Assembly (NCBI GenBank): GCA_015488685.1
Contig: WFNH01000096.1
Span: 1-64,000, forward strand
Direction of reading: 5' to 3'
Source of the DNA: Marinosulfonomonas sp.
Lineage (GTDB): Bacteria > Pseudomonadota > Alphaproteobacteria > Rhodobacterales > Rhodobacteraceae
DNA length: 64,000 nt
Part shown: piece by piece, positions 1 to 64,000 of the stretch
Layout of the letters: each line of letters opens with the position of its first letter
Position numbering within the stretch: the stretch's first letter is position 1
Translations under genes and position numbers: made by a program
Notes under the pieces: generated by a model
Told to the model about the DNA's origin: nothing
Seen by the model: the letters and a program-made list of their open reading frames with translations, nothing else
Database searches by the model: none

Positions 1-197
1 AATATGCCATTTTAACCATCCTCGCAAACCTCGCATTTGTGCTAACTAGAGCAATCAAATCTACCAGCCTTACATTTCTACCTTTTGTAGATACTAAAAA
101 TACGTATTGTTGTTATATTTCCATACCTGTCGACCTACTCTCTCACTAGCGTCTCGCGTATATACATAACTCGCCTGCACCGCAAAACAGCCTTGGA

Positions 198-422
198 TTA
201 TTTTACGACTGACAAATCCAGTGCGTTTTTTTCGATCTGGAGGTTCCCAGCAGCGCCAAGTTCCGGCGTAGTCGGTTCAATCCCAAAAGCCGGATCTTCT
301 TTGACAAGCTCCTGAAAGAACCCCGTCACCTCTTTCATGGCCTCGAATGAATCCTCGAATCCTTCAAGAGTGCAAGAAAACGTCCCGAAAGAGACTGTTA
401 GCACTTTTTTATTGTCAGACAT
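198..422 (-). CDS. Small protein resembling the N-terminal segment (SFGTFSCTLEGFEDSFEAMKE) of a large Rhodobacteraceae protein family
   Basis: ORF with AAAGGGA-like RBS upstream of ATG at 422; the motif is recalled as the N-terminus of much longer roseobacter proteins, but here the ORF stops at ~74 aa. Confidence 0.55.
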   Translation of the reverse strand: MSDNKKVLTVSFGTFSCTLEGFEDSFEAMKEVTGFFQELVKEDPAFGIEPTTPELGAAGNLQIEKNALDLSVVK

Positions 423-740
423 CACTGATCCCTTTCATTGTTATTCATCCAAGTATCTCAAGATTTGCGGGACTTTATTAAGAAACAATTATGATAATTA
501 TGGCGTCTTAGTATGTCTAAACTATGTTAATTTCCCCTAATGGTTGTGTAAAATACTGGTGCTACCGTGAAAGGGTACCTGCGCCAAGTATGGCAACACT
601 TTATCATTCCAGCGGCACAACACAGCAATTCTCCACCCAAAAGCGGGTGAAAATTATATGAAATAGCTTCCCAATATTTTGGACTGCCAACAATCACATT
701 AGGGGTTATTTGTGATAAAACTCAAAAACGATCAGCTGCC

Positions 741-773
741 GTCTTCCCAATAGCGGCTAACAATTGGGAAGAC
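741..773 (-). terminator. Perfect 11-bp stem hairpin downstream of dynamin-like gene
   Basis: GTCTTCCCAAT (741-751) / ATTGGGAAGAC (763-773); no clear adjacent T-tract. Confidence 0.5.
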
Positions 774-801
774 AGAGAGAAAGGCACCTGATAGGTCGCA
801 T

Positions 802-2559
802 TCAGGCCGCTTCGGAATCAAAGTGCTTGCGATCAAGCCGCTCAAGCAATTGCGAAATAGCTTCGATCATCTGCGGCATGGTTTCGATTTCTTTTGAAGC
901 AAGTATATCTTGCCACACTTCACTGGGGGATTGAGAGGATTCATATCCTCCTTCGCTATCTTCAACAGCCACCTCGTCCGAAATATTTTCCCCGGGTTCA
1001 TCACCCGATACAGAAGCGATTTTGGAAACGACATTCAAGATGTCTTCGGCTTCAGCCTCTTTCTCTTGAATTTCGCTATCAGCTTCAGACTCCTGAATTG
1101 TATCATCATTCTGTAGCTCGCCCATATCACCAAGCTGGTCCAGAAACATCCGTGCATCGGCCTCTAAATCACTGTCTGATGCCTCTGGCTGCTCAATATG
1201 ATTGGCGATAATATCCGCTTGGTCAGCGGGGGCATCACCTAATGATTCATCCACCTGCTCATCAGTTTCCAATACTAAATTGGCTGATATTTCCAGTTCA
1301 TCTGTTTCGTCAGTAGAAATCTCTGCATTTTCCAGGGGCTTGTCTTCATTAACGGCGTCTTCAGCAACTTGGTCAGCCGGGTCTCTTTCCAATGTTTCCT
1401 CGACGGGTTCAGTCAACGAAACCGCACCTTCGGTAGAAGCGTCCACACGGGCAGGTGTGTCCACTTCAACTTCGGCTACATTAGCTGCTGCTTCTGATTG
1501 CTCTTCTTCGGAATTAGATATAGCGGTTTCAACCGCAGCAGAGGTCCTTTCAGCGACTTCCAGAGTACGAGGCTCATTGACCTCGGCGTGCACTTCATCA
1601 CCAGCCTGCTCAAGCACCGGCACTTCTTCAGCCCCTTTTACCTGATTGAGTATATCGCTACGCATATTTGCAGCATCGCTCGCATTTGACTGCCCTTTAC
1701 GTCGCTCTTGACTGTTGGGACGGATGCGGGTTGGACGAAGAATTGAAACGTTGTCGCCCACCGTTTCAGTGGCTCCTCTGGGTGTCCGATAACGCGCCAG
1801 TTCCTTCATACGCTTATCGCGAATTCCTGAAAGCACACCTTCCAGACTTTTCATAAAGGCTTCGCCACCACTTCTGACCCAAAGATTGTTTTTGTCTTCT
1901 CCTTGGCTGGCACGCAAAGCCAAAGTTAGTGAAATGAAACGATGGGCCACAAACAGACCACTGGTTTCACGCTGTAAACGGCGGTTGATTTTATTCAAAT
2001 CCTCGCGGGAAACGATTTTGTCTGCCCGTGTCACCAACAACAGGCTGTTTTCGCGGAGCCGATCTGGTAATGCTTCCCACTGGCTACGTTCGCTCTCACG
2101 CCATGCTTGGCCAGCGTGGGTACACCATAGAACTGAATTGGCATAGCCAATGGTGCTAATCCAGCTGTCGGTGGGGATGTTTGGGTCCGAAATACCGGGG
2201 GTGTCAATCAGGTCGCACTTTTCCAGCTGTTCGGAAATGGCATAAATGCGGATATATCGCGCCTTATTGATCGGAACCGACGCAAGGTCATCAATATCAA
2301 CATCATGCCGGTCACCATTCCTGTCTACCCAAAACGGTGAATCATCCCCATACCGCAGCCAGACTGGAGGCAACCGCGTCGCCGTAACCTGGGTCGGCAA
2401 TATTGCCTTGCCAACAAGCATGTTCAATAGCGTCGACTTGCCCGAACTGAATTCCCCCATAAGAGCAATTACCGGTTTACGTTTGGCCCAGCGCGAAAGC
2501 CGTTCCATTTTTTTTGCAGTCACGGCCCGGACGGCTTTATCTCGACTAGGTGCGTTCAT
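802..2559 (-). CDS. Dynamin-like GTPase domain protein with long acidic low-complexity C-terminal region
   Basis: P-loop GEFSSGKST, G3 DTPG (LIDTPGISDP), G4-like TRADK; Glu/Asp/Ala-rich tail. Confidence 0.85.
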   Translation of the reverse strand: MNAPSRDKAVRAVTAKKMERLSRWAKRKPVIALMGEFSSGKSTLLNMLVGKAILPTQVTATRLPPVWLRYGDDSPFWVDRNGDRHDVDIDDLASVPINKARYIRIYAISEQLEKCDLIDTPGISDPNIPTDSWISTIGYANSVLWCTHAGQAWRESERSQWEALPDRLRENSLLLVTRADKIVSREDLNKINRRLQRETSGLFVAHRFISLTLALRASQGEDKNNLWVRSGGEAFMKSLEGVLSGIRDKRMKELARYRTPRGATETVGDNVSILRPTRIRPNSQERRKGQSNASDAANMRSDILNQVKGAEEVPVLEQAGDEVHAEVNEPRTLEVAERTSAAVETAISNSEEEQSEAAANVAEVEVDTPARVDASTEGAVSLTEPVEETLERDPADQVAEDAVNEDKPLENAEISTDETDELEISANLVLETDEQVDESLGDAPADQADIIANHIEQPEASDSDLEADARMFLDQLGDMGELQNDDTIQESEADSEIQEKEAEAEDILNVVSKIASVSGDEPGENISDEVAVEDSEGGYESSQSPSEVWQDILASKEIETMPQMIEAISQLLERLDRKHFDSEAA

Positions 2560-2592
2560 CTCTTTTCATTCTCCATGCCATCAGCGCGTAAG

Positions 2593-4653
2593 CTACGCTG
2601 CGAATTTTCCAATCGCTGCCAGCGCATCTTCCAGCGCTATCTGGACCGATTTGTCGCTTGTTTTATTCACCAGTAATAGCGGCTCTTTGCCCCGGTTTTC
2701 CGATATAATTACAAGGGTATCACGTTGTTCCTGCACGAAACCTTGCAACCTACGCTGTACTTCGTCCAAAATTTCCGCAATCTGCGCCCCTTCCAGTTCC
2801 TGCACAAGCGAAGCAACCTCGGCCTGAATCAGCGAAGAATAATCCTTTGCAAAAGCCTCGAAGCCTTTGCGTTTTTGCCACCAGCGACGCCACCAGTTGC
2901 TGTTCAGATCCAGCGCAATCGTGCGGGCCAGAACGACAGGGGGCGGGACCATTGGAACTGCGGGCGGTTCAATTCTGAAACCATCAATCTCCACACCGAC
3001 GGCACGATAATATATGTCCTCAACCGCTGCGGCGGTATCAGTATAAACAGCGGTTGCCTGTTTCTTTAGTGTTGTAGCGAATTGGACATATGCAGACCGG
3101 AACAACAGACGCAGACCTGTTGCATCATACTGCCATGTATCCTGCTCGCCGAATCGGTCCAAGTGGGCAATCAGCGCATCGGTCGCACGGCGCACAAAAC
3201 TGCTCTGGGCGCGATCCAGACGCGCGTGTAGATTATTTCGCAGCGTATCAACGGTTTTCTGTAAATTTGCAGCGCTGTTTTTCGACAATTCCTCAAGCGC
3301 CTGCTTCACTTCTTCAGTTTCCAACAAAACCACTTCGCCACTTTCATGCAACTGATGGACAGCGCTTTTTTCGGCTTTGATCTCGTTATAAATATTAGAA
3401 AGCTGCGATCCCATGCTATCCACCAGACGCATCCCTGATCCCTCCAGGATGCGGTGATAAATTGCTTCCATCAGCGCCGGGATACCGGAAAGGATCCAGG
3501 TGTGGTCATTTGAGTCCGCCGCATCCACCTCCGGTACGGCAGACGCATAATTCAACAATGCATTCTGGCTGTCTTCGCTCAGCGCATCCAGATCACCGGT
3601 TAATGCCGCTTCAGCCCATTTGGCGCTTCCGAATACAATTTCACTCTCTTCCGAAACCGAGAATGTCTTTAGTGTTTCTTTGATATTCTCGTGAATTTCG
3701 GCAATCTGCTCACTCGGGTTCTCCAATTCGTCAATCCGGTTCACAAACAGAATAACTTGCCGCTTTTCAAAGTTTGACATCATCCGGATCAATGCCATAT
3801 CCGTCGTGTTCAATGCCTGGTGCGCCGACAAGACGACCAGACAGATTTCCGAACCACGCAGGCTTTTCAAAGTCGCCTGCTCGCGCACCATAAATGTATC
3901 ATTCACACCGGGTGTATCACGCAAGCGCATCGCAATCGGAAACTGCGGGATATCCAGAGCGAGTTCGGCCGATTTAGTGATGTCCGCAAATCGCCCGCGC
4001 TTGTTTCCGGGATCTATTTCTTCTTCATCCGGGTCACCAACGCAAACGTAGCGCTGGATCAATTCATTATCATAATATCCGTACTTGTGCGATTTCCCTA
4101 GCAGCAGTTCGAAACTGCTGCCCAGACGGGCCTCGGTTTTGTCACGCATATCTACAATCTGCTGTTGAACTTTCTCGGCTTCTTCGGTTGCCCCGGCTCG
4201 CCCTGCCAGCTCACCCAATCTCCCACCGGTAGAAACCAGATTATCCCATTCATTTCGGTTAAAGAAGGTAAAGCGCGCCTTTCTATCCCCGTCAGTCAAT
4301 TTCCTGTTAACCTGCAATTCCGTCACCACCGAGGTCCACGGGTTCACGTCCGAAGGCAGCAGACCCGGGATACCCACCAGGGCATTAACCAATGCTGTCT
4401 TGCCGGCTTTAACTTGACCGATCAGGGTAATGCTTGGGGCAAAACTATCCATCTTGCGCAACAGGCCCGCACCACGCTTTGAAATACGCTCGTCAGTATC
4501 ATCGGCCAGACACGAAGCCGCTACGCGGACCTCATCAATTGCACTGATGAAACCGGATAACACCTCTGACTTCATCTTTAGCAGATGATTGTTTTTAACG
4601 CCTGTTTGAGAATCCATTACTTTTCCCACCAATTTAAATCCTTCGTTATTCAA
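2593..4653 (-). CDS. Dynamin family GTPase
   Basis: P-loop GQVKAGKTALVNAL, G3 DTPGVNDT, G4 NRID, helical C-terminal half with WWRRWWQKR motif. Confidence 0.88.
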   Translation of the reverse strand: MNNEGFKLVGKVMDSQTGVKNNHLLKMKSEVLSGFISAIDEVRVAASCLADDTDERISKRGAGLLRKMDSFAPSITLIGQVKAGKTALVNALVGIPGLLPSDVNPWTSVVTELQVNRKLTDGDRKARFTFFNRNEWDNLVSTGGRLGELAGRAGATEEAEKVQQQIVDMRDKTEARLGSSFELLLGKSHKYGYYDNELIQRYVCVGDPDEEEIDPGNKRGRFADITKSAELALDIPQFPIAMRLRDTPGVNDTFMVREQATLKSLRGSEICLVVLSAHQALNTTDMALIRMMSNFEKRQVILFVNRIDELENPSEQIAEIHENIKETLKTFSVSEESEIVFGSAKWAEAALTGDLDALSEDSQNALLNYASAVPEVDAADSNDHTWILSGIPALMEAIYHRILEGSGMRLVDSMGSQLSNIYNEIKAEKSAVHQLHESGEVVLLETEEVKQALEELSKNSAANLQKTVDTLRNNLHARLDRAQSSFVRRATDALIAHLDRFGEQDTWQYDATGLRLLFRSAYVQFATTLKKQATAVYTDTAAAVEDIYYRAVGVEIDGFRIEPPAVPMVPPPVVLARTIALDLNSNWWRRWWQKRKGFEAFAKDYSSLIQAEVASLVQELEGAQIAEILDEVQRRLQGFVQEQRDTLVIISENRGKEPLLLVNKTSDKSVQIALEDALAAIGKFAA

Positions 4654-5023
4654 GCAAATGTGCCCGAACCAGAAACAATGTCTATTATAAGTTTGTTAAA
4701 AACATGGCGAAACGACGTCGTGGTGAAGGATTCGGGATTCCTGGTAACGACCTGAACCATTTATAAATTCCAATAGATCCCAGCTTCAAACACTGTGGCG
4801 GTATATACAATATATTATTATTTATCAGATAGTTACTAAACTTCTCCTTGGCCAGACATACAAAGGAAAGGGTATGGAGAGAAGATGCCATCTTGGCGAT
4901 AATAATATGTGCTGCGTTTACCACAATCGCCGACCAACCGCCTTAAATGGCGTAATCACGCCTTCGCTACAGTTCGATTTGGCGGCTCAGGTAAAGTGAT
5001 TCTTTCTGATTCTTTTCAACCGG

Positions 5024-5794
5024 TTAATCCCGTGGCGTCTTAGCCGCATATCCCTCGAAAGTTATCATGTCGGCAATCTTGCGGGCCTGCGCCTCGGCCT
5101 CTGCGCTTCGAATTGTCCAACAGTTGATATGTGCCCCTTTGGCCTTTAATTCTGCGACCCGTGGATTCTGTAGATCATCATGACGGTGGCTGATAAAACA
5201 GGCACCAACTTTGTCATAGTCAGGAATGGCACGTAACCGGGCGCGAGTCACCTCATTCAGCAACGGCCAATGCTCGGCAGGGAAGGAACAGCTGACAATC
5301 CCGCGTGGGGTTTGGGGCGAAAAACCGGCGATGGCAGCAACCGAGTGGGGATTGAAACTCATCACAGCAACCGGACCCGCATAAGTTTTCAATGCGTCAG
5401 CCACGGATTGTTCCAACGGCCCCACATCCGCCCCCATCGCGCCGTCCTGATCTTTGATTTCTATTAAAAGAGGAGTACGGCCATCAACCAAGGATAGGAT
5501 TTCCGGCAATGTGGGGATTGTCTCGTCCATACTCTTCAGCGGCATTCCCACCAGCTCGCTACGGGTGCGAGTGCGGATTGCTCCGTGTTCATTTGTCAAA
5601 CGGGACATTTCATAATCATGAAACACCATGGCATGGCCGTCTTTGGACAGTTGCACATCCAGTTCGATCCCATAACCGGCCTCGATCGCAGCCAGAAATG
5701 CTTTGCGGGAATTTTCCAGAATTCCCGCAGAAACGTCATGATACCCGCGATGTGCCAGCGGGCGCCGGAAAAAACTTTCAGAAAGTGTCGTCAT
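5024..5794 (-). CDS. Glycerophosphodiester phosphodiesterase family protein
   Basis: LAHRGYHD...GIELDVQLSKDGHAMVFHDYEMSRLT GDPD signature. Confidence 0.92.
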   Translation of the reverse strand: MTTLSESFFRRPLAHRGYHDVSAGILENSRKAFLAAIEAGYGIELDVQLSKDGHAMVFHDYEMSRLTNEHGAIRTRTRSELVGMPLKSMDETIPTLPEILSLVDGRTPLLIEIKDQDGAMGADVGPLEQSVADALKTYAGPVAVMSFNPHSVAAIAGFSPQTPRGIVSCSFPAEHWPLLNEVTRARLRAIPDYDKVGACFISHRHDDLQNPRVAELKAKGAHINCWTIRSAEAEAQARKIADMITFEGYAAKTPRD

Positions 5795-6255
5795 TTGATC
5801 TGAAAAATGCCTTCTATTTCGACAGCAACGCCTAACGGCAAAGCCGGCGCACTAACGGCAGCCCGCGCATGACGACCTGCGTCCCCGAAAAGCTCGACCA
5901 GAAAATCCGAGGCACCGTTCACCACCTGCGGCTGCTGGGTGAAATCAGGCGTCGAATTGACAAACCCGCCCAGTTTCACCACACGCACCAATCGGGAAAG
6001 ATCGCCGCCACAAGCGGCTTTTAACTGCGCCACAAGTCCCAGCGCACAGGTTTTTGCGGCAGCAGCACCGGCTGCAACATCCATATCCGCACCCAGCTTG
6101 CCCAAAATCAATCCGCCCGGCCCGTTCGAAATTTGTCCCGACACAAACACCAGATTCCCGACGACCACATAAGGCACATAATTGGCAGCAGGCGCGGGGG
6201 CATCCGGCAGGGTAACACCCAGCTCTTTCAGGCGGGCTTCGTAATCATTGCTCAT
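5791..6255 (-). CDS. RidA family protein
   Basis: YVPYVVVGNLVFVSGQ...; start taken at internal MSNDYEARL; 4-bp overlap with GDPD gene. Confidence 0.88.
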   Translation of the reverse strand: MSNDYEARLKELGVTLPDAPAPAANYVPYVVVGNLVFVSGQISNGPGGLILGKLGADMDVAAGAAAAKTCALGLVAQLKAACGGDLSRLVRVVKLGGFVNSTPDFTQQPQVVNGASDFLVELFGDAGRHARAAVSAPALPLGVAVEIEGIFQIK

Positions 6256-6324
6256 CTGGCTTCTCCGTTGGATCAGAATTCGGCCTGACGCTAACCGCAA
6301 TTGCGATGCAGGAAAACCGCAAAA

Positions 6325-7635
6325 TCACCCTTCGCGGAACGCTTTGGCAAAGTAATCGGTAAAGGGTTTTAACAAATAGGCCAATGGTGTGCGGTCATTG
6401 GTGCGGATATAGGCCTGCACCGGCATCCCGGGGATCAGCACCGCCCCTTCAGGTAATTTATCTGCTTCCCCGTCTGACAGTACAATTTCCGATCGGTAAA
6501 AACTGATTTTCGACCGTTGATCCGTAAAGGCATCCGCCGAAATTTTCGTAACATGCCCCCGCAAAACAGGCGTCGTTCGGGAAGCAAAGGCCGGAAACCT
6601 CAAGGTTACCTCTTGCCCGACGAACACTTCGTCCACATGAATGGTTTCGATTTTGGCCGCAATCACCAACGGGCGGTCCTGCGGCACCAGATACAACACA
6701 GGGTCGGCAGGTTTTATGACCGAGCGCGGAGCAAAAAACTGCAAGCCGTAAACCACCCCCGCCAGCGGGGCGCGAATATCCAGACGCGACAGGCGTTCTA
6801 TAAGCGCACGACGTTTTTCTTGAAGTTCCAATTCGCGAAACTGCAAATCGCGCAAACGAGTGATGGCATCTTCCCGTCGTTTGGTCCCAAATTTCAAAAT
6901 CTCGATATCAATCTCGGTAATCCGGCCTTCGGCCTGCGCTTTATTCGCAGCCAGTTCGCCCATAGTGCCACGCAGCCGCGCGCCCTCGCGTTGCAAACCC
7001 AGAACGCGCGAGGCCTGAGCAAGACCGCGGTCAAGCAAGGTTTGCTGGTTTTTCAGTTCTTCATTTACCAATTCCAGTTGGGCTTCCAGCGCAGTTTGCT
7101 GGGCCGTTATTCCATTGATCTGATCGGCAATCTGGCTTCGTTGTTTTTGCAGCTGTGCAATTTCTTGCTTCATTGACGCTTGCCGTGCCGTAAACAGACG
7201 CTGCTGGCCTTGCATTAACTTTCGGGCATCTTCAGATGTTTTCGCAACCTCCAACAACTCTGGATCGAAAACAATCGCCTGTGCCCCGTCCCGCTCGGCC
7301 TCAAGTCGGCCACGACGCGCCATCAGCTCGAACAACTGCCCTTCCACAACGACCAGTTTGGACCTCAACTCGGTCGGATCCAGCCGGATCAGGATATCGC
7401 CTTTATCAACCAGATCCCCCTCTTGCACATCAATTTCGGCGATCACCCCACCGTCAGGGTGCTGTACCACCTGCCGGTTTTGGTCCACTTCAATCTGGCC
7501 ACTGGCAACCACAGCACCGGAAATATTGGCCATCACCGCCCATGTGCCAAAGCCGCCAACCAGCAGCAAAATAGCCAGAAACCCGATCACCAGCGGGGTG
7601 CGGGCGGACCATCCATTTTGTCTTGGCATGCTCAC
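6325..7635 (-). CDS. HlyD family type I secretion periplasmic adaptor subunit
   Basis: Single N-terminal TM, coiled coil, [23 protein letters not shown] lipoyl-like motif; overlaps the T1SS ATPase gene. Confidence 0.92.
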
Positions 7636-9368
7636 GTCACTCCCCCCTTGCCCCTGCTCTGGCGAATCTGCTCGTGGTTCTTGACCATCTCGCGCAGTAT
7701 GTCATCCTTTGGACCGAATGCCTTGCGCGCGCCACCTTCAAGCACCAAAAGCAAATCGCATTCCTGAATGGCTGCCGGTCGATGCGCCATGATCAGCACC
7801 GCACCGCCATCAGCTTTCATCTGTTTGATTGCCGTATTCAGAGCTTGCGACCCTTCGTTATCCAGATTTGAATTTGGCTCGTCCAATACCAGGATCACCG
7901 GGTCACCATACATCGCCCGCGCTAGCCCGATACGCTGCAACTGCCCGCCGGACAACCGCCCTCCGTTCGAGGACACCCGTGTGTCATACCCCTCGGGAAA
8001 GGCCAGAATCATATCGTGTGCCGCGGCTTTTTGCGCCGCCTTCACCACGGCCTCATCATCCGGTTGTAACGACATGCGGGCAATATTTTCGGCGATCGTG
8101 CCATCAAACAACTGCACCCGCTGTGGCAAATAGCCGATGTGCTGGCCCAATACGTCAGGATCATATTGGTCCAGTGCGGCCCCATCCAGCCGAATTTTAC
8201 CACCTGCCGCACGCCAAACGCCGGTTATGGCGCGGGCAAGTGTTGATTTGCCGGCCCCCGACGGCCCGATCACCCCCATCGCCTGCCCCGGATTCAACGC
8301 GAAACTAACCATCCGCAAAGATGCTTGTTGTTGCCCCGGCGGGACCACCGTCACCTGATCCGCAACCAGAATGGCCCTCGGCCTGGGCAAAGCGGTTCGG
8401 GATTGCTCGACGGGAACTTCAGACAAAAGAACCGCCAAATTGTCCCATCCTTTCAAAGCCCGCTGCACCAGCGCCCATTGCCCTATCGCCTGTTCTATCG
8501 GGGCCAATGCGCGCCCCATCAGAATAGAGCCTGCAATCATGGCACCGGCGGTTAATTGGCCCTGTAATACGAGATAGGCGCCCAACCCCAGCATCGCCGA
8601 CTGTAGGAACATGCGAAATGTTTTGGTTAACACAGCAAACCCGCCACCGCTGTCAGCGGCATGAATACTGGTAGCCAGCGCCTTTTCCCGCGCCTTTTCC
8701 CAGCGTTGGAACACAGCGCCCCGCATCCCCAGACTTTGCACGAGTTCGGATTCACTGCGCAATTGATCCGCCATCCGGTCGGCAAAATTGGCCGTGGCCG
8801 CCGATTCCAACACGGGTTTGCGGGTTATCATCTGATTCAATAATGTAATTAAAATCAGAAATGCGCCCCCCAAAACTGCGAGTATTCCCAACCAGGGATG
8901 GAACATAAAAATTCCTGCAATGAAAAACGGTGTCCACGGAATATCAAAAATCGCTATCAAAACAGGGGATGACAGCAACCGCTGCACCGCCTCAAGATCG
9001 CGCAATGCGCTGTTTGTTAAAGTTGCTCCATACCCTCGGGCGCTGGCACGCAGCACGGCAGAGAACACCCGCCCGTCCAATTCCGACTGGAACCGCGCAC
9101 CAATTCGCGCCAGAACACGGCCACGGGCATAATCAAGCAACCCCATGATTGTAAATAAAAATGCCGCCAGAATAGACAGGGCCAGAAGGGTTTCTTCTGA
9201 GCGGCTGCCCAATACGCGGTCATAAACCTGCAACATATACAAAGGAGCAGTCAGCATCAGCAAATTAACAAAAACGCTAAAAATCCCAACAGCCCAGAAC
9301 AATGCCCTGCTTTTGCGCCGCGCTTTTTTCAGTTCCGCCAAACCATTGTTACGATCTGCTTGCCGCAT
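7632..9368 (-). CDS. Type I secretion system permease/ATPase
   Basis: ABC TM domain plus [33 protein letters not shown]. Confidence 0.93.
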
Positions 9369-9546
9369 TTTGTCTCTTTCATCTTTTGGCGTCAGCTATG
9401 TATCATCCTTAACGGATATAGGCCCGGTTCATTAAAGACTTGTATCCAAACTGTCACAAAACTAAACCATGCCTGATATAATATTGGGCATTTTCCTGCC
9501 AGACCCTATGTAGTGGAAAACTACAAACAACAAGTCGAGATTACCA

Positions 9547-10305
9547 TTGTTAGTTGTTAAAACCAGATCAAGAGCAAAACCGGGGCTGTTTTTGGCCGCC
9601 CTGACTATCGTATTTATGGCGGCTTGCACTGCTCCTGCCCCTAAATCTTTTAACGATCCGAACGAAGCAGGAAACCGTCGCACCCACGAAGCAAACCGCC
9701 GCCTTGATCGTGCATTGATTCGCCCGGCATCAGGGGCCTATGGCCATGCCGTACCGGGGCCTGTGCGTCAGGGTGTCGGGAATTTCGCCTCAAACCTTGG
9801 TCTGCCCGGAAATGTTGTGAACAATCTGTTGCAGCTGAATATCAACGGGGCTGTCAAAAATTCGTGGCGTTTTGTGATTAACACAACGATTGGTGTGGGC
9901 GGGCTATTTGATCCGGCGGGCAATATCGGCCTTGATGAAGAGATGGGTGACTTCGGTCAAACCCTGCATGTCTGGGGCGTGGGTGAAGGCCAGTATGTAG
10001 AATTGCCCCTGCTTGGCCCTTCAAATCAGCGTGATACTTTGGGTATGGTGGTGGACGTTTTCACCAACCCGCTGACATTTGGTGCACCTTCGCCGGAGAA
10101 ATATATGTCGCCGGTTGCCAAAGGGCTTTCAAGACTTGGTGACCGTTACGATTTTTCCGACACAGTCGACTCAATATTGTATGATAGTGCTGACAGCTAT
10201 GCGCAGGCCCGCCTGTTGTATCTGCAACATCGCAGGTTCCAGTTGGGTCAGGAAGAACCTGTTGACGAACAAGGAGATGGCTATGACGATTTTTACGCGG
10301 ACTAA
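9547..10305 (+). CDS. mlaA: MlaA/VacJ family lipoprotein
   Basis: Lipobox MAACTAP; NEAGNRRTHEANRRLDRALIRPASGAYGHAVPGPVRQGVGNFASNLGLP. Confidence 0.92.
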   Translation: MLVVKTRSRAKPGLFLAALTIVFMAACTAPAPKSFNDPNEAGNRRTHEANRRLDRALIRPASGAYGHAVPGPVRQGVGNFASNLGLPGNVVNNLLQLNINGAVKNSWRFVINTTIGVGGLFDPAGNIGLDEEMGDFGQTLHVWGVGEGQYVELPLLGPSNQRDTLGMVVDVFTNPLTFGAPSPEKYMSPVAKGLSRLGDRYDFSDTVDSILYDSADSYAQARLLYLQHRRFQLGQEEPVDEQGDGYDDFYAD

Positions 10306-10900
10306 TCCGAACCGCCGTGCCGTAATGATAGGAATGGCATCGGCCGCAGCAATGCTTCCGCTGGCAGGACCTGCACTGGCGTTGTCTGATGCCCAGGCGA
10401 CTGCGCATGTGAAAAAGCTTGTTGCGGCAATTAACAAAGTCATCGACTCGGGCAAACCCGAAGCGAAAATGATCAAGGAATTCGAGAAGATTTTCGTCAA
10501 ATACTCTGACGTTAAGTATCTGGCTAGCTATGCGCTGGGCGTTGAAGGGCGTCGGGCAAGTTCCAGCCAGAAAAAGGCATTTGCCAAAGCATTTCAGGGC
10601 TACATCGCCCGCAAATACGGCAAACGTTTTCGTGAATTTATCGGCGGACGGTTGGAAGTACTGTCGACTAAAACAGTCAAAAGCCATGTTGAAGTAAAAT
10701 CAGTAGCCTACCTGAAAGGGCAATCGCCGTTCGATGTGACATTCTTTGTTTCGGACAAACGCGGCAAGCCTCTTTTTTACAATATGTATATCGAGGGCAT
10801 CAACATGCTGCTGACCGAGCGCACAGAAATCGGGGCAATGCTGGACAAGCGCAAGGGCAACATTGACCTGATGATCAAAGATCTGAAAGCGGCGGGTTAA
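10283..10900 (+). CDS. MlaC/ttg2D family ABC transporter substrate-binding protein
   Basis: Start refined to ATG 10283 with AAGGAG at 10271; overlaps mlaA end; MlaC-like ABC transporter auxiliary component. Confidence 0.88.
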   Translation: MTIFTRTNPNRRAVMIGMASAAAMLPLAGPALALSDAQATAHVKKLVAAINKVIDSGKPEAKMIKEFEKIFVKYSDVKYLASYALGVEGRRASSSQKKAFAKAFQGYIARKYGKRFREFIGGRLEVLSTKTVKSHVEVKSVAYLKGQSPFDVTFFVSDKRGKPLFYNMYIEGINMLLTERTEIGAMLDKRKGNIDLMIKDLKAAG

Positions 10901-10912
10901 TATTAAGGCGAG

Positions 10913-12856
10913 TTACTCCCCGTTTCGCAATTCTTTTGACAAGGCAAGCGGCGGGGTCCGCCCCGTCAAACGCGCCCGATACACGGGCAGCGATTCCGCC
11001 ACCCGCATCACATAGTTGCGGGTTTCGCGAAACGGGATGTGTTCGATCCAGTCCACCACATCCACCCCGGCAGAGCGCGGATCACCAAAGGCGGCGATCC
11101 AGCTGCGTACTCTTTTTGGCCCCGCATTATAGCCCGCCGAAATCAACACCGGTGACTTGCCGAACTCCTCTTGCAGTTTGACCAGATAAGCCGTGCCCAG
11201 TCGTGCATTATACCGCCAATCTGTCAGCAATCGCCCCGCCTCGAAATCCATCTCAAGGGATTCTGCAACGGCCTTGGCTGTTTTTGGCATCAATTGCATC
11301 AGCCCCTTGGCCCCAACCCCGCTTTCTACCTGCGGATTGAATTCGCTTTCACGTCGCGCAATCGCCAGCGCCAACTCTGGCGCAACCGGCAAATCCTCTT
11401 TCACCAGATCGTGCAGCGGATAATAGGCACGCGGTAATACGATGCCCCGCCGCGCCCCCTGTTTGGCAATCATCAGTGCGATATGCGGGTCCTGCAAAGC
11501 CAGTGCCAGATCGGCCAACTGTCCCAGCTCGGTGCGGTTCAGCCCTTCGGCCACTTGCAAAAAGAACCGTTTGGCAAGGGCTGTGTTTCCTGCCTGATAC
11601 AGCATCAAAGCCGCTTTCAGAACAGACGACGACATGAATGGTGCCTGTCGCCAATCCGGAAAAGCCTCGGCCCCTGTCAGGGCTGTGTCCATGCTGAACC
11701 CGCCCCGCTCCGCCGCTAGCAACCCGTAAAAACTGGTCTGGTATTCCGCGCCAAATGCATAGGAGGCCTGCGCAGACCCGGCATCCTTCATAGCCTCGTA
11801 GGCCCGCCCCTCCCAATATCCGGCGCGGCCCAGACTGATCGGGCTTTTTACAGCCACGCGGAAGCTTTGGAAATGTGCCAGTGCGGTTTTGGGGTCCTTC
11901 AGATAGCGCAGCGCCAGATAGCCCGACAACCATTCCAGATCGGCATAATCGGACCCTTCCAGCAAATGGTGTGACGACGCCAACCGATAGGCCGTCATCC
12001 CGTCGCCTTCGCGCATCATTTGCCGTGCCAGCGACCGGCGGCGATTGGCCCAATAGGATGGCTCGCCCAAGGCCTCGGCCGATGTGCTGCGCTCCAGCAA
12101 CAACGCCACCGCATCCAGACTGCGCCCCTTGCGGGCCCGCCAGACAAACCGCTCGTAAGCCAAACCAGGATCATCCTGCAAATCCTTTGGCACGGCCTTG
12201 ATCAGTGCATCCACATTCTCGACCCGCCGCCGCAACCCAATCCGTGCCTGTGCCAGCGCCTGCCATCCCTCGCCAACCAGCGGAAATAGACGTTGCGCAT
12301 CGGTAAACCGCCCGCGCCACAACAGCATATCCAGTCGCGCAATGTGATGCGGGGCCAGCAAGGTTTTATAGCTGGCCAGAAAGGCCTCGTGCTCCTGCTT
12401 GGTCAGGGCAAAGGTGCGCCATGCCAAAACAACTTCGGCAGCGGCCTCGCCTTTCTGCCCGACCGCTTCTTGTGCACGGGCCAATTGCAACACCCCATGA
12501 CCGGTGCGCGGTTCATAATCCTTGAAATAAGCAATTACATCCTGTGCAGGTGTTGCCGCAGTAATCGCCGCTTCACCTTTCTTGTGCATCAAAGGCAGGC
12601 CCGGCCAGTCCGCGTTCCGTGTCAAAAAGGCATTATATTCCGCCAGTGCGCCCTGCCCTGCCCGCAGCCGGTACCATGTGACCAGATCCGCCCCGATCTG
12701 CCCCACAGGCTGTACTTGTGCAGATGCCAAATCCCAATCTGCCGCCGACGCGGCCTTTAATGCGGCGCTCAAAGCCGAAGGTGCGGGCTGTTCCTGCGCA
12801 TGGGAAAGCGGCGCAAACGCTAGAAGGGCAATCGTTACAGACGGAATCAGGCGCAT
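10913..12856 (-). CDS. Lytic transglycosylase domain-containing protein (Slt-like)
   Basis: ALAIARRESEFNPQVESGVGAKGLMQLMPKTAK...SAGYNAGPKRV; signal peptide from MRLIPSV. Confidence 0.93.
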   Translation of the reverse strand: MRLIPSVTIALLAFAPLSHAQEQPAPSALSAALKAASAADWDLASAQVQPVGQIGADLVTWYRLRAGQGALAEYNAFLTRNADWPGLPLMHKKGEAAITAATPAQDVIAYFKDYEPRTGHGVLQLARAQEAVGQKGEAAAEVVLAWRTFALTKQEHEAFLASYKTLLAPHHIARLDMLLWRGRFTDAQRLFPLVGEGWQALAQARIGLRRRVENVDALIKAVPKDLQDDPGLAYERFVWRARKGRSLDAVALLLERSTSAEALGEPSYWANRRRSLARQMMREGDGMTAYRLASSHHLLEGSDYADLEWLSGYLALRYLKDPKTALAHFQSFRVAVKSPISLGRAGYWEGRAYEAMKDAGSAQASYAFGAEYQTSFYGLLAAERGGFSMDTALTGAEAFPDWRQAPFMSSSVLKAALMLYQAGNTALAKRFFLQVAEGLNRTELGQLADLALALQDPHIALMIAKQGARRGIVLPRAYYPLHDLVKEDLPVAPELALAIARRESEFNPQVESGVGAKGLMQLMPKTAKAVAESLEMDFEAGRLLTDWRYNARLGTAYLVKLQEEFGKSPVLISAGYNAGPKRVRSWIAAFGDPRSAGVDVVDWIEHIPFRETRNYVMRVAESLPVYRARLTGRTPPLALSKELRNGE

Positions 12857-13034
12857 AACAGGCGGGAATCCTTTCAATTTCGGGCAGCATTGCCACAAAG
12901 ATGTGCGTTTGGCCCCTCGCCTTCAATACACAATCTTGGCAATCCGTTAAAGTGCCGCTAGTTTCCGCCGCACATGCCTTGGGTGACTCGATGGTCGGGT
13001 CACACCATATTCAACGAAAATAAGGAGACGTGTC

Positions 13035-13910
13035 ATGTTCAAAGGGTCTTTTCCCGCTCTGGTCACGCCGTTCAAAAACGGTGCGCTGGATGTTGATGCG
13101 CTCAAACATTTGGTCGAGTGGCATATCGAACAAGGCAGTAACGGTCTGGTGCCGATGGGCACCACCGGCGAAAGCCCCACCGTGACCCACGAGGAACACG
13201 AACAAACCATCGAAATCGTGGTCAAGGCCGCTGCGGGGCGCATCCCCGTGATTGCCGGCGCCGGATCGAACAACACAGCCGAGGCGGATCGTTATATGGC
13301 GTTTGCCCAAAAGGTGGGTGCCGATGCTGCATTGGTCGTGACACCATATTATAACCGGCCAACGCAGGCCGGTATGATCGTCCACTTTACAGCATTACAC
13401 GACAATCACGATTTGCCGATTTTCATCTATAATATTCCTGCCCGTTCGGCGGTGGATATGACAACTGAAACGATGGCCGAGCTGGCCAAACTGCCACGGG
13501 TCATTGGCGTAAAGGACGCAACTGCAGATATGGCACGTGTATCCGAGCAACGTGCGGCTTGCGGCAAGGACTTTATCCAGTTTTCAGCCGAGGATGCATC
13601 GGCATTGGGTTTCAATGCACATGGCGGAATCGGCTGCATTTCGGTAACGGCCAATGTTGCACCGCGTTTATGTTCGGAGTTTCAAGCAGCAATGTTAGCT
13701 GGGAACTACGCCAAAGCGCTGGAATATCAAGATCGCCTAATGCCGCTGCACGAAGCAATCTTTGCAGAACCGGGGTTGGTGGGCGCTAAGTACGGGTTGT
13801 CCAAACTGGGTCTATGTTCCGAAGAGGTGCGCTCGCCTCTGGTGACGCTGACCGATGGCACCAAGGAGCAGATCGACGCCGCAATGCGCCACGCCGGTCT
13901 GCTGAATTAG
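13035..13910 (+). CDS. dapA: 4-hydroxy-tetrahydrodipicolinate synthase
   Basis: [30 protein letters not shown] motifs. Confidence 0.96.
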
Positions 13911-13913
13911 GCC

Positions 13914-14426
13914 ATGGCCAGCCATACCGCCCGCGTTCATCTGATTTGCGGGGCAACGGGTGCGGGCAAATCGACCTATAGCGCCCGATTGGCACAGGAT
14001 ATCCGCGGGGTGCAGTTTTCCATTGATGAATGGATGCAACGGCTGCACAACGCGGACCAACCTGCCGAAATGCGGTTTGAATGGTTTTTCGAACATGTTC
14101 AACGCAACACCGCACAGATGCGGGCGATGGCCGAGCAACTGTGCGAACTGGACATTCCCGCAATCTTTGACTGCGGCTTCACCAGCAGCGCCGAACGCGC
14201 CATCTTCGCCGACTGGGCCGAGGAAATGGGCTATTCGGTGCAACTGCATTTCGTTGATGTTCCCGCCGAAACCCGCTGGGACCGTGTGCAGCAACGCAAC
14301 CATGAGCAAGCCGAGACCTTTCAATTCGAGGTCACGCGCCCCATGTTTGATTTTATCGAAAGCATCTGGGAAGCTCCCAGTGACGCAGAAATGGCCCGCA
14401 TGTCGGGCATAGTGGTGACCCCCTAA
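13914..14426 (+). CDS. AAA/zeta-like ATP-binding (kinase) protein
   Basis: P-loop GATGAGKST; short AAA_33-like protein. Confidence 0.8.
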
Positions 14427-14902
14427 TGGCCAATAAAAAATCCGACCCCAACTACAAAGTCATCGCCGAAAACCGCCGCGCGCGGTATGATTACGCGATC
14501 GAGGACGATATCGAATGCGGCATCATGCTGATGGGGTCCGAAGTCAAATCCATGCGCGAAGGCCAGACCAACATCGCCGAAAGCTATGCTGCCGTCGAGG
14601 ATGGTGAGTTGTGGTTGGTCAACGCCTATGTCGCCCCCTACAAACAGGCCAAAACATGGGGCCACGAGGAACGGCGCAAGCGCAAATTGCTGGTCTCGAA
14701 AAAGGAGCTGGCCAAGCTGTGGCAGGCCACCCAGCGCAAGGGGCTGACACTGGTGCCGCTGGTGATGTATTTCAACCACAAGGGTCTGGTGAAGATCAAA
14801 CTGGGCATCGCCAAGGGTAAAAAGAACCACGACAAACGCGCCACCGAGGCCAAACGCGACTGGGGCCGTCAAAAGGCCCGCCTGCTGCGGGAAAACAGCT
14901 AG
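14426..14902 (+). CDS. smpB: SsrA-binding protein SmpB
   Basis: [36 protein letters not shown]. Confidence 0.96.
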
Positions 14903-14922
14903 GGCCACATCAGGAGGGTGCC

Positions 14923-15756
14923 ATTTCAACGGCGAGTGTTTCAACACATGCGACCAGCAGGCAACCCCGGGCACACGGGGCTGTCACCCTTGCCGTCAAA
15001 GCCAACAGAGGCGAAACCTGTCTAAAGGATTTGCGCCAATCCGGTTCCCTAAAGGCGCTTTTCCCGCGTGCTACCGGTCCTGATTTTCAAGCCGTTCTGG
15101 TCAACACTGCGGGCGGCATCACCGGCGGTGACACGGTCAAAATCAACGCTCGTGCAAAGGCAGGCTCGCACCTGACCCTGACCACACAGACCGCCGAACG
15201 CGCCTATCGCGCGCAGCCCGGACAGGTCGGCCATCTGCAAACCCGGTTAGAGGTTGAAGCGGGCGCAAGGGTGAACTGGCTGCCACAGGAAACAATCCTT
15301 TTTCAGGGCTGCGCCCTTCGCCGGTCCTTGCGTGTCGATATGCAAGCGAAAGCCACCTTTCTGATGGTCGAGCCATTAGTATTCGGGCGCGCCGCGATGG
15401 GTGAAACCCTGACCGATGCCTCTTTCTCCGACAGCATTGAAATTCACCGCGAGGGGCAGTTGTCCTACGTTGACAGGGTCATCCTGCAATGTGATATCGC
15501 CGCGCAAATGGCCCGCCCCAACACCGGCAATGGCGCCGTCGCAATGGCCAATCTGGTCTATGTCGCCGCCGATGCCGGCGCGCAACTGGCCCCCTTGCGG
15601 GCCATGCTGCCCGATACGGCGGGCGCCAGTCTGATAGGGGACGACCTTCTGGTCTTGCGTCTATTGGCGCCTGACAGCTATCTTATGCGACAAACCCTGA
15701 TCCCGATCCTGAACCGATTGACCCATAACACCCTACCCAGATGCTGGATGACCTGA
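14923..15756 (+). CDS. ureD: Urease accessory protein UreD
   Basis: [36 protein letters not shown]...[10 protein letters not shown]; conserved reading frame extends upstream of the tool-called TTG at 15031; start placed at ATT 14923 behind AGGAGG (14912-14917). Confidence 0.85.
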
Positions 15757-15757
15757 T

Positions 15758-16060
15758 ATGAACCTGACCCCGCGTGAAAAAGACAAACTGCTGATCAGCA
15801 TGGCCGCAATGGTCGCCCGCAACCGGCTGGAACGCGGCGTGAAACTGAACCACCCCGAGGCCATTGCCCTGATCACCGACTTTGTGGTCGAAGGCGCCCG
15901 CGACGGGCGCAGCGTGGCCGACCTGATGGATGCCGGCGGGCATGTGGTGACGCGGGAACAATGCATGGAGGGCATCGCCGAGATGATACCCGATGTGCAG
16001 GTCGAGGCCACCTTTCCCGACGGGACCAAACTGGTGACGGTGCACAGGCCGATCAGGTAG
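15758..16060 (+). CDS. ureA: Urease subunit gamma
   Basis: [39 protein letters not shown]. Confidence 0.97.
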
Positions 16061-16108
16061 GATGCCTGCGGCGCAGGTATTTAGGAAAAGAAGAAGGGAT
16101 GACGCACG

Positions 16109-16414
16109 ATGATACCCGGAGAGATATTACCCGCTGATGGCACGATAACCCTGAACGAGGGGGCCGAGGCCGTGGTGCTGATGGTAGCCAATACCGGCGA
16201 TCGTCCCGTGCAGATCGGTAGCCACTATCATTTCGCCGAAGCCAATCCGGCGCTGGAGTTTGACCGGAGTGCGGCCTGCGGGAGGCGGCTGGATATTGCG
16301 GCGGGAACAGCGGTGCGGTTTGAACCGGGGCAGAGGCGCGAGGTGGCGTTGGTGCCGCTGGGCGGGGGGCGCAAGGTGTATGGGTTTAATGGGGAAGTGA
16401 TGGGGGCGTTATGA
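16109..16414 (+). CDS. ureB: Urease subunit beta
   Basis: [18 protein letters not shown]...[24 protein letters not shown]. Confidence 0.97.
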
Positions 16415-16695
16415 GTAATAAAATGGCCCGAAATCTGATTCAAAAAGTTGAACACGTCCTCTGGAATGACTGGGATCCGATTGGCATGAATAGTCATGAT
16501 GGAACTTGGGAAGGCGAAGAATACAATTCTTATGCACCAAAAATCAGCAAGCTTTTGCTTGATGGCGCTGACATATATAAGATTGCCGCCCGATTATACC
16601 AGATATCAAAGGTCGGTATGGGCCTTGAGCCGGAAATGGAACATTGTAGAGCCGTCGCCGTATCACTAATAAATCTCTTGGAAGAAGAAGCCTAA
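16411..16695 (+). CDS. Small hypothetical protein (WDPIG...DEYDSY/DUF1871-YugE-like)
   Basis: ORF start overlaps ureB stop (ATGA); [36 protein letters not shown]; lies between ureB and ureC. Confidence 0.75.
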
Positions 16696-16698
16696 AAA

Positions 16699-18408
<1,710 letters not shown>

Positions 18409-18458
18409 GGGGGTGGGGGTCATGAAAACAGGCAACAAACCCTGGCGCAACGCCAAAG

Positions 18459-18482
18459 CCCTCCCCCGTGCGCGGGGGAGGG
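18459..18482. repeat. GC-rich palindrome (left end of DUF559 cassette)
   Basis: CCCTCCCCCG-TGCG-CGGGGGAGGG, 10-bp perfect arms. Confidence 0.85.
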
Positions 18483-18501
18483 TTGGGTGGGGGCGTCGGC
18501 C

Positions 18502-19398
18502 ATGATCCGCCCTGACAAACGCCAACGAGACCGGGCCCGTGCCTTGCGCAAGAACCTGACTGAAGCCGAACGCGCCCTGTGGCAGGAAATCCGGGGCAAA
18601 CAACTCGGTGCAAAATTCCGCAGACAGGCGCCCATCGGTCCCTATATAGCCGATTTCCTGAGCCATGATGCCAAACTGGTGATCGAAGTGGACGGCGGAC
18701 AGCATGGAGAGACGAAGGAATATGACACCAGACGCACGGCATTCATCGAGGAACAGGGATACAAAGTGCTGCGGTTCTGGAACAACGAGATTCTGGAAAA
18801 CATGGAAGGGGTGCTGGTAACAATTGAAGATATGCTGCGGCAATCTTTTTCCGGTGCCGATCTCCCCCCTCCTGACCTCCCCCCGCTTGCGGGGGGAGGA
18901 AAGCGCGATATTCCACCCAAGCACAAAATACCCTCAACCAGGGATGCAGCTGCATTACCACCCACCCACACCCTCCACCGCGCAGGCCAATGGTCCGGCG
19001 CATATGATCTGGTCACCCTCACCTATGACGACCGCTTCCTGCGCCGCAAGGTTCTGACCACGGCCCGTGGCGAACGCTTTCTTGTGGACCTGCCCCAAAC
19101 CACCAGCCTGAATCACGGCGATGCGTTCGAACTGACCGATGGCCGCCTGATCAAGGTGATTGCCGCAGAGGAACCCCTGATCGAGATCACCGGCCCCAAC
19201 CTGACCCGTCTGGCGTGGCACATCGGCAATCGCCACACCCCCTGCCAGATCGAACCCGACCGCCTGCTGATCCAGCACGACCATGTGATCCGCGATATGC
19301 TGGCGCAACTGGGCGCAACCCTGCGGGACATATCCGCCCCCTTCACCCCCGAAGGCGGCGCCTATGGCCACGGGCGCACGCATGGCCATGCACACTGA
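18502..19398 (+). CDS. ureE: DUF559 (Vsr/restriction-endonuclease-fold) domain fused in frame to urease accessory protein UreE
   Basis: N-terminus RNLTEAERALWQEIRGKQLGAKFRRQAPIGPYIADF...LVIEVDGGQH = DUF559; C-terminus YDLVTLTYDDRFLRRKVLTTARGERFLVDL...HIGNRHTPCQIEPDRLLI...HGRTHGHAH = UreE. Confidence 0.88.
   Translation: MIRPDKRQRDRARALRKNLTEAERALWQEIRGKQLGAKFRRQAPIGPYIADFLSHDAKLVIEVDGGQHGETKEYDTRRTAFIEEQGYKVLRFWNNEILENMEGVLVTIEDMLRQSFSGADLPPPDLPPLAGGGKRDIPPKHKIPSTRDAAALPPTHTLHRAGQWSGAYDLVTLTYDDRFLRRKVLTTARGERFLVDLPQTTSLNHGDAFELTDGRLIKVIAAEEPLIEITGPNLTRLAWHIGNRHTPCQIEPDRLLIQHDHVIRDMLAQLGATLRDISAPFTPEGGAYGHGRTHGHAH
18876..18899. repeat. GC-rich palindrome (right end of DUF559 cassette), lying inside the fused ORF
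   Basis: CCTCCCCCCGC-TT-GCGGGGGGAGG, 11-bp perfect arms. Confidence 0.85.
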
Positions 19399-20032
19399 CG
19401 CGCAGATCATAACCCTGAGCCAATGGCTTTCGCCCGGCTATCCGGTGGGTGCCTTCGCCTATTCCCACGGGCTGGAATCGCTGGTGGAAACCGGCGCGGT
19501 GGCGGATGCGGACAGCCTTCTGGACTGGCTGGGCGATGTGCTGCGCTTTGGTGCGGGGTTGTCGGATGCGCGGTTTCTGATCGCGGCCTATCGGGTGGAT
19601 GCGCAGGATGTCGGTGCGGTTGATGCCCTGTGCCGCGCCTTTGCCCCGTCAAAGGAACGGTTGCAGGAAACCGATTTGCAGGGTGCTGCGTTTTGCGAAG
19701 TGACGGCGGCGGTCTGGGAACAACCGATCGCGGGGTTGACCTATCCCGTTGCGGTGGGGCGTGCCGCGTCGCTTGAGGGTCTGCCGCCCGCCCTGACCAC
19801 GCAAATGTATCTACAAGCCTTTGTCAGCAATCTGGTGGCCGCGGCCCAACGTCTGTTGCCGATTGGCCAGACCGAAGGCCAGCGCCTGATCCGCACCCTT
19901 GCCCCGCTGCTGGCCGAAATCACCGATCAGGCGCTGAACGGCAGTCTGGACGATCTGTCCGGCACCGCCTTTCTGGCCGACATCGCCGCAATGAAACACG
20001 AAACCCAATATTCAAGGATTTTCCGCACATGA
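19388..20032 (+). CDS. ureF: Urease accessory protein UreF
   Basis: [25 protein letters not shown]; overlaps ureE end. Confidence 0.95.
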
Positions 20033-20646
20033 ACAACGGCCCCCTTCGCATCGGCATCGGCGGCCCTGTGGGGGCTGGCAAAACCACCCTGACAGCCGCC
20101 CTGTGCGAAGCCCTGCGCGACACCCATTCCATCGGGGTTATCACCAACGACATCTACACACAGGAAGACGCCGAAGCCCTGATGCGCCTGCAGGCATTGC
20201 CGCAGGACCGAATCATCGGGGTTGAAACCGGTGGCTGCCCGCATACCGCAATCCGCGAGGATGCCTCGATCAATCTGGCCGCCATTGCCGAAATGCAGGT
20301 CCGTCACCCCGATGTTGAAATCGTGCTGATCGAAAGCGGTGGCGATAACCTGTCGGCCACCTTCAGCCCCGAACTGGCCGATATAACGCTCTATGTCATC
20401 GACGTTGCCGCGGGCGAGGAAATTCCGCGCAAAGGGGGGCCTGCCATCACGAAATCGGACATTCTGGTGATCAACAAGACCGACCTGGCGCCTTATGTCG
20501 GCGCATCGCTTGCGGTGATGGACAGGGACGCAAAACGCATGCGGGGCGCGCGTCCGTTTGTGTTTGCCTGCCTGCGGGACCGGCAAGGGGTTTCGGAAAT
20601 CATCCGGCTGGTGGCCGATATCGGCGGCCTTGATATTTCCGAATGA
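20029..20646 (+). CDS. ureG: Urease accessory GTPase UreG
   Basis: [52 protein letters not shown]. Confidence 0.98.
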
Positions 20647-20697
20647 TCCCCCTTCGCCAATACCCGCATATTGCACCAGCATCACCTTTGCATGGCT

Positions 20698-22785
20698 TTA
20701 TTCGCGGCTCAGACTTTTGGCCAGCCGCATCAGCTTTATGGCTTCACTGCGATAGCCATAGGCATCCTCGCCCTTGCTGCTGTTTGCCAGATTGATCACA
20801 TCGTCATAACCCCAGTCCTGCAGATATTTGCTGTCTTTCAACAACTGCCCGAACCCCGCAATCGCAACCGAGAAACGCACATCATCGGTGGCTTGCCCCA
20901 TGTCCGAGGTGATGGGCGTGGTCAGCAATTTGCTGACGTCTTCGCCCGGTTCCTTGTAACGCAGTTTCAGGAAGCCCAGCTCTCCGCTGTCATCAATTTC
21001 TGCCGCAGGCTGATAGCGCAGCACATCATTCAGGATGGCGTCTGATCCGACCGGCGTGACCTCGTAAATCGCGGTGACGGTGTGGCCTGCGCCAATCTCG
21101 CCTGCGTCCACCTTGTCGTTGTTGAAATCCTCGCGGTTCAGGGCGCGGGTTTCGTAACCGATCAGGCGGTATTCGGCGATCTGGGCGGGGTTGAATTCGA
21201 CCTGGATTTTCACGTCATCGGCAATCGGGAACAATTCACCGCTTAGCTGGTCCACCAGCACCTTTTGCGCCTCGCTCAAGGTGTCGATATAGGCTGCCGT
21301 GCCGTTGCCGTTCTGCGCCAGCGCCTGCATGGTGGCATCGTCCAGATTGCCACGGCCGAAACCCAGAACCGACAGATAAGTGCCGCTCTCGCGTTTCTTG
21401 GCAATGAAATCTTTCAGCGCCTCGGGATTGCTGATGCCGACGTTGAAATCGCCATCGGTGGCCAGAATGATCCGGCTGATTTCGCCGTCCTTGGCCATGC
21501 CCTCGGCCACCGCATAGGCCTGTTGCAAGCCTTGCTGACCGGCGGTCGAGCCACCGGCGCGCAGGTTTTCCAGCGCGGCCATGATCTTGGCCTTGTCCGA
21601 AACCTGTGTCGGTTCCAGCACCTGACCGGCACTGCCGGCGTAGGTGACGATCGACACCTCGTCATCGGGATGCAATTGGGACAGCATCAAACGAAAGCTC
21701 TGGATCAGCAGCGGCAGTTTGTTGGGCTGGTTCATCGACCCCGAGGTGTCAATCAGGAACACAAGGTTCAGCGGCGCACGATCCTCTAGCGCGGGCAGTT
21801 CGCCCTGAATGCCGATATGCACCAGTTGCGTGCCGCTGTTCCAAGGGGTTTGCATCACGGTAACGGTGGGTTTGAACGGGGCCTCGTCCGCCTCGGGGGC
21901 GGGGTAGTTATAGGGGAAATAGTTCACCATTTCCTCGATCCGCACGGCGTCGGGATTGGGCAGTTGTCCGTTCATCAGGCTGGAACGCACGATGGCATAG
22001 GACGCGGTATCAACATCGATCGAGAAGGTGGAAACCGGCTCGTCGGTGGTGATTTTCACGGGGTTTGCGTCGGCGTTGGCAAAGGTTTCTGTGTCGGATG
22101 GCGGCGAAACGACAGCAGGTTCGGAATACTCAATAACCAACCCGGTTGAAGGCGAGACCATCTTGCGCGCTGGTGGGGCGGCATACCCCTGCATTACCAC
22201 CCCATCAGTGATAGCACTTTCGGCCATATCTTTTTCCGTTGGCGCCGAGGCTGCTTGTTCTGCAAGCAATCCTAAAGTAGCGTCTTCCCGGGCTTCGGAA
22301 TCCGCCAGACCTTGTCCCATAGCTGGGGCAGTGGTTGTTGTTTCTGCCTCTCTGCGAACACGGGTATCGGGGGCGGTTTCATCAACAGCAGGGGCAACCG
22401 GTTCGGCAGCATCTGCGGCCTTTTGCGGTGCGGGGGTGTCTGCCGGTGTTGCGTCGATAACCGGTGCTGGTTTGGGCAGATCGAATGTTGTGCCCCCCTG
22501 CTGGGTGTAGAAAAGCACACCAATGCCGACGGCAACAATCGAGGTAGTGGCGGCTAATGCGCCGCGGGTGGTTAGGGAATGAAACATTTTGAATACTCCT
22601 GAGCTAAGCCCCGAACGATGTGTGGGGCGATCAGAAGTAGGACGCGCGGGATCAGCCGATCCTTGGCAGGCATTGTGAAAATCATCAAAGTTTTTCATCG
22701 CCAGCGCCAGATCGGCATCTTTCTTGGACGGCTCGGGCGTGGCCGCTTTCATGGCATCTTGCAGGTGCGTAAGATCATCTGTCAT
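20698..22785 (-). CDS. von Willebrand factor type A domain protein (YfbK-like) with cytoplasmic N-terminus and single TM
   Basis: MIDAS FLIDTSGSMNQP; YfbK-type FSIDVDTASYAIVRSSLMNGQLPNPDAVRIEEMVNYFPYNY. Confidence 0.92.
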   Translation of the reverse strand: MTDDLTHLQDAMKAATPEPSKKDADLALAMKNFDDFHNACQGSADPARPTSDRPTHRSGLSSGVFKMFHSLTTRGALAATTSIVAVGIGVLFYTQQGGTTFDLPKPAPVIDATPADTPAPQKAADAAEPVAPAVDETAPDTRVRREAETTTTAPAMGQGLADSEAREDATLGLLAEQAASAPTEKDMAESAITDGVVMQGYAAPPARKMVSPSTGLVIEYSEPAVVSPPSDTETFANADANPVKITTDEPVSTFSIDVDTASYAIVRSSLMNGQLPNPDAVRIEEMVNYFPYNYPAPEADEAPFKPTVTVMQTPWNSGTQLVHIGIQGELPALEDRAPLNLVFLIDTSGSMNQPNKLPLLIQSFRLMLSQLHPDDEVSIVTYAGSAGQVLEPTQVSDKAKIMAALENLRAGGSTAGQQGLQQAYAVAEGMAKDGEISRIILATDGDFNVGISNPEALKDFIAKKRESGTYLSVLGFGRGNLDDATMQALAQNGNGTAAYIDTLSEAQKVLVDQLSGELFPIADDVKIQVEFNPAQIAEYRLIGYETRALNREDFNNDKVDAGEIGAGHTVTAIYEVTPVGSDAILNDVLRYQPAAEIDDSGELGFLKLRYKEPGEDVSKLLTTPITSDMGQATDDVRFSVAIAGFGQLLKDSKYLQDWGYDDVINLANSSKGEDAYGYRSEAIKLMRLAKSLSRE

Positions 22786-23327
22786 GCCTTTTGCTCCTTT
22801 TTATGCAGGGCGCGCAGGTGCTTTTTCACCTCGGCCATGCGCCAGCTTATTGTGCCCTCGGACACACCTAAAACTTCTCCGGCCTCGCGGTGTGTCATTT
22901 CTTCTTCCAGTGTCAGCGCCAGCGTGTCGCGCAGTTCTTGTGGCAGGGCGGTCATGGCTTGCGTTAGCCAGTCGATCCCGTCCTGCGTTTCCTTGTTGGC
23001 GGCGACGCGGTTGACCTCCCAATCGCCCCAGCCATCGGCGGCGCGGGCGTGGCTGGCAAACCGGCGGCGGCGGTCGTGTGCAGCGTTCACCGCCACACGA
23101 TAAAGCCAGGTCGAGAACCGCGCCTGCCCGCGAAACCCGTTCAGTTTGGCGGGCAGGGCGGCGCAGATGTCCTGTGTCAGATCCTCGGCATCGGCGCGGG
23201 TGCCGGTCAAACGAAAACACAGACCGAACAGGCGGTCGTAATTGCGCCGCAGCAAAAGCGAGAATGCCTCGCGATCACCGCCAGCGGCCGACTGGGCCAG
23301 TGTTTCGTCTGTGGTCTCCATACGCAT
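22782..23327 (-). CDS. ECF-type RNA polymerase sigma factor
   Basis: sigma2 (YDRLFGLCFRLTGTRADAEDLTQDI) and sigma4 (HREAGEVLGVSEGTISWRMAEVKKHL). Confidence 0.93.
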   Translation of the reverse strand: MRMETTDETLAQSAAGGDREAFSLLLRRNYDRLFGLCFRLTGTRADAEDLTQDICAALPAKLNGFRGQARFSTWLYRVAVNAAHDRRRRFASHARAADGWGDWEVNRVAANKETQDGIDWLTQAMTALPQELRDTLALTLEEEMTHREAGEVLGVSEGTISWRMAEVKKHLRALHKKEQKA

Positions 23328-23478
23328 TACATTCTGTTAGACGGGTATGCGCCGTCAATCCTTGGAAAAAAGATTATAGGGCCTGATCAGAGATCAAACT
23401 CACATTACCCCCCATACGCACAACTGTCACTTTTGCAGACATCGTAATAGTGCACATATGGCTAACCCGAACAGAAAA

Positions 23479-23509
23479 CCCCCTCTGGCAAAAACGATGC
23501 CAGAGGGGG
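23479..23509 (-). terminator. Rho-independent terminator of the Gly-rich protein gene
   Basis: 11-bp stem CCCCCTCTGGC/GCCAGAGGGGG followed on the minus strand by TTTT. Confidence 0.8.
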
Positions 23510-23540
23510 CCAACCAAAATAAAGCCGGTTTTAGCGCTTG

Positions 23541-23873
23541 TTAGTCGTTATCACCGCCGCCATCACCTTCTCCGCCTTCGCCGCCAGCACCACCTTCGCC
23601 ACCATCACCTTCACCGCCAGCACCATCATGGCCGTCAGCTGCACCCTCGCCATGCTCGGCATCATTATTGGCACCTGCGGCAGTGCCACCAGCTGCTGTA
23701 TCTGTATTTCCGGCGCCCCCGTTTGTTACCTTTGATGGCGTTGTTTTAGTGGTGGTTGTTGCAGGCGTTTTTGTCGGAGTGACAGCCTGAGCTGATACCA
23801 TCCCCGTGCCAAATACTGTTGCTACGAACGCCAGTGCGGCGGTGCTTGCCAGAAGTTTTTTCATTTTATTCAT
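23541..23873 (-). CDS. Secreted low-complexity Gly/Glu/Asp-rich protein
   Basis: Signal peptide MKKLLASTAALAFVATVFGTGMVSAQA; repetitive GEGGEGDGG C-terminus; own terminator. Confidence 0.75.
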   Translation of the reverse strand: MNKMKKLLASTAALAFVATVFGTGMVSAQAVTPTKTPATTTTKTTPSKVTNGGAGNTDTAAGGTAAGANNDAEHGEGAADGHDGAGGEGDGGEGGAGGEGGEGDGGGDND

Positions 23874-24329
23874 CCTATATTTTCAGACCCGGTTTCGGGT
23901 ATTTACGTTTTGCCCGATCCGGGCGGTTTCAGTTCGTTTTACGACAGGCCATCGGGCCGGGCCGTTTCGACAAGGATGACTATCGGCGCAGTATCAGCAA
24001 AACGATATTGACGGATCGTTTATTCTGGAAATCTTATCCTCGAGTTTAAGCCCCTAAACCTTTTTCCAAATCCAATGCATTGCTATTATTCAATTTTATT
24101 CTTCCTGATAGGCGGAAATAAACCGCCTAAACTTTTGATTAGAAGGAATGATCAGGTATGATATAAACGAAATGAAACCCGCCGAATGGTACCGGCCAGT
24201 TTTCTATACGTCTGCCTTACGCAAATTAGTCGCTATTCATACCACCAACCCCGTTAATTTTCCACGCCCCACAAAACCCCGTATTTCCTACACTAGCATT
24301 TCCCCAAACACCCCCTTAACCTGCCCCGC

Positions 24330-25274
24330 ATGATCCGATTTGCCGCCACCCGTTTGCTGTCTCTTGCCCTCAGCCTGCTGATGGCCTCGATCGTGGTTTT
24401 CGCCGTGGTCGAGGTGATCCCGGGTGATCCGGCCTCTTATATGCTGGGCCTGAATGCCACCCCCGAAGCGGTCGAGGCCTTGCGCAATGAACTGGGCCTG
24501 AACGGGTCACTCTGGGCGCGTTATATCGGCTGGGTTTCCGGTATGCTGGTGGGCGATTTCGGGCAATCCTATACCTACCGCGTGCCGGTCTCGGACCTGA
24601 TTGCCCAACGCATCTGGGTCTCGCTGCCACTGGCGATGATTGCGCTGTTGATGTCCACCCTTATTGCCTTTCCGGTCGGCCTGATTGCCGCCGCGCGGCG
24701 CGGGAAATTCAGCGATTACAGCATCATGGGGCTTACCCAACTGGGCATCGCCGTGCCGAATTTCTGGTTTGCTATGCTGCTGGTGCTGGTGTTCGCGATC
24801 AATCTGCACTGGTTCGGGGCCGGCGGTTTTCCGGGCTGGGAAAACGGCATCCTTGCCGGTCTAAAGGCGCTGACCCTGCCCGCCATCGCATTGGCCCTGC
24901 CCCAAGCCTCGATCCTTGCCCGCGTGATGCGCTCAAGCCTGCTGGAAACCCTGACGCAGGATTACATCCGCTCTGCCCGCGCCAAGGGCCTGACCCGTGC
25001 GCAGGCCCTGCGCCGCCACGCCCTGCGCAATGCGATGATTCCGGTGCTGACCATCATCGGTTTGCAGTTTTCCTTTCTGCTGGCCGGTGCCATCATCATT
25101 GAAAACGTATTCTACCTGCCCGGCCTTGGGCAGTTGATCTACAAGGGCATCACCCAGCGCGATCTGGTGGTGGTGGAAAGCGTTGTGATGCTGCTGGTTT
25201 TCGCCGTGATCCTTGTCACTTTCCTTGTCGATCTGGCCTATGCCGCCGTTGATCCCCGTCTAAGGAAACGCTGA
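24330..25274 (+). CDS. ABC transporter permease (dipeptide/oligopeptide DppB-like)
   Basis: MTMs, EVIPGDPASYMLG, RSARAKGLTRAQALRRHALRNAMIPVLTI EAA motif. Confidence 0.93.
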   Translation: MIRFAATRLLSLALSLLMASIVVFAVVEVIPGDPASYMLGLNATPEAVEALRNELGLNGSLWARYIGWVSGMLVGDFGQSYTYRVPVSDLIAQRIWVSLPLAMIALLMSTLIAFPVGLIAAARRGKFSDYSIMGLTQLGIAVPNFWFAMLLVLVFAINLHWFGAGGFPGWENGILAGLKALTLPAIALALPQASILARVMRSSLLETLTQDYIRSARAKGLTRAQALRRHALRNAMIPVLTIIGLQFSFLLAGAIIIENVFYLPGLGQLIYKGITQRDLVVVESVVMLLVFAVILVTFLVDLAYAAVDPRLRKR

Positions 25275-26092
25275 TGAGACTGCCGATCCAACTGATCATC
25301 GGGGCCTTGCTGACATCGTTTTTCGTCATCGCGGTGCTGGTGTCCTTTGTCTGGACACCGCATGACGTCACCGTGCTGACCATTGCCGACAAGCTGCAAC
25401 CGCCATCGGCAAAATACTGGCTGGGCACCGACCATTTCGGGCGCGATATGTTTTCTATGCTGATGGTCGGTGCACGCACCTCGATTGCTGTGGCGATTGT
25501 CGCGGTGGGCATCGGTATGGGCATCGGCGTGCCGCTGGGCCTGATGGCGGCGGCCAACAAAGGCAGCCTGCTGGACGAGGTGATCATGCGCGGCAATGAT
25601 CTGATCTTTGCCTTTCCCTCGCTTGTGATTGCCATCCTGATCACCGCCGTTTTCGGCCCCTCGGCCGTGAACGCTATCCTTGCCATCGGCATTTTCAACA
25701 TCCCCGTTTTCGCCCGTGTATCCCGTGGTGCAGCATTGTCGATCTGGACGCTGGATTACATCCTTGCCGCCCGCACATTCGGTAAGGGGCGGGTGCGGAT
25801 TTCGGCGGAACATATCCTGCCCAACATCGCCAACCTGTTGATCGTGCAGGGCACCATCCAGTTTTCGTTGGGCATTCTGGCCGAAGCGGGCCTGTCCTAT
25901 GTTGGCCTTGGCGCACAGCCCCCCACCCCCAGTTGGGGCCGGATGCTGGCCGATGCGCAAACCATGATCTACACCAAACCGATGCTGGCCATCCTGCCCG
26001 GCATGGCGATTGTGCTGATGGTTCTGGGGCTGAACCTGATGGGGGATGGTTTGCGCGATCTGCTGGATCCACGGATCAGGAGGGAGCGTTGA
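25274..26092 (+). CDS. ABC transporter permease (DppC-like)
   Basis: YWLGTDHFGRDMFS; EAA motif. Confidence 0.93.
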   Translation: MRLPIQLIIGALLTSFFVIAVLVSFVWTPHDVTVLTIADKLQPPSAKYWLGTDHFGRDMFSMLMVGARTSIAVAIVAVGIGMGIGVPLGLMAAANKGSLLDEVIMRGNDLIFAFPSLVIAILITAVFGPSAVNAILAIGIFNIPVFARVSRGAALSIWTLDYILAARTFGKGRVRISAEHILPNIANLLIVQGTIQFSLGILAEAGLSYVGLGAQPPTPSWGRMLADAQTMIYTKPMLAILPGMAIVLMVLGLNLMGDGLRDLLDPRIRRER

Positions 26093-26093
26093 T

Positions 26094-27674
<1,581 letters not shown>

Positions 27675-27679
27675 AGATC

Positions 27680-29131
27680 ATGCTGAAAAACATCTGGTAT
27701 CCCACCGACAAACTGTTCATCGGCGGCGAATGGGTCGCGCCTGCGGACGGAGAGGTTTTGCAACTGGAAAACCCCTCGGACGGCACCCCGCTGGCCCCGA
27801 TCGCACGCGGCAAGGCGGCCGACATTGACGCGGCGGTCACGGCGGCACAGGCCGCGCTGGATGGCGAATGGGGCCGCACCACGGCGCTGGAACGGGGGCG
27901 CATCCTGACGCGGATGGGGCAACTGGTTTTGAAAAAGGTTGATGAACTGGGCATTATCGAGGCCCATGACGTTGGCAAACCCTTAACCCAGGCCCGCAAT
28001 GACGCCATCGCGATGGCGCGGTATCTGGAATATTACGGCGGGGCGGCAGACAAGGTGCATGGCGAAACCATCCCCTATATGGATGGCTATACCGTTTACA
28101 CCCTGCGCGAACCGCACGGGGTGACGGGGCATATCGTGCCGTGGAACTACCCGATGCAGATCATTGGCCGATCCGTCGGGGCCGCATTGGCGATGGGCAA
28201 CGCTTGCGTTCTGAAACCGGCGGAAGAGGCATGCCTGACCGCGCTGGGCTTTGCCGCGATTGCACAGGAAGCAGGCTTGCCCGCCGGTGCTCTGAACGTT
28301 GTGCCGGGGCTGGGTGAAGAGGCGGGCGCGGCCCTGTCTGGCCATAGCGGCATCCAGCATATTTCCTTTACCGGCTCGGTCGGGGTGGGCAAACTGGTGC
28401 AGGCGGCGGCAGCGCAGAATGTCATTCCGGTGACGCTGGAGCTGGGGGGGAAATCGCCGCAGGTGGTGTTTGATGACGCCGATCTGGACGCCGCCCTGCC
28501 GTTCCTTGTCGGGGCTTGTATCCAGAACGCGGGACAGACTTGCTCGGCGGCCTCGCGCGTGCTGGTCCAGCGCGGGGTTTACGATAAACTGCTGGCGCGG
28601 ATGGCAGACAGTTACAGAGGCATGATGGTGGGGCCTGCGATGGCGGACGCCAATGTCGGTCCGCTGATTTCGGCACGGCAAAAGGAAATTGTCACCGGGT
28701 TTCTGGAGCAGGGCCAAGACCTGCGGCTGGCTGCACAGGGCAGCATTATCGAGGGCACACCAGAGGGCGGGCATTACGTTGTCCCGACCCTGTTTGCCGA
28801 TGTGCCACCGGGTCACACCTTGGCCCAGAATGAAATTTTCGGCCCCGTTCAGGTGGTGATCCCGTTTGAAGACGAAGCCGAGGCGATTGCCATTGCCAAT
28901 GGCACCGAATTCGGGCTGGTGGCAAGCGTCTGGAGCCGCGATGGCGCACGGCAAATGCGTATGGCCAAGGCCCTGAAAGCCGGTCAGGTGTTCATCAACA
29001 ATTACGGTGCCGGTGGCGGTGTTGAACTGCCCTTTGGCGGAGTCGGAAAATCCGGTCACGGACGCGAAAAAGGGTTCGAGGCGCTGTATGGATTTTCGGT
29101 TTTGAAAACTGTGGCTGCATATCACGGGTAA
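27680..29131 (+). CDS. Aldehyde dehydrogenase family protein
   Basis: [35 protein letters not shown] catalytic Cys. Confidence 0.95.
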   Translation: MLKNIWYPTDKLFIGGEWVAPADGEVLQLENPSDGTPLAPIARGKAADIDAAVTAAQAALDGEWGRTTALERGRILTRMGQLVLKKVDELGIIEAHDVGKPLTQARNDAIAMARYLEYYGGAADKVHGETIPYMDGYTVYTLREPHGVTGHIVPWNYPMQIIGRSVGAALAMGNACVLKPAEEACLTALGFAAIAQEAGLPAGALNVVPGLGEEAGAALSGHSGIQHISFTGSVGVGKLVQAAAAQNVIPVTLELGGKSPQVVFDDADLDAALPFLVGACIQNAGQTCSAASRVLVQRGVYDKLLARMADSYRGMMVGPAMADANVGPLISARQKEIVTGFLEQGQDLRLAAQGSIIEGTPEGGHYVVPTLFADVPPGHTLAQNEIFGPVQVVIPFEDEAEAIAIANGTEFGLVASVWSRDGARQMRMAKALKAGQVFINNYGAGGGVELPFGGVGKSGHGREKGFEALYGFSVLKTVAAYHG

Positions 29132-29181
29132 CCGAAATCTTTGAAAGATTTCGGACTGTTTTCTTACAAAGAAAACAGTCC
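29132..29181. terminator. Twin overlapping palindromes between convergent genes
   Basis: CCGAAATCTTT/AAAGATTTCGG (132-154) and GGACTGTTTTCTT-ACA-AAGAAAACAGTCC (153-181). Confidence 0.6.
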
Positions 29182-29201
29182 GGCGCCCAGATTCGTTTAG
29201 C

Positions 29202-29795
29202 CTACCCGTGCGGGTTTACACCGGTGGCCATCATCCAGTGATGATCCTGATGATGCATGCCCAGTGCCATGATCCCGAAAAACCCGAGCGCACGCAGTTT
29301 ATCCATGTCGTCTGCCGAGGTTGTGACTGTCAGAACCACGCCGGTTTCGGATTTTTCCGGGCTGAAAGTCCAATCCCCTGTCCCGTTCATAACACCGGAA
29401 TGGGCAATTGCCATCCGTTGAATGGACCCTATGGTCTTGCCCGTGCCCGTCACTGCGAACTGTAAGCCGTTTTCAACTTCGGTCGTCTGGACTTCGGCAT
29501 CGGTGAACACAAGTTCCATATCCACCAGATGTTCGCGCAAGGCAGGGATGTTGACCTTGGACCAATCGGTGTTCGGGTCAGCCGCAAGTGCCAGCACAAT
29601 TTCCTCGATTGCGGCAAAGGCGGACTGGCCTGCTTCGGTCGCAGGGTTCATTTGCATGCCGGTTGCCATGGTCTGCATCTGGGCCATGCCGTTGCCGTTC
29701 ATCATTGCCTCGTGATCCATCCCTGTATGGGTTTCCTGAGCCGCGGCCAGATTTGGTAAAAGAGCCACAAGGCCCACAATCAATATATGTTTCAT
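29202..29795 (-). CDS. Periplasmic Met/His-rich hypothetical protein
   Basis: Signal peptide; MDHEAMMNGNGMAQMQTMATGMQM near N-terminus and GMHHQDHHWMMATGVNPHG at C-terminus. Confidence 0.8.
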   Translation of the reverse strand: MKHILIVGLVALLPNLAAAQETHTGMDHEAMMNGNGMAQMQTMATGMQMNPATEAGQSAFAAIEEIVLALAADPNTDWSKVNIPALREHLVDMELVFTDAEVQTTEVENGLQFAVTGTGKTIGSIQRMAIAHSGVMNGTGDWTFSPEKSETGVVLTVTTSADDMDKLRALGFFGIMALGMHHQDHHWMMATGVNPHG

Positions 29796-29855
29796 TCGCG
29801 CGTTCCTGTTCCTGATTTATTTCCTGAACAAGCTTGCCTGATAAATCCCATACAT

Positions 29856-29875
29856 GACATGATAGCAATCATGTC
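29856..29875. promoter_or_regulatory. Perfect 8-4-8 palindrome overlapping the Crp-family start codon
   Basis: GACATGAT-AGCA-ATCATGTC. Confidence 0.5.
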
Positions 29876-30401
29876 TCAGAGCTTTTTTGACCACCTACAG
29901 CAACTTCGCCATACCCGCCGCACCCTTGCGGCCGGGACAATGCTATTTGACCGCGATGATCCTGTGACCTCGGTTTACAGGGTTGAAAGCGGTGAAGTTC
30001 ATTTGTTGCGGCGACAGGAGGACGGGGCGGAATTTATCCTGCAACGGGCAATGGCAGGGGTGCTGTTGGCCGAAGCTTCGATCACGTCGAAGGCTTATCA
30101 CTGTGGCGCTGTTGTGGTTCGCCATTCGGTTCTGGCAGTGTTTTCGCGCGCGGATGTGCAGGCTTTGATTGCCCAAAATCAACAGGCCGCGACCGCCTTT
30201 GCCACCCATCTGGGCCGCGAAGTTCGCGAGGCACGGATGCGGGCCGAAATTTTGTCCCTGAAACGGGTTTCCGAGCGGTTGGATGCGTGGCTGATTTGGA
30301 ATGATAATACCTTGATAAATAAGGGTAAATGGCATCAAGTTGCCAAGGAAATCGGCGTGTCTTCCGAAGCGCTATATAGAGAGCTTGCGCGGCGTCGGTA
30401 A
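29871..30401 (+). CDS. Crp/Fnr family transcriptional regulator
   Basis: cNMP-binding fold (TLAAGTMLFDRDDPVTSVYRVESGEVHLLRR) and C-terminal HTH (WHQVAKEIGVSSEALYRELARR). Confidence 0.88.
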   Translation: MSQSFFDHLQQLRHTRRTLAAGTMLFDRDDPVTSVYRVESGEVHLLRRQEDGAEFILQRAMAGVLLAEASITSKAYHCGAVVVRHSVLAVFSRADVQALIAQNQQAATAFATHLGREVREARMRAEILSLKRVSERLDAWLIWNDNTLINKGKWHQVAKEIGVSSEALYRELARRR

Positions 30402-30447
30402 AGCGGGCAAATTGCGCGTAACATATATGAAAACCGGGGGTTATCCG

Positions 30448-31188
30448 ATGCGACTTGAGGGAAAAACAGCAATTGTAACGGGGGCCGGTTCGGGCTTTGG
30501 CGCAGGCATTGCCCGCAAATTTGCCGCCGAGGGCGCGCGGGTGATGGTGGCCGATATCAACATGGAGGGGGCCGAAGCTGTGGCCACCGAAGTGGGCGGC
30601 ATCGCGCAAAAGGTGGATGTGGCCAATGGTGCGAGCGTGGCTGCGATGATCAATGCTGCGCAAGAGGCGTTCGGACAGATCGACATTCTGGTGAACAACG
30701 CCGGTATCACCCATATGCCCGGCCCGATGGAACAGGTCAGCGAAGAGGATTTCGACCGCGTGTTGGCCGTGAACGCCAAATCGGTTTACCTGACCGCGCG
30801 CGAGTTGGTGCCGCTGATGAAGGCGGCAAAGGCGGGGGTGATCCTGAATGTGGCCTCGACCGCGGGGGTTTCGCCGCGTCCGAACCTGAACTGGTATAAT
30901 GCATCCAAAGGCTGGATGATCACTGCAACGCGCACGATGGCGGTGGAACTGGCCCCGTTCGGCATACGGGTAAACGCGATCAATCCGGTGGCCGGTGATA
31001 CACCGCTACTGAAAACATTCATGGGCGAGGACACGCCGGAAATTCGTGCCAAGTTTTTGTCGACCATCCCTTTGGGGCGTTTTTCCACGCCCGAGGATAT
31101 GGGCAATGCGGCGGCCTTCCTGTGCTCGGACGAGGCCAGCATGATCACCGGCGTTGCGATGGAAGTTGACGGTGGGCGGTGCATTTAA
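30448..31188 (+). CDS. SDR family oxidoreductase
   Basis: TGAGSGFGAGIA, NNAGIT, YNASKG. Confidence 0.94.
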   Translation: MRLEGKTAIVTGAGSGFGAGIARKFAAEGARVMVADINMEGAEAVATEVGGIAQKVDVANGASVAAMINAAQEAFGQIDILVNNAGITHMPGPMEQVSEEDFDRVLAVNAKSVYLTARELVPLMKAAKAGVILNVASTAGVSPRPNLNWYNASKGWMITATRTMAVELAPFGIRVNAINPVAGDTPLLKTFMGEDTPEIRAKFLSTIPLGRFSTPEDMGNAAAFLCSDEASMITGVAMEVDGGRCI

Positions 31189-31257
31189 GCGCCGAGGCGG
31201 GGGTTTCACACCCCCACACCCCCGTGAGGTATTTTTGGAAAGAAGAAGGGCAAATAT

Positions 31258-32250
31258 ATGAAGCCGGGACCGCTTAATCTGATTACTGACGTGGCCGGAT
31301 TGCGGGTGGGCAATGCGGCGGATGCCAAGGTGAAATCGGGATCAACCGTGTTGGTTGGCGATGCGCCTTTTGTCGCCGCTGTTCATGTGATGGGAGGCGC
31401 GCCCGGCACGCGGGAAACCGATTTGCTTGCGCCGGATAAAGTGGTGCAGGAGGTGGATGCGCTGGTGCTGTCCGGCGGCTCGGCCTTTGGGCTGGACGCG
31501 GCTTCGGGTGTGGCGGATGCTTTGCGTGCACAGGGGCGCGGGTTTGAGATTGGCGGACAACACGTGCCGATTGTGCCGGCGGCGATCCTGTTTGATTTGC
31601 TGAATGGTGGCGACAAGGATTGGGACGAGAACCCTTACAAGGGATTGGGCCGCGCGGCGTTAGAGACCGCAGCGGTCGAGTTTTCTTTAGGCACCCACGG
31701 CGCGGGCGTTGGGGCAACTGTGACAGGGTTGAAAGGCGGGCTTGGGTCGGCCTCGGTCGTGCTCGAATGTGGCGTGACGGTTGGCGCCTTGGTGGCCGTG
31801 AATGCGCAAGGGGCGGTGACGGTTGGGGACGGGCCGCAGTTCTGGGCCGCGCCCTTTGAAATGGATGGCGAGTTTGGCGCGGGCGGCATGGCGCAGGATT
31901 ATGACGCAGGCCATGAGCCACGCCCCGAAACCCAGTTGCGCGAGAACACCACGATTGCGATTGTCGCCACCGATGCGGTGCTGACGCAGGCGCAGGCCAC
32001 GCGCATGGCCACCGCCGCGCATGACGGCATGGCGCGGGCGATTGTGCCCAGCCACACGCCCTATGACGGGGATCTGGTGTTTGGCGTGTCCACGGGGGTT
32101 AAACCGCTGCCAGATCCGGTGTTTGACCCGATCCGGCTGGGCCATGCCGCCGCTGTTTGCCTAAGCCGTGCGATTGCCCGCGGGATATACGAGGCCACGC
32201 CCGAGGACGGGGACAGATGGCCGACGTGGCAGGAGAAATTCGGTCGATAG
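31258..32250 (+). CDS. P1 family peptidase (DmpA-like)
   Basis: LITDVAGLRVGNAAD; LSGGSAFGLDAASGV. Confidence 0.92.
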   Translation: MKPGPLNLITDVAGLRVGNAADAKVKSGSTVLVGDAPFVAAVHVMGGAPGTRETDLLAPDKVVQEVDALVLSGGSAFGLDAASGVADALRAQGRGFEIGGQHVPIVPAAILFDLLNGGDKDWDENPYKGLGRAALETAAVEFSLGTHGAGVGATVTGLKGGLGSASVVLECGVTVGALVAVNAQGAVTVGDGPQFWAAPFEMDGEFGAGGMAQDYDAGHEPRPETQLRENTTIAIVATDAVLTQAQATRMATAAHDGMARAIVPSHTPYDGDLVFGVSTGVKPLPDPVFDPIRLGHAAAVCLSRAIARGIYEATPEDGDRWPTWQEKFGR

Positions 32251-32363
32251 AGCATGTTGCACCAAATTGAATTCACCCAAAGACCCGAACGCATTCGCCA
32301 AAGCGAACACTGCCTCGGGTCTTTGGGTGAATGCTTGAAACCGATTGGGTGCAACACGCTCTA
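32248..32363. repeat. ~116-bp imperfect inverted repeat between convergent genes
   Basis: TAGAGCATGTTGCACC...GGTGCAACACGCTCTA outer arms; 18-bp perfect inner arms ATTCACCCAAAGACCCGA (32271-32288)/TCGGGTCTTTGGGTGAAT (32315-32332); tip TTCGC-CAAA-GCGAA. Confidence 0.9.
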
Positions 32364-33002
32364 ACTGTTCGCCAGCAGCACCGCCGGAAAGGCCATCATG
32401 TTCACGCCGATATGTGACAGGGTGGACAGGTAGATCGACTTGGTTCGCCATGCGAGGACACCCCAGAGCAAGCCCATGATGGCCGCGCCGCCGATCAGGG
32501 CCAGTGCGCCGCCCTGATACTGTGCGCCTTTGATCAACGCCAAAGCGATGTGCCATGCGGTGAACAATACCAGCGGATAGATGATGGCATAGCGGGCGTC
32601 TTGCGGAAAATGGCGGATGAACGCGCCGCGCCAGAACAGTTCTTCGGCGGTGCCGTTGATGATAGCGAACAGTGTTGCCAGCAGCAGGATGCGGGGGGAC
32701 AGGGATGTGGCCACCGGCAGGAAGGCGGCAAAGAACACCAGCACCACGGGCAGTATGGCAAGGGCAAGGTTCAGTGCATTTGCAGGCTTCGGGCGGGCGT
32801 AAAGCCGTTTCAGGTTGCGCGGGCCGATTATGGCCAGACCAAAGCCAAAGCACACCACGCCCCAGTAGATCGCCAACGCAATTGCCAGCCCGCGCGGGTT
32901 TCCAAGGCTGTGGGTTAGCGCCGGAAACAGGTAGATCAGCATCAGCACAATCAGCGGTGTTGCCACCAGCAGGGTCTTTTGCGGGACAGAGAAACGGCTC
33001 AT
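32361..33002 (-). CDS. CPBP family intramembrane metalloprotease
   Basis: EELFWRGAFIRHF and FTAWHIALAL motifs; start refined to MSRFSVPQ. Confidence 0.88.
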   Translation of the reverse strand: MSRFSVPQKTLLVATPLIVLMLIYLFPALTHSLGNPRGLAIALAIYWGVVCFGFGLAIIGPRNLKRLYARPKPANALNLALAILPVVLVFFAAFLPVATSLSPRILLLATLFAIINGTAEELFWRGAFIRHFPQDARYAIIYPLVLFTAWHIALALIKGAQYQGGALALIGGAAIMGLLWGVLAWRTKSIYLSTLSHIGVNMMAFPAVLLANS

Positions 33003-33793
33003 GCCAGCAGCGCCTTGACCATATCGCTGTCCGGCTGTGCCAGATCGTCGATCACATCGAAATGGTGTCGGTTCGGGGCGATGGTCAGTTGCGTATCGGG
33101 CCAGCCCTCTGCCAGCCAGCGGGCCTGATCCAGAAAGACGGGGCGCTCGTTTGCACCGACCCAGACGTGGGTGGGAATGTTGCGCAAATCCTTGCACAGC
33201 AGGGGGCTTTCGGCCTTGGCTTCGGCCATGTCCATGCGCAGCGTTTCGTTCATACTTGTTTGCAGCAGCGGGCGCAGGTCGGAGAGTGGCGAGATCGGCA
33301 TAATCCGCTGCACCCTATCGACCACATCCAACGCCACATCCGCACAGCGCATCCGCGCTACCAGATGCCCACCCGCCGAATGGCCGGTCAGCACAACCGG
33401 CCCCTGAATGCACTTTGCCGCTGCCTCAATCGCGCGGGCAATCTGGCGGGTGATGTCGGCAATCCGCGCCTCGGGGGCCAGCGTGTAGGACGGCATCGCC
33501 ACCGCCCAGCCCCGCGCCACAGCACCGGCGGCCAGATGCGACCATGATTTGTTGTCGAACGCCATCCAGTAGCCGCCATGCACGAACACCATCAGCCCCT
33601 TGGGCTTGCCGGTGGCCGGATAGAACAGATCGAATAGTTCGCGCGCGCCCTCGCCATAGCGCAGGTTCAGCCGCGCCCGCCCGAAAGCATTTTCCAGCGA
33701 CCGGAAGTCATGCGCGGCGTCATCCCAGCGGTCAGAATATTCATCGGCCCCGTCGATATAGGCGCTGTTGCTGTAGGCATCGTCAAAATCCAT
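32999..33793 (-). CDS. Alpha/beta hydrolase (kynurenine formamidase-like)
   Basis: VFVHGGYW, TGHSAGGH; start uncertain (33793-33859). Confidence 0.85.
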   Translation of the reverse strand: MDFDDAYSNSAYIDGADEYSDRWDDAAHDFRSLENAFGRARLNLRYGEGARELFDLFYPATGKPKGLMVFVHGGYWMAFDNKSWSHLAAGAVARGWAVAMPSYTLAPEARIADITRQIARAIEAAAKCIQGPVVLTGHSAGGHLVARMRCADVALDVVDRVQRIMPISPLSDLRPLLQTSMNETLRMDMAEAKAESPLLCKDLRNIPTHVWVGANERPVFLDQARWLAEGWPDTQLTIAPNRHHFDVIDDLAQPDSDMVKALLA

Positions 33794-33885
33794 ATCCGGC
33801 CCCGATAATTTGATCATTTTTCTGGACAACATGAAACGCACATGCTCTGCCATTGTCAAAGAGACATTTTCTGCAGGAGAACACC

Positions 33886-35364
33886 ATGCTTGAATCCGCT
33901 ACAAACCTGAAAGACCTGCTAAAGGATCCCTCGTTGCTGGCCACCAAAGGCTATGTGAATGGCGAATGGATTGACGCCAGCGATGGCAACAGCTTTGACG
34001 TCACCAACCCCGCGCGCGGGGATGTGGTGTGTCAGGTGGCCGACCTGACCCGCGCAGATGTGAACCGCGCGATTGCGGCGGCACAGGTGGCGCAGAAAAA
34101 ATGGGCGGCGCTGACAGCCAAGGAACGGGCCAATACCCTGCGGGCGTGGTATGACCTGATGATGGAAAACGCCGATGATCTGGCCACGATCCTGACCGCC
34201 GAAATGGGCAAACCCTTTGCCGAAGCGCGAGGCGAGATCGTTTATGGCGCATCCTTCATCGAATGGTTCGCGGAAGAGGCCAAGCGCGTTTACGGCGAAA
34301 CCATTCCCGGTCATCAAGCGGACAAACGCATCACCGTGATCAAGCAGCCAATCGGTGTTGTCGGCTCGATCACCCCGTGGAATTTCCCTAACGCGATGAT
34401 CACCCGCAAGGCCGGTCCGGCCCTTGCCGCCGGTTGCGCCTTTGTCGCCCGCCCTGCCGCTGAAACGCCGCTGTCGGCGCTGGCGCTGGCGGTGCTGGCC
34501 GATCGCGCGGGCATCCCTGCGGGCGTGTTTTCCGTTGTGCCATCAACCCATTCATCGGATGTGGGCAAGGAATTCTGCGAAAACCCGATTGTGCGCAAAC
34601 TGACCTTCACCGGTTCGACCGAAGTGGGCCGCATCCTGTTGCGCCAAGCCGCCGATCAGGTGATGAAATGCTCGATGGAACTGGGCGGCAACGCGCCGTT
34701 TATCGTGTTTGACGACGCCGATCTGGATGCCGCTGTCGAAGGCGCGATGATCTGTAAATTCCGCAACAACGGCCAGACTTGTGTATGTGCCAACCGGATT
34801 TATGTGCAGGCAGGTGTTTATGATGCATTTGCCAAAAAGCTGGCTGTGGCCGTTGGCAATCTGAATGTGGGGGACGGATTGAACGACGGCACCACCACCG
34901 GCCCGCTGATCAATGATGACGCCGTGGAGAAAGTACAGGATCATCTGGCCGATGCCCTGAATAAAGGCGGTGAAATCCTGATGGGGGGCAAGGGGCACGC
35001 GCTGGGCGGCACTTTTTACGAACCAACCATCGTCACCAATGTGACTCAGGATATGGCTGTGGCACAGGACGAAACCTTCGGCCCGCTGGCCGCCCTGTTC
35101 AAATTCGAAACCGAGGACGAGGTGATCGAGATGGCCAATGATACCATTTTCGGCCTTGCCTCTTATTTCTACGCCAAGGACCTGTCGCGAGTCTACAAGG
35201 TGGCCGAGGCGCTGGAATACGGCATGGTCGGCATCAACACCGGTATCATTTCCACCGAAGTCGCCCCCTTTGGCGGGGTCAAACAATCGGGCCTGGGCCG
35301 CGAAGGCAGCCGCCACGGGATGGAGGACTATCTGGAGATGAAATATCTCTGCATGTCGGTCTAA
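33886..35364 (+). CDS. NAD(P)-dependent succinate-semialdehyde dehydrogenase family protein
   Basis: [59 protein letters not shown]. Confidence 0.93.
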
Positions 35365-35416
35365 AATCTTTGAATCAATCTTCGGACTCGACCCTGGGGC
35401 CTAAACCTAGGGCGGG

Positions 35417-36277
35417 TCATTCCTGTTTGTTTTTGTTATGGAACTTGCTTTCGCGCGCGTCCCCGAACAACTGGCGGCTTTCCAGATATTCGCGTTGCTG
35501 ACGATAGAATTCGGACAGGAAGTCCCAGTAATCGGTCGGCAACACCTGCTCGACATAGTCTATCTTGCGCTGGATGGTCCGAGCCACTTCTGAAATGCGG
35601 GCAATCGCCTGTGGTGATTTCGGGGACTCGCGCAGGATTTCTTCCAGCGTCTGCAATTCATAGCGACCATAGACATCCAGATGGGATGCATCGAAAACAA
35701 AGGTTGGTTTTTGCACTGATTTTCGCACCGCAAGGTCGGGCAGCAGGATTGCCTTGGGGTTATCCACCACCAGTGTTCCGGCGATCATATCCCCCAGCCG
35801 CAGATGCTTTTTGTTAATAAGCGGCACCAGCAAAACTCCAACCATCCACCCGCCAAGCGCCAGACCAACCCAGCCGCTTTCAAGGGTGCCGGACATCAAG
35901 GTGGTTGCGGGCATGAACACCTCGACTTCTTTCATCAGGTTTCGCGCGACGATCTGATGCGGGGTCAGGCGGCCACCGTCGGCACTGATCACGCGGATTT
36001 TGACGATACGTTTGCCCAATGTACGCCCGTTCCAGACCAGTTCCGAAAAAATGTAATAAGGCACCCGGATAAAGAAAATCAGCAGCAAAAACAGTGTGGC
36101 CAGCATGGACGCCGCAATCAGACCCGCCCAGATCAGCCCGATAAACAGCAGTAACAGCCCGCCAAAGGTGATCAGGATGTCAAGGAACTGCGCCCCGAAC
36201 CGTGATCCGCCCGAGGCGATCTCGAATGAAATCGGAACGCCTTCGGGGGGGCGGATGTTTTCGGCCCGATTGCTCAT
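35417..36277 (-). CDS. RDD family membrane protein
   Basis: RFGAQFLDILITFGG; NGRTLGKRIVKIRVI. Confidence 0.9.
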   Translation of the reverse strand: MSNRAENIRPPEGVPISFEIASGGSRFGAQFLDILITFGGLLLLFIGLIWAGLIAASMLATLFLLLIFFIRVPYYIFSELVWNGRTLGKRIVKIRVISADGGRLTPHQIVARNLMKEVEVFMPATTLMSGTLESGWVGLALGGWMVGVLLVPLINKKHLRLGDMIAGTLVVDNPKAILLPDLAVRKSVQKPTFVFDASHLDVYGRYELQTLEEILRESPKSPQAIARISEVARTIQRKIDYVEQVLPTDYWDFLSEFYRQQREYLESRQLFGDARESKFHNKNKQE

Positions 36278-37317
36278 GCCTGGGCCTCGATTTCGGCAGG
36301 CATGTTATGGCGGCGCCCCGCGAAACCCAGCCAAAGAAACCACAACAGCCCGACCCCCCAGCCAATGGCGAGCCTGATAGCTGTATCTTGAACCAGTTGG
36401 CGCAAAAACCCTTCGATCATGGCGGCGACGATCAACATCAGCCCGGCCAGGATAATCAGTTTTACCGCATCATGCCCCGCTATTTGCAGCGCCTGACGCC
36501 GTGTGTGGTTTCCGGGCAGCAACACGGCAAGCCCCAGTTGCGCCCCGCCAGCACAGGCCAGACAGATGGCCGACAGTTCGGTAACACCGTGGATAGAAAG
36601 CCATCCAAACACCTCGTATGCCAACCCCGCTTCGGCATACATAGCAAAGAAGGCCCCTAACAAAAGCCCGTTATAAAATGTCAGCACAAAGCTGGGGAGG
36701 GTCACAAAAATACCCAGCGCAAAGATAAATATCGCAATCCCCGTGTTGTGGGAAAACAGGAACGAGGCAAACACGCCCAACGTTTCCTTGTTTCGCCCGC
36801 CATCATCGAAAAGCGTGGACCGCAAATATTCGACCGACGCACCGGGCGCGCGCCCGTCCGACATTTCGGGCGGCACAAAAGTAAAATACCAGCCGGGGTC
36901 CTGAAAATACAGCACATAGCCCACAACAGCCCCCAGAACCATCGCAAGGAATCCGATCAGCAATGGCAGGCTTGAACGACGCACGGCGCGCGGGATGCCC
37001 TCTGAAAATAGCCGCCATATGGCTCCGCGTATCCCCTCTTGCGGGGCATAGACCACCAGATAGGCGCGGGCGCAAAGGGCTTCGAGATAAGCAAGCAATG
37101 CCTTGTCCATCGAAATAGAGCGGGCAACGCTAAGCGAGTTCATCGCTTGGCGGTATAGGCTGGCCAGTTCATGCACCTGTTCGTATCTCAACGCGCCAAC
37201 GCCGGATCTTTCCGCCCATGACAGCAGGGTTTCCAGCTTTTTCCAACCGGCTTCGCGTTCGGCCCGAAACCGGGATGATCGGATAAGGTCGGTGTTACGG
37301 GTGGGGCGGATCGTCAT
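36274..37317 (-). CDS. Stage II sporulation protein M (SpoIIM)-like membrane protein
   Basis: FSHNTGIAIFIFALGIF, YNGLLLGAFFAMYAEAG, HGVTELSAI. Confidence 0.9.
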   Translation of the reverse strand: MTIRPTRNTDLIRSSRFRAEREAGWKKLETLLSWAERSGVGALRYEQVHELASLYRQAMNSLSVARSISMDKALLAYLEALCARAYLVVYAPQEGIRGAIWRLFSEGIPRAVRRSSLPLLIGFLAMVLGAVVGYVLYFQDPGWYFTFVPPEMSDGRAPGASVEYLRSTLFDDGGRNKETLGVFASFLFSHNTGIAIFIFALGIFVTLPSFVLTFYNGLLLGAFFAMYAEAGLAYEVFGWLSIHGVTELSAICLACAGGAQLGLAVLLPGNHTRRQALQIAGHDAVKLIILAGLMLIVAAMIEGFLRQLVQDTAIRLAIGWGVGLLWFLWLGFAGRRHNMPAEIEAQA

Positions 37318-38630
37318 ATCAGCTCCTGCGATTTGATATCTATATAGCGCGAGACCAGACTGGCTGTCAGTTGATCTGGTGTGGTGTCCAGACACAGGAT
37401 GCCAAGGCGGCGCAACCGGTCCAGCACCGCGCGGCGTTCGCGCATCAATTGCTGGGCAGAAACGGCTTTGGCAATTGCATCCATGGATACATCGGTGGTG
37501 TGGGCTATCCGGTGCAATTCGGGATCGCGCAGCGCAACATATAGCACCAGATGCTGGCGAGTGATTACAGCCAGATTTTCGGCCAGCAGTTCTGCGGTTA
37601 CGCTGTCGACAAAATCCGAAAAAACCACCACAAGGCTACGGCGGGCAAGGGTGCCGTTCAGCTGTGTCAGCCCCAGCGTGTGATTGGTTTCGGCAGTTTC
37701 CTGCTGGATCGTGGCACAGTGTTTCTGGATATGCCCAAAGGCGCGGCGTCCGGGTTGTGGCGGGATAAACTGGTGCGGGCGGCTGTCAAAGCTGTAGAAT
37801 CCGACATTATCGCCGCCCAACCCGCCTGCCCACGCCAAGGAAAGAGCGGCGTTGATCGAATGGTCCAGCTTGGACAGATTGCCAATACGTTCCCCCATCA
37901 AATATCCGGTATCCAGACATAGGATAATCTGGTGGTTGCGTTCGGCATGGGTTTCACGGGCCACAAGGCTGCGCATTCTGGCCGAGCGTTTCCAGTCAAT
38001 GCTGCGTGGGTCCATACCTGTCTGGAATTCGCGCAACTGTCGAAACTCCGAGCCTTCGCCCTTTAGGTTGACATCCTTCAACCCGTCAATCAGCGGCAGC
38101 ATTTGCGTATGGATTTCACCGTTCAATACCGGCGAGATATCCGGCGCAATGTCGATTTCCAGATCCAGCGGCCATGCGGGCAGGATTTCGAACAACCCAA
38201 GCCGCGAGGCAAAGCGCATCGACAGGCGATTTATATTTGCCGTGCCGCGCTCCAACAAGGTTAACGGTATTTCGCCCTGCACTGTGCTTTGCCCTTCATC
38301 GGTCTCCAGCGAAACCGTTGGCGTTGGCATGGCCAGTTTCGCCCCATGTGTCAGCCGGATTTCGATATGGCGCGGTATGGTGCCTTTGCCCGCAGTGATA
38401 GTCAGGCCCAGCGGTGTGGTGCTGCCGACAAATCCGGCATCGGCCAGATCAGTCACGACCGTGAAATTACGCGCGGCAGGGGACAGCAGCAGATCGAACA
38501 GCGCAACCAGCGCCACCGCCCCCCAAAGGACGCCGGCGATCAGGTTGCCATCCTGCCGGGTCAGCCCGATCAGGACTGTGGCAGCGGCCAGCGCCAGAAC
38601 CAGCGCGATAAGGCGGCGGGACGGTCGCAT
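37314..38630 (-). CDS. DUF58 domain-containing protein
   Basis: EFRQLREFQTGMDPRSIDWKRSARMRSLVARE. Confidence 0.93.
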   Translation of the reverse strand: MRPSRRLIALVLALAAATVLIGLTRQDGNLIAGVLWGAVALVALFDLLLSPAARNFTVVTDLADAGFVGSTTPLGLTITAGKGTIPRHIEIRLTHGAKLAMPTPTVSLETDEGQSTVQGEIPLTLLERGTANINRLSMRFASRLGLFEILPAWPLDLEIDIAPDISPVLNGEIHTQMLPLIDGLKDVNLKGEGSEFRQLREFQTGMDPRSIDWKRSARMRSLVARETHAERNHQIILCLDTGYLMGERIGNLSKLDHSINAALSLAWAGGLGGDNVGFYSFDSRPHQFIPPQPGRRAFGHIQKHCATIQQETAETNHTLGLTQLNGTLARRSLVVVFSDFVDSVTAELLAENLAVITRQHLVLYVALRDPELHRIAHTTDVSMDAIAKAVSAQQLMRERRAVLDRLRRLGILCLDTTPDQLTASLVSRYIDIKSQELI

Positions 38631-38631
38631 T

Positions 38632-39588
38632 CTAGCGCGGTGCGTCGGTGCGGTTAAGGATCGTGGTCAGCACATCATCCGAAGTCCGCCCCTCGATTTC
38701 GGCGGATGGCCCCAGCACCAGCCGGTGACGTAATGCCGGCAGTAACAGTGCCTGAACGTCATCGGGGATGGCATAATCACGCCCCTCCAGTGCGGCCTTG
38801 GCGCGAACAGCCGCAGCGACTTCGTTTGCGGCACGGGTCGAAGCACCGTGCAGAATTTCGCTGTCGATGCGTGTGGCGCGGACCAGATCGACGATATAAG
38901 TCAGGATCGTTTCATCCAGCCGGATTGAATCGACCAGCGCGTGACCTGCATGCAGGGCCTTGCGGTTCAAAATCTTGCGCAGGCTTGTCCGCCCACCATC
39001 CGAACGCAACGGCAGGCCCGCACTGTGGGTCAGAATATCGATTTCGGATTGCCGGTCGGAGAATTCCACAACCAGTTTGAACAAAAAGCGGTCCAGCTGG
39101 GCCTCGGGCAGAGGATAGGTTCCGTGCTGCTCGATCGGGTTCTGGGTTGCCACGATAAAGAAATCCGCCCCCAGCGGGTAACTGGTGCCGTCAATTGTCA
39201 CTTCGCGTTCATTCATCGCCTGTAGCAGCGCCGATTGGGTTTTGGGCGGGGCGCGGTTGATTTCGTCCGCCAGCAGGATATCGGTAAAGATCGGCCCCTT
39301 GGTCAGACGGAATTCATTGGTTTCAAAGTTGAACAGGTTCACACCCAGCACATCCCCCGGCATCAGGTCGGGGGTGAATTGCACACGGCCAAAATCAAGG
39401 TCAATCACCTGTGCCAGACAGCGGGCAACCAGCGTTTTCGCGGTGCCCGGCGGTCCTTCCAGCAAACAGTGCCCGCGGGCAAAGACCGCCAGCAACAGCA
39501 TGTCGATCAATTGCTTTTGGCCTTGAACGACCGAACCGATTTCAGTGTGGATTTCGTCGGCGAGTGATTGGAATTCAGATAGGTCCAT
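38632..39588 (-). CDS. MoxR family AAA ATPase
   Basis: LLEGPPGTAKTLVAR; ADEINRAPPKTQSALLQAMNE; ATQNPIEQHGTYPLPEAQLDRF. Confidence 0.96.
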   Translation of the reverse strand: MDLSEFQSLADEIHTEIGSVVQGQKQLIDMLLLAVFARGHCLLEGPPGTAKTLVARCLAQVIDLDFGRVQFTPDLMPGDVLGVNLFNFETNEFRLTKGPIFTDILLADEINRAPPKTQSALLQAMNEREVTIDGTSYPLGADFFIVATQNPIEQHGTYPLPEAQLDRFLFKLVVEFSDRQSEIDILTHSAGLPLRSDGGRTSLRKILNRKALHAGHALVDSIRLDETILTYIVDLVRATRIDSEILHGASTRAANEVAAAVRAKAALEGRDYAIPDDVQALLLPALRHRLVLGPSAEIEGRTSDDVLTTILNRTDAPR

Positions 39589-40909
39589 GATGTTCCATAA
39601 CCTTTTGCAAAAGTGCATGATAAGAGGCAAGTTGCCGGTGAAGTTGTTGCGGGGACATGGCGGGGGCGTCCTGCATAAGCGATCTGGCAACACCACCAAA
39701 ATCCTGTGCAAGATCGGGATTCCGTCGCCGCAGAAGTTTCAGAAAACGTGCTTCGGCCTTTTGACCCGCATCCCCGCCAAAGCTTTGATGGCTAAGGTCC
39801 TGTAGCTGCACGTGCACAAAATCGGCCACCATACGCCCGTCATTCCCCGAAAGGCGCAACAGACGCGCCTTGGCGTCAATTGCCGCGCATTTAGACATTT
39901 CACGAGTATTGCGATTGTCGGTTTGAAAAGGCCCAAAACGTTTGCTGCCGCGCCAGTAAACGGCGGCAAGGGTGATCAAAAGGGCCGCCCAATAGATCGA
40001 GAACGGATATTGAAAGAACCGTTCAAATTCCGTCACGCCGCGTTTGTAATCCTGCCGTTGATCATCTCGTTCGAGTGCGGTTAGCAGATCAGGGCTGCGG
40101 TCAATGTAAACTGGGCGTTCATCATCGCCGCGCAGGCCCGACAGAAAGGTGATGACATTGGCAGCGTTATCAGCCACCGCCAGACCGTGGTTGTTCATCA
40201 GGTCGGGGTCGGAAACGAAATAGACAGTATGGTTCGATTTATCGGGCTGGCAGGCGATCACCAGCGCGCCCGTTTTGAACGGCATCTCTGTTTTACAGGT
40301 TTTGGGCAGGGTGGAGCGGTTGAATGTCTGGGCATGAAACAAAGCGATATCTGCCTCGCTTGCCAGTGTCTCGACAGCAAATTCGGGCCCGCCCCGTTGC
40401 AATCGGATGCCACGCAGCCCGATTTGCGGCAAAACCTTGTCAAAATCATCCAGAGGGATCAACGACTGTTCATGCGCGATTCCGGTTTCGACCAGCGCCC
40501 CGCGCCATTTTGGCAGCATCACCACCGTCTGGATTTCCTTGATTTTGTCATTGAAATTATCCAGCAGGATATCACGCAGATTGCCGTTGTTCAGCATGTC
40601 TTTGACGGTGTCCGGCTCGGGGGCATTATGACGAAGATCAAGGTCGTATAACGGTAAAATCCGCAAACCCAGATCGGCGACGGCAGGGTGAAGGCGAGGG
40701 TGCGAATTACGGATCGGGATGTCGGCCTGTTGCAACCACGGCCCTAGCGCTTTGACCCCGATTGCCGATGCGTCAAGCGCGCGGTCGCGGGCATTGCCCC
40801 CGAACATTGTCATCAGGAAAAACCCAGCCACCAACAATCCACCTACGACCACCATGGGAATGATAGCGGCGTTTTGGCCGCGATCAGGGTTATCGGGCGC
40901 TTTAGCCAT
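39575..40909 (-). CDS. DUF4350 domain-containing protein
   Basis: Position in MoxR cluster, N-terminal TM and C-terminal TM; DUF4350-like layout. Confidence 0.8.
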   Translation of the reverse strand: MAKAPDNPDRGQNAAIIPMVVVGGLLVAGFFLMTMFGGNARDRALDASAIGVKALGPWLQQADIPIRNSHPRLHPAVADLGLRILPLYDLDLRHNAPEPDTVKDMLNNGNLRDILLDNFNDKIKEIQTVVMLPKWRGALVETGIAHEQSLIPLDDFDKVLPQIGLRGIRLQRGGPEFAVETLASEADIALFHAQTFNRSTLPKTCKTEMPFKTGALVIACQPDKSNHTVYFVSDPDLMNNHGLAVADNAANVITFLSGLRGDDERPVYIDRSPDLLTALERDDQRQDYKRGVTEFERFFQYPFSIYWAALLITLAAVYWRGSKRFGPFQTDNRNTREMSKCAAIDAKARLLRLSGNDGRMVADFVHVQLQDLSHQSFGGDAGQKAEARFLKLLRRRNPDLAQDFGGVARSLMQDAPAMSPQQLHRQLASYHALLQKVMEHHGPI

Positions 40910-41691
40910 CAGACAGCCTGCGCTTTCTGGTTGGCACCCAGAATAACCCGGCCGGTTTCCAGTGCATTTTCAAATACGCTGTCGGTTACAGGACGGCCTC
41001 CGTAATGGGCCAACTCGGCCTGTTGCAGAATTGTTTCCAGCCCAGCCAACGATGACCAGTGTTCGGGAAGCCGCCCAAAGGCGCTTCTTTCGGTGTCGGA
41101 ACGGGCAAAGCGGGTGCTTGTTGTTTGTGCAGCGGCCAACAGGCAATAACGTAACAGCAACACCATGGCGGCGCCACGATCCGGCATCGCTGCGATCTGG
41201 CTTAGGCGGCTATCTGCATCCAGATCGATTTCACCCGCTGAAATTTTCCAGCTGTCGGGCGCGCTGTTCTTTGCTGTGGAACCGGCCGGATCACGCGAAA
41301 GCAACACACCGCTGCCGCCAAACTTCAACCACAGGAACAATGCCCCCAATAGAATTCCAATCGCCAAAGCCACCCCGAACCCGTTCAAATCGACGGGCTC
41401 CAGGCTTGTGGATGATCCTTTGGGGGCAATTCTGGCCTTGCCCGAAGCAAGCAGGCCATCCAGTTTCGTTACATAAACCGGATCCGTCTTTGCACCGTTC
41501 CGCGCGGCCACAACGCGATAGCTGTCTGTTTGCTCGCCTATGGGGGCTTTGATGCTTTTGACAACGGTATAGGTAGCTTCGGGAGTGGTCTCATCCTGTG
41601 CAGTGGCGACCATTGGCAGTGATACCAATAGAAATAGACAGCGCCAAAACACAGGACGAATACGTTTAAACAGGTGGTTAGGCAAATACAT
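40909..41691 (-). CDS. Signal-peptide membrane protein of MoxR cluster (DUF4129-like C-terminus)
   Basis: Signal peptide, single TM, ERSAFGRLPEHWSSLAGLETILQQAELAHYGG. Confidence 0.75.
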   Translation of the reverse strand: MYLPNHLFKRIRPVFWRCLFLLVSLPMVATAQDETTPEATYTVVKSIKAPIGEQTDSYRVVAARNGAKTDPVYVTKLDGLLASGKARIAPKGSSTSLEPVDLNGFGVALAIGILLGALFLWLKFGGSGVLLSRDPAGSTAKNSAPDSWKISAGEIDLDADSRLSQIAAMPDRGAAMVLLLRYCLLAAAQTTSTRFARSDTERSAFGRLPEHWSSLAGLETILQQAELAHYGGRPVTDSVFENALETGRVILGANQKAQAV

Positions 41692-42145
41692 CCGCGCTGT
41701 TCTGTACCTTAAGGGGGTCGGGACCATATTTATTGTCCCCGTCAGTGCCTTTTAGGACCGTTATGACAAATATTGCAATGCTGGCTATAATTCCTACAAA
41801 GGGGACAAACCCGACAACGATCCCGGCCAATATCCACCAGCCGGAAAGATTCCGGTCATGGAACCGGCGCACCTGTGCGACAAGAAGCGGGATATAGAGG
41901 TAGATAGCCAGAATTCCGCCAACCGCGAAGGCCACATATTGTATTGTCGAAAATTCAATATTCCGGCTAGCACCAACAATAGGAGGAGGATTAAAACCGA
42001 ATAGTGCAGCTATGATAAGAAAATAGACAACGGATACAAGAAGAATAAACAAATAATAATACCAGTATTCCGAACGGGACGCCCTACCCCGAAACGTGAA
42101 ATATTTCTCGCGCAAGCATGTGCGCACAGCTTCTTTAAAACCCAT
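41678..42145 (-). CDS. DUF805 domain-containing membrane protein
   Basis: FTFRGRASRSEYWYYYLF; VRRFHDRNLSGWW; GTDGDNKYGPDP. Confidence 0.93.
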   Translation of the reverse strand: MGFKEAVRTCLREKYFTFRGRASRSEYWYYYLFILLVSVVYFLIIAALFGFNPPPIVGASRNIEFSTIQYVAFAVGGILAIYLYIPLLVAQVRRFHDRNLSGWWILAGIVVGFVPFVGIIASIAIFVITVLKGTDGDNKYGPDPLKVQNSADVFA

Positions 42146-42514
42146 TATGAAATCTCCTATTGGATACAACTCTTCGTTGCGTTTAATGGATTTATTATAA
42201 AGTCGAAACAAATATCCCGACGATAATTATTGGCCGGTCCGAATGTGTTGCAAGAAAGACCTATAACTTGCCCACCACCAACAGGATCAAAATTGTGTGC
42301 CGCAAGGCGTGCATTCGCCACGATCTATTTTTTGTGCGCTTTTGACTCCAGAATGTTCTGGCTCAAATTTTTGCCGGATAACTGTCTGGTGTTTATAGAA
42401 GGGAAATGATGCGGGTAAGAGGACAAATCCAGAACCAATGCCGACAAAGACGCGACTGCGTCTTGGGCAATCAGCCCGCCCATCGGAGGCGCTTTGCGCT
42501 GTGAGGCAGAAAAA

Positions 42515-42591
42515 TGGTGCACCCGGCACGATTCGAACGTGCGACCCCCTGATTCGTAGTCAGGTACTCTATCCAGCTGAGCTACGGGTGC
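42515..42591 (-). tRNA. tRNA-Arg (anticodon ACG)
   Basis: Minus-strand GCACCCGTAGCTCAGCTGGATAGAGTACCTGACTACGAATCAGGGGGTCGCACGTTCGAATCGTGCCGGGTGCACCA; 77 nt, encoded CCA, full cloverleaf. Confidence 0.97.
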
Positions 42592-42639
42592 ATAACCAGT
42601 GCGGATTTAGCGACCCTTGCGACGGTTTGCAAGCGCTAT

Positions 42640-44043
42640 TCACACCGAAAGTGTATCTAAATCGATTTCGCCCTTGGGCAGGCAGATTTCAAACTGGGTT
42701 CCGGTATCATCGGTGTGCTTCAGGTCCAGTCGCCCGCCATGACCACGCACCAGTTCGGCCGCAATCGACAGGCCAAGCCCCGTGCCCCCCTTGCGCACAC
42801 CGCCCTGAAACGGTGTGAACAGATGTTCGCGCGCCTTGGGGGGCAGGCCCGGTCCGGTGTCGGTGATGGTGACGATCCAGTTGTCCTCGTCCTCGCGGGC
42901 GCGGATGTTGATTTCGCCTTCTTCGCCGGTTGCGACAATCGCTTGCCGTGCATTGCGCACGATGTTGGAAACCACACGATAAAGCTGTTCGGGGTCTGCC
43001 CGCAGTGTCAGCCCTGCCGGTATGTCCTCGCTATAGCTAATGTCGCTGTCACCGGCTGCCAGTCGCTCGCCATCGATCACATCGTTCACAATATCGACCA
43101 GCGGCACGCGGGTCAGGGCGGGGGAGGCTTCTTCGGCTTTGCCAAAGGCAAGCGTGCTTTCGCACAGGTTTACGGCACGCGACATGGACGCCACCAGTTT
43201 GGGCGCGGCGCGTTGCACCATCGGGTCGTTGCTGCCCTCCATCCGGTCGACGAACAATTGCGTGGTGGTCAGGATATTGCGCAAATCGTGACTGATCTTG
43301 GCCACCGCGCCGCCCATCTGGGCCAAGTGTTCTTTTTGCTTCAGCGATCCGGTTAGCTGGGTTTGCATGGTTTGCAGTGCTTCTTCTGCCTCGCGCAGTT
43401 CCAGCACACCGGCGTTGGGTTCGATGATACGGCGGGCATCCTCGGGCGCTTCGGCGTAGGATTTGATGTGGCGGATGACACGGTGGATCGGTTTCAGCAG
43501 AAACCCCCGCACGGCCAGAAACAGCAGCACCGCTGTAATCACCGAGATCGCCGCCGACAGCCATAAAATCCGCAGCCCGTAATCAATCATCGCATCGCGC
43601 AGGGGCATCGTCGGCATGGTCACTTCGATCAGCAGCCCCGCCCCGCGCACAGGTTCGCCGATCACACGGATCACGCGGTCTTCGGGGTCCAGCAGGCGTT
43701 TCACTGCATCGCGTATTTTTTCAAACGGAGTGGCGGTGCGCATATCGAATGTCGCCGAGACCATATCCGGCAACGGCGAAGACAACATCAACTGCCGCAT
43801 TTCATCACGCCGCAACACCACGTTATACACACCTGCATTTTTCAACAGTTCGCTTTCCAGATCACTGTCGATCATATCATCCGCCAACAGCGCCAGCGCG
43901 GCGATCTGCGATTTCTCGAGGCGCAGCAGCAGGTAATCCTCGCGGAACCGCGCGACCGAGGGGACAAAGATCAGAACCTCGGCCAGCATGACGAACACCG
44001 TCGTCAGCACCAGAAACCGGCCGGAAAGCGAATTCATAAACAT
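42640..44043 (-). CDS. Sensor histidine kinase
   Basis: H-box KISHDLRNILTT; N-box NIVRNARQA; KGGTGLGLSIAAEL. Confidence 0.94.
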   Translation of the reverse strand: MFMNSLSGRFLVLTTVFVMLAEVLIFVPSVARFREDYLLLRLEKSQIAALALLADDMIDSDLESELLKNAGVYNVVLRRDEMRQLMLSSPLPDMVSATFDMRTATPFEKIRDAVKRLLDPEDRVIRVIGEPVRGAGLLIEVTMPTMPLRDAMIDYGLRILWLSAAISVITAVLLFLAVRGFLLKPIHRVIRHIKSYAEAPEDARRIIEPNAGVLELREAEEALQTMQTQLTGSLKQKEHLAQMGGAVAKISHDLRNILTTTQLFVDRMEGSNDPMVQRAAPKLVASMSRAVNLCESTLAFGKAEEASPALTRVPLVDIVNDVIDGERLAAGDSDISYSEDIPAGLTLRADPEQLYRVVSNIVRNARQAIVATGEEGEINIRAREDEDNWIVTITDTGPGLPPKAREHLFTPFQGGVRKGGTGLGLSIAAELVRGHGGRLDLKHTDDTGTQFEICLPKGEIDLDTLSV

Positions 44044-44064
44044 ATCAGCCCTTTCAATGCCCGA

Positions 44065-45432
44065 TCATGGCAGGAACCGCTGCACAAAGCCAACCACGCG
44101 TTTGACGTTGGCATTTTCAAACAGTCTGGGGGTAAAATAGGCACCCGCCGCGCGTTTGTTAACCTCGTTCACCGTGGGATAGGGCAAAACCGTCGCGGCG
44201 ATCTGGCCCATCTTCAGGTTATTGGCCAGCGCCATTGCCCAGAACCCGATCAGCTCGCCCGCAGACGGCCCCGCGATCGAGACCCCCACAGGCCGCCCCT
44301 TGACCACCATCAGCTTGATCAATCCCTTGGCTTTGCCCTCGGCAATCAGGCGGTCATTACCCGCAAAATCGAACCGGATCACTTCCAGCTTACCACCATG
44401 TTGTTCGCGCGCTTGCGCTTCGGTCAGACCGACCTGCGCCAGTTCGGGGTCGGTGTAGGTGGCCCAGGGGATATGCGCGGTTTTAGCTTTGGAGGGCAGG
44501 CCGAACAGCATGGATTTGATCACCACACCAGCGTGGTATCCGGCCACATGGGTAAATTGCAGCCCGCCAGCCACATCACCGACCGCATAGACCCGCCGGT
44601 TGGTGCTACGCAGGTTGGCGCCCACTTTGATACCCGTACGATCATGATCAACGCCTGCAACATCCAGATTCAGCTTATCAATATTCGGTTTGCGGCCGAC
44701 TGCCATCAACAGGTGGGAGCCTTTGAACACCCGCCCGTCCTGTGCCTCGATTTCAATCGCACCCTTCTTGCCACGAACCTCTTTGGCCATGGCATCCTCG
44801 GCAATCTTGATCCCCTCGGCCCGCAAGTTATCCAGCACAATCGCCGCCAGTTCCGGATCATCCTTGCCCAGCGCCTTCATGCCCTCAACCACGGTCACTT
44901 CGCAGCCCAGCCGCCGGTGCGCCTGCGCCATTTCCATACCGATGGGGCCACCGCCCACAATCAACAGATGCTTGGGTTTGGTGCGGGATTTGAAAATGGT
45001 TTCGTTGGTGTCATAGGGCACATTTTCCAGTCCCGGAATCGGCGGCACAAAGGGGGATGACCCCGTGGCAATCACAAACCGGCGCGCGGTGATTACATTG
45101 TCGCCCGCCTGCACTTCGGTCGGGGAAATGAAGCTGCCGTATTCGGTTATAACCTGCACGCCCAGCCCCTCGAACCGCTCGACGCTGTCATGCGGGGCGA
45201 TGGTATCAATCGCGCTTTGCACATGGTCTTTGGCCTTGCCGAATGCCAGCCCCATCTTGCCCGCCGCCAGCAACGCCTTTGAGGGCACACAGCCATAGTT
45301 CAGGCAATCGCCGCCCATCTTGTGCCCTTCCAGCAGCACCACTTTGGCGCCCATCTGTACCGCACCGGCCGCAATCGACAACCCGCCTGATCCTGCACCG
45401 ATGATGCAGATGTCTGTTTTGATCTTGTTCAT
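44065..45432 (-). CDS. FAD-dependent pyridine nucleotide-disulfide oxidoreductase (Lpd/MerA-like)
   Basis: IIGAGSGGLSIA; GGDCLNYGCVPSKALLA redox motif. Confidence 0.93.
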   Translation of the reverse strand: MNKIKTDICIIGAGSGGLSIAAGAVQMGAKVVLLEGHKMGGDCLNYGCVPSKALLAAGKMGLAFGKAKDHVQSAIDTIAPHDSVERFEGLGVQVITEYGSFISPTEVQAGDNVITARRFVIATGSSPFVPPIPGLENVPYDTNETIFKSRTKPKHLLIVGGGPIGMEMAQAHRRLGCEVTVVEGMKALGKDDPELAAIVLDNLRAEGIKIAEDAMAKEVRGKKGAIEIEAQDGRVFKGSHLLMAVGRKPNIDKLNLDVAGVDHDRTGIKVGANLRSTNRRVYAVGDVAGGLQFTHVAGYHAGVVIKSMLFGLPSKAKTAHIPWATYTDPELAQVGLTEAQAREQHGGKLEVIRFDFAGNDRLIAEGKAKGLIKLMVVKGRPVGVSIAGPSAGELIGFWAMALANNLKMGQIAATVLPYPTVNEVNKRAAGAYFTPRLFENANVKRVVGFVQRFLP

Positions 45433-45442
45433 GGGGGTATTC

Positions 45443-46162
45443 CTATTTCTTAAACAGTTTCAGCACCATCGGTAATGCGGCCAGCGCGCACAGGCCAAGG
45501 ATGGGGAGCAGTATCTGAGGCTCGAATATAATGCCAAGGTTCGGGGTTTCCCCACGGGCAAACACGTCACCAAGGCCAGCGCCGACTGATGTGTAAACCA
45601 CTGCCCCCGGGATGATCCCCAGAAAGGTGGAAATCACAAAACGGTGCAGCGGCACGCCCACCATCGCGGGCACCAGATTGGCGACAAAAAACGGCACGGC
45701 GGGCACCAGACGGATCAAAAACAGCATCGACCACTGGTTTTCATCAATCCCGTCCTTGATTTTCTTTACCGCCCCGTCGGATGCTTCCATCTTGGCCGCC
45801 AGTTTTTCACCCATCCCCCAGCGGGCCGCCAGAAAGATCAGCGTTGCACCCATCGTGGCAGCGGCGATGTTGAACAGGGAACCGGGGAAAGTGGCAAACA
45901 GGAAGCCGCCGGTGATCGAGGCAATCGCGGCCCCGGGCAGGGAAAAGGTGACGATCGTGGTATAGGCCGCGATGAACACCAGCACCGTCAGCAGGTAGTT
46001 GTTATCCCGAAAGGCAATCAGCGCCTCGCGATTGTCGCGCAGCGCCTCGAACGACAGATAGTCGCGCAGGGTAAAGGCCCCGATCACCGCCGCCGTGAAA
46101 ATCGCGATCAGCGGCAGATATCGCACCAGCCCGCTTTTCTGTGTCTCTGTCATGTCGCTCAT
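45443..46162 (-). CDS. TVP38/TMEM64 family membrane protein
   Basis: SLPGAAIASITGGFLFATFPG; RLVPAVPFFVANLVPAMVGV. Confidence 0.92.
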   Translation of the reverse strand: MSDMTETQKSGLVRYLPLIAIFTAAVIGAFTLRDYLSFEALRDNREALIAFRDNNYLLTVLVFIAAYTTIVTFSLPGAAIASITGGFLFATFPGSLFNIAAATMGATLIFLAARWGMGEKLAAKMEASDGAVKKIKDGIDENQWSMLFLIRLVPAVPFFVANLVPAMVGVPLHRFVISTFLGIIPGAVVYTSVGAGLGDVFARGETPNLGIIFEPQILLPILGLCALAALPMVLKLFKK

Positions 46163-46449
46163 CTTGCCTTTGTCCGTTCTTGCGCCCCGTCATAACAACA
46201 TGCCTATGATTGGCGCACAGGCATACCCCGATCACGCCGCCTTGATCGGGGGTGATGGGATGTTTCACTTTGAACGGGGGTTCGGGGCGGTTTTGAAACA
46301 TATCAACCGGCAATTTCCCCCGAATGTTGCACTTTTGGCGCGAATGATGAATTGACTTACCCTGACCAAGCGCCTAAATCACGGGCTTCGAACACATATG
46401 ACCTACGAATCCTTTTCGGGTGCAGGTCCAAACCAGACGGAGACGGGCG

Positions 46450-46584
46450 ATGAAACGCACATTCCAACCATCGAACTTGGTTCGCAAACACCGCCACGGC
46501 TTTCGTGCGCGTATGGCCACCAAAGCAGGCCGCAAGATTCTGAACGCACGTCGTGCCAAAGGTCGTGCCAAACTCAGCGCTTAA
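46450..46584 (+). CDS. rpmH: 50S ribosomal protein L34 (missed by the >=60 aa ORF track)
   Basis: Manual translation [44 protein letters not shown], 44 aa. Confidence 0.98.
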
Positions 46585-46610
46585 TACCCGCTGCTATCAG
46601 GTGAAAAGAT

Positions 46611-47033
46611 ATGACACCGCCGGAGGCACCCGTGACAGGCAATACGCCAGAGGTCACGAGCGGGCCACCGGCGGTCTTCGCATGTCCGGTGACATTAACC
46701 AAACGTGCCGATTTCCTGCGGGCCGCGCGGGCCAAACGGCAGGCGACCAAAGGGTTGATCCTGCAAGCCCGCAAACGCGCCCCTGACGAGGCCAGCCCCG
46801 ATCTGATCCGCGTTGGCTATACCTGTTCCAAAAAGGTGGGCAATGCGGTGAAACGCAACCGCGCAAAACGCCGCCTGCGCGCCATCGCCCGCGAGGTGAT
46901 CTGCGACAAGGGGCAGCCGGGCTGGGACTATGTGCTGATCGGCCGCGCTGGTGCAACGGTGGATCGTCCCTATATAGATCTGGTAGGCGATCTGGCCTAC
47001 GCGCTGAAAGTAATCCACGGGAAACGCAAATGA
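46611..47033 (+). CDS. rnpA: Ribonuclease P protein component
   Basis: [29 protein letters not shown]. Confidence 0.96.
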
Positions 47034-47290
47034 CTCCGCTTGCCCATATCGTTGCCGTTCCGGTGCGCCTGTATCGGCTGCTGTTTTCGCCGTGGGTCGG
47101 TAATTCCTGCCGCTATCAGCCCACATGCAGCGCCTATGCAATGGAAGCGCTGGAAAAGCACGGCGCCATCAAAGGCACTTGGATGGCCGCCAAACGCATT
47201 GGCCGCTGCAACCCGTGGGGCGGCTGCGGCTATGATCCGGTCGAGGGCACCGATTGCGACCACGACCATTGCCACGATGAACAGGCCTGA
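47030..47290 (+). CDS. yidD: Membrane protein insertion efficiency factor YidD
   Basis: [31 protein letters not shown]. Confidence 0.96.
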
Positions 47291-47294
47291 ACGC

Positions 47295-48167
47295 ATGTCC
47301 GACGCCCCCCTTGATGACATCCACCCGCTGTTCCACGGTGCCCCCTCGACCACCGAGTTCAAGAAACTGCGCAAGCGCATCGTGCGCTATACCCGCGAGG
47401 CGATTGAACATTACGGCATGATCGAGCGCGGCGCGCGCTGGCTGGTTTGCCTGTCCGGTGGCAAGGACAGCTATACCCTGCTGGCGGTTCTGTATGAATT
47501 GAAATGGCGCGGTTTGCTGCCCGTTGAACTGGTCGCCTGCAATCTGGATCAGGGCCAGCCGAATTTTCCGGCCACCGTGATCCCCGAGTTTCTGGAACGC
47601 ATGCAGGTCCCCCACCGGATCGAATACGAAGACACCTATTCCATCGTCACCGACAAAATCCCCGAGGGGCGCACCTTTTGTTCGCTATGTTCCCGCCTGC
47701 GCCGCGGCAACCTCTATCGTATCGCCCGTGAAGAAGGCTGTTCCGCAATCGTGCTGGGGCATCACCGCGACGATATTTTGGAAACCTTCTTCATGAATCT
47801 GTTTCACGGCGGGCGGCTGGCCACCATGCCACCCAAACTGCTGAACGAAGAAGGCGACTTGTTCGTCTATCGCCCCCTTGCCCATGTGGCCGAGGCCGAT
47901 TGCGAGATATTCGCCAAGGCGATGAATTATCCAATCATCCCCTGCGATCTGTGCGGTTCGCAAGATGGTTTGCAACGCCAACAAGTCAAAGCGATTCTGG
48001 ATGGCTGGGAAAAGAACGCACCGGGCCGCCGGCAAGTGATGTTTCGTGCCCTGATGAATGCACGGCCCAGTCATTTGCTTGACCCGAAACTGTTTGATTT
48101 TGCTGGATTAATGCGTGACCCCAAGGCAGATACAGACAATTCTAACCAAATTCCCGCGCTGCGTTAA
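47295..48167 (+). CDS. ttcA: tRNA 2-thiocytidine(32) synthetase TtcA
   Basis: [14 protein letters not shown]-loop; [18 protein letters not shown]. Confidence 0.95.
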
Positions 48168-48246
48168 TACTCCGATAGGCTTCGCGAATTAGCGTCCTCC
48201 TGAACCCTGTGTGGCCTGGCCATGCACTGCAAAAGGATGCCCCGCA

Positions 48247-49788
48247 ATGCCGCCACTGGCCGGATTTTCCAACGTTGTGTCCCGCCGGACCATTCGCAAT
48301 TTTATCAACGGCCCGCAGGCATTGGCATTCCTGCCGGCCCTGACATTGGCCAGCTTCTGGATTGGCGGTGAAGGGGCCTTGCTGGCCTTTGCCCTGATAT
48401 TACCCGCGTTTATTGCACTTGCTGGACAGGATGATCATGCGACAAAGGCGCATTCACGCACTGAAACCAATGGATTGGGGCAACGCGCGCGGATTGAAAA
48501 AACTTTGGATAACATCTTGCAAATTGCGCGGCCAAACGGGCGCACAACAGCCACCCTGGTTGTTGAACTGGATGATTACACAATGCTTTTGGCGCGGTTG
48601 GGGCACAAAGTCGCTGACGACATCCTGCGCCGCACTGCCGACAGAATGCGGGGCGTTCTGCGCGATAATGATCTGATTGTGCGTCTGGACGGGGCCGAGT
48701 TTGCCATTGCCCTTGCCCCTGTGCGGCGGGCCGATCTGGAAGCCATGATCCAGATTTCCGCACGGCTGCAATCTGCGGTCTCGGAACCGGTTAGCCTGGA
48801 CACAACCACCGTTTATGTATCTTGCTCGATCGGATTTTGTCTAAGTACCCGCGCGCCCGAAAAATCCGGCGAAGCCATGCTGGAAGCCGCCGAACAGGCC
48901 TTGAGCAATGCAAAGGCCAACGGGTCTGGCACCATTCGTGGCTATTCCCCCGAAATGCAACATAAGGCAAAGGCACAGCATGCCCTAATCGAAGAAGTGG
49001 TGCAGGCACTGGAAGATGGCCATATTCTGCCGTGGTTCCAGCCACAAATCTCGACTGACACTGGCGAGGTTTCGGGCTTCGAGGCATTGGCGCGCTGGCA
49101 CCACCCAGAACGCGGCATGATCGCCCCGTGCGATTTTCTACCCGCAATCGAACAGGCCGGCATGTTTGAGCGGTTGGGCGAGGTGATTCTGTATCATTCC
49201 CTCACATGCCTGAAAAAATGGGACAAAGCCGGGTTCAAGGTGCCACAGGTCGGGGTGAATTTTTCAGATTCAGAGCTGCGAAACCCGAAACTGGTTGATA
49301 AAATCAGCTGGGAGCTGGACCGCTTTGACCTGACGCCGGACCGCCTGAATATCGAAATTCTGGAAACCGTGATTGCCGAGGCCGACGATGATGTCATAAC
49401 ACGCAACATTGCCGGTCTGGCCACCCTTGGCTGCGCCATTGATCTGGATGATTTCGGCACAGGTCACGCTTCGATCTCGAATATCCGCCGGTTTGCTGTG
49501 GAACGGATCAAGATTGACCGATCCTTTGTAACAAAGGTCGATACAGACCCCGAACAACAACGCATGGTTTCAGCCATTTTGACAATGGCGGAACAGTTGA
49601 ATCTGAAAACCCTTGGTGAAGGTGTGGAAACAGCAGGCGAACACGCAATGCTGGCGCAATTGGGCTGCACCCATGTGCAAGGATTTGGCCTTGGACGGCC
49701 CATGCCCTATGCCGATACGCTGAACTGGATGCAGAAACATCACGAAAAACTGGCCGAAACCCCGAAAATCGGCCGCGGCATAGGGTAG
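48247..49788 (+). CDS. GGDEF (degenerate)/EAL domain protein
   Basis: GGDEF site is DGAEF; EAL site FEALARWHHPERG and DDFGTGHASISNIRRF intact. Confidence 0.92.
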   Translation: MPPLAGFSNVVSRRTIRNFINGPQALAFLPALTLASFWIGGEGALLAFALILPAFIALAGQDDHATKAHSRTETNGLGQRARIEKTLDNILQIARPNGRTTATLVVELDDYTMLLARLGHKVADDILRRTADRMRGVLRDNDLIVRLDGAEFAIALAPVRRADLEAMIQISARLQSAVSEPVSLDTTTVYVSCSIGFCLSTRAPEKSGEAMLEAAEQALSNAKANGSGTIRGYSPEMQHKAKAQHALIEEVVQALEDGHILPWFQPQISTDTGEVSGFEALARWHHPERGMIAPCDFLPAIEQAGMFERLGEVILYHSLTCLKKWDKAGFKVPQVGVNFSDSELRNPKLVDKISWELDRFDLTPDRLNIEILETVIAEADDDVITRNIAGLATLGCAIDLDDFGTGHASISNIRRFAVERIKIDRSFVTKVDTDPEQQRMVSAILTMAEQLNLKTLGEGVETAGEHAMLAQLGCTHVQGFGLGRPMPYADTLNWMQKHHEKLAETPKIGRGIG

Positions 49789-49881
49789 TTTTCACTTTGA
49801 AAAACAGGAAAACCGCTTGACCTTTGGCCCCCCGCCCTGTTGAACCACTTTGACCAATTTCAGTGACAGGGTGTGTCCCAC

Positions 49882-51708
49882 ATGGACGATCAGAACAAGA
49901 ACCTTATTCTTGCAGTTTTTCTCAGCGGCATGGTGATGCTGGTCTGGAGCATATGGTTCCAGCCACCGCCCCCCCAGCCCGACCTGACCCTGCCGCCCGA
50001 TGCAGTGCAAACAACCGACGGCACCAGCGTGGCCACGCCACCCGCTGCGACAGCCACGCCGTCTGGCGATGCTGCTCCTGCTGTGCCAACCAGTTCGCAT
50101 GCCGAAGCACTGGCAAAAGCCCCGCGTATTACAATCGACACCCCCAAGCTGAGCGGTTCATTTTCGTTGATGGGCGGGCGCATTGATGACCTGAAACTCA
50201 AGGCTTACCGCGAAACACTGGAACCGGACTCTCCGCTTGTAACCCTGCTGACTCCGTTTGGTAGTGATAACCCCTATTACACCATTTATGGCTGGGGTCG
50301 CACCGGCGATATGCCCGCCGATTCCGTTCCCGGACCGGATACGATGTGGACCGTGGAAAGCGGCGATACCCTGACAACCGCTAGCCCTGTCACTTTGCGT
50401 TGGGACAACGGTAATGGCCTGATCTTCCGTCGCACCATCTCGATTGATGATCATTACATGTTCTCGGTCGATCAATCGGTTGAAAATACCGGCACAACGG
50501 CCAGCCGCCTGTTCCCCTACAGCATTGTCGCGCGTTATGGCCAACCCAAGACGCGAGGCCGTTTTATCCTGCACGAGGGTGCCGTTCGCATGTCGGACGG
50601 TGAACTGGAAGAAATCACATACAAGAAAATGCCCAAGATGGATGTGGTTGCAGGCGAAGGGGCAAATGCCGAGTTGATCGATGTTAAAAATGATGGCTGG
50701 GTCGGCTTTACTGACAAATACTGGATGACCAGCATCATCCCCGCCAATGGGCAACCCTTTACTTCGGTTGTAAAATACATTCCTGCCAGCGACATCTATA
50801 CCACCGAAGCCCGGATGCCGATCCAGACAGTCGAACCTGGCACCACCAGCAGTATCACAACCCGCGTTTTCGCTGGTGCCAAGGAATGGGAAACCATCCG
50901 CATGTATCAGAACGACGAGGGCGTCGACCGGTTTATCGATTCAATCGACTGGGGCTGGTTTTTCTTCCTGACCAAGCCGATATTCTGGTTGCTGCACACC
51001 CTGAAGGGTCTGATTGGCAATATGGGCTTTGCCATTATCGCCCTGACCGTCACACTAAAAGCATTGCTGTTGCCGTTGGCCTATAAATCCTACGTATCGA
51101 TGGCCAAAATGAAAACCTTGCAGCCGGAAATGGAAGCCCTAAAAGAACGCTGTGGTGATGACAAGCAACGCCAGCAAAAGGAAATGATGGCGCTTTATAA
51201 AAAGGAAAAGGTCAATCCGGCCGCCGGTTGTTTGCCGATTCTACTGCAAATCCCGATCTTTTTCTCGCTCTACAAGGTTATCTTTGTCACGCTGGAATTG
51301 CGCCAGGCCCCCTTTATCGGCTGGATCCGCGACCTTTCATTGCCTGATCCGTCGTCCATTCTGAACCTGTTTGGCTTGCTGCCCTGGGATGCCCCTGGTC
51401 CCGGTTCGGCCCTGGCCATCATATCACTGGGCCTTATGCCGATCCTGTTGGGGATTTCCATGTGGCTGCAACAAAAGCTGAACCCGACCCCTACAGACCC
51501 GACCCAGAAAATGATCATGACGTGGATGCCGTGGGTATTTATGTTCATGTTGGGCCGGTTTGCTTCGGGTCTGGTCCTGTACTGGATCACCAACAACACG
51601 ATCACCTTTACCCAGCAATATATGATCATGCGCAGCCAAGGGGCCAAACCAGATGTCTTCGGCAACATCATGGCCGGCTTCAAGCGCAAGAAACCGGACG
51701 ATAAATGA
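49882..51708 (+). CDS. yidC: Membrane protein insertase YidC
   Basis: MDDQNKNLILAVFLSGMVMLVW; C-terminal Oxa1 domain. Confidence 0.97.
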   Translation: MDDQNKNLILAVFLSGMVMLVWSIWFQPPPPQPDLTLPPDAVQTTDGTSVATPPAATATPSGDAAPAVPTSSHAEALAKAPRITIDTPKLSGSFSLMGGRIDDLKLKAYRETLEPDSPLVTLLTPFGSDNPYYTIYGWGRTGDMPADSVPGPDTMWTVESGDTLTTASPVTLRWDNGNGLIFRRTISIDDHYMFSVDQSVENTGTTASRLFPYSIVARYGQPKTRGRFILHEGAVRMSDGELEEITYKKMPKMDVVAGEGANAELIDVKNDGWVGFTDKYWMTSIIPANGQPFTSVVKYIPASDIYTTEARMPIQTVEPGTTSSITTRVFAGAKEWETIRMYQNDEGVDRFIDSIDWGWFFFLTKPIFWLLHTLKGLIGNMGFAIIALTVTLKALLLPLAYKSYVSMAKMKTLQPEMEALKERCGDDKQRQQKEMMALYKKEKVNPAAGCLPILLQIPIFFSLYKVIFVTLELRQAPFIGWIRDLSLPDPSSILNLFGLLPWDAPGPGSALAIISLGLMPILLGISMWLQQKLNPTPTDPTQKMIMTWMPWVFMFMLGRFASGLVLYWITNNTITFTQQYMIMRSQGAKPDVFGNIMAGFKRKKPDDK

Positions 51709-52451
51709 CCGGCCGCCTGACCCATATCTGGCGCCACCCGATCAAGGCGCACGGGGTCGAGGCAATGCAATCTGTTGATCTGCTGACAGGCAAAACCCTA
51801 CCATGGGATCGCGCCTGGGCCGTGGTGCACGAATTGTCAAAGGCGGACGGGTCCGAGTGGGTGCCTTGCGGGAATTTTTCGCGCGGGGCCAAGGCGCCGT
51901 CATTAATGGCGCTAAAGGCCGCGCTGGACGAGGCAACGGGGCAGATCACCATGACCCACCCCGACCTGCCCGACATCACCTTTAACCCCGACACGGATTC
52001 GGATGCCTTTATCGACTGGGTGCGCCCGATCATGCCGCCTGATCGCACCCCGTCAGCGCGCATTGTGCGCGCGCAGGCCCGCGGTATGACCGACACTGAT
52101 TTCCCGTCGATCAGCCTGAACAATCTGGCGACCAACCGCACACTGGGTGAAAAGATAGGTGCGGACCTGTCGCCGCTGCGCTGGCGTGGTAACCTGTGGT
52201 TTGACGGGCTAAAGCCGTGGGAAGAATTCAACTGGGTCGGCAAACGGCTGCGCATTGGCGGGGCGGTTCTGGAGATCCGCGAACGCATCACCCGCTGTAT
52301 GGCCACCACGGTTAACCCTGACACCGGCAAACGCGACGCCGCCACGCTGGATGCGTTACAGGATAACTGGGGCCACAAACAGTTCGGGGTGTATGGTGTC
52401 GTTGTCAAAAACGGGCAAATCGCCATTGGTGATGAAATCGAGGTGTTCTGA
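51705..52451 (+). CDS. MOSC domain-containing protein
   Basis: HIWRHPIKAHGVEAMQSVDL...RCMATTVNPDTGKRD. Confidence 0.92.
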   Translation: MTGRLTHIWRHPIKAHGVEAMQSVDLLTGKTLPWDRAWAVVHELSKADGSEWVPCGNFSRGAKAPSLMALKAALDEATGQITMTHPDLPDITFNPDTDSDAFIDWVRPIMPPDRTPSARIVRAQARGMTDTDFPSISLNNLATNRTLGEKIGADLSPLRWRGNLWFDGLKPWEEFNWVGKRLRIGGAVLEIRERITRCMATTVNPDTGKRDAATLDALQDNWGHKQFGVYGVVVKNGQIAIGDEIEVF

Positions 52452-53101
52452 TGAAAATTCCGTTTACAATTGCCGAAGATCCCGATGCGGATGCCAAAGA
52501 GCGCGGCCGCAAACTGTTTGCCGGCAATACCGAATTCCTGAAAGGGGTGGTGGCCATGGATGGCCTGCCGCCCCCCGACCGGCTGGAAGTATGTTTCGCG
52601 GGCCGCTCGAACGTGGGGAAATCCACCCTGATCAATGCACTGACCGGCCGCAAGGGGCTGGCACGGGCCTCGAACACGCCGGGCCGCACGCAGGAAATCA
52701 ACTATTTCACCACACTGAACGGCCCCTATCTGGTCGACCTTCCCGGCTATGGCTATGCCAATGCGCCGCTGCCGGTGGTGGAAAAATGGCAACGTCTGCT
52801 GAAAAACTACCTGTCCGGCCGCCAAACCCTGCGCCGCGCTTTTGTGCTGATTGATGCGCGCCACGGCGTAAAAGACGTGGACGAAGAAATCCTGAAACTG
52901 CTGGATCGTTCCGCGGTGACATTTCAGGTGGTGATGACCAAGCTGGACAAGGTCAAGGACAAGGACCGCACAAAAGTGCTGGAACAGGTGCGCAAAGCCA
53001 TTTCCAAACACCCTGCGGCCTATCCCGAACTGGTGCTGACATCATCCGAAAAGGGCGAAGGCATCCCGATCCTGCGCAGTATTATTGCCGATCTGGTCTA
53101 G
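52451..53101 (+). CDS. engB: Ribosome biogenesis GTP-binding protein YihA/YsxC
   Basis: FAGRSNVGKSTLINALTGRKGLARASNTPGRTQEINYF. Confidence 0.97.
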   Translation: MKIPFTIAEDPDADAKERGRKLFAGNTEFLKGVVAMDGLPPPDRLEVCFAGRSNVGKSTLINALTGRKGLARASNTPGRTQEINYFTTLNGPYLVDLPGYGYANAPLPVVEKWQRLLKNYLSGRQTLRRAFVLIDARHGVKDVDEEILKLLDRSAVTFQVVMTKLDKVKDKDRTKVLEQVRKAISKHPAAYPELVLTSSEKGEGIPILRSIIADLV

Positions 53102-53104
53102 TTT

Positions 53105-53845
53105 CTAAACGTGCTGCGCGCCGTTCACTTCCAGCTCGGTGCCGGAAATGTAGGACGATTCGTCCGAACACAGGAAATAGATCGCCGCAGCCACCTCTTC
53201 CGGCTGGCCCAACCGGCGCAGGGGCAATTGATCCACAATTTTCTCGGTTCCAGGGCTAAGGATCGCTGTTTCCACCTCGCCCGGGGCAATCGCGTTCACC
53301 CGCACACCCAGAGGCCCGAAATCATGCGCCATCTCGCGGGTCAGGGCCGCCAGCGCCGCCTTGGAGGTGGCATAAGCCGCGCCTGCAAACGGATGCACCC
53401 GCACCCCCGCAATTGACGTTACATTCACAACCGAGCCTTTGGCAGCCGCCAATTCCTCCTTCAGACCGCGCGCCAACACGACCGACGCAAAGAAATTCAC
53501 ATGAAACACCTGCCCCCATGTGGCCAAATCGGTATCAAGCGTGTTCAACCGCTCGCCATTCGGCCCCTTGGGTGAAATGCCTGCATTGTTCACAAGCGCG
53601 TCCAGCTTGCCATCCAGCTTGCCATGAATTTCCTGAATTGCCTCGATGGTCTTTCGCGGGTCAGCAAGATCAATCTGCACATGGTTTTCCTGACCACCGC
53701 CCCAAGGGCATTTTTCAGGAAACGGATGGCGTGAACAGGTGATCACCCGCCAACCCTTGGCATTGAAATATTGCACGGTTGCATGGCCGATGCCACGGCT
53801 GGCACCGGTCAGCAGCATGGTTTTGCGTCTGTCATTCTTGGCCAT
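53105..53845 (-). CDS. SDR family oxidoreductase
   Basis: LTGASRGIGHATV; NNAGISP; YATSKAAL. Confidence 0.94.
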   Translation of the reverse strand: MAKNDRRKTMLLTGASRGIGHATVQYFNAKGWRVITCSRHPFPEKCPWGGGQENHVQIDLADPRKTIEAIQEIHGKLDGKLDALVNNAGISPKGPNGERLNTLDTDLATWGQVFHVNFFASVVLARGLKEELAAAKGSVVNVTSIAGVRVHPFAGAAYATSKAALAALTREMAHDFGPLGVRVNAIAPGEVETAILSPGTEKIVDQLPLRRLGQPEEVAAAIYFLCSDESSYISGTELEVNGAQHV

Positions 53846-53958
53846 TTCGATCCCCGATCATTGCTTGATCTGAACCTATGCACAGCGGCGCGGAAATACA
53901 ATCACTTGGCACAGCCGCGCCCAGCGATTAACACGGTAGAGAATGAGGGATAAATCAG

Positions 53959-54837
53959 ATGAAGAAGCAAGACGCCATGAACCGTGACTGGATCGCCACC
54001 GCCCGCACCCTTTCCCACGCGCTGCCGTTGTTGCAACGCTATGGCGGGGCCACTGTCGTTGTGAAATTCGGCGGACATGCGATGGGCGATGATGATGAAA
54101 TGGACAGTTTCGCCCGTGACATCGTGCTGATGCAGCAGGTCGGGGTGAACCCTGTGATCGTGCATGGCGGCGGGCCGATGATCAACCGGATGCTGGAGCG
54201 GCTGGGTGTCAAATCGGATTTTGTCGATGGCAAACGGGTGACCGATGCCGCCACCGTCGAAGTGGTGGAAATGGTGTTGTCGGGGCGCGTGAACAAACGG
54301 ATCGTGCAAGCCATCAACGACCAAGGCGGCAAGGCCGTGGGCCTGTCGGGCAAGGACGCGGGCCTGATGGTCTGCGAACAGACCAATCCGGCGCTTGGCT
54401 TTGTCGGCACACCGACGCGGGTCGATCCCAGCGTGCTGCATACCATGTTTGCCGCCGATACCATTCCGGTGATTGCGCCGCTGGGGGCCGGTCGCAAGGG
54501 GGAAACTTTCAACATTAACGGTGACACGGCAGCGGGTGCGATTGCCACAGCACTAAAGGCGGACCGTTTGCTGCTGTTAACCGATGTCGCCGGCGTCAAG
54601 GATGCGGGTGGCCAGGTGCTGACAGAGCTGACCCCTGACCAAATCCGCACGCTGACCGATGACGGGGTGATCGCGGGCGGTATGATCCCTAAAACCGAAA
54701 CCGCACTGGCCGCGATTGAGGGCGGTGTGCGCGGGGTGGTTATTCTGGACGGACGCGCGCCCAATGCCTGTTTGCTGGAACTTTATACCGACCACGGTGC
54801 AGGGTCGCTGATCCGAGCCGAACGGCCCGCCACCTGA
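53959..54837 (+). CDS. argB: Acetylglutamate kinase
   Basis: [35 protein letters not shown]. Confidence 0.96.
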
Positions 54838-54896
54838 CGCGATTGTGCACCCTGCAGGGTTTACAACGCACAGGGCTGCCGGTTTAGGTGGACGTT

Positions 54897-55691
54897 ATGG
54901 AAAACGAAGCACAAATCCGAGTGGGCATCTTTATCGCCCTGTTCCTGATCTTCGCGATTATCGAGGCCATCGTTCCGCGCCGCCCACGCACCCAAATGCG
55001 GCAACGGCGCTGGTTTACCAATTGGTCGATCATCATCATTGATTCACTGACGCTACGCATTCTGGCGATTGCCATGCCGCTGTTGGCTGTCGGGGCGGCA
55101 ATTGATGCCGGTAGGCTGGGATGGGGGCTGTTCAACCATCTGGATTGGCCGTTCTGGCTGGAAACCCTGCTGACGGTTCTACTGCTGGATTTTGCCATCT
55201 GGCTGCAACACCTGATCACCCACAAAATTCCGATCCTGTGGCGCCTGCACCGCGTTCACCATGCAGACCGTGACATAGATGTAACCACCGCCATCCGGTT
55301 TCACCCCGTCGAAATTGCCCTGTCTATGCTGCTGAAAATCGGGCTGGTTTACCTGTTGGGACCGTCTGCCTTTGCCGTGATTCTGTTTGAAATTATCCTG
55401 AATGGCACCGCGATGTTCAACCACGCCAATATCAAACTGCCGCTGAAACTGGATGCGATTGTGCGCACCGTTCTGGTCACCCCCGACATGCACCGCGTGC
55501 ATCATTCCGACATCCGCGATGAACATGACAGCAATTATGGCTTTGCCCTGTCAATCTGGGACCGGCTGTTTGGCACTTACATTGCGCAACCCAAAAAGGG
55601 CCACGATGATATGACGATCGGGCTGCAATGGCAGGATGATCGCCCGTCCAACCTTGCCTGGATACTGGCGCTTCCGTTCTTTCGCAAATGA
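54897..55691 (+). CDS. Sterol desaturase/fatty acid hydroxylase family protein
   Basis: His boxes HLITH, HRVHH, HRVHH. Confidence 0.93.
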   Translation: MENEAQIRVGIFIALFLIFAIIEAIVPRRPRTQMRQRRWFTNWSIIIIDSLTLRILAIAMPLLAVGAAIDAGRLGWGLFNHLDWPFWLETLLTVLLLDFAIWLQHLITHKIPILWRLHRVHHADRDIDVTTAIRFHPVEIALSMLLKIGLVYLLGPSAFAVILFEIILNGTAMFNHANIKLPLKLDAIVRTVLVTPDMHRVHHSDIRDEHDSNYGFALSIWDRLFGTYIAQPKKGHDDMTIGLQWQDDRPSNLAWILALPFFRK

Positions 55692-56338
55692 GTTACGCAG
55701 AGCTGCAATCCGCGTTGCAAGAACAGCATCTGGATATCTTCGGGGCCTTTTACCCAACGCCGCAGGATCAGGTGCCAGACGGCTGCCAAACCCTGTTGCT
55801 GATCGGCCCGCATGAACCGGGTTTCTGGAGCACCTTCAAAACCTCGCCCGAATTTTCTGACGGGTTGCCCGACCCGCTGGATCGCTGGTCAAAACATATC
55901 ATCATACCTTGGGCCATGGCCCGCAACGCAACCGCCCTGTTCCCATCGGACGGGCCGCCCTATGCGCCGTTTCTGGATTGGGCCAGACGTAGCGGGCGCG
56001 CGTGGGTATCGCCCGTCGGGATGCTGGTACATGACCACGCAGGGCTGTTCATTTCTTATCGCGCCGCCATTGCCCTGCCGGAGAAAATCGCCCTGCCACC
56101 TGCCGGTCAAAACCCGTGCAACAGTTGCAAAACACGCCCTTGCCTAACCGCCTGCCCCGTCAACGCGCTATTGAGTGATTACGATGTATCCGCTTGCAAG
56201 GCCTATCTGAATGGCCCAAGCGGAGGCGATTGTATGGGAAAAGGCTGTTTGGTGCGCCGCACTTGCCCCGCAGGGCGCAAATATGCCAGACTACCGGAAC
56301 AATCCGCATTTCATATGGCCTCGTTTAATCCGCAATGA
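55688..56338 (+). CDS. Ferredoxin-like (QueG-related) iron-sulfur protein
   Basis: NPCNSCKTRPCLTACPVNAL Cys cluster. Confidence 0.83.
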   Translation: MSYAELQSALQEQHLDIFGAFYPTPQDQVPDGCQTLLLIGPHEPGFWSTFKTSPEFSDGLPDPLDRWSKHIIIPWAMARNATALFPSDGPPYAPFLDWARRSGRAWVSPVGMLVHDHAGLFISYRAAIALPEKIALPPAGQNPCNSCKTRPCLTACPVNALLSDYDVSACKAYLNGPSGGDCMGKGCLVRRTCPAGRKYARLPEQSAFHMASFNPQ

Positions 56339-56838
56339 CCCTTCGTTTAATCCTGACACGACATGCAAAATCCAGTTGGGATGATCCGACGCTTGATGAT
56401 CACGACCGGCCATTAAATCGGCGCGGTTATGCTGCGGCCAAGGCGATTGGCGGATGGCTTAAGAAACATGATTATTGCCCTGAAAGTGTGATCTCGTCGA
56501 CTGCACGGCGCACGGCGGAGACATGGGCCGAAATTGCGCCTTCTTGCGCTGATACCGACAAGGTGCAGTTCACCTCGGCGCTTTATATGGCTTCGCCACA
56601 ACGGATGATGACCATCCTGCAAGGGTGTCGCGCGCAATCAACCATGATGCTGTCCCACAATCCCGGCACCGCTATGCTAGCCGAGGAGTTGGTTAACGCA
56701 GCGCCTAAACATCCCAAGTTTCACCAATACCCGTCGGCGGCAACAACCGTGATCAGTTTTGATGCTGACAGTTGGGCCGACATTACCCCGAATTCGGGGC
56801 AGGTCGAAGCCTTTGTGGTGCCCAAAGACCTGCTCTAA
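56335..56838 (+). CDS. Histidine phosphatase (SixA-like)
   Basis: LILTRHAKSSWDDPTLDDHDRPLNRRG. Confidence 0.92.
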   Translation: MTLRLILTRHAKSSWDDPTLDDHDRPLNRRGYAAAKAIGGWLKKHDYCPESVISSTARRTAETWAEIAPSCADTDKVQFTSALYMASPQRMMTILQGCRAQSTMMLSHNPGTAMLAEELVNAAPKHPKFHQYPSAATTVISFDADSWADITPNSGQVEAFVVPKDLL

Positions 56839-57638
56839 TGCTGCCTGAACTCGTAGGGGCCGTCCATGTCCCGCACCGTCACAGCATGGGTGATCAGCGC
56901 CTTTTCAGGCGTCCAGTGGTGCAACAGGAACCCCGGATCTGTCAGGTAAAACTGGGATGGCCGCGCTTGCGTCAGGTCCAGCGTCAACTGCATCCCCATG
57001 CTGGGGGCTGTTGTAACCACAGTGCCATTCCAGCGCGCGTGGGTTAGCAGGTGGATATGGCCACAAAGGATGCGCTGGATGTTGGGATATTCAGCCACAA
57101 TCGCGCCCAGCACATCTGCTCCGTCAAAACCATCGTGGTCGGTTTCCGGCACCCCGCATTTTAGCGGCGGGTGGTGCATGAATATAACTGTTGGCTGATC
57201 TTCACCCTCGGCCAGCATTTCCCTTAGCCACGCAGCGCGGGTGTTGCAAAATACCCCGCCAGATTTCCCCTGCGCCACCGTATCCAGCGCGATGATACGC
57301 AAGTCGGGACCATTGATAACATAGTTGATAAACCCGTCCGTGCGTGACGGAACCGCACCACCGCCAAACACGTCCCATAACACGTCGCGATCATCATGGT
57401 TGCCGGGCACCAGATACAGCGGGCTGTTCAGGGCGGCCAGAATACCGGCGGCACGCTGTGCCTCGTCATGGGTGAAATCATTGGTAACATCGCCCGACAG
57501 CAGCACCAGATCAGGCTGCATCGTCAATGCGTTAATGGCATCCACACAGCGCGACAGGTTTTCCGCCATCGGTGCAATACCGTTGGTTTTTAGACCCGGC
57601 CCCGCAATATGCGTGTCGCTGATATGGGCAATAAGCAT
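56835..57638 (-). CDS. Calcineurin-like phosphodiesterase (CpdA-like)
   Basis: IAHISDTHI; SGDVTND; VPGNHDDR; CGHIHLLTH. Confidence 0.93.
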   Translation of the reverse strand: MLIAHISDTHIAGPGLKTNGIAPMAENLSRCVDAINALTMQPDLVLLSGDVTNDFTHDEAQRAAGILAALNSPLYLVPGNHDDRDVLWDVFGGGAVPSRTDGFINYVINGPDLRIIALDTVAQGKSGGVFCNTRAAWLREMLAEGEDQPTVIFMHHPPLKCGVPETDHDGFDGADVLGAIVAEYPNIQRILCGHIHLLTHARWNGTVVTTAPSMGMQLTLDLTQARPSQFYLTDPGFLLHHWTPEKALITHAVTVRDMDGPYEFRQH

Positions 57639-57687
57639 CCCCGTCCCCCTTCGCGGTCAGGGCCACCATATCCGGTGGCCCCTTAGC

Positions 57688-58971
57688 TTAGTTGCCTTCA
57701 TCATTATCCAGGTTTGTCGGGGCGAAAACGCCACCAAAAGCGCCACTGCCACCCGAAGGTTTTTCCGCCTCAGGCTGGTCGGCATCCGCATCGTCGGACA
57801 GATTGCCCGGAGCGAATACACCACCAAAGGCACCACTGGGCTTGCCGCCAGTGTCTTCCTCTTCAGGTGCACCAAAGATATCCGGCCCTTGGCGCGCTTC
57901 GGATTGCGACTTGATCAGACGTTGCTCTTGCAGCTCTTTGATGCGGCGCTGGATCTCGGCCTGTTTGGCCTCGCGCACCTGAATTTTGCACTGTTCGGGG
58001 CTGTATTTCTGGGCGGTGCCGATCACAACAATCGCCACAAAGGCCAGTAGAACAAATACGATTGCAGCAGGATTGCCGGTCATGAATGATGGCAGGATGC
58101 CACCGGATTTCGCTTTTGCTTTACCCTGTTTGACCGCCTCTTGGCGTGCCTGATTGCGGCGGTAGGCCTCGAAGGCCAAAGCAGCGAATACCGTCAAGGT
58201 GATGATGATAAACGCCAATGCGGAAATTGACGGGTTGATACCCAATCGCACCTTTTGCGCCAGAACCGTCGTCAGGGTTTTATAGTCTACGATGGTAAAG
58301 GTGGTGGTGTTATAGTTCTCGAACGAGGCCAAAAATGCCAGCACCGAAGCCGATGCAATCGCGGGCCGCATGAATGGCAACAGGATTTTGCGAAACGCCT
58401 GTGTGTGGGTCGCCCCAAGGTCCAGTGCGGCTTCGGTCAGGCCGGGGTCAAACCGCTGCAGGCGGGCAACGAACACCAGCATGGCATAGGATGCAATGAA
58501 CGAGGACTGGCCAAGGATGGTCAGGAAAATTCCGTTATGGAACAGGTTGGACAGCATCGAACCATCCCCCGCCCCCAGAAAATTGCCCAATCGGTCCCAG
58601 AACACCAATGTGGAAATACCCAGAACAACGCCAGGCACCAGAATTGGCGCGATGATCAGCGTATAATAGGTAGAGCGGAATTTGGCCCAGACCTGTGTCA
58701 GCACGATTGATGCGGCCAGACCCATCGATACAGACAGGGCAACCGTACCAAGGCCGATGATTACGCTGTAAAAGATACCTTCGCGAATTGCGCTGTCATT
58801 CCACAGCACATTGAACCATTCATAGGTGAAACAGGCCCAGGGTGAAACCGACGGAAAGCCGGATGAATTGAAGGCGGTCAGGCTCATCACCACCAGCGGC
58901 CCCAGAAGGTAGCTGAAGAAGATGATCAGATAGACGCCAAGCGAAATGCGGATAAGGGCTTTGGAACTCAT
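57688..58971 (-). CDS. ABC transporter permease (PotC-like) with additional TM/coiled-coil/repeat C-terminal extension
   Basis: PotC-like core (EAALDLGATHTQAFRKILLPFMRPAI) then ~170-aa extension with two SGAFGGVFAPxNL repeats. Confidence 0.9.
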   Translation of the reverse strand: MSSKALIRISLGVYLIIFFSYLLGPLVVMSLTAFNSSGFPSVSPWACFTYEWFNVLWNDSAIREGIFYSVIIGLGTVALSVSMGLAASIVLTQVWAKFRSTYYTLIIAPILVPGVVLGISTLVFWDRLGNFLGAGDGSMLSNLFHNGIFLTILGQSSFIASYAMLVFVARLQRFDPGLTEAALDLGATHTQAFRKILLPFMRPAIASASVLAFLASFENYNTTTFTIVDYKTLTTVLAQKVRLGINPSISALAFIIITLTVFAALAFEAYRRNQARQEAVKQGKAKAKSGGILPSFMTGNPAAIVFVLLAFVAIVVIGTAQKYSPEQCKIQVREAKQAEIQRRIKELQEQRLIKSQSEARQGPDIFGAPEEEDTGGKPSGAFGGVFAPGNLSDDADADQPEAEKPSGGSGAFGGVFAPTNLDNDEGN

Positions 58972-59897
58972 TTGCCAATGTCCCCCATGTTCACTTTGAA
59001 GATGCGCATCACCGTCAGCACGATGATGATGGTCGAAACCAGCAGAACGATCGCATAGGCCGCCCCCTGATGCCAGTTAAGCGAGTTGAAGAACCACTGG
59101 TAAACCAGTTGGGTAAACCACAGGCTGCTTGGCCCGCCCAGAATTTGCGGCGCGGCCAGCGCACCGGCGGACAACATGAACACCATCGTGGCCCCCGAAA
59201 CGATACCCGGTTTGGCGTGTGGAATGACGATCCGGCGGTGGATACGCGGCCAACTGGCCCCCATATCGCGCGCTGCCTCGATCTGGTTTCGGTCCAGGCT
59301 TTCGATCACGTTATACATCGGGAACAGCATCAGCAGGATATAGGCATAGCCCAAACCGGCATATAGCGCGATGTCCTGACGAATGAAATCAATCGGCTCG
59401 CGTGTCAGATGCAGGAACATCAGGGCTTCGTTCAACAAGCCGCTATCGCCAAAGATGATCCGCAACGCAAAGGCGCGCAGGATTTCATTGATCCAGTAAG
59501 GGATGATCAGCAGCACAACCAGCAACCGGACAAACCCTGACCCCTTGGACTGGCCCAGAAAATAAGCCAGCGGATAACATAGGAAAATATTGAAGATCGT
59601 TACAGCCATCGCGGCCACAATTGTTTTCACAAACACCCACAAGTCGACCGTGTTATAGGTTTGGTGAGTGGCATCCGAGCCGTAAAGTAAGTGTTGATAG
59701 TTGCTAAGCGTATAAACATCCTTAGGCCCACCCACATCGGCCGGGGGCAGGTTGAACCGGAATGAAAAATCCAGCATCGAAAGCTGTGGCAGGATCACCA
59801 GAAAGATCAGCCAGAACCCGACCAACCCCATCAAAAGGCTGCCCATCACAACACCGTTGTTCCTGAAGAACTCGGAAAAGATCATTTTGTTTTTCAT
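58968..59897 (-). CDS. ABC transporter permease (PotB-like)
   Basis: EAARDMGASWPRIHRRIVIPHAKPGIVSG. Confidence 0.93.
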   Translation of the reverse strand: MKNKMIFSEFFRNNGVVMGSLLMGLVGFWLIFLVILPQLSMLDFSFRFNLPPADVGGPKDVYTLSNYQHLLYGSDATHQTYNTVDLWVFVKTIVAAMAVTIFNIFLCYPLAYFLGQSKGSGFVRLLVVLLIIPYWINEILRAFALRIIFGDSGLLNEALMFLHLTREPIDFIRQDIALYAGLGYAYILLMLFPMYNVIESLDRNQIEAARDMGASWPRIHRRIVIPHAKPGIVSGATMVFMLSAGALAAPQILGGPSSLWFTQLVYQWFFNSLNWHQGAAYAIVLLVSTIIIVLTVMRIFKVNMGDIGK

Positions 59898-59906
59898 GAT
59901 GCGCCC

Positions 59907-61019
59907 CTATTCCGACGCCAGTTCGCCGGCGGGCATAACCACCGCGTTATTCACATCATAATGCAGCGACAGATTCTCACCCCTGCCCGTAATATGGTCC
60001 TGCCCGACATTGGGAACTGCCATTTTGATCAGCTTGCCACCATCGCCCTCCAGAAACACGCTAAAGGAATTTCCTTCAAATTCTTCGTTCACCACATTCG
60101 CGGAAATGGTGGTCTTGTCATTGCCGGAATTGGAACCCAATTCCAACGCTTCGGGGCGGATGAACATCATTGCGTCATCGCCAACGCCCAGCTTGCCGAC
60201 TTGTGTTGGTGTAACCCGCGCCAACAAATCGCCAGAGCGGTTGGTGCCGATGACAGCTTCTTCGCCACTGATGGATTTGATTTTTCCGCGGAACACGTTG
60301 TTCTCGCCCACAAAAGAGGCAACAAACGGGGTTGCCGGATTGTCGTAAACATTGTGACCCGTGTCGATTTGGTCGATCACACCGGCTTTCATCACCGCCA
60401 CACTATCCGACATGGTCAGGGCCTCGCCCTGGTCGTGGGTGATGTAGATAAAGGTAATGCCAACCCGCTGCTGGATCTCCCGCAGTTCGGTGCGCATGTG
60501 CTGGCGCAGTTTCAGGTCAAGCGCCGACAGGGGTTCGTCCAACAGCAAAACATCGGGGTTGGCACACAGTGCCCGCGCAATCGCCACACGCTGTTTCTGA
60601 CCGCCGGACAGTTCGCTTGGCAGTTTGTCGCCCTGCCCTTCCAGCGCGATCATATCCAGCAATTCATCCGCCCGCTTGCGGCGCTCTCTGGCGCTTGCAC
60701 CGGTCACTTCCATTGAAAACGAGATGTTTTCCCAAATCTTCATCAGCGGGAATAATGCAAGGTTTTGAAAGATCAGCGCGGTTGGGCGTTTATTCGGGCC
60801 GATGCCCGCCATGTCATTGCCACCGATCAGAACGCGGCCATCTGACGGCTCGAGAAAGCCGGAAACCGCGCGCAATATGGTGGTTTTACCACAGCCCGAG
60901 GGGCCAAGGAACGAGAAGAACTCACCGCCGTTGATGTGAACATTTGCCTCGCGAACCGCGACAAAATCCCCGAATCTGATCCAGACATTTTCCAGATCAA
61001 CCGCAACACCAGAACCCAT
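59907..61019 (-). CDS. ABC transporter ATP-binding protein (PotA-like)
   Basis: GPSGCGKTTILRAVSG; LSGGQKQRVAIARAL; C-terminal TOBE-like. Confidence 0.95.
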   Translation of the reverse strand: MGSGVAVDLENVWIRFGDFVAVREANVHINGGEFFSFLGPSGCGKTTILRAVSGFLEPSDGRVLIGGNDMAGIGPNKRPTALIFQNLALFPLMKIWENISFSMEVTGASARERRKRADELLDMIALEGQGDKLPSELSGGQKQRVAIARALCANPDVLLLDEPLSALDLKLRQHMRTELREIQQRVGITFIYITHDQGEALTMSDSVAVMKAGVIDQIDTGHNVYDNPATPFVASFVGENNVFRGKIKSISGEEAVIGTNRSGDLLARVTPTQVGKLGVGDDAMMFIRPEALELGSNSGNDKTTISANVVNEEFEGNSFSVFLEGDGGKLIKMAVPNVGQDHITGRGENLSLHYDVNNAVVMPAGELASE

Positions 61020-61096
61020 GTGATTATCCCCGTTTTGAATTCATTAGTCGGGCCGCTTCGGACCCGTTAAGTCAGGCAATATGCCCGAAAATAGAT

Positions 61097-61123
61097 GTCC
61101 GGCCACACATGGTGCAGCCGGAC
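61097..61123. repeat. Hairpin between substrate-binding protein and ATPase genes
   Basis: GTCCGGC/GCCGGAC 7-bp arms with 13-nt loop. Confidence 0.5.
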
Positions 61124-61139
61124 AATATTTTCATATCGC

Positions 61140-62282
61140 TTACGAGCTTTGGAACTTGTTCACAAACTCGGTGCGGATGTCGGCATACCAAGGTGCCTCG
61201 GCAGGCCATGCATTCAGATTTGCCAGCGCATCGCCAGGATAGGCCTCGGAGAAGTTCTTGGCGTAATTTGCAGAAGCAAACTTGTCAGCGCCCAGAATCG
61301 GCGAGTTATAGCCGTGCTTGTCGATTGCCTTACCGGCATTTTCAGGGTTGTAGGCAAACTTGATCAGTTCATAAACCTGATCAATGTTCTTGGCACCCTT
61401 CGGCATTGCCAGACCATCAACCCAAGCCATCGCACCTTCGGCTGGTGCCTGATAGGTTACCGGCTCGCCAGCAGTTTTCAGCGCCAGCGGCGGACCATCC
61501 CAAGTCTGGCCAACAACAACACCATCATTCAACAGGCCGTTCTTCTGGCTGTCGGCGTCGTTCCAGATCAGTTTCAGGTTCTTCTTGCGGGCGATACACC
61601 ATTCGGTGATCTTCCCCCAAGTCTTGCGCATGTTCTCTTCGGACTCGTAAGCAGCCCAAACCGAACCCGGATCCATCTGACCGGATGCTTCCATGAACAG
61701 GCCGGCACACAGCATACCCGAGTGCGCACGGATCATGGTCTTGCCGGCATTGGCGTCATCCCAGATTTCGCCATAGCTCGGAACGCCAGACGCATCGGCA
61801 GGTGCCCATTTGTCAACGCGCCATGCCATGCCTTCTGTACCCCAGATGTGCGGGATCCATGTGTTGCCTTTGCCATCAAAATTCCATGCGTCAGGACCAA
61901 TTTTGGCCATAGCAGGGTTTGCAGCGTCAATCGGAATACGGCTCATGTCAAAGGGCTGCACCAGATCCAGCGGACCCCATTGCAGCGAACGGTTGTTGGT
62001 GGGGCCAATCAAGTCAGCGCCCGCGCCGTTCGAGGCTTTCATCTTGTTGATCAGTTCTTCGTTTGAACCGATACCGATGTAGTTCACTTTAATACCGGTT
62101 TCGGATGTGAACTGGGCCAGCATTTCTTCGGGCCAGTAATCCGACCAGTCCATCAGCGTCATTTCACCGGACGAGGCAAGCGCCTTGGAAACCAGCGCAG
62201 GTGTGGCCAGTGCAGCAGCACCGACAGCCGTGCCCGACTTCAGAAATGAACGGCGATTGAAAGTTGAGTTGGTTTTGGTCAT
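61140..62282 (-). CDS. Tat-exported extracellular solute-binding protein (PotD/PotF-like)
   Basis: RRSFLKSGTAVGAAAL Tat-type signal; polyamine-binding-like fold sequence. Confidence 0.92.
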   Translation of the reverse strand: MTKTNSTFNRRSFLKSGTAVGAAALATPALVSKALASSGEMTLMDWSDYWPEEMLAQFTSETGIKVNYIGIGSNEELINKMKASNGAGADLIGPTNNRSLQWGPLDLVQPFDMSRIPIDAANPAMAKIGPDAWNFDGKGNTWIPHIWGTEGMAWRVDKWAPADASGVPSYGEIWDDANAGKTMIRAHSGMLCAGLFMEASGQMDPGSVWAAYESEENMRKTWGKITEWCIARKKNLKLIWNDADSQKNGLLNDGVVVGQTWDGPPLALKTAGEPVTYQAPAEGAMAWVDGLAMPKGAKNIDQVYELIKFAYNPENAGKAIDKHGYNSPILGADKFASANYAKNFSEAYPGDALANLNAWPAEAPWYADIRTEFVNKFQSS

Positions 62283-62457
62283 GTAGTTTCTCCCTCCCGG
62301 AGAATTGTGGGGCGCCAATGCGGCACGCCCTCGGTTAACAGTCTAACATGCTCTTTGCTATTTAAGGACTTTACGTCTCGTTTTTGTGACAGCGCAGCGG
62401 CAAGAACGAAAAAAACGCCACGCAAAACAGAAATAGTTTAGCAGCAATAGGGCAAGC

Positions 62458-62494
62458 GTATATGTCCAGTTTTAATGTGCCGTATATCCAGTTT
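62458..62494. promoter_or_regulatory. Candidate MocR-type operator: direct repeats of TCCAGTTT phased by 22 bp
   Basis: GTATATGTCCAGTTTT (62458) and GTATATCCAGTTTG (62482); cores at 62465 and 62487. Confidence 0.5.
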
Positions 62495-62571
62495 GCTATT
62501 TGGCGGTTTTATTGGAAATTGAATCCCGCCAAAGTTGATAATCATATCATACCATTTAATACAATAATCAC

Positions 62572-64000
62572 CTAATAGTCCTTTATTGCTTGGGAAATAC
62601 GCCGAATCCCTTCGGGTATCCGTTCTGAAGAAATCGAAGAATATGCCAAACGGAAAAAGTTGCGTGGTGAATCCTTGCCAGCAAAAAACGGGTTGCCGGC
62701 CTCGATCAAAACCCCGTTATCGGCCAATCTGTGGCGCAGTATTTCAGTATCGACCCGTATTGGTGCTTCAACCCAGAATCCCGACCCGCCAAATGACGCA
62801 CGACCGGCCACTTTCATTTCGGTTTTTTCCAGCGCCTGCGCTGTCACCTGTCGCCGCCTTTGATACACACTGCGCATACGTTTGATCATCGCATCGTAAT
62901 GCCCCCGCCCCAGAAAATATGCGGTGGTGCGCTGCATATACCCTGGCGGATGCCGCAAAGAGGCCAGCCGCAGGGCACGCGCCTGTTCAATGAACGGCTC
63001 GGACCCGACCAGATACCCCAGCCGCAACCCGGGAAACAAGGATTTGGAAAAGCTGCCGACATAGATTACACGCCCGTCTTCATCCAGTGATTTTAGCGCT
63101 GGCGACGGTGCCTTCAGGAAACTCATCTCGAATTCATAATCATCCTCGACAATCAGGAAATTGCGTTCATTCGCCAGCCGCAACAATTCACGCCGCCGTT
63201 CCATTGGCATTGTAGTTGTCGTTGGGCATTGGTGACTGGGTGTGATGAATATCGCGTTCACCCCTTCCGGCAGCATATCCGGAGGCAAACCCTGATCATC
63301 AATCTCCACCGGAAACTGGGTACACCCTGTATGGCGTAGAATCTCGCGGATGCCATGGTAGCCGGGGTTTTCATAGGCCGCTGCACGCCTTTCATTCAGC
63401 AATATCTGCGCCGCCATCCACAACGCATTCTGCGCCCCGACCGTCACCAGTATCTGTTCCGGCCGCGCCAGAATTCCGCGCCGCGGCAGTGTGTGGCGGG
63501 CAATGAAATTAATCAGCTCGGGGTCATCCTGTTCGGCGTAATCCGAGGTCAGACTGTCGAATTCCTTTTTGCCCAGTGCCTGCATCGCGCACAACCGCCA
63601 ACTGGCCTGATTGAACAGATCGGGGTCCGGCTGACCGTACATGAACGGATAGGGATAGCTGCGCCAGTTATAGTTTTTCTTGACTGTTTTGCCGCCGGTA
63701 AAATCGCGCTGCACCGCTTGGGACCAATCCACCGTGTCCTTGTGCATCTCGCCTTTGATCGCGGGTAGGGGCACCATTGGCGCGGTTTCGGATACGTAAT
63801 AACCCGACCGGCCCACCGATTTGATGTAATCATCTGCCACCAGTTCATGATAGGCCAGCGTCACCGTGATCCGGGAAATTCCCAAATGTTCCGCCAGCTT
63901 ACGCGATGACGGCAATTTTTCCCCTGCCTGCAAACGCCCCGCCAAAATGGCCGAGGCCACGATCTGCTGGATCTGGCTTTGTAGGGTGCCCTGAAAATTC
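62572..64000 (-). CDS. MocR-type GntR/aminotransferase-fold transcriptional regulator (5' end beyond window)
   Basis: wHTH SSRKLAEHLGISRITVTLAYHELVADDYI then class I aminotransferase domain; frame open to the window edge. Confidence 0.93.
   Translation of the reverse strand, partial: NFQGTLQSQIQQIVASAILAGRLQAGEKLPSSRKLAEHLGISRITVTLAYHELVADDYIKSVGRSGYYVSETAPMVPLPAIKGEMHKDTVDWSQAVQRDFTGGKTVKKNYNWRSYPYPFMYGQPDPDLFNQASWRLCAMQALGKKEFDSLTSDYAEQDDPELINFIARHTLPRRGILARPEQILVTVGAQNALWMAAQILLNERRAAAYENPGYHGIREILRHTGCTQFPVEIDDQGLPPDMLPEGVNAIFITPSHQCPTTTTMPMERRRELLRLANERNFLIVEDDYEFEMSFLKAPSPALKSLDEDGRVIYVGSFSKSLFPGLRLGYLVGSEPFIEQARALRLASLRHPPGYMQRTTAYFLGRGHYDAMIKRMRSVYQRRRQVTAQALEKTEMKVAGRASFGGSGFWVEAPIRVDTEILRHRLADNGVLIEAGNPFFAGKDSPRNFFRLAYSSISSERIPEGIRRISQAIKDY

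Follow-up and report, generated by a model that had tools for sequence, protein, structure and literature searches.

A pair of dynamin-like GTPases genomically linked to Ser/Thr kinase, FHA and PP2C genes in the Rhodobacteraceae

What activates bacterial dynamins is still largely an open matter. Paired bacterial dynamins are already well known (PMC6104087), and the described pair closest to the locus treated here is Cj-DLP1/Cj-DLP2 of Campylobacter jejuni (PDB 5owv and 5oxf), whose genes lie side by side in an operon that also carries an HcpA-like beta-lactamase. Within that pair, it is Cj-DLP1, which has a 119-residue assembly domain, that is responsible via its trunk for membrane recruitment at low concentration, and Cj-DLP2 has a trunk for back-to-back dimerization; removal of the tip of this trunk leaves heterodimers only (PMC6104087). 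Other points of comparison include BDLP1 of Nostoc (2j68/2j69), the LeoA/LeoBC proteins (known as Eleos in defence catalogues) and the Firmicute protein DynA, in which two dynamin units are fused. Combining profile searches, structural models and genome comparisons, this paper provides an assessment of a dynamin pair from Marinosulfonomonas sp. (contig WFNH01000096.1, positions 1 to 64,000; this whole stretch of 64,000 nucleotides is referred to as the window), with added attention given to the genes with which it travels.

The two GTPases and their closest relatives

The pair consists of two minus-strand ORFs, B1 and A1, separated by 33 nt, with the following features.

2593..4653, minus strand: B1, a stalked bacterial dynamin-like GTPase of the Cj-DLP1/BDLP class (Dynamin_N, 6.7e-12)
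4396..4419, minus strand: B1 P-loop (G1), GQVKAGKT, aligning to GDMKRGKS of BDLP
3934..4320, minus strand: B1 G2-to-G3 stretch, approximately residues 112-240, an extended segment with good conservation in the family
2863..2946, minus strand: B1 stalk-tip segment PPPVVLARTIALDLNSNWWRRWWQKRKG, residues 570-597, a candidate membrane paddle between trunk helices 512-552 and 598-652
802..2559, minus strand: A1, a stalkless dynamin-type GTPase of 585 aa with a Cj-DLP2-like G domain (Dynamin_N, 2.4e-14)
2431..2457, minus strand: A1 P-loop (G1), GEFSSGKST, aligning to GQFSSGKSS of Cj-DLP2
931..1776, minus strand: A1 acidic tail, approximately residues 262-543, predicted to be disordered from its composition and a pLDDT mostly below 50
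823..927, minus strand: A1 C-terminal helical hairpin, residues 545-579, in the AF2 model

An earlier note, made from the DNA letters, had recognized two dynamin-type GTPases here, and both proteins indeed score above the curated Pfam cut-off for Dynamin_N (46.2 bits for B1 and 54.1 bits for A1, against 27 bits) and possess the G1, G3 and G4 motifs of a dynamin-type G domain; their family identification is practically certain. A plausible ribosome-binding sequence occurs at both genes. B1 has 686 aa if translation starts at TTG 4653 and 674 aa if it starts at ATG 4617, the latter being more likely because of the GGTGGGAA ribosome-binding sequence upstream of the ATG.

The same note had pointed to differing P-loops, and these belong to distinct types, that of B1 resembling BDLP and Cj-DLP1 and that of A1 resembling Cj-DLP2. 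Across an alignment of 14 B proteins, G79, Q80, K82, G84 and K85 of the B1 P-loop are invariant, as is the core of the A1 P-loop among 10 relatives. B1 also contains an LPSDVNPWT motif of BDLP type; the spacing from LPSDVNP to DTPG exceeds that in both BDLP and Cj-DLP1, and the G2-to-G3 stretch, which is longer than in these two proteins, shows a mean conservation of 56-68 % per 20-residue block. The best PDB profile match of B1 is Cj-DLP1 (5owv_A, 1.8e-12), and the solved structures nearest to its AF2 model, which is of moderate confidence (pLDDT 63.8, from a five-sequence alignment), are IniA, BDLP, SynDLP, Cj-DLP and LeoA. Long helices at residues 446-501, 512-552 and 598-652 make up a predicted stalk, and PPPVVLARTIALDLNSNWWRRWWQKRKG occupies the position of the BDLP membrane paddle, i.e. 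between the two last trunk helices, with P570 and W587 invariant in the 14 B proteins. B1 is, in sum, a complete bacterial dynamin-like protein, with a G domain and a helical stalk whose tip is rich in Trp.

A1 is built differently. Its best PDB profile match, Cj-DLP2 (5owv_C, 3.3e-19), covers the G domain only, the alignment being confined to Cj-DLP2 residues 66-275, and its AF2 model is confident for the G domain up to approximately residue 260 and is devoid of a stalk or trunk. What follows is a tail rich in acidic residues (73 D/E and 9 K/R within residues 306-543) that evolves fast, with 48-50 % identity as opposed to 86-88 % in the G domain, and then the hairpin, whose helices span residues 545-555 and 561-579 (block pLDDT 74-83). 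Relatives of A1 of ~320 aa end shortly past the G domain. Fold matches, helices and conservation thus place the helical stalk, as the earlier note had proposed, and also the putative membrane-binding tip in B1 only, and A1 is a G domain plus a disordered tail, i.e. a DLP2-like half without its trunk.

Based on the P-loop classes and on the best profile matches (B1 to DLP1, A1 to DLP2), B1 and A1 form a heterotypic pair of the Campylobacter kind from which the DLP2-like trunk has gone. The likeness has its limits. Beyond the G domain, A1 lacks the neck and trunk with which Cj-DLP2 dimerizes, no counterpart of the Cj-DLP1 assembly domain is evident in B1, which has only ~70 residues ahead of its G domain, and in place of the HcpA-like gene the B-A family has a kinase cassette. 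Nostoc BDLP1 shares with B1 the LPSDVNP-x-T region, the P-loop type and the fold; however, the fold alignment shows just 12 % identity, and the homology found is to BDLP1 alone, for which no stalkless partner was matched. Kinship with DynA/B or LeoABC, also suggested at the outset, fails against the curated models, since DLP_LeoA_gen gives 14.7 bits (cut-off 325) and DynmDynABac of NCBIfam gives 28.7 bits (cut-off 1600); moreover, B and A are separate genes, unlike the fused units of DynA. Partial-profile matches of the two proteins to LeoBC reach 36.9 and 42.9 bits, and the gene content around LeoA/LeoBC is different.

Distribution of the pair and the four-GTPase cluster

Among 397 Rhodobacteraceae-type genomes, B occurs in 101 and A occurs in exactly those 101, in every case immediately after B and in the same orientation, with a median match-to-match gap of 135 nt; the two are hence side by side and consistently co-inherited, in line with the co-occurrence that the earlier note had named as a check. 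In a class-wide sample of 385 genomes, matches were obtained in two genomes only, both from the window's own family, and the remaining alphaproteobacterial families in the sample yielded no instance of the pair. Therefore, B and A always go together, their locus is accessory, as the earlier note had suggested, and within this sample they are confined to the family. Universal core status, which would have spoken against the original proposal, is at odds with a presence in about a quarter of the genomes. Copies are also carried by plasmids of Ruegeria, Leisingera and Rhodobacter (18 PLSDB records). A phage origin is rejected, as there was no match in 50,697 phage records. As a separate observation, the locus L046 (genome G286) contains a diverged dynamin-like ORF.

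The pair is one half of a cluster of four GTPases that continues across the contig end, which coincides with window position 1. The relevant features, two of which lie on another contig (C32) of the window's genome (G000), are as follows.

1..90: contig-end overlap, with exact 90-nt identity to the end of contig G000:C32 of the same genome
198..425, minus strand: 75-codon gene (ATG 422), located between B1-A1 and B2-A2, dN/dS 0.06-0.13
G000:C32:38726-40816, minus strand: B2, 696 aa
G000:C32:37347-38729, minus strand: A2, 460 aa

Given the 90-nt overlap, the order of the cluster is B1-A1-75aa-B2-A2. The same order is present in the complete genome G003, B1-A1-75aa-B2 is found on the Marinosulfonomonas contig WGBJ01000090, and further support for a four-gene cluster comes from the locus L011, the Ruegeria plasmid NZ_CP065362 and a plasmid of Rhodobacter CZR27. 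Within the B tree, B1 and B2 fall into separate supported groups. The 75-codon gene, whose dN/dS across three copies denotes purifying selection, is 44 % identical to residues 1-79 of a 647-aa protein whose gene lies at another site of this genome, and is a paralogue of that protein's N-terminus. The AT-rich flank to which the earlier note had drawn attention (40 % GC) consists for the most part of intergenic sequence next to the contig end and houses this genuine gene. Both the cluster of four and the Ser/Thr kinase-FHA-PP2C system to which it is linked had been missed by that note.

Linkage to a kinase-FHA-PP2C cassette

A PP2C phosphatase of a dynamin-linked clade (membership defined by E below 1e-60) is encoded in 82 of the 101 carriers of the pair and in four of the 296 non-carriers (Fisher 8e-61). 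In ~30 examined loci, the genes form an operon arranged as STK-FHA-PP2C-A2-B-A1, or nearly so, often followed by a 130-aa gene, c5; the candidate assignment of c5 as a roadblock/LC7 protein was dropped, for it has no credible Pfam or PDB profile match. The fullest set, on the Ruegeria plasmid NZ_CP065362, reads hyp-B1-A1-c5-c9-B2-A2-STK-FHA-PP2C-SBP-SBP, the last two genes encoding LysM/solute-binding-like proteins. In the window's genome, FHA-PP2C-A2c and the 3' end of a kinase gene are at a second locus (G000:C19), A2c being a third small GTPase that is degenerate and a putative pseudo-GTPase. The full kinase, seen in G003, is an 882-aa protein with a kinase domain, one predicted TM segment and a C-terminus that weakly matches PDZ-like domains (E 0.007).

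The DxPG motif is recognizable in 11 of 47 A2-type GTPases versus 45 of 56 A1 GTPases, and its loss from most A2-type proteins fits a putative role as pseudo-GTPases; A2 from the four-GTPase cluster to which B1 and A1 belong retains DxPG. Because 19 of the 101 carriers are without the dynamin-linked PP2C, including four-GTPase clusters such as L049-L051, the cassette is not indispensable to the dynamin pair, and in the window's genus it is located apart from the pair; both points count against a phospho-switch. Nonetheless, a functional link between the pair and the cassette is very likely. The kinase also matches the MAD6 model of MADS, and A1 matches mad8 (6e-4); however, the kinase score of 128.5 bits falls short of the 460 required by the MAD6 model, the neighbouring genes hold no convincing component of MADS, and membership in MADS is rejected. 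Within open PMC full text, no description was found of a kinase-linked dynamin cluster, an absence that is suggestive and not proof, nor was any paper found there that joins dynamin with FHA, PP2C or roadblock, or with Rhodobacteraceae, Roseobacter or Rhodobacterales.

A proposed mechanism and its rivals

The reading favoured here, given a probability of roughly 45 % for the chain as a whole, is that B1 and A1, presumably in contact with each other, together make up a heterotypic dynamin like Cj-DLP1/Cj-DLP2, one subunit each, which operates under a kinase phospho-switch for membrane surveillance or repair. The kinase, a predicted membrane Ser/Thr kinase whose PDZ-like end would lie outside the cytoplasm, would sense envelope stress, together with the LysM/solute-binding-like periplasmic proteins where these are present. 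Both type VI secretion system (T6SS) kinases and FHA proteins work through phosphothreonine (PMC3953482), and the FHA protein of the cassette may likewise bind phosphothreonines on its presumed targets and so gather the A subunits. The G domain of A1 would then pair with that of B1, the trunkless protein acting as a G-domain cofactor in a 1:1 complex, and license B1 assembly; the Trp-rich tip of B1 would grip the inner membrane for tethering or resealing; and PP2C would reset the switch. Tethering or resealing under envelope stress is the most likely output by analogy, the repair role being borrowed from other bacterial dynamins. The linkage to the cassette seen in most carriers suggests that in these bacteria a dynamin is controlled by phosphorylation. 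The stricter proposal that a membrane Ser/Thr kinase, an FHA reader and a PP2C eraser directly control dynamin assembly through stalkless G-domain partners, with A2 as a pseudo-GTPase adaptor, is made tentatively and at rather less than even odds.

Chief among the rival explanations, though unlikely, is anti-phage defence of the Eleos/LeoABC or DynA type, whereby the dynamins would seal or collapse the membrane upon infection, with the cassette as trigger. The patchy distribution of the pair, its plasmid copies and a GC content below that of its surroundings are all compatible with such a role, as are weak PADLOC matches of both proteins to LeoBC and LeoA and of A1 to mad8; additionally, DynA of Bacillus subtilis limits phage lysis (PMC8844932). 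The LeoBC matches amount to only 37-43 bits, however, with DLP_LeoA_gen far below its cut-off, and the phage records are free of the pair. The setting is not that of a defence island: genes for transport and metabolism surround the sampled loci, and PADLOC, run on the 133 neighbours, did not place the pair amid other defence genes, returning only one match to QatD and eight to mad3, the latter most probably from generic ABC ATPases, as eight members match ABC_tran.

Less probable still is a LeoA-like accessory role in vesicle release or secretion, perhaps with type I secretion genes that adjoin the pair both in the window and in G003.

6325-7635: HlyD (type I secretion)
7632-9368: ABC (type I secretion)

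LeoA-type dynamins are tied to toxin and vesicle release (PMC4159319), but type I secretion genes are not conserved neighbours of B-A outside the genus, and the conserved partner is instead the kinase cassette. A housekeeping function in division or cell shape, in the manner of Streptomyces DynA/DynB, would agree with the strong purifying selection on B1 (dN/dS 0.03); yet, with only ~25 % of family genomes carrying the pair and copies residing on plasmids, a core housekeeping gene is rejected and this explanation is quite improbable. Lastly, the idea that the cassette is the threonine-phosphorylation pathway of a T6SS (PpkA-Fha-PppA), with the dynamins as T6SS accessories, has in its favour a TssB in the window's genome and the same three domain types as the known regulatory trio (PMC3953482), but is largely refuted by distribution and can be given hardly any credence, since TssB is absent from 67 of the 101 carriers, including the closest complete relative G003, the overlap with carriers hardly exceeds that expected by chance (34 observed, p 0.047), PP2Cs of T6SS type score weakly and group apart (of the 62 genomes with weak matches only, 60 are T6SS-positive), and the partners of the present cassette are dynamins.

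To return to the heterotypic dynamin under a phospho-switch, its interest lies in the fact that one dynamin family is tied, at a statistically extreme level, to a complete kinase, reader and phosphatase module and to stalkless partners, and this genome-based tie therefore makes a direct biochemical test of dynamin regulation possible. Tractable hosts are at hand in Ruegeria or Leisingera, some of which bear the whole set on plasmids, and the trunkless DLP2-like subunit offers a test of whether a lone G domain suffices as a dynamin cofactor. If the proposal is true, the Rhodobacteraceae would possess a bacterial form of kinase-gated membrane fusion or fission that is built of split dynamin parts.

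Variant dynamin loci and kinase cassettes

Four-GTPase clusters also occur in a second architecture, in which the locus lacks the kinase cassette (Ser/Thr kinase, FHA reader and dedicated PP2C phosphatase); in the tree of B dynamins (stalked GTPases), these five loci (L049, L050, L051, L065 and L087) have a separate B2-like clade. Two further loci, L066 (genome G365) and L067 (G207), have the B2-A2 pair and lack B1-A1, and there the small protein c5 accompanies B2-A2, with further unassigned genes conserved between both loci. In four genomes (G147, G185, G260 and G121; loci L090-L093), a dedicated PP2C neighbours kinase and/or FHA genes, yet no B dynamin was found in them; these cassettes are possibly remnants or put to a different use.

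Small operon proteins and a type VI secretion component

Three small proteins are conserved in the dynamin operon, and none has credible relatives in Pfam or NCBIfam.

L085:17688-18089, c5, ~130 aa
L085:18112-18975, c9, ~290 aa
L085:13588-14001, c29, ~140 aa

The window's genome (G000) encodes the type VI secretion component TssB, whereas its complete congener G003 does not.

G000:C33:2244-2705, TssB

The 75-codon gene and the 647-aa protein

The 75-codon gene, which adjoins the dynamins only in the window's genus and its near relative, is under purifying selection. It is paralogous to the N-terminal ~79 residues of a larger, 647-aa protein encoded near purA.

Window 198-425, minus strand, 75-codon gene
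G000:C73:20165-22105, 647-aa protein
L114:3166-5106, minus strand; L058:4709-6559; L063:13881-15902, loci for the 647-aa protein and FHA proteins with a segment in common

Residues ~425-502 of the larger protein form a segment (46-48 % identity) found in the N-terminal part of the FHA proteins of some dynamin operons. Together with the N-terminus common to the 75-aa gene, this FHA-type segment gives the 647-aa protein two separate domain links with the dynamin system.
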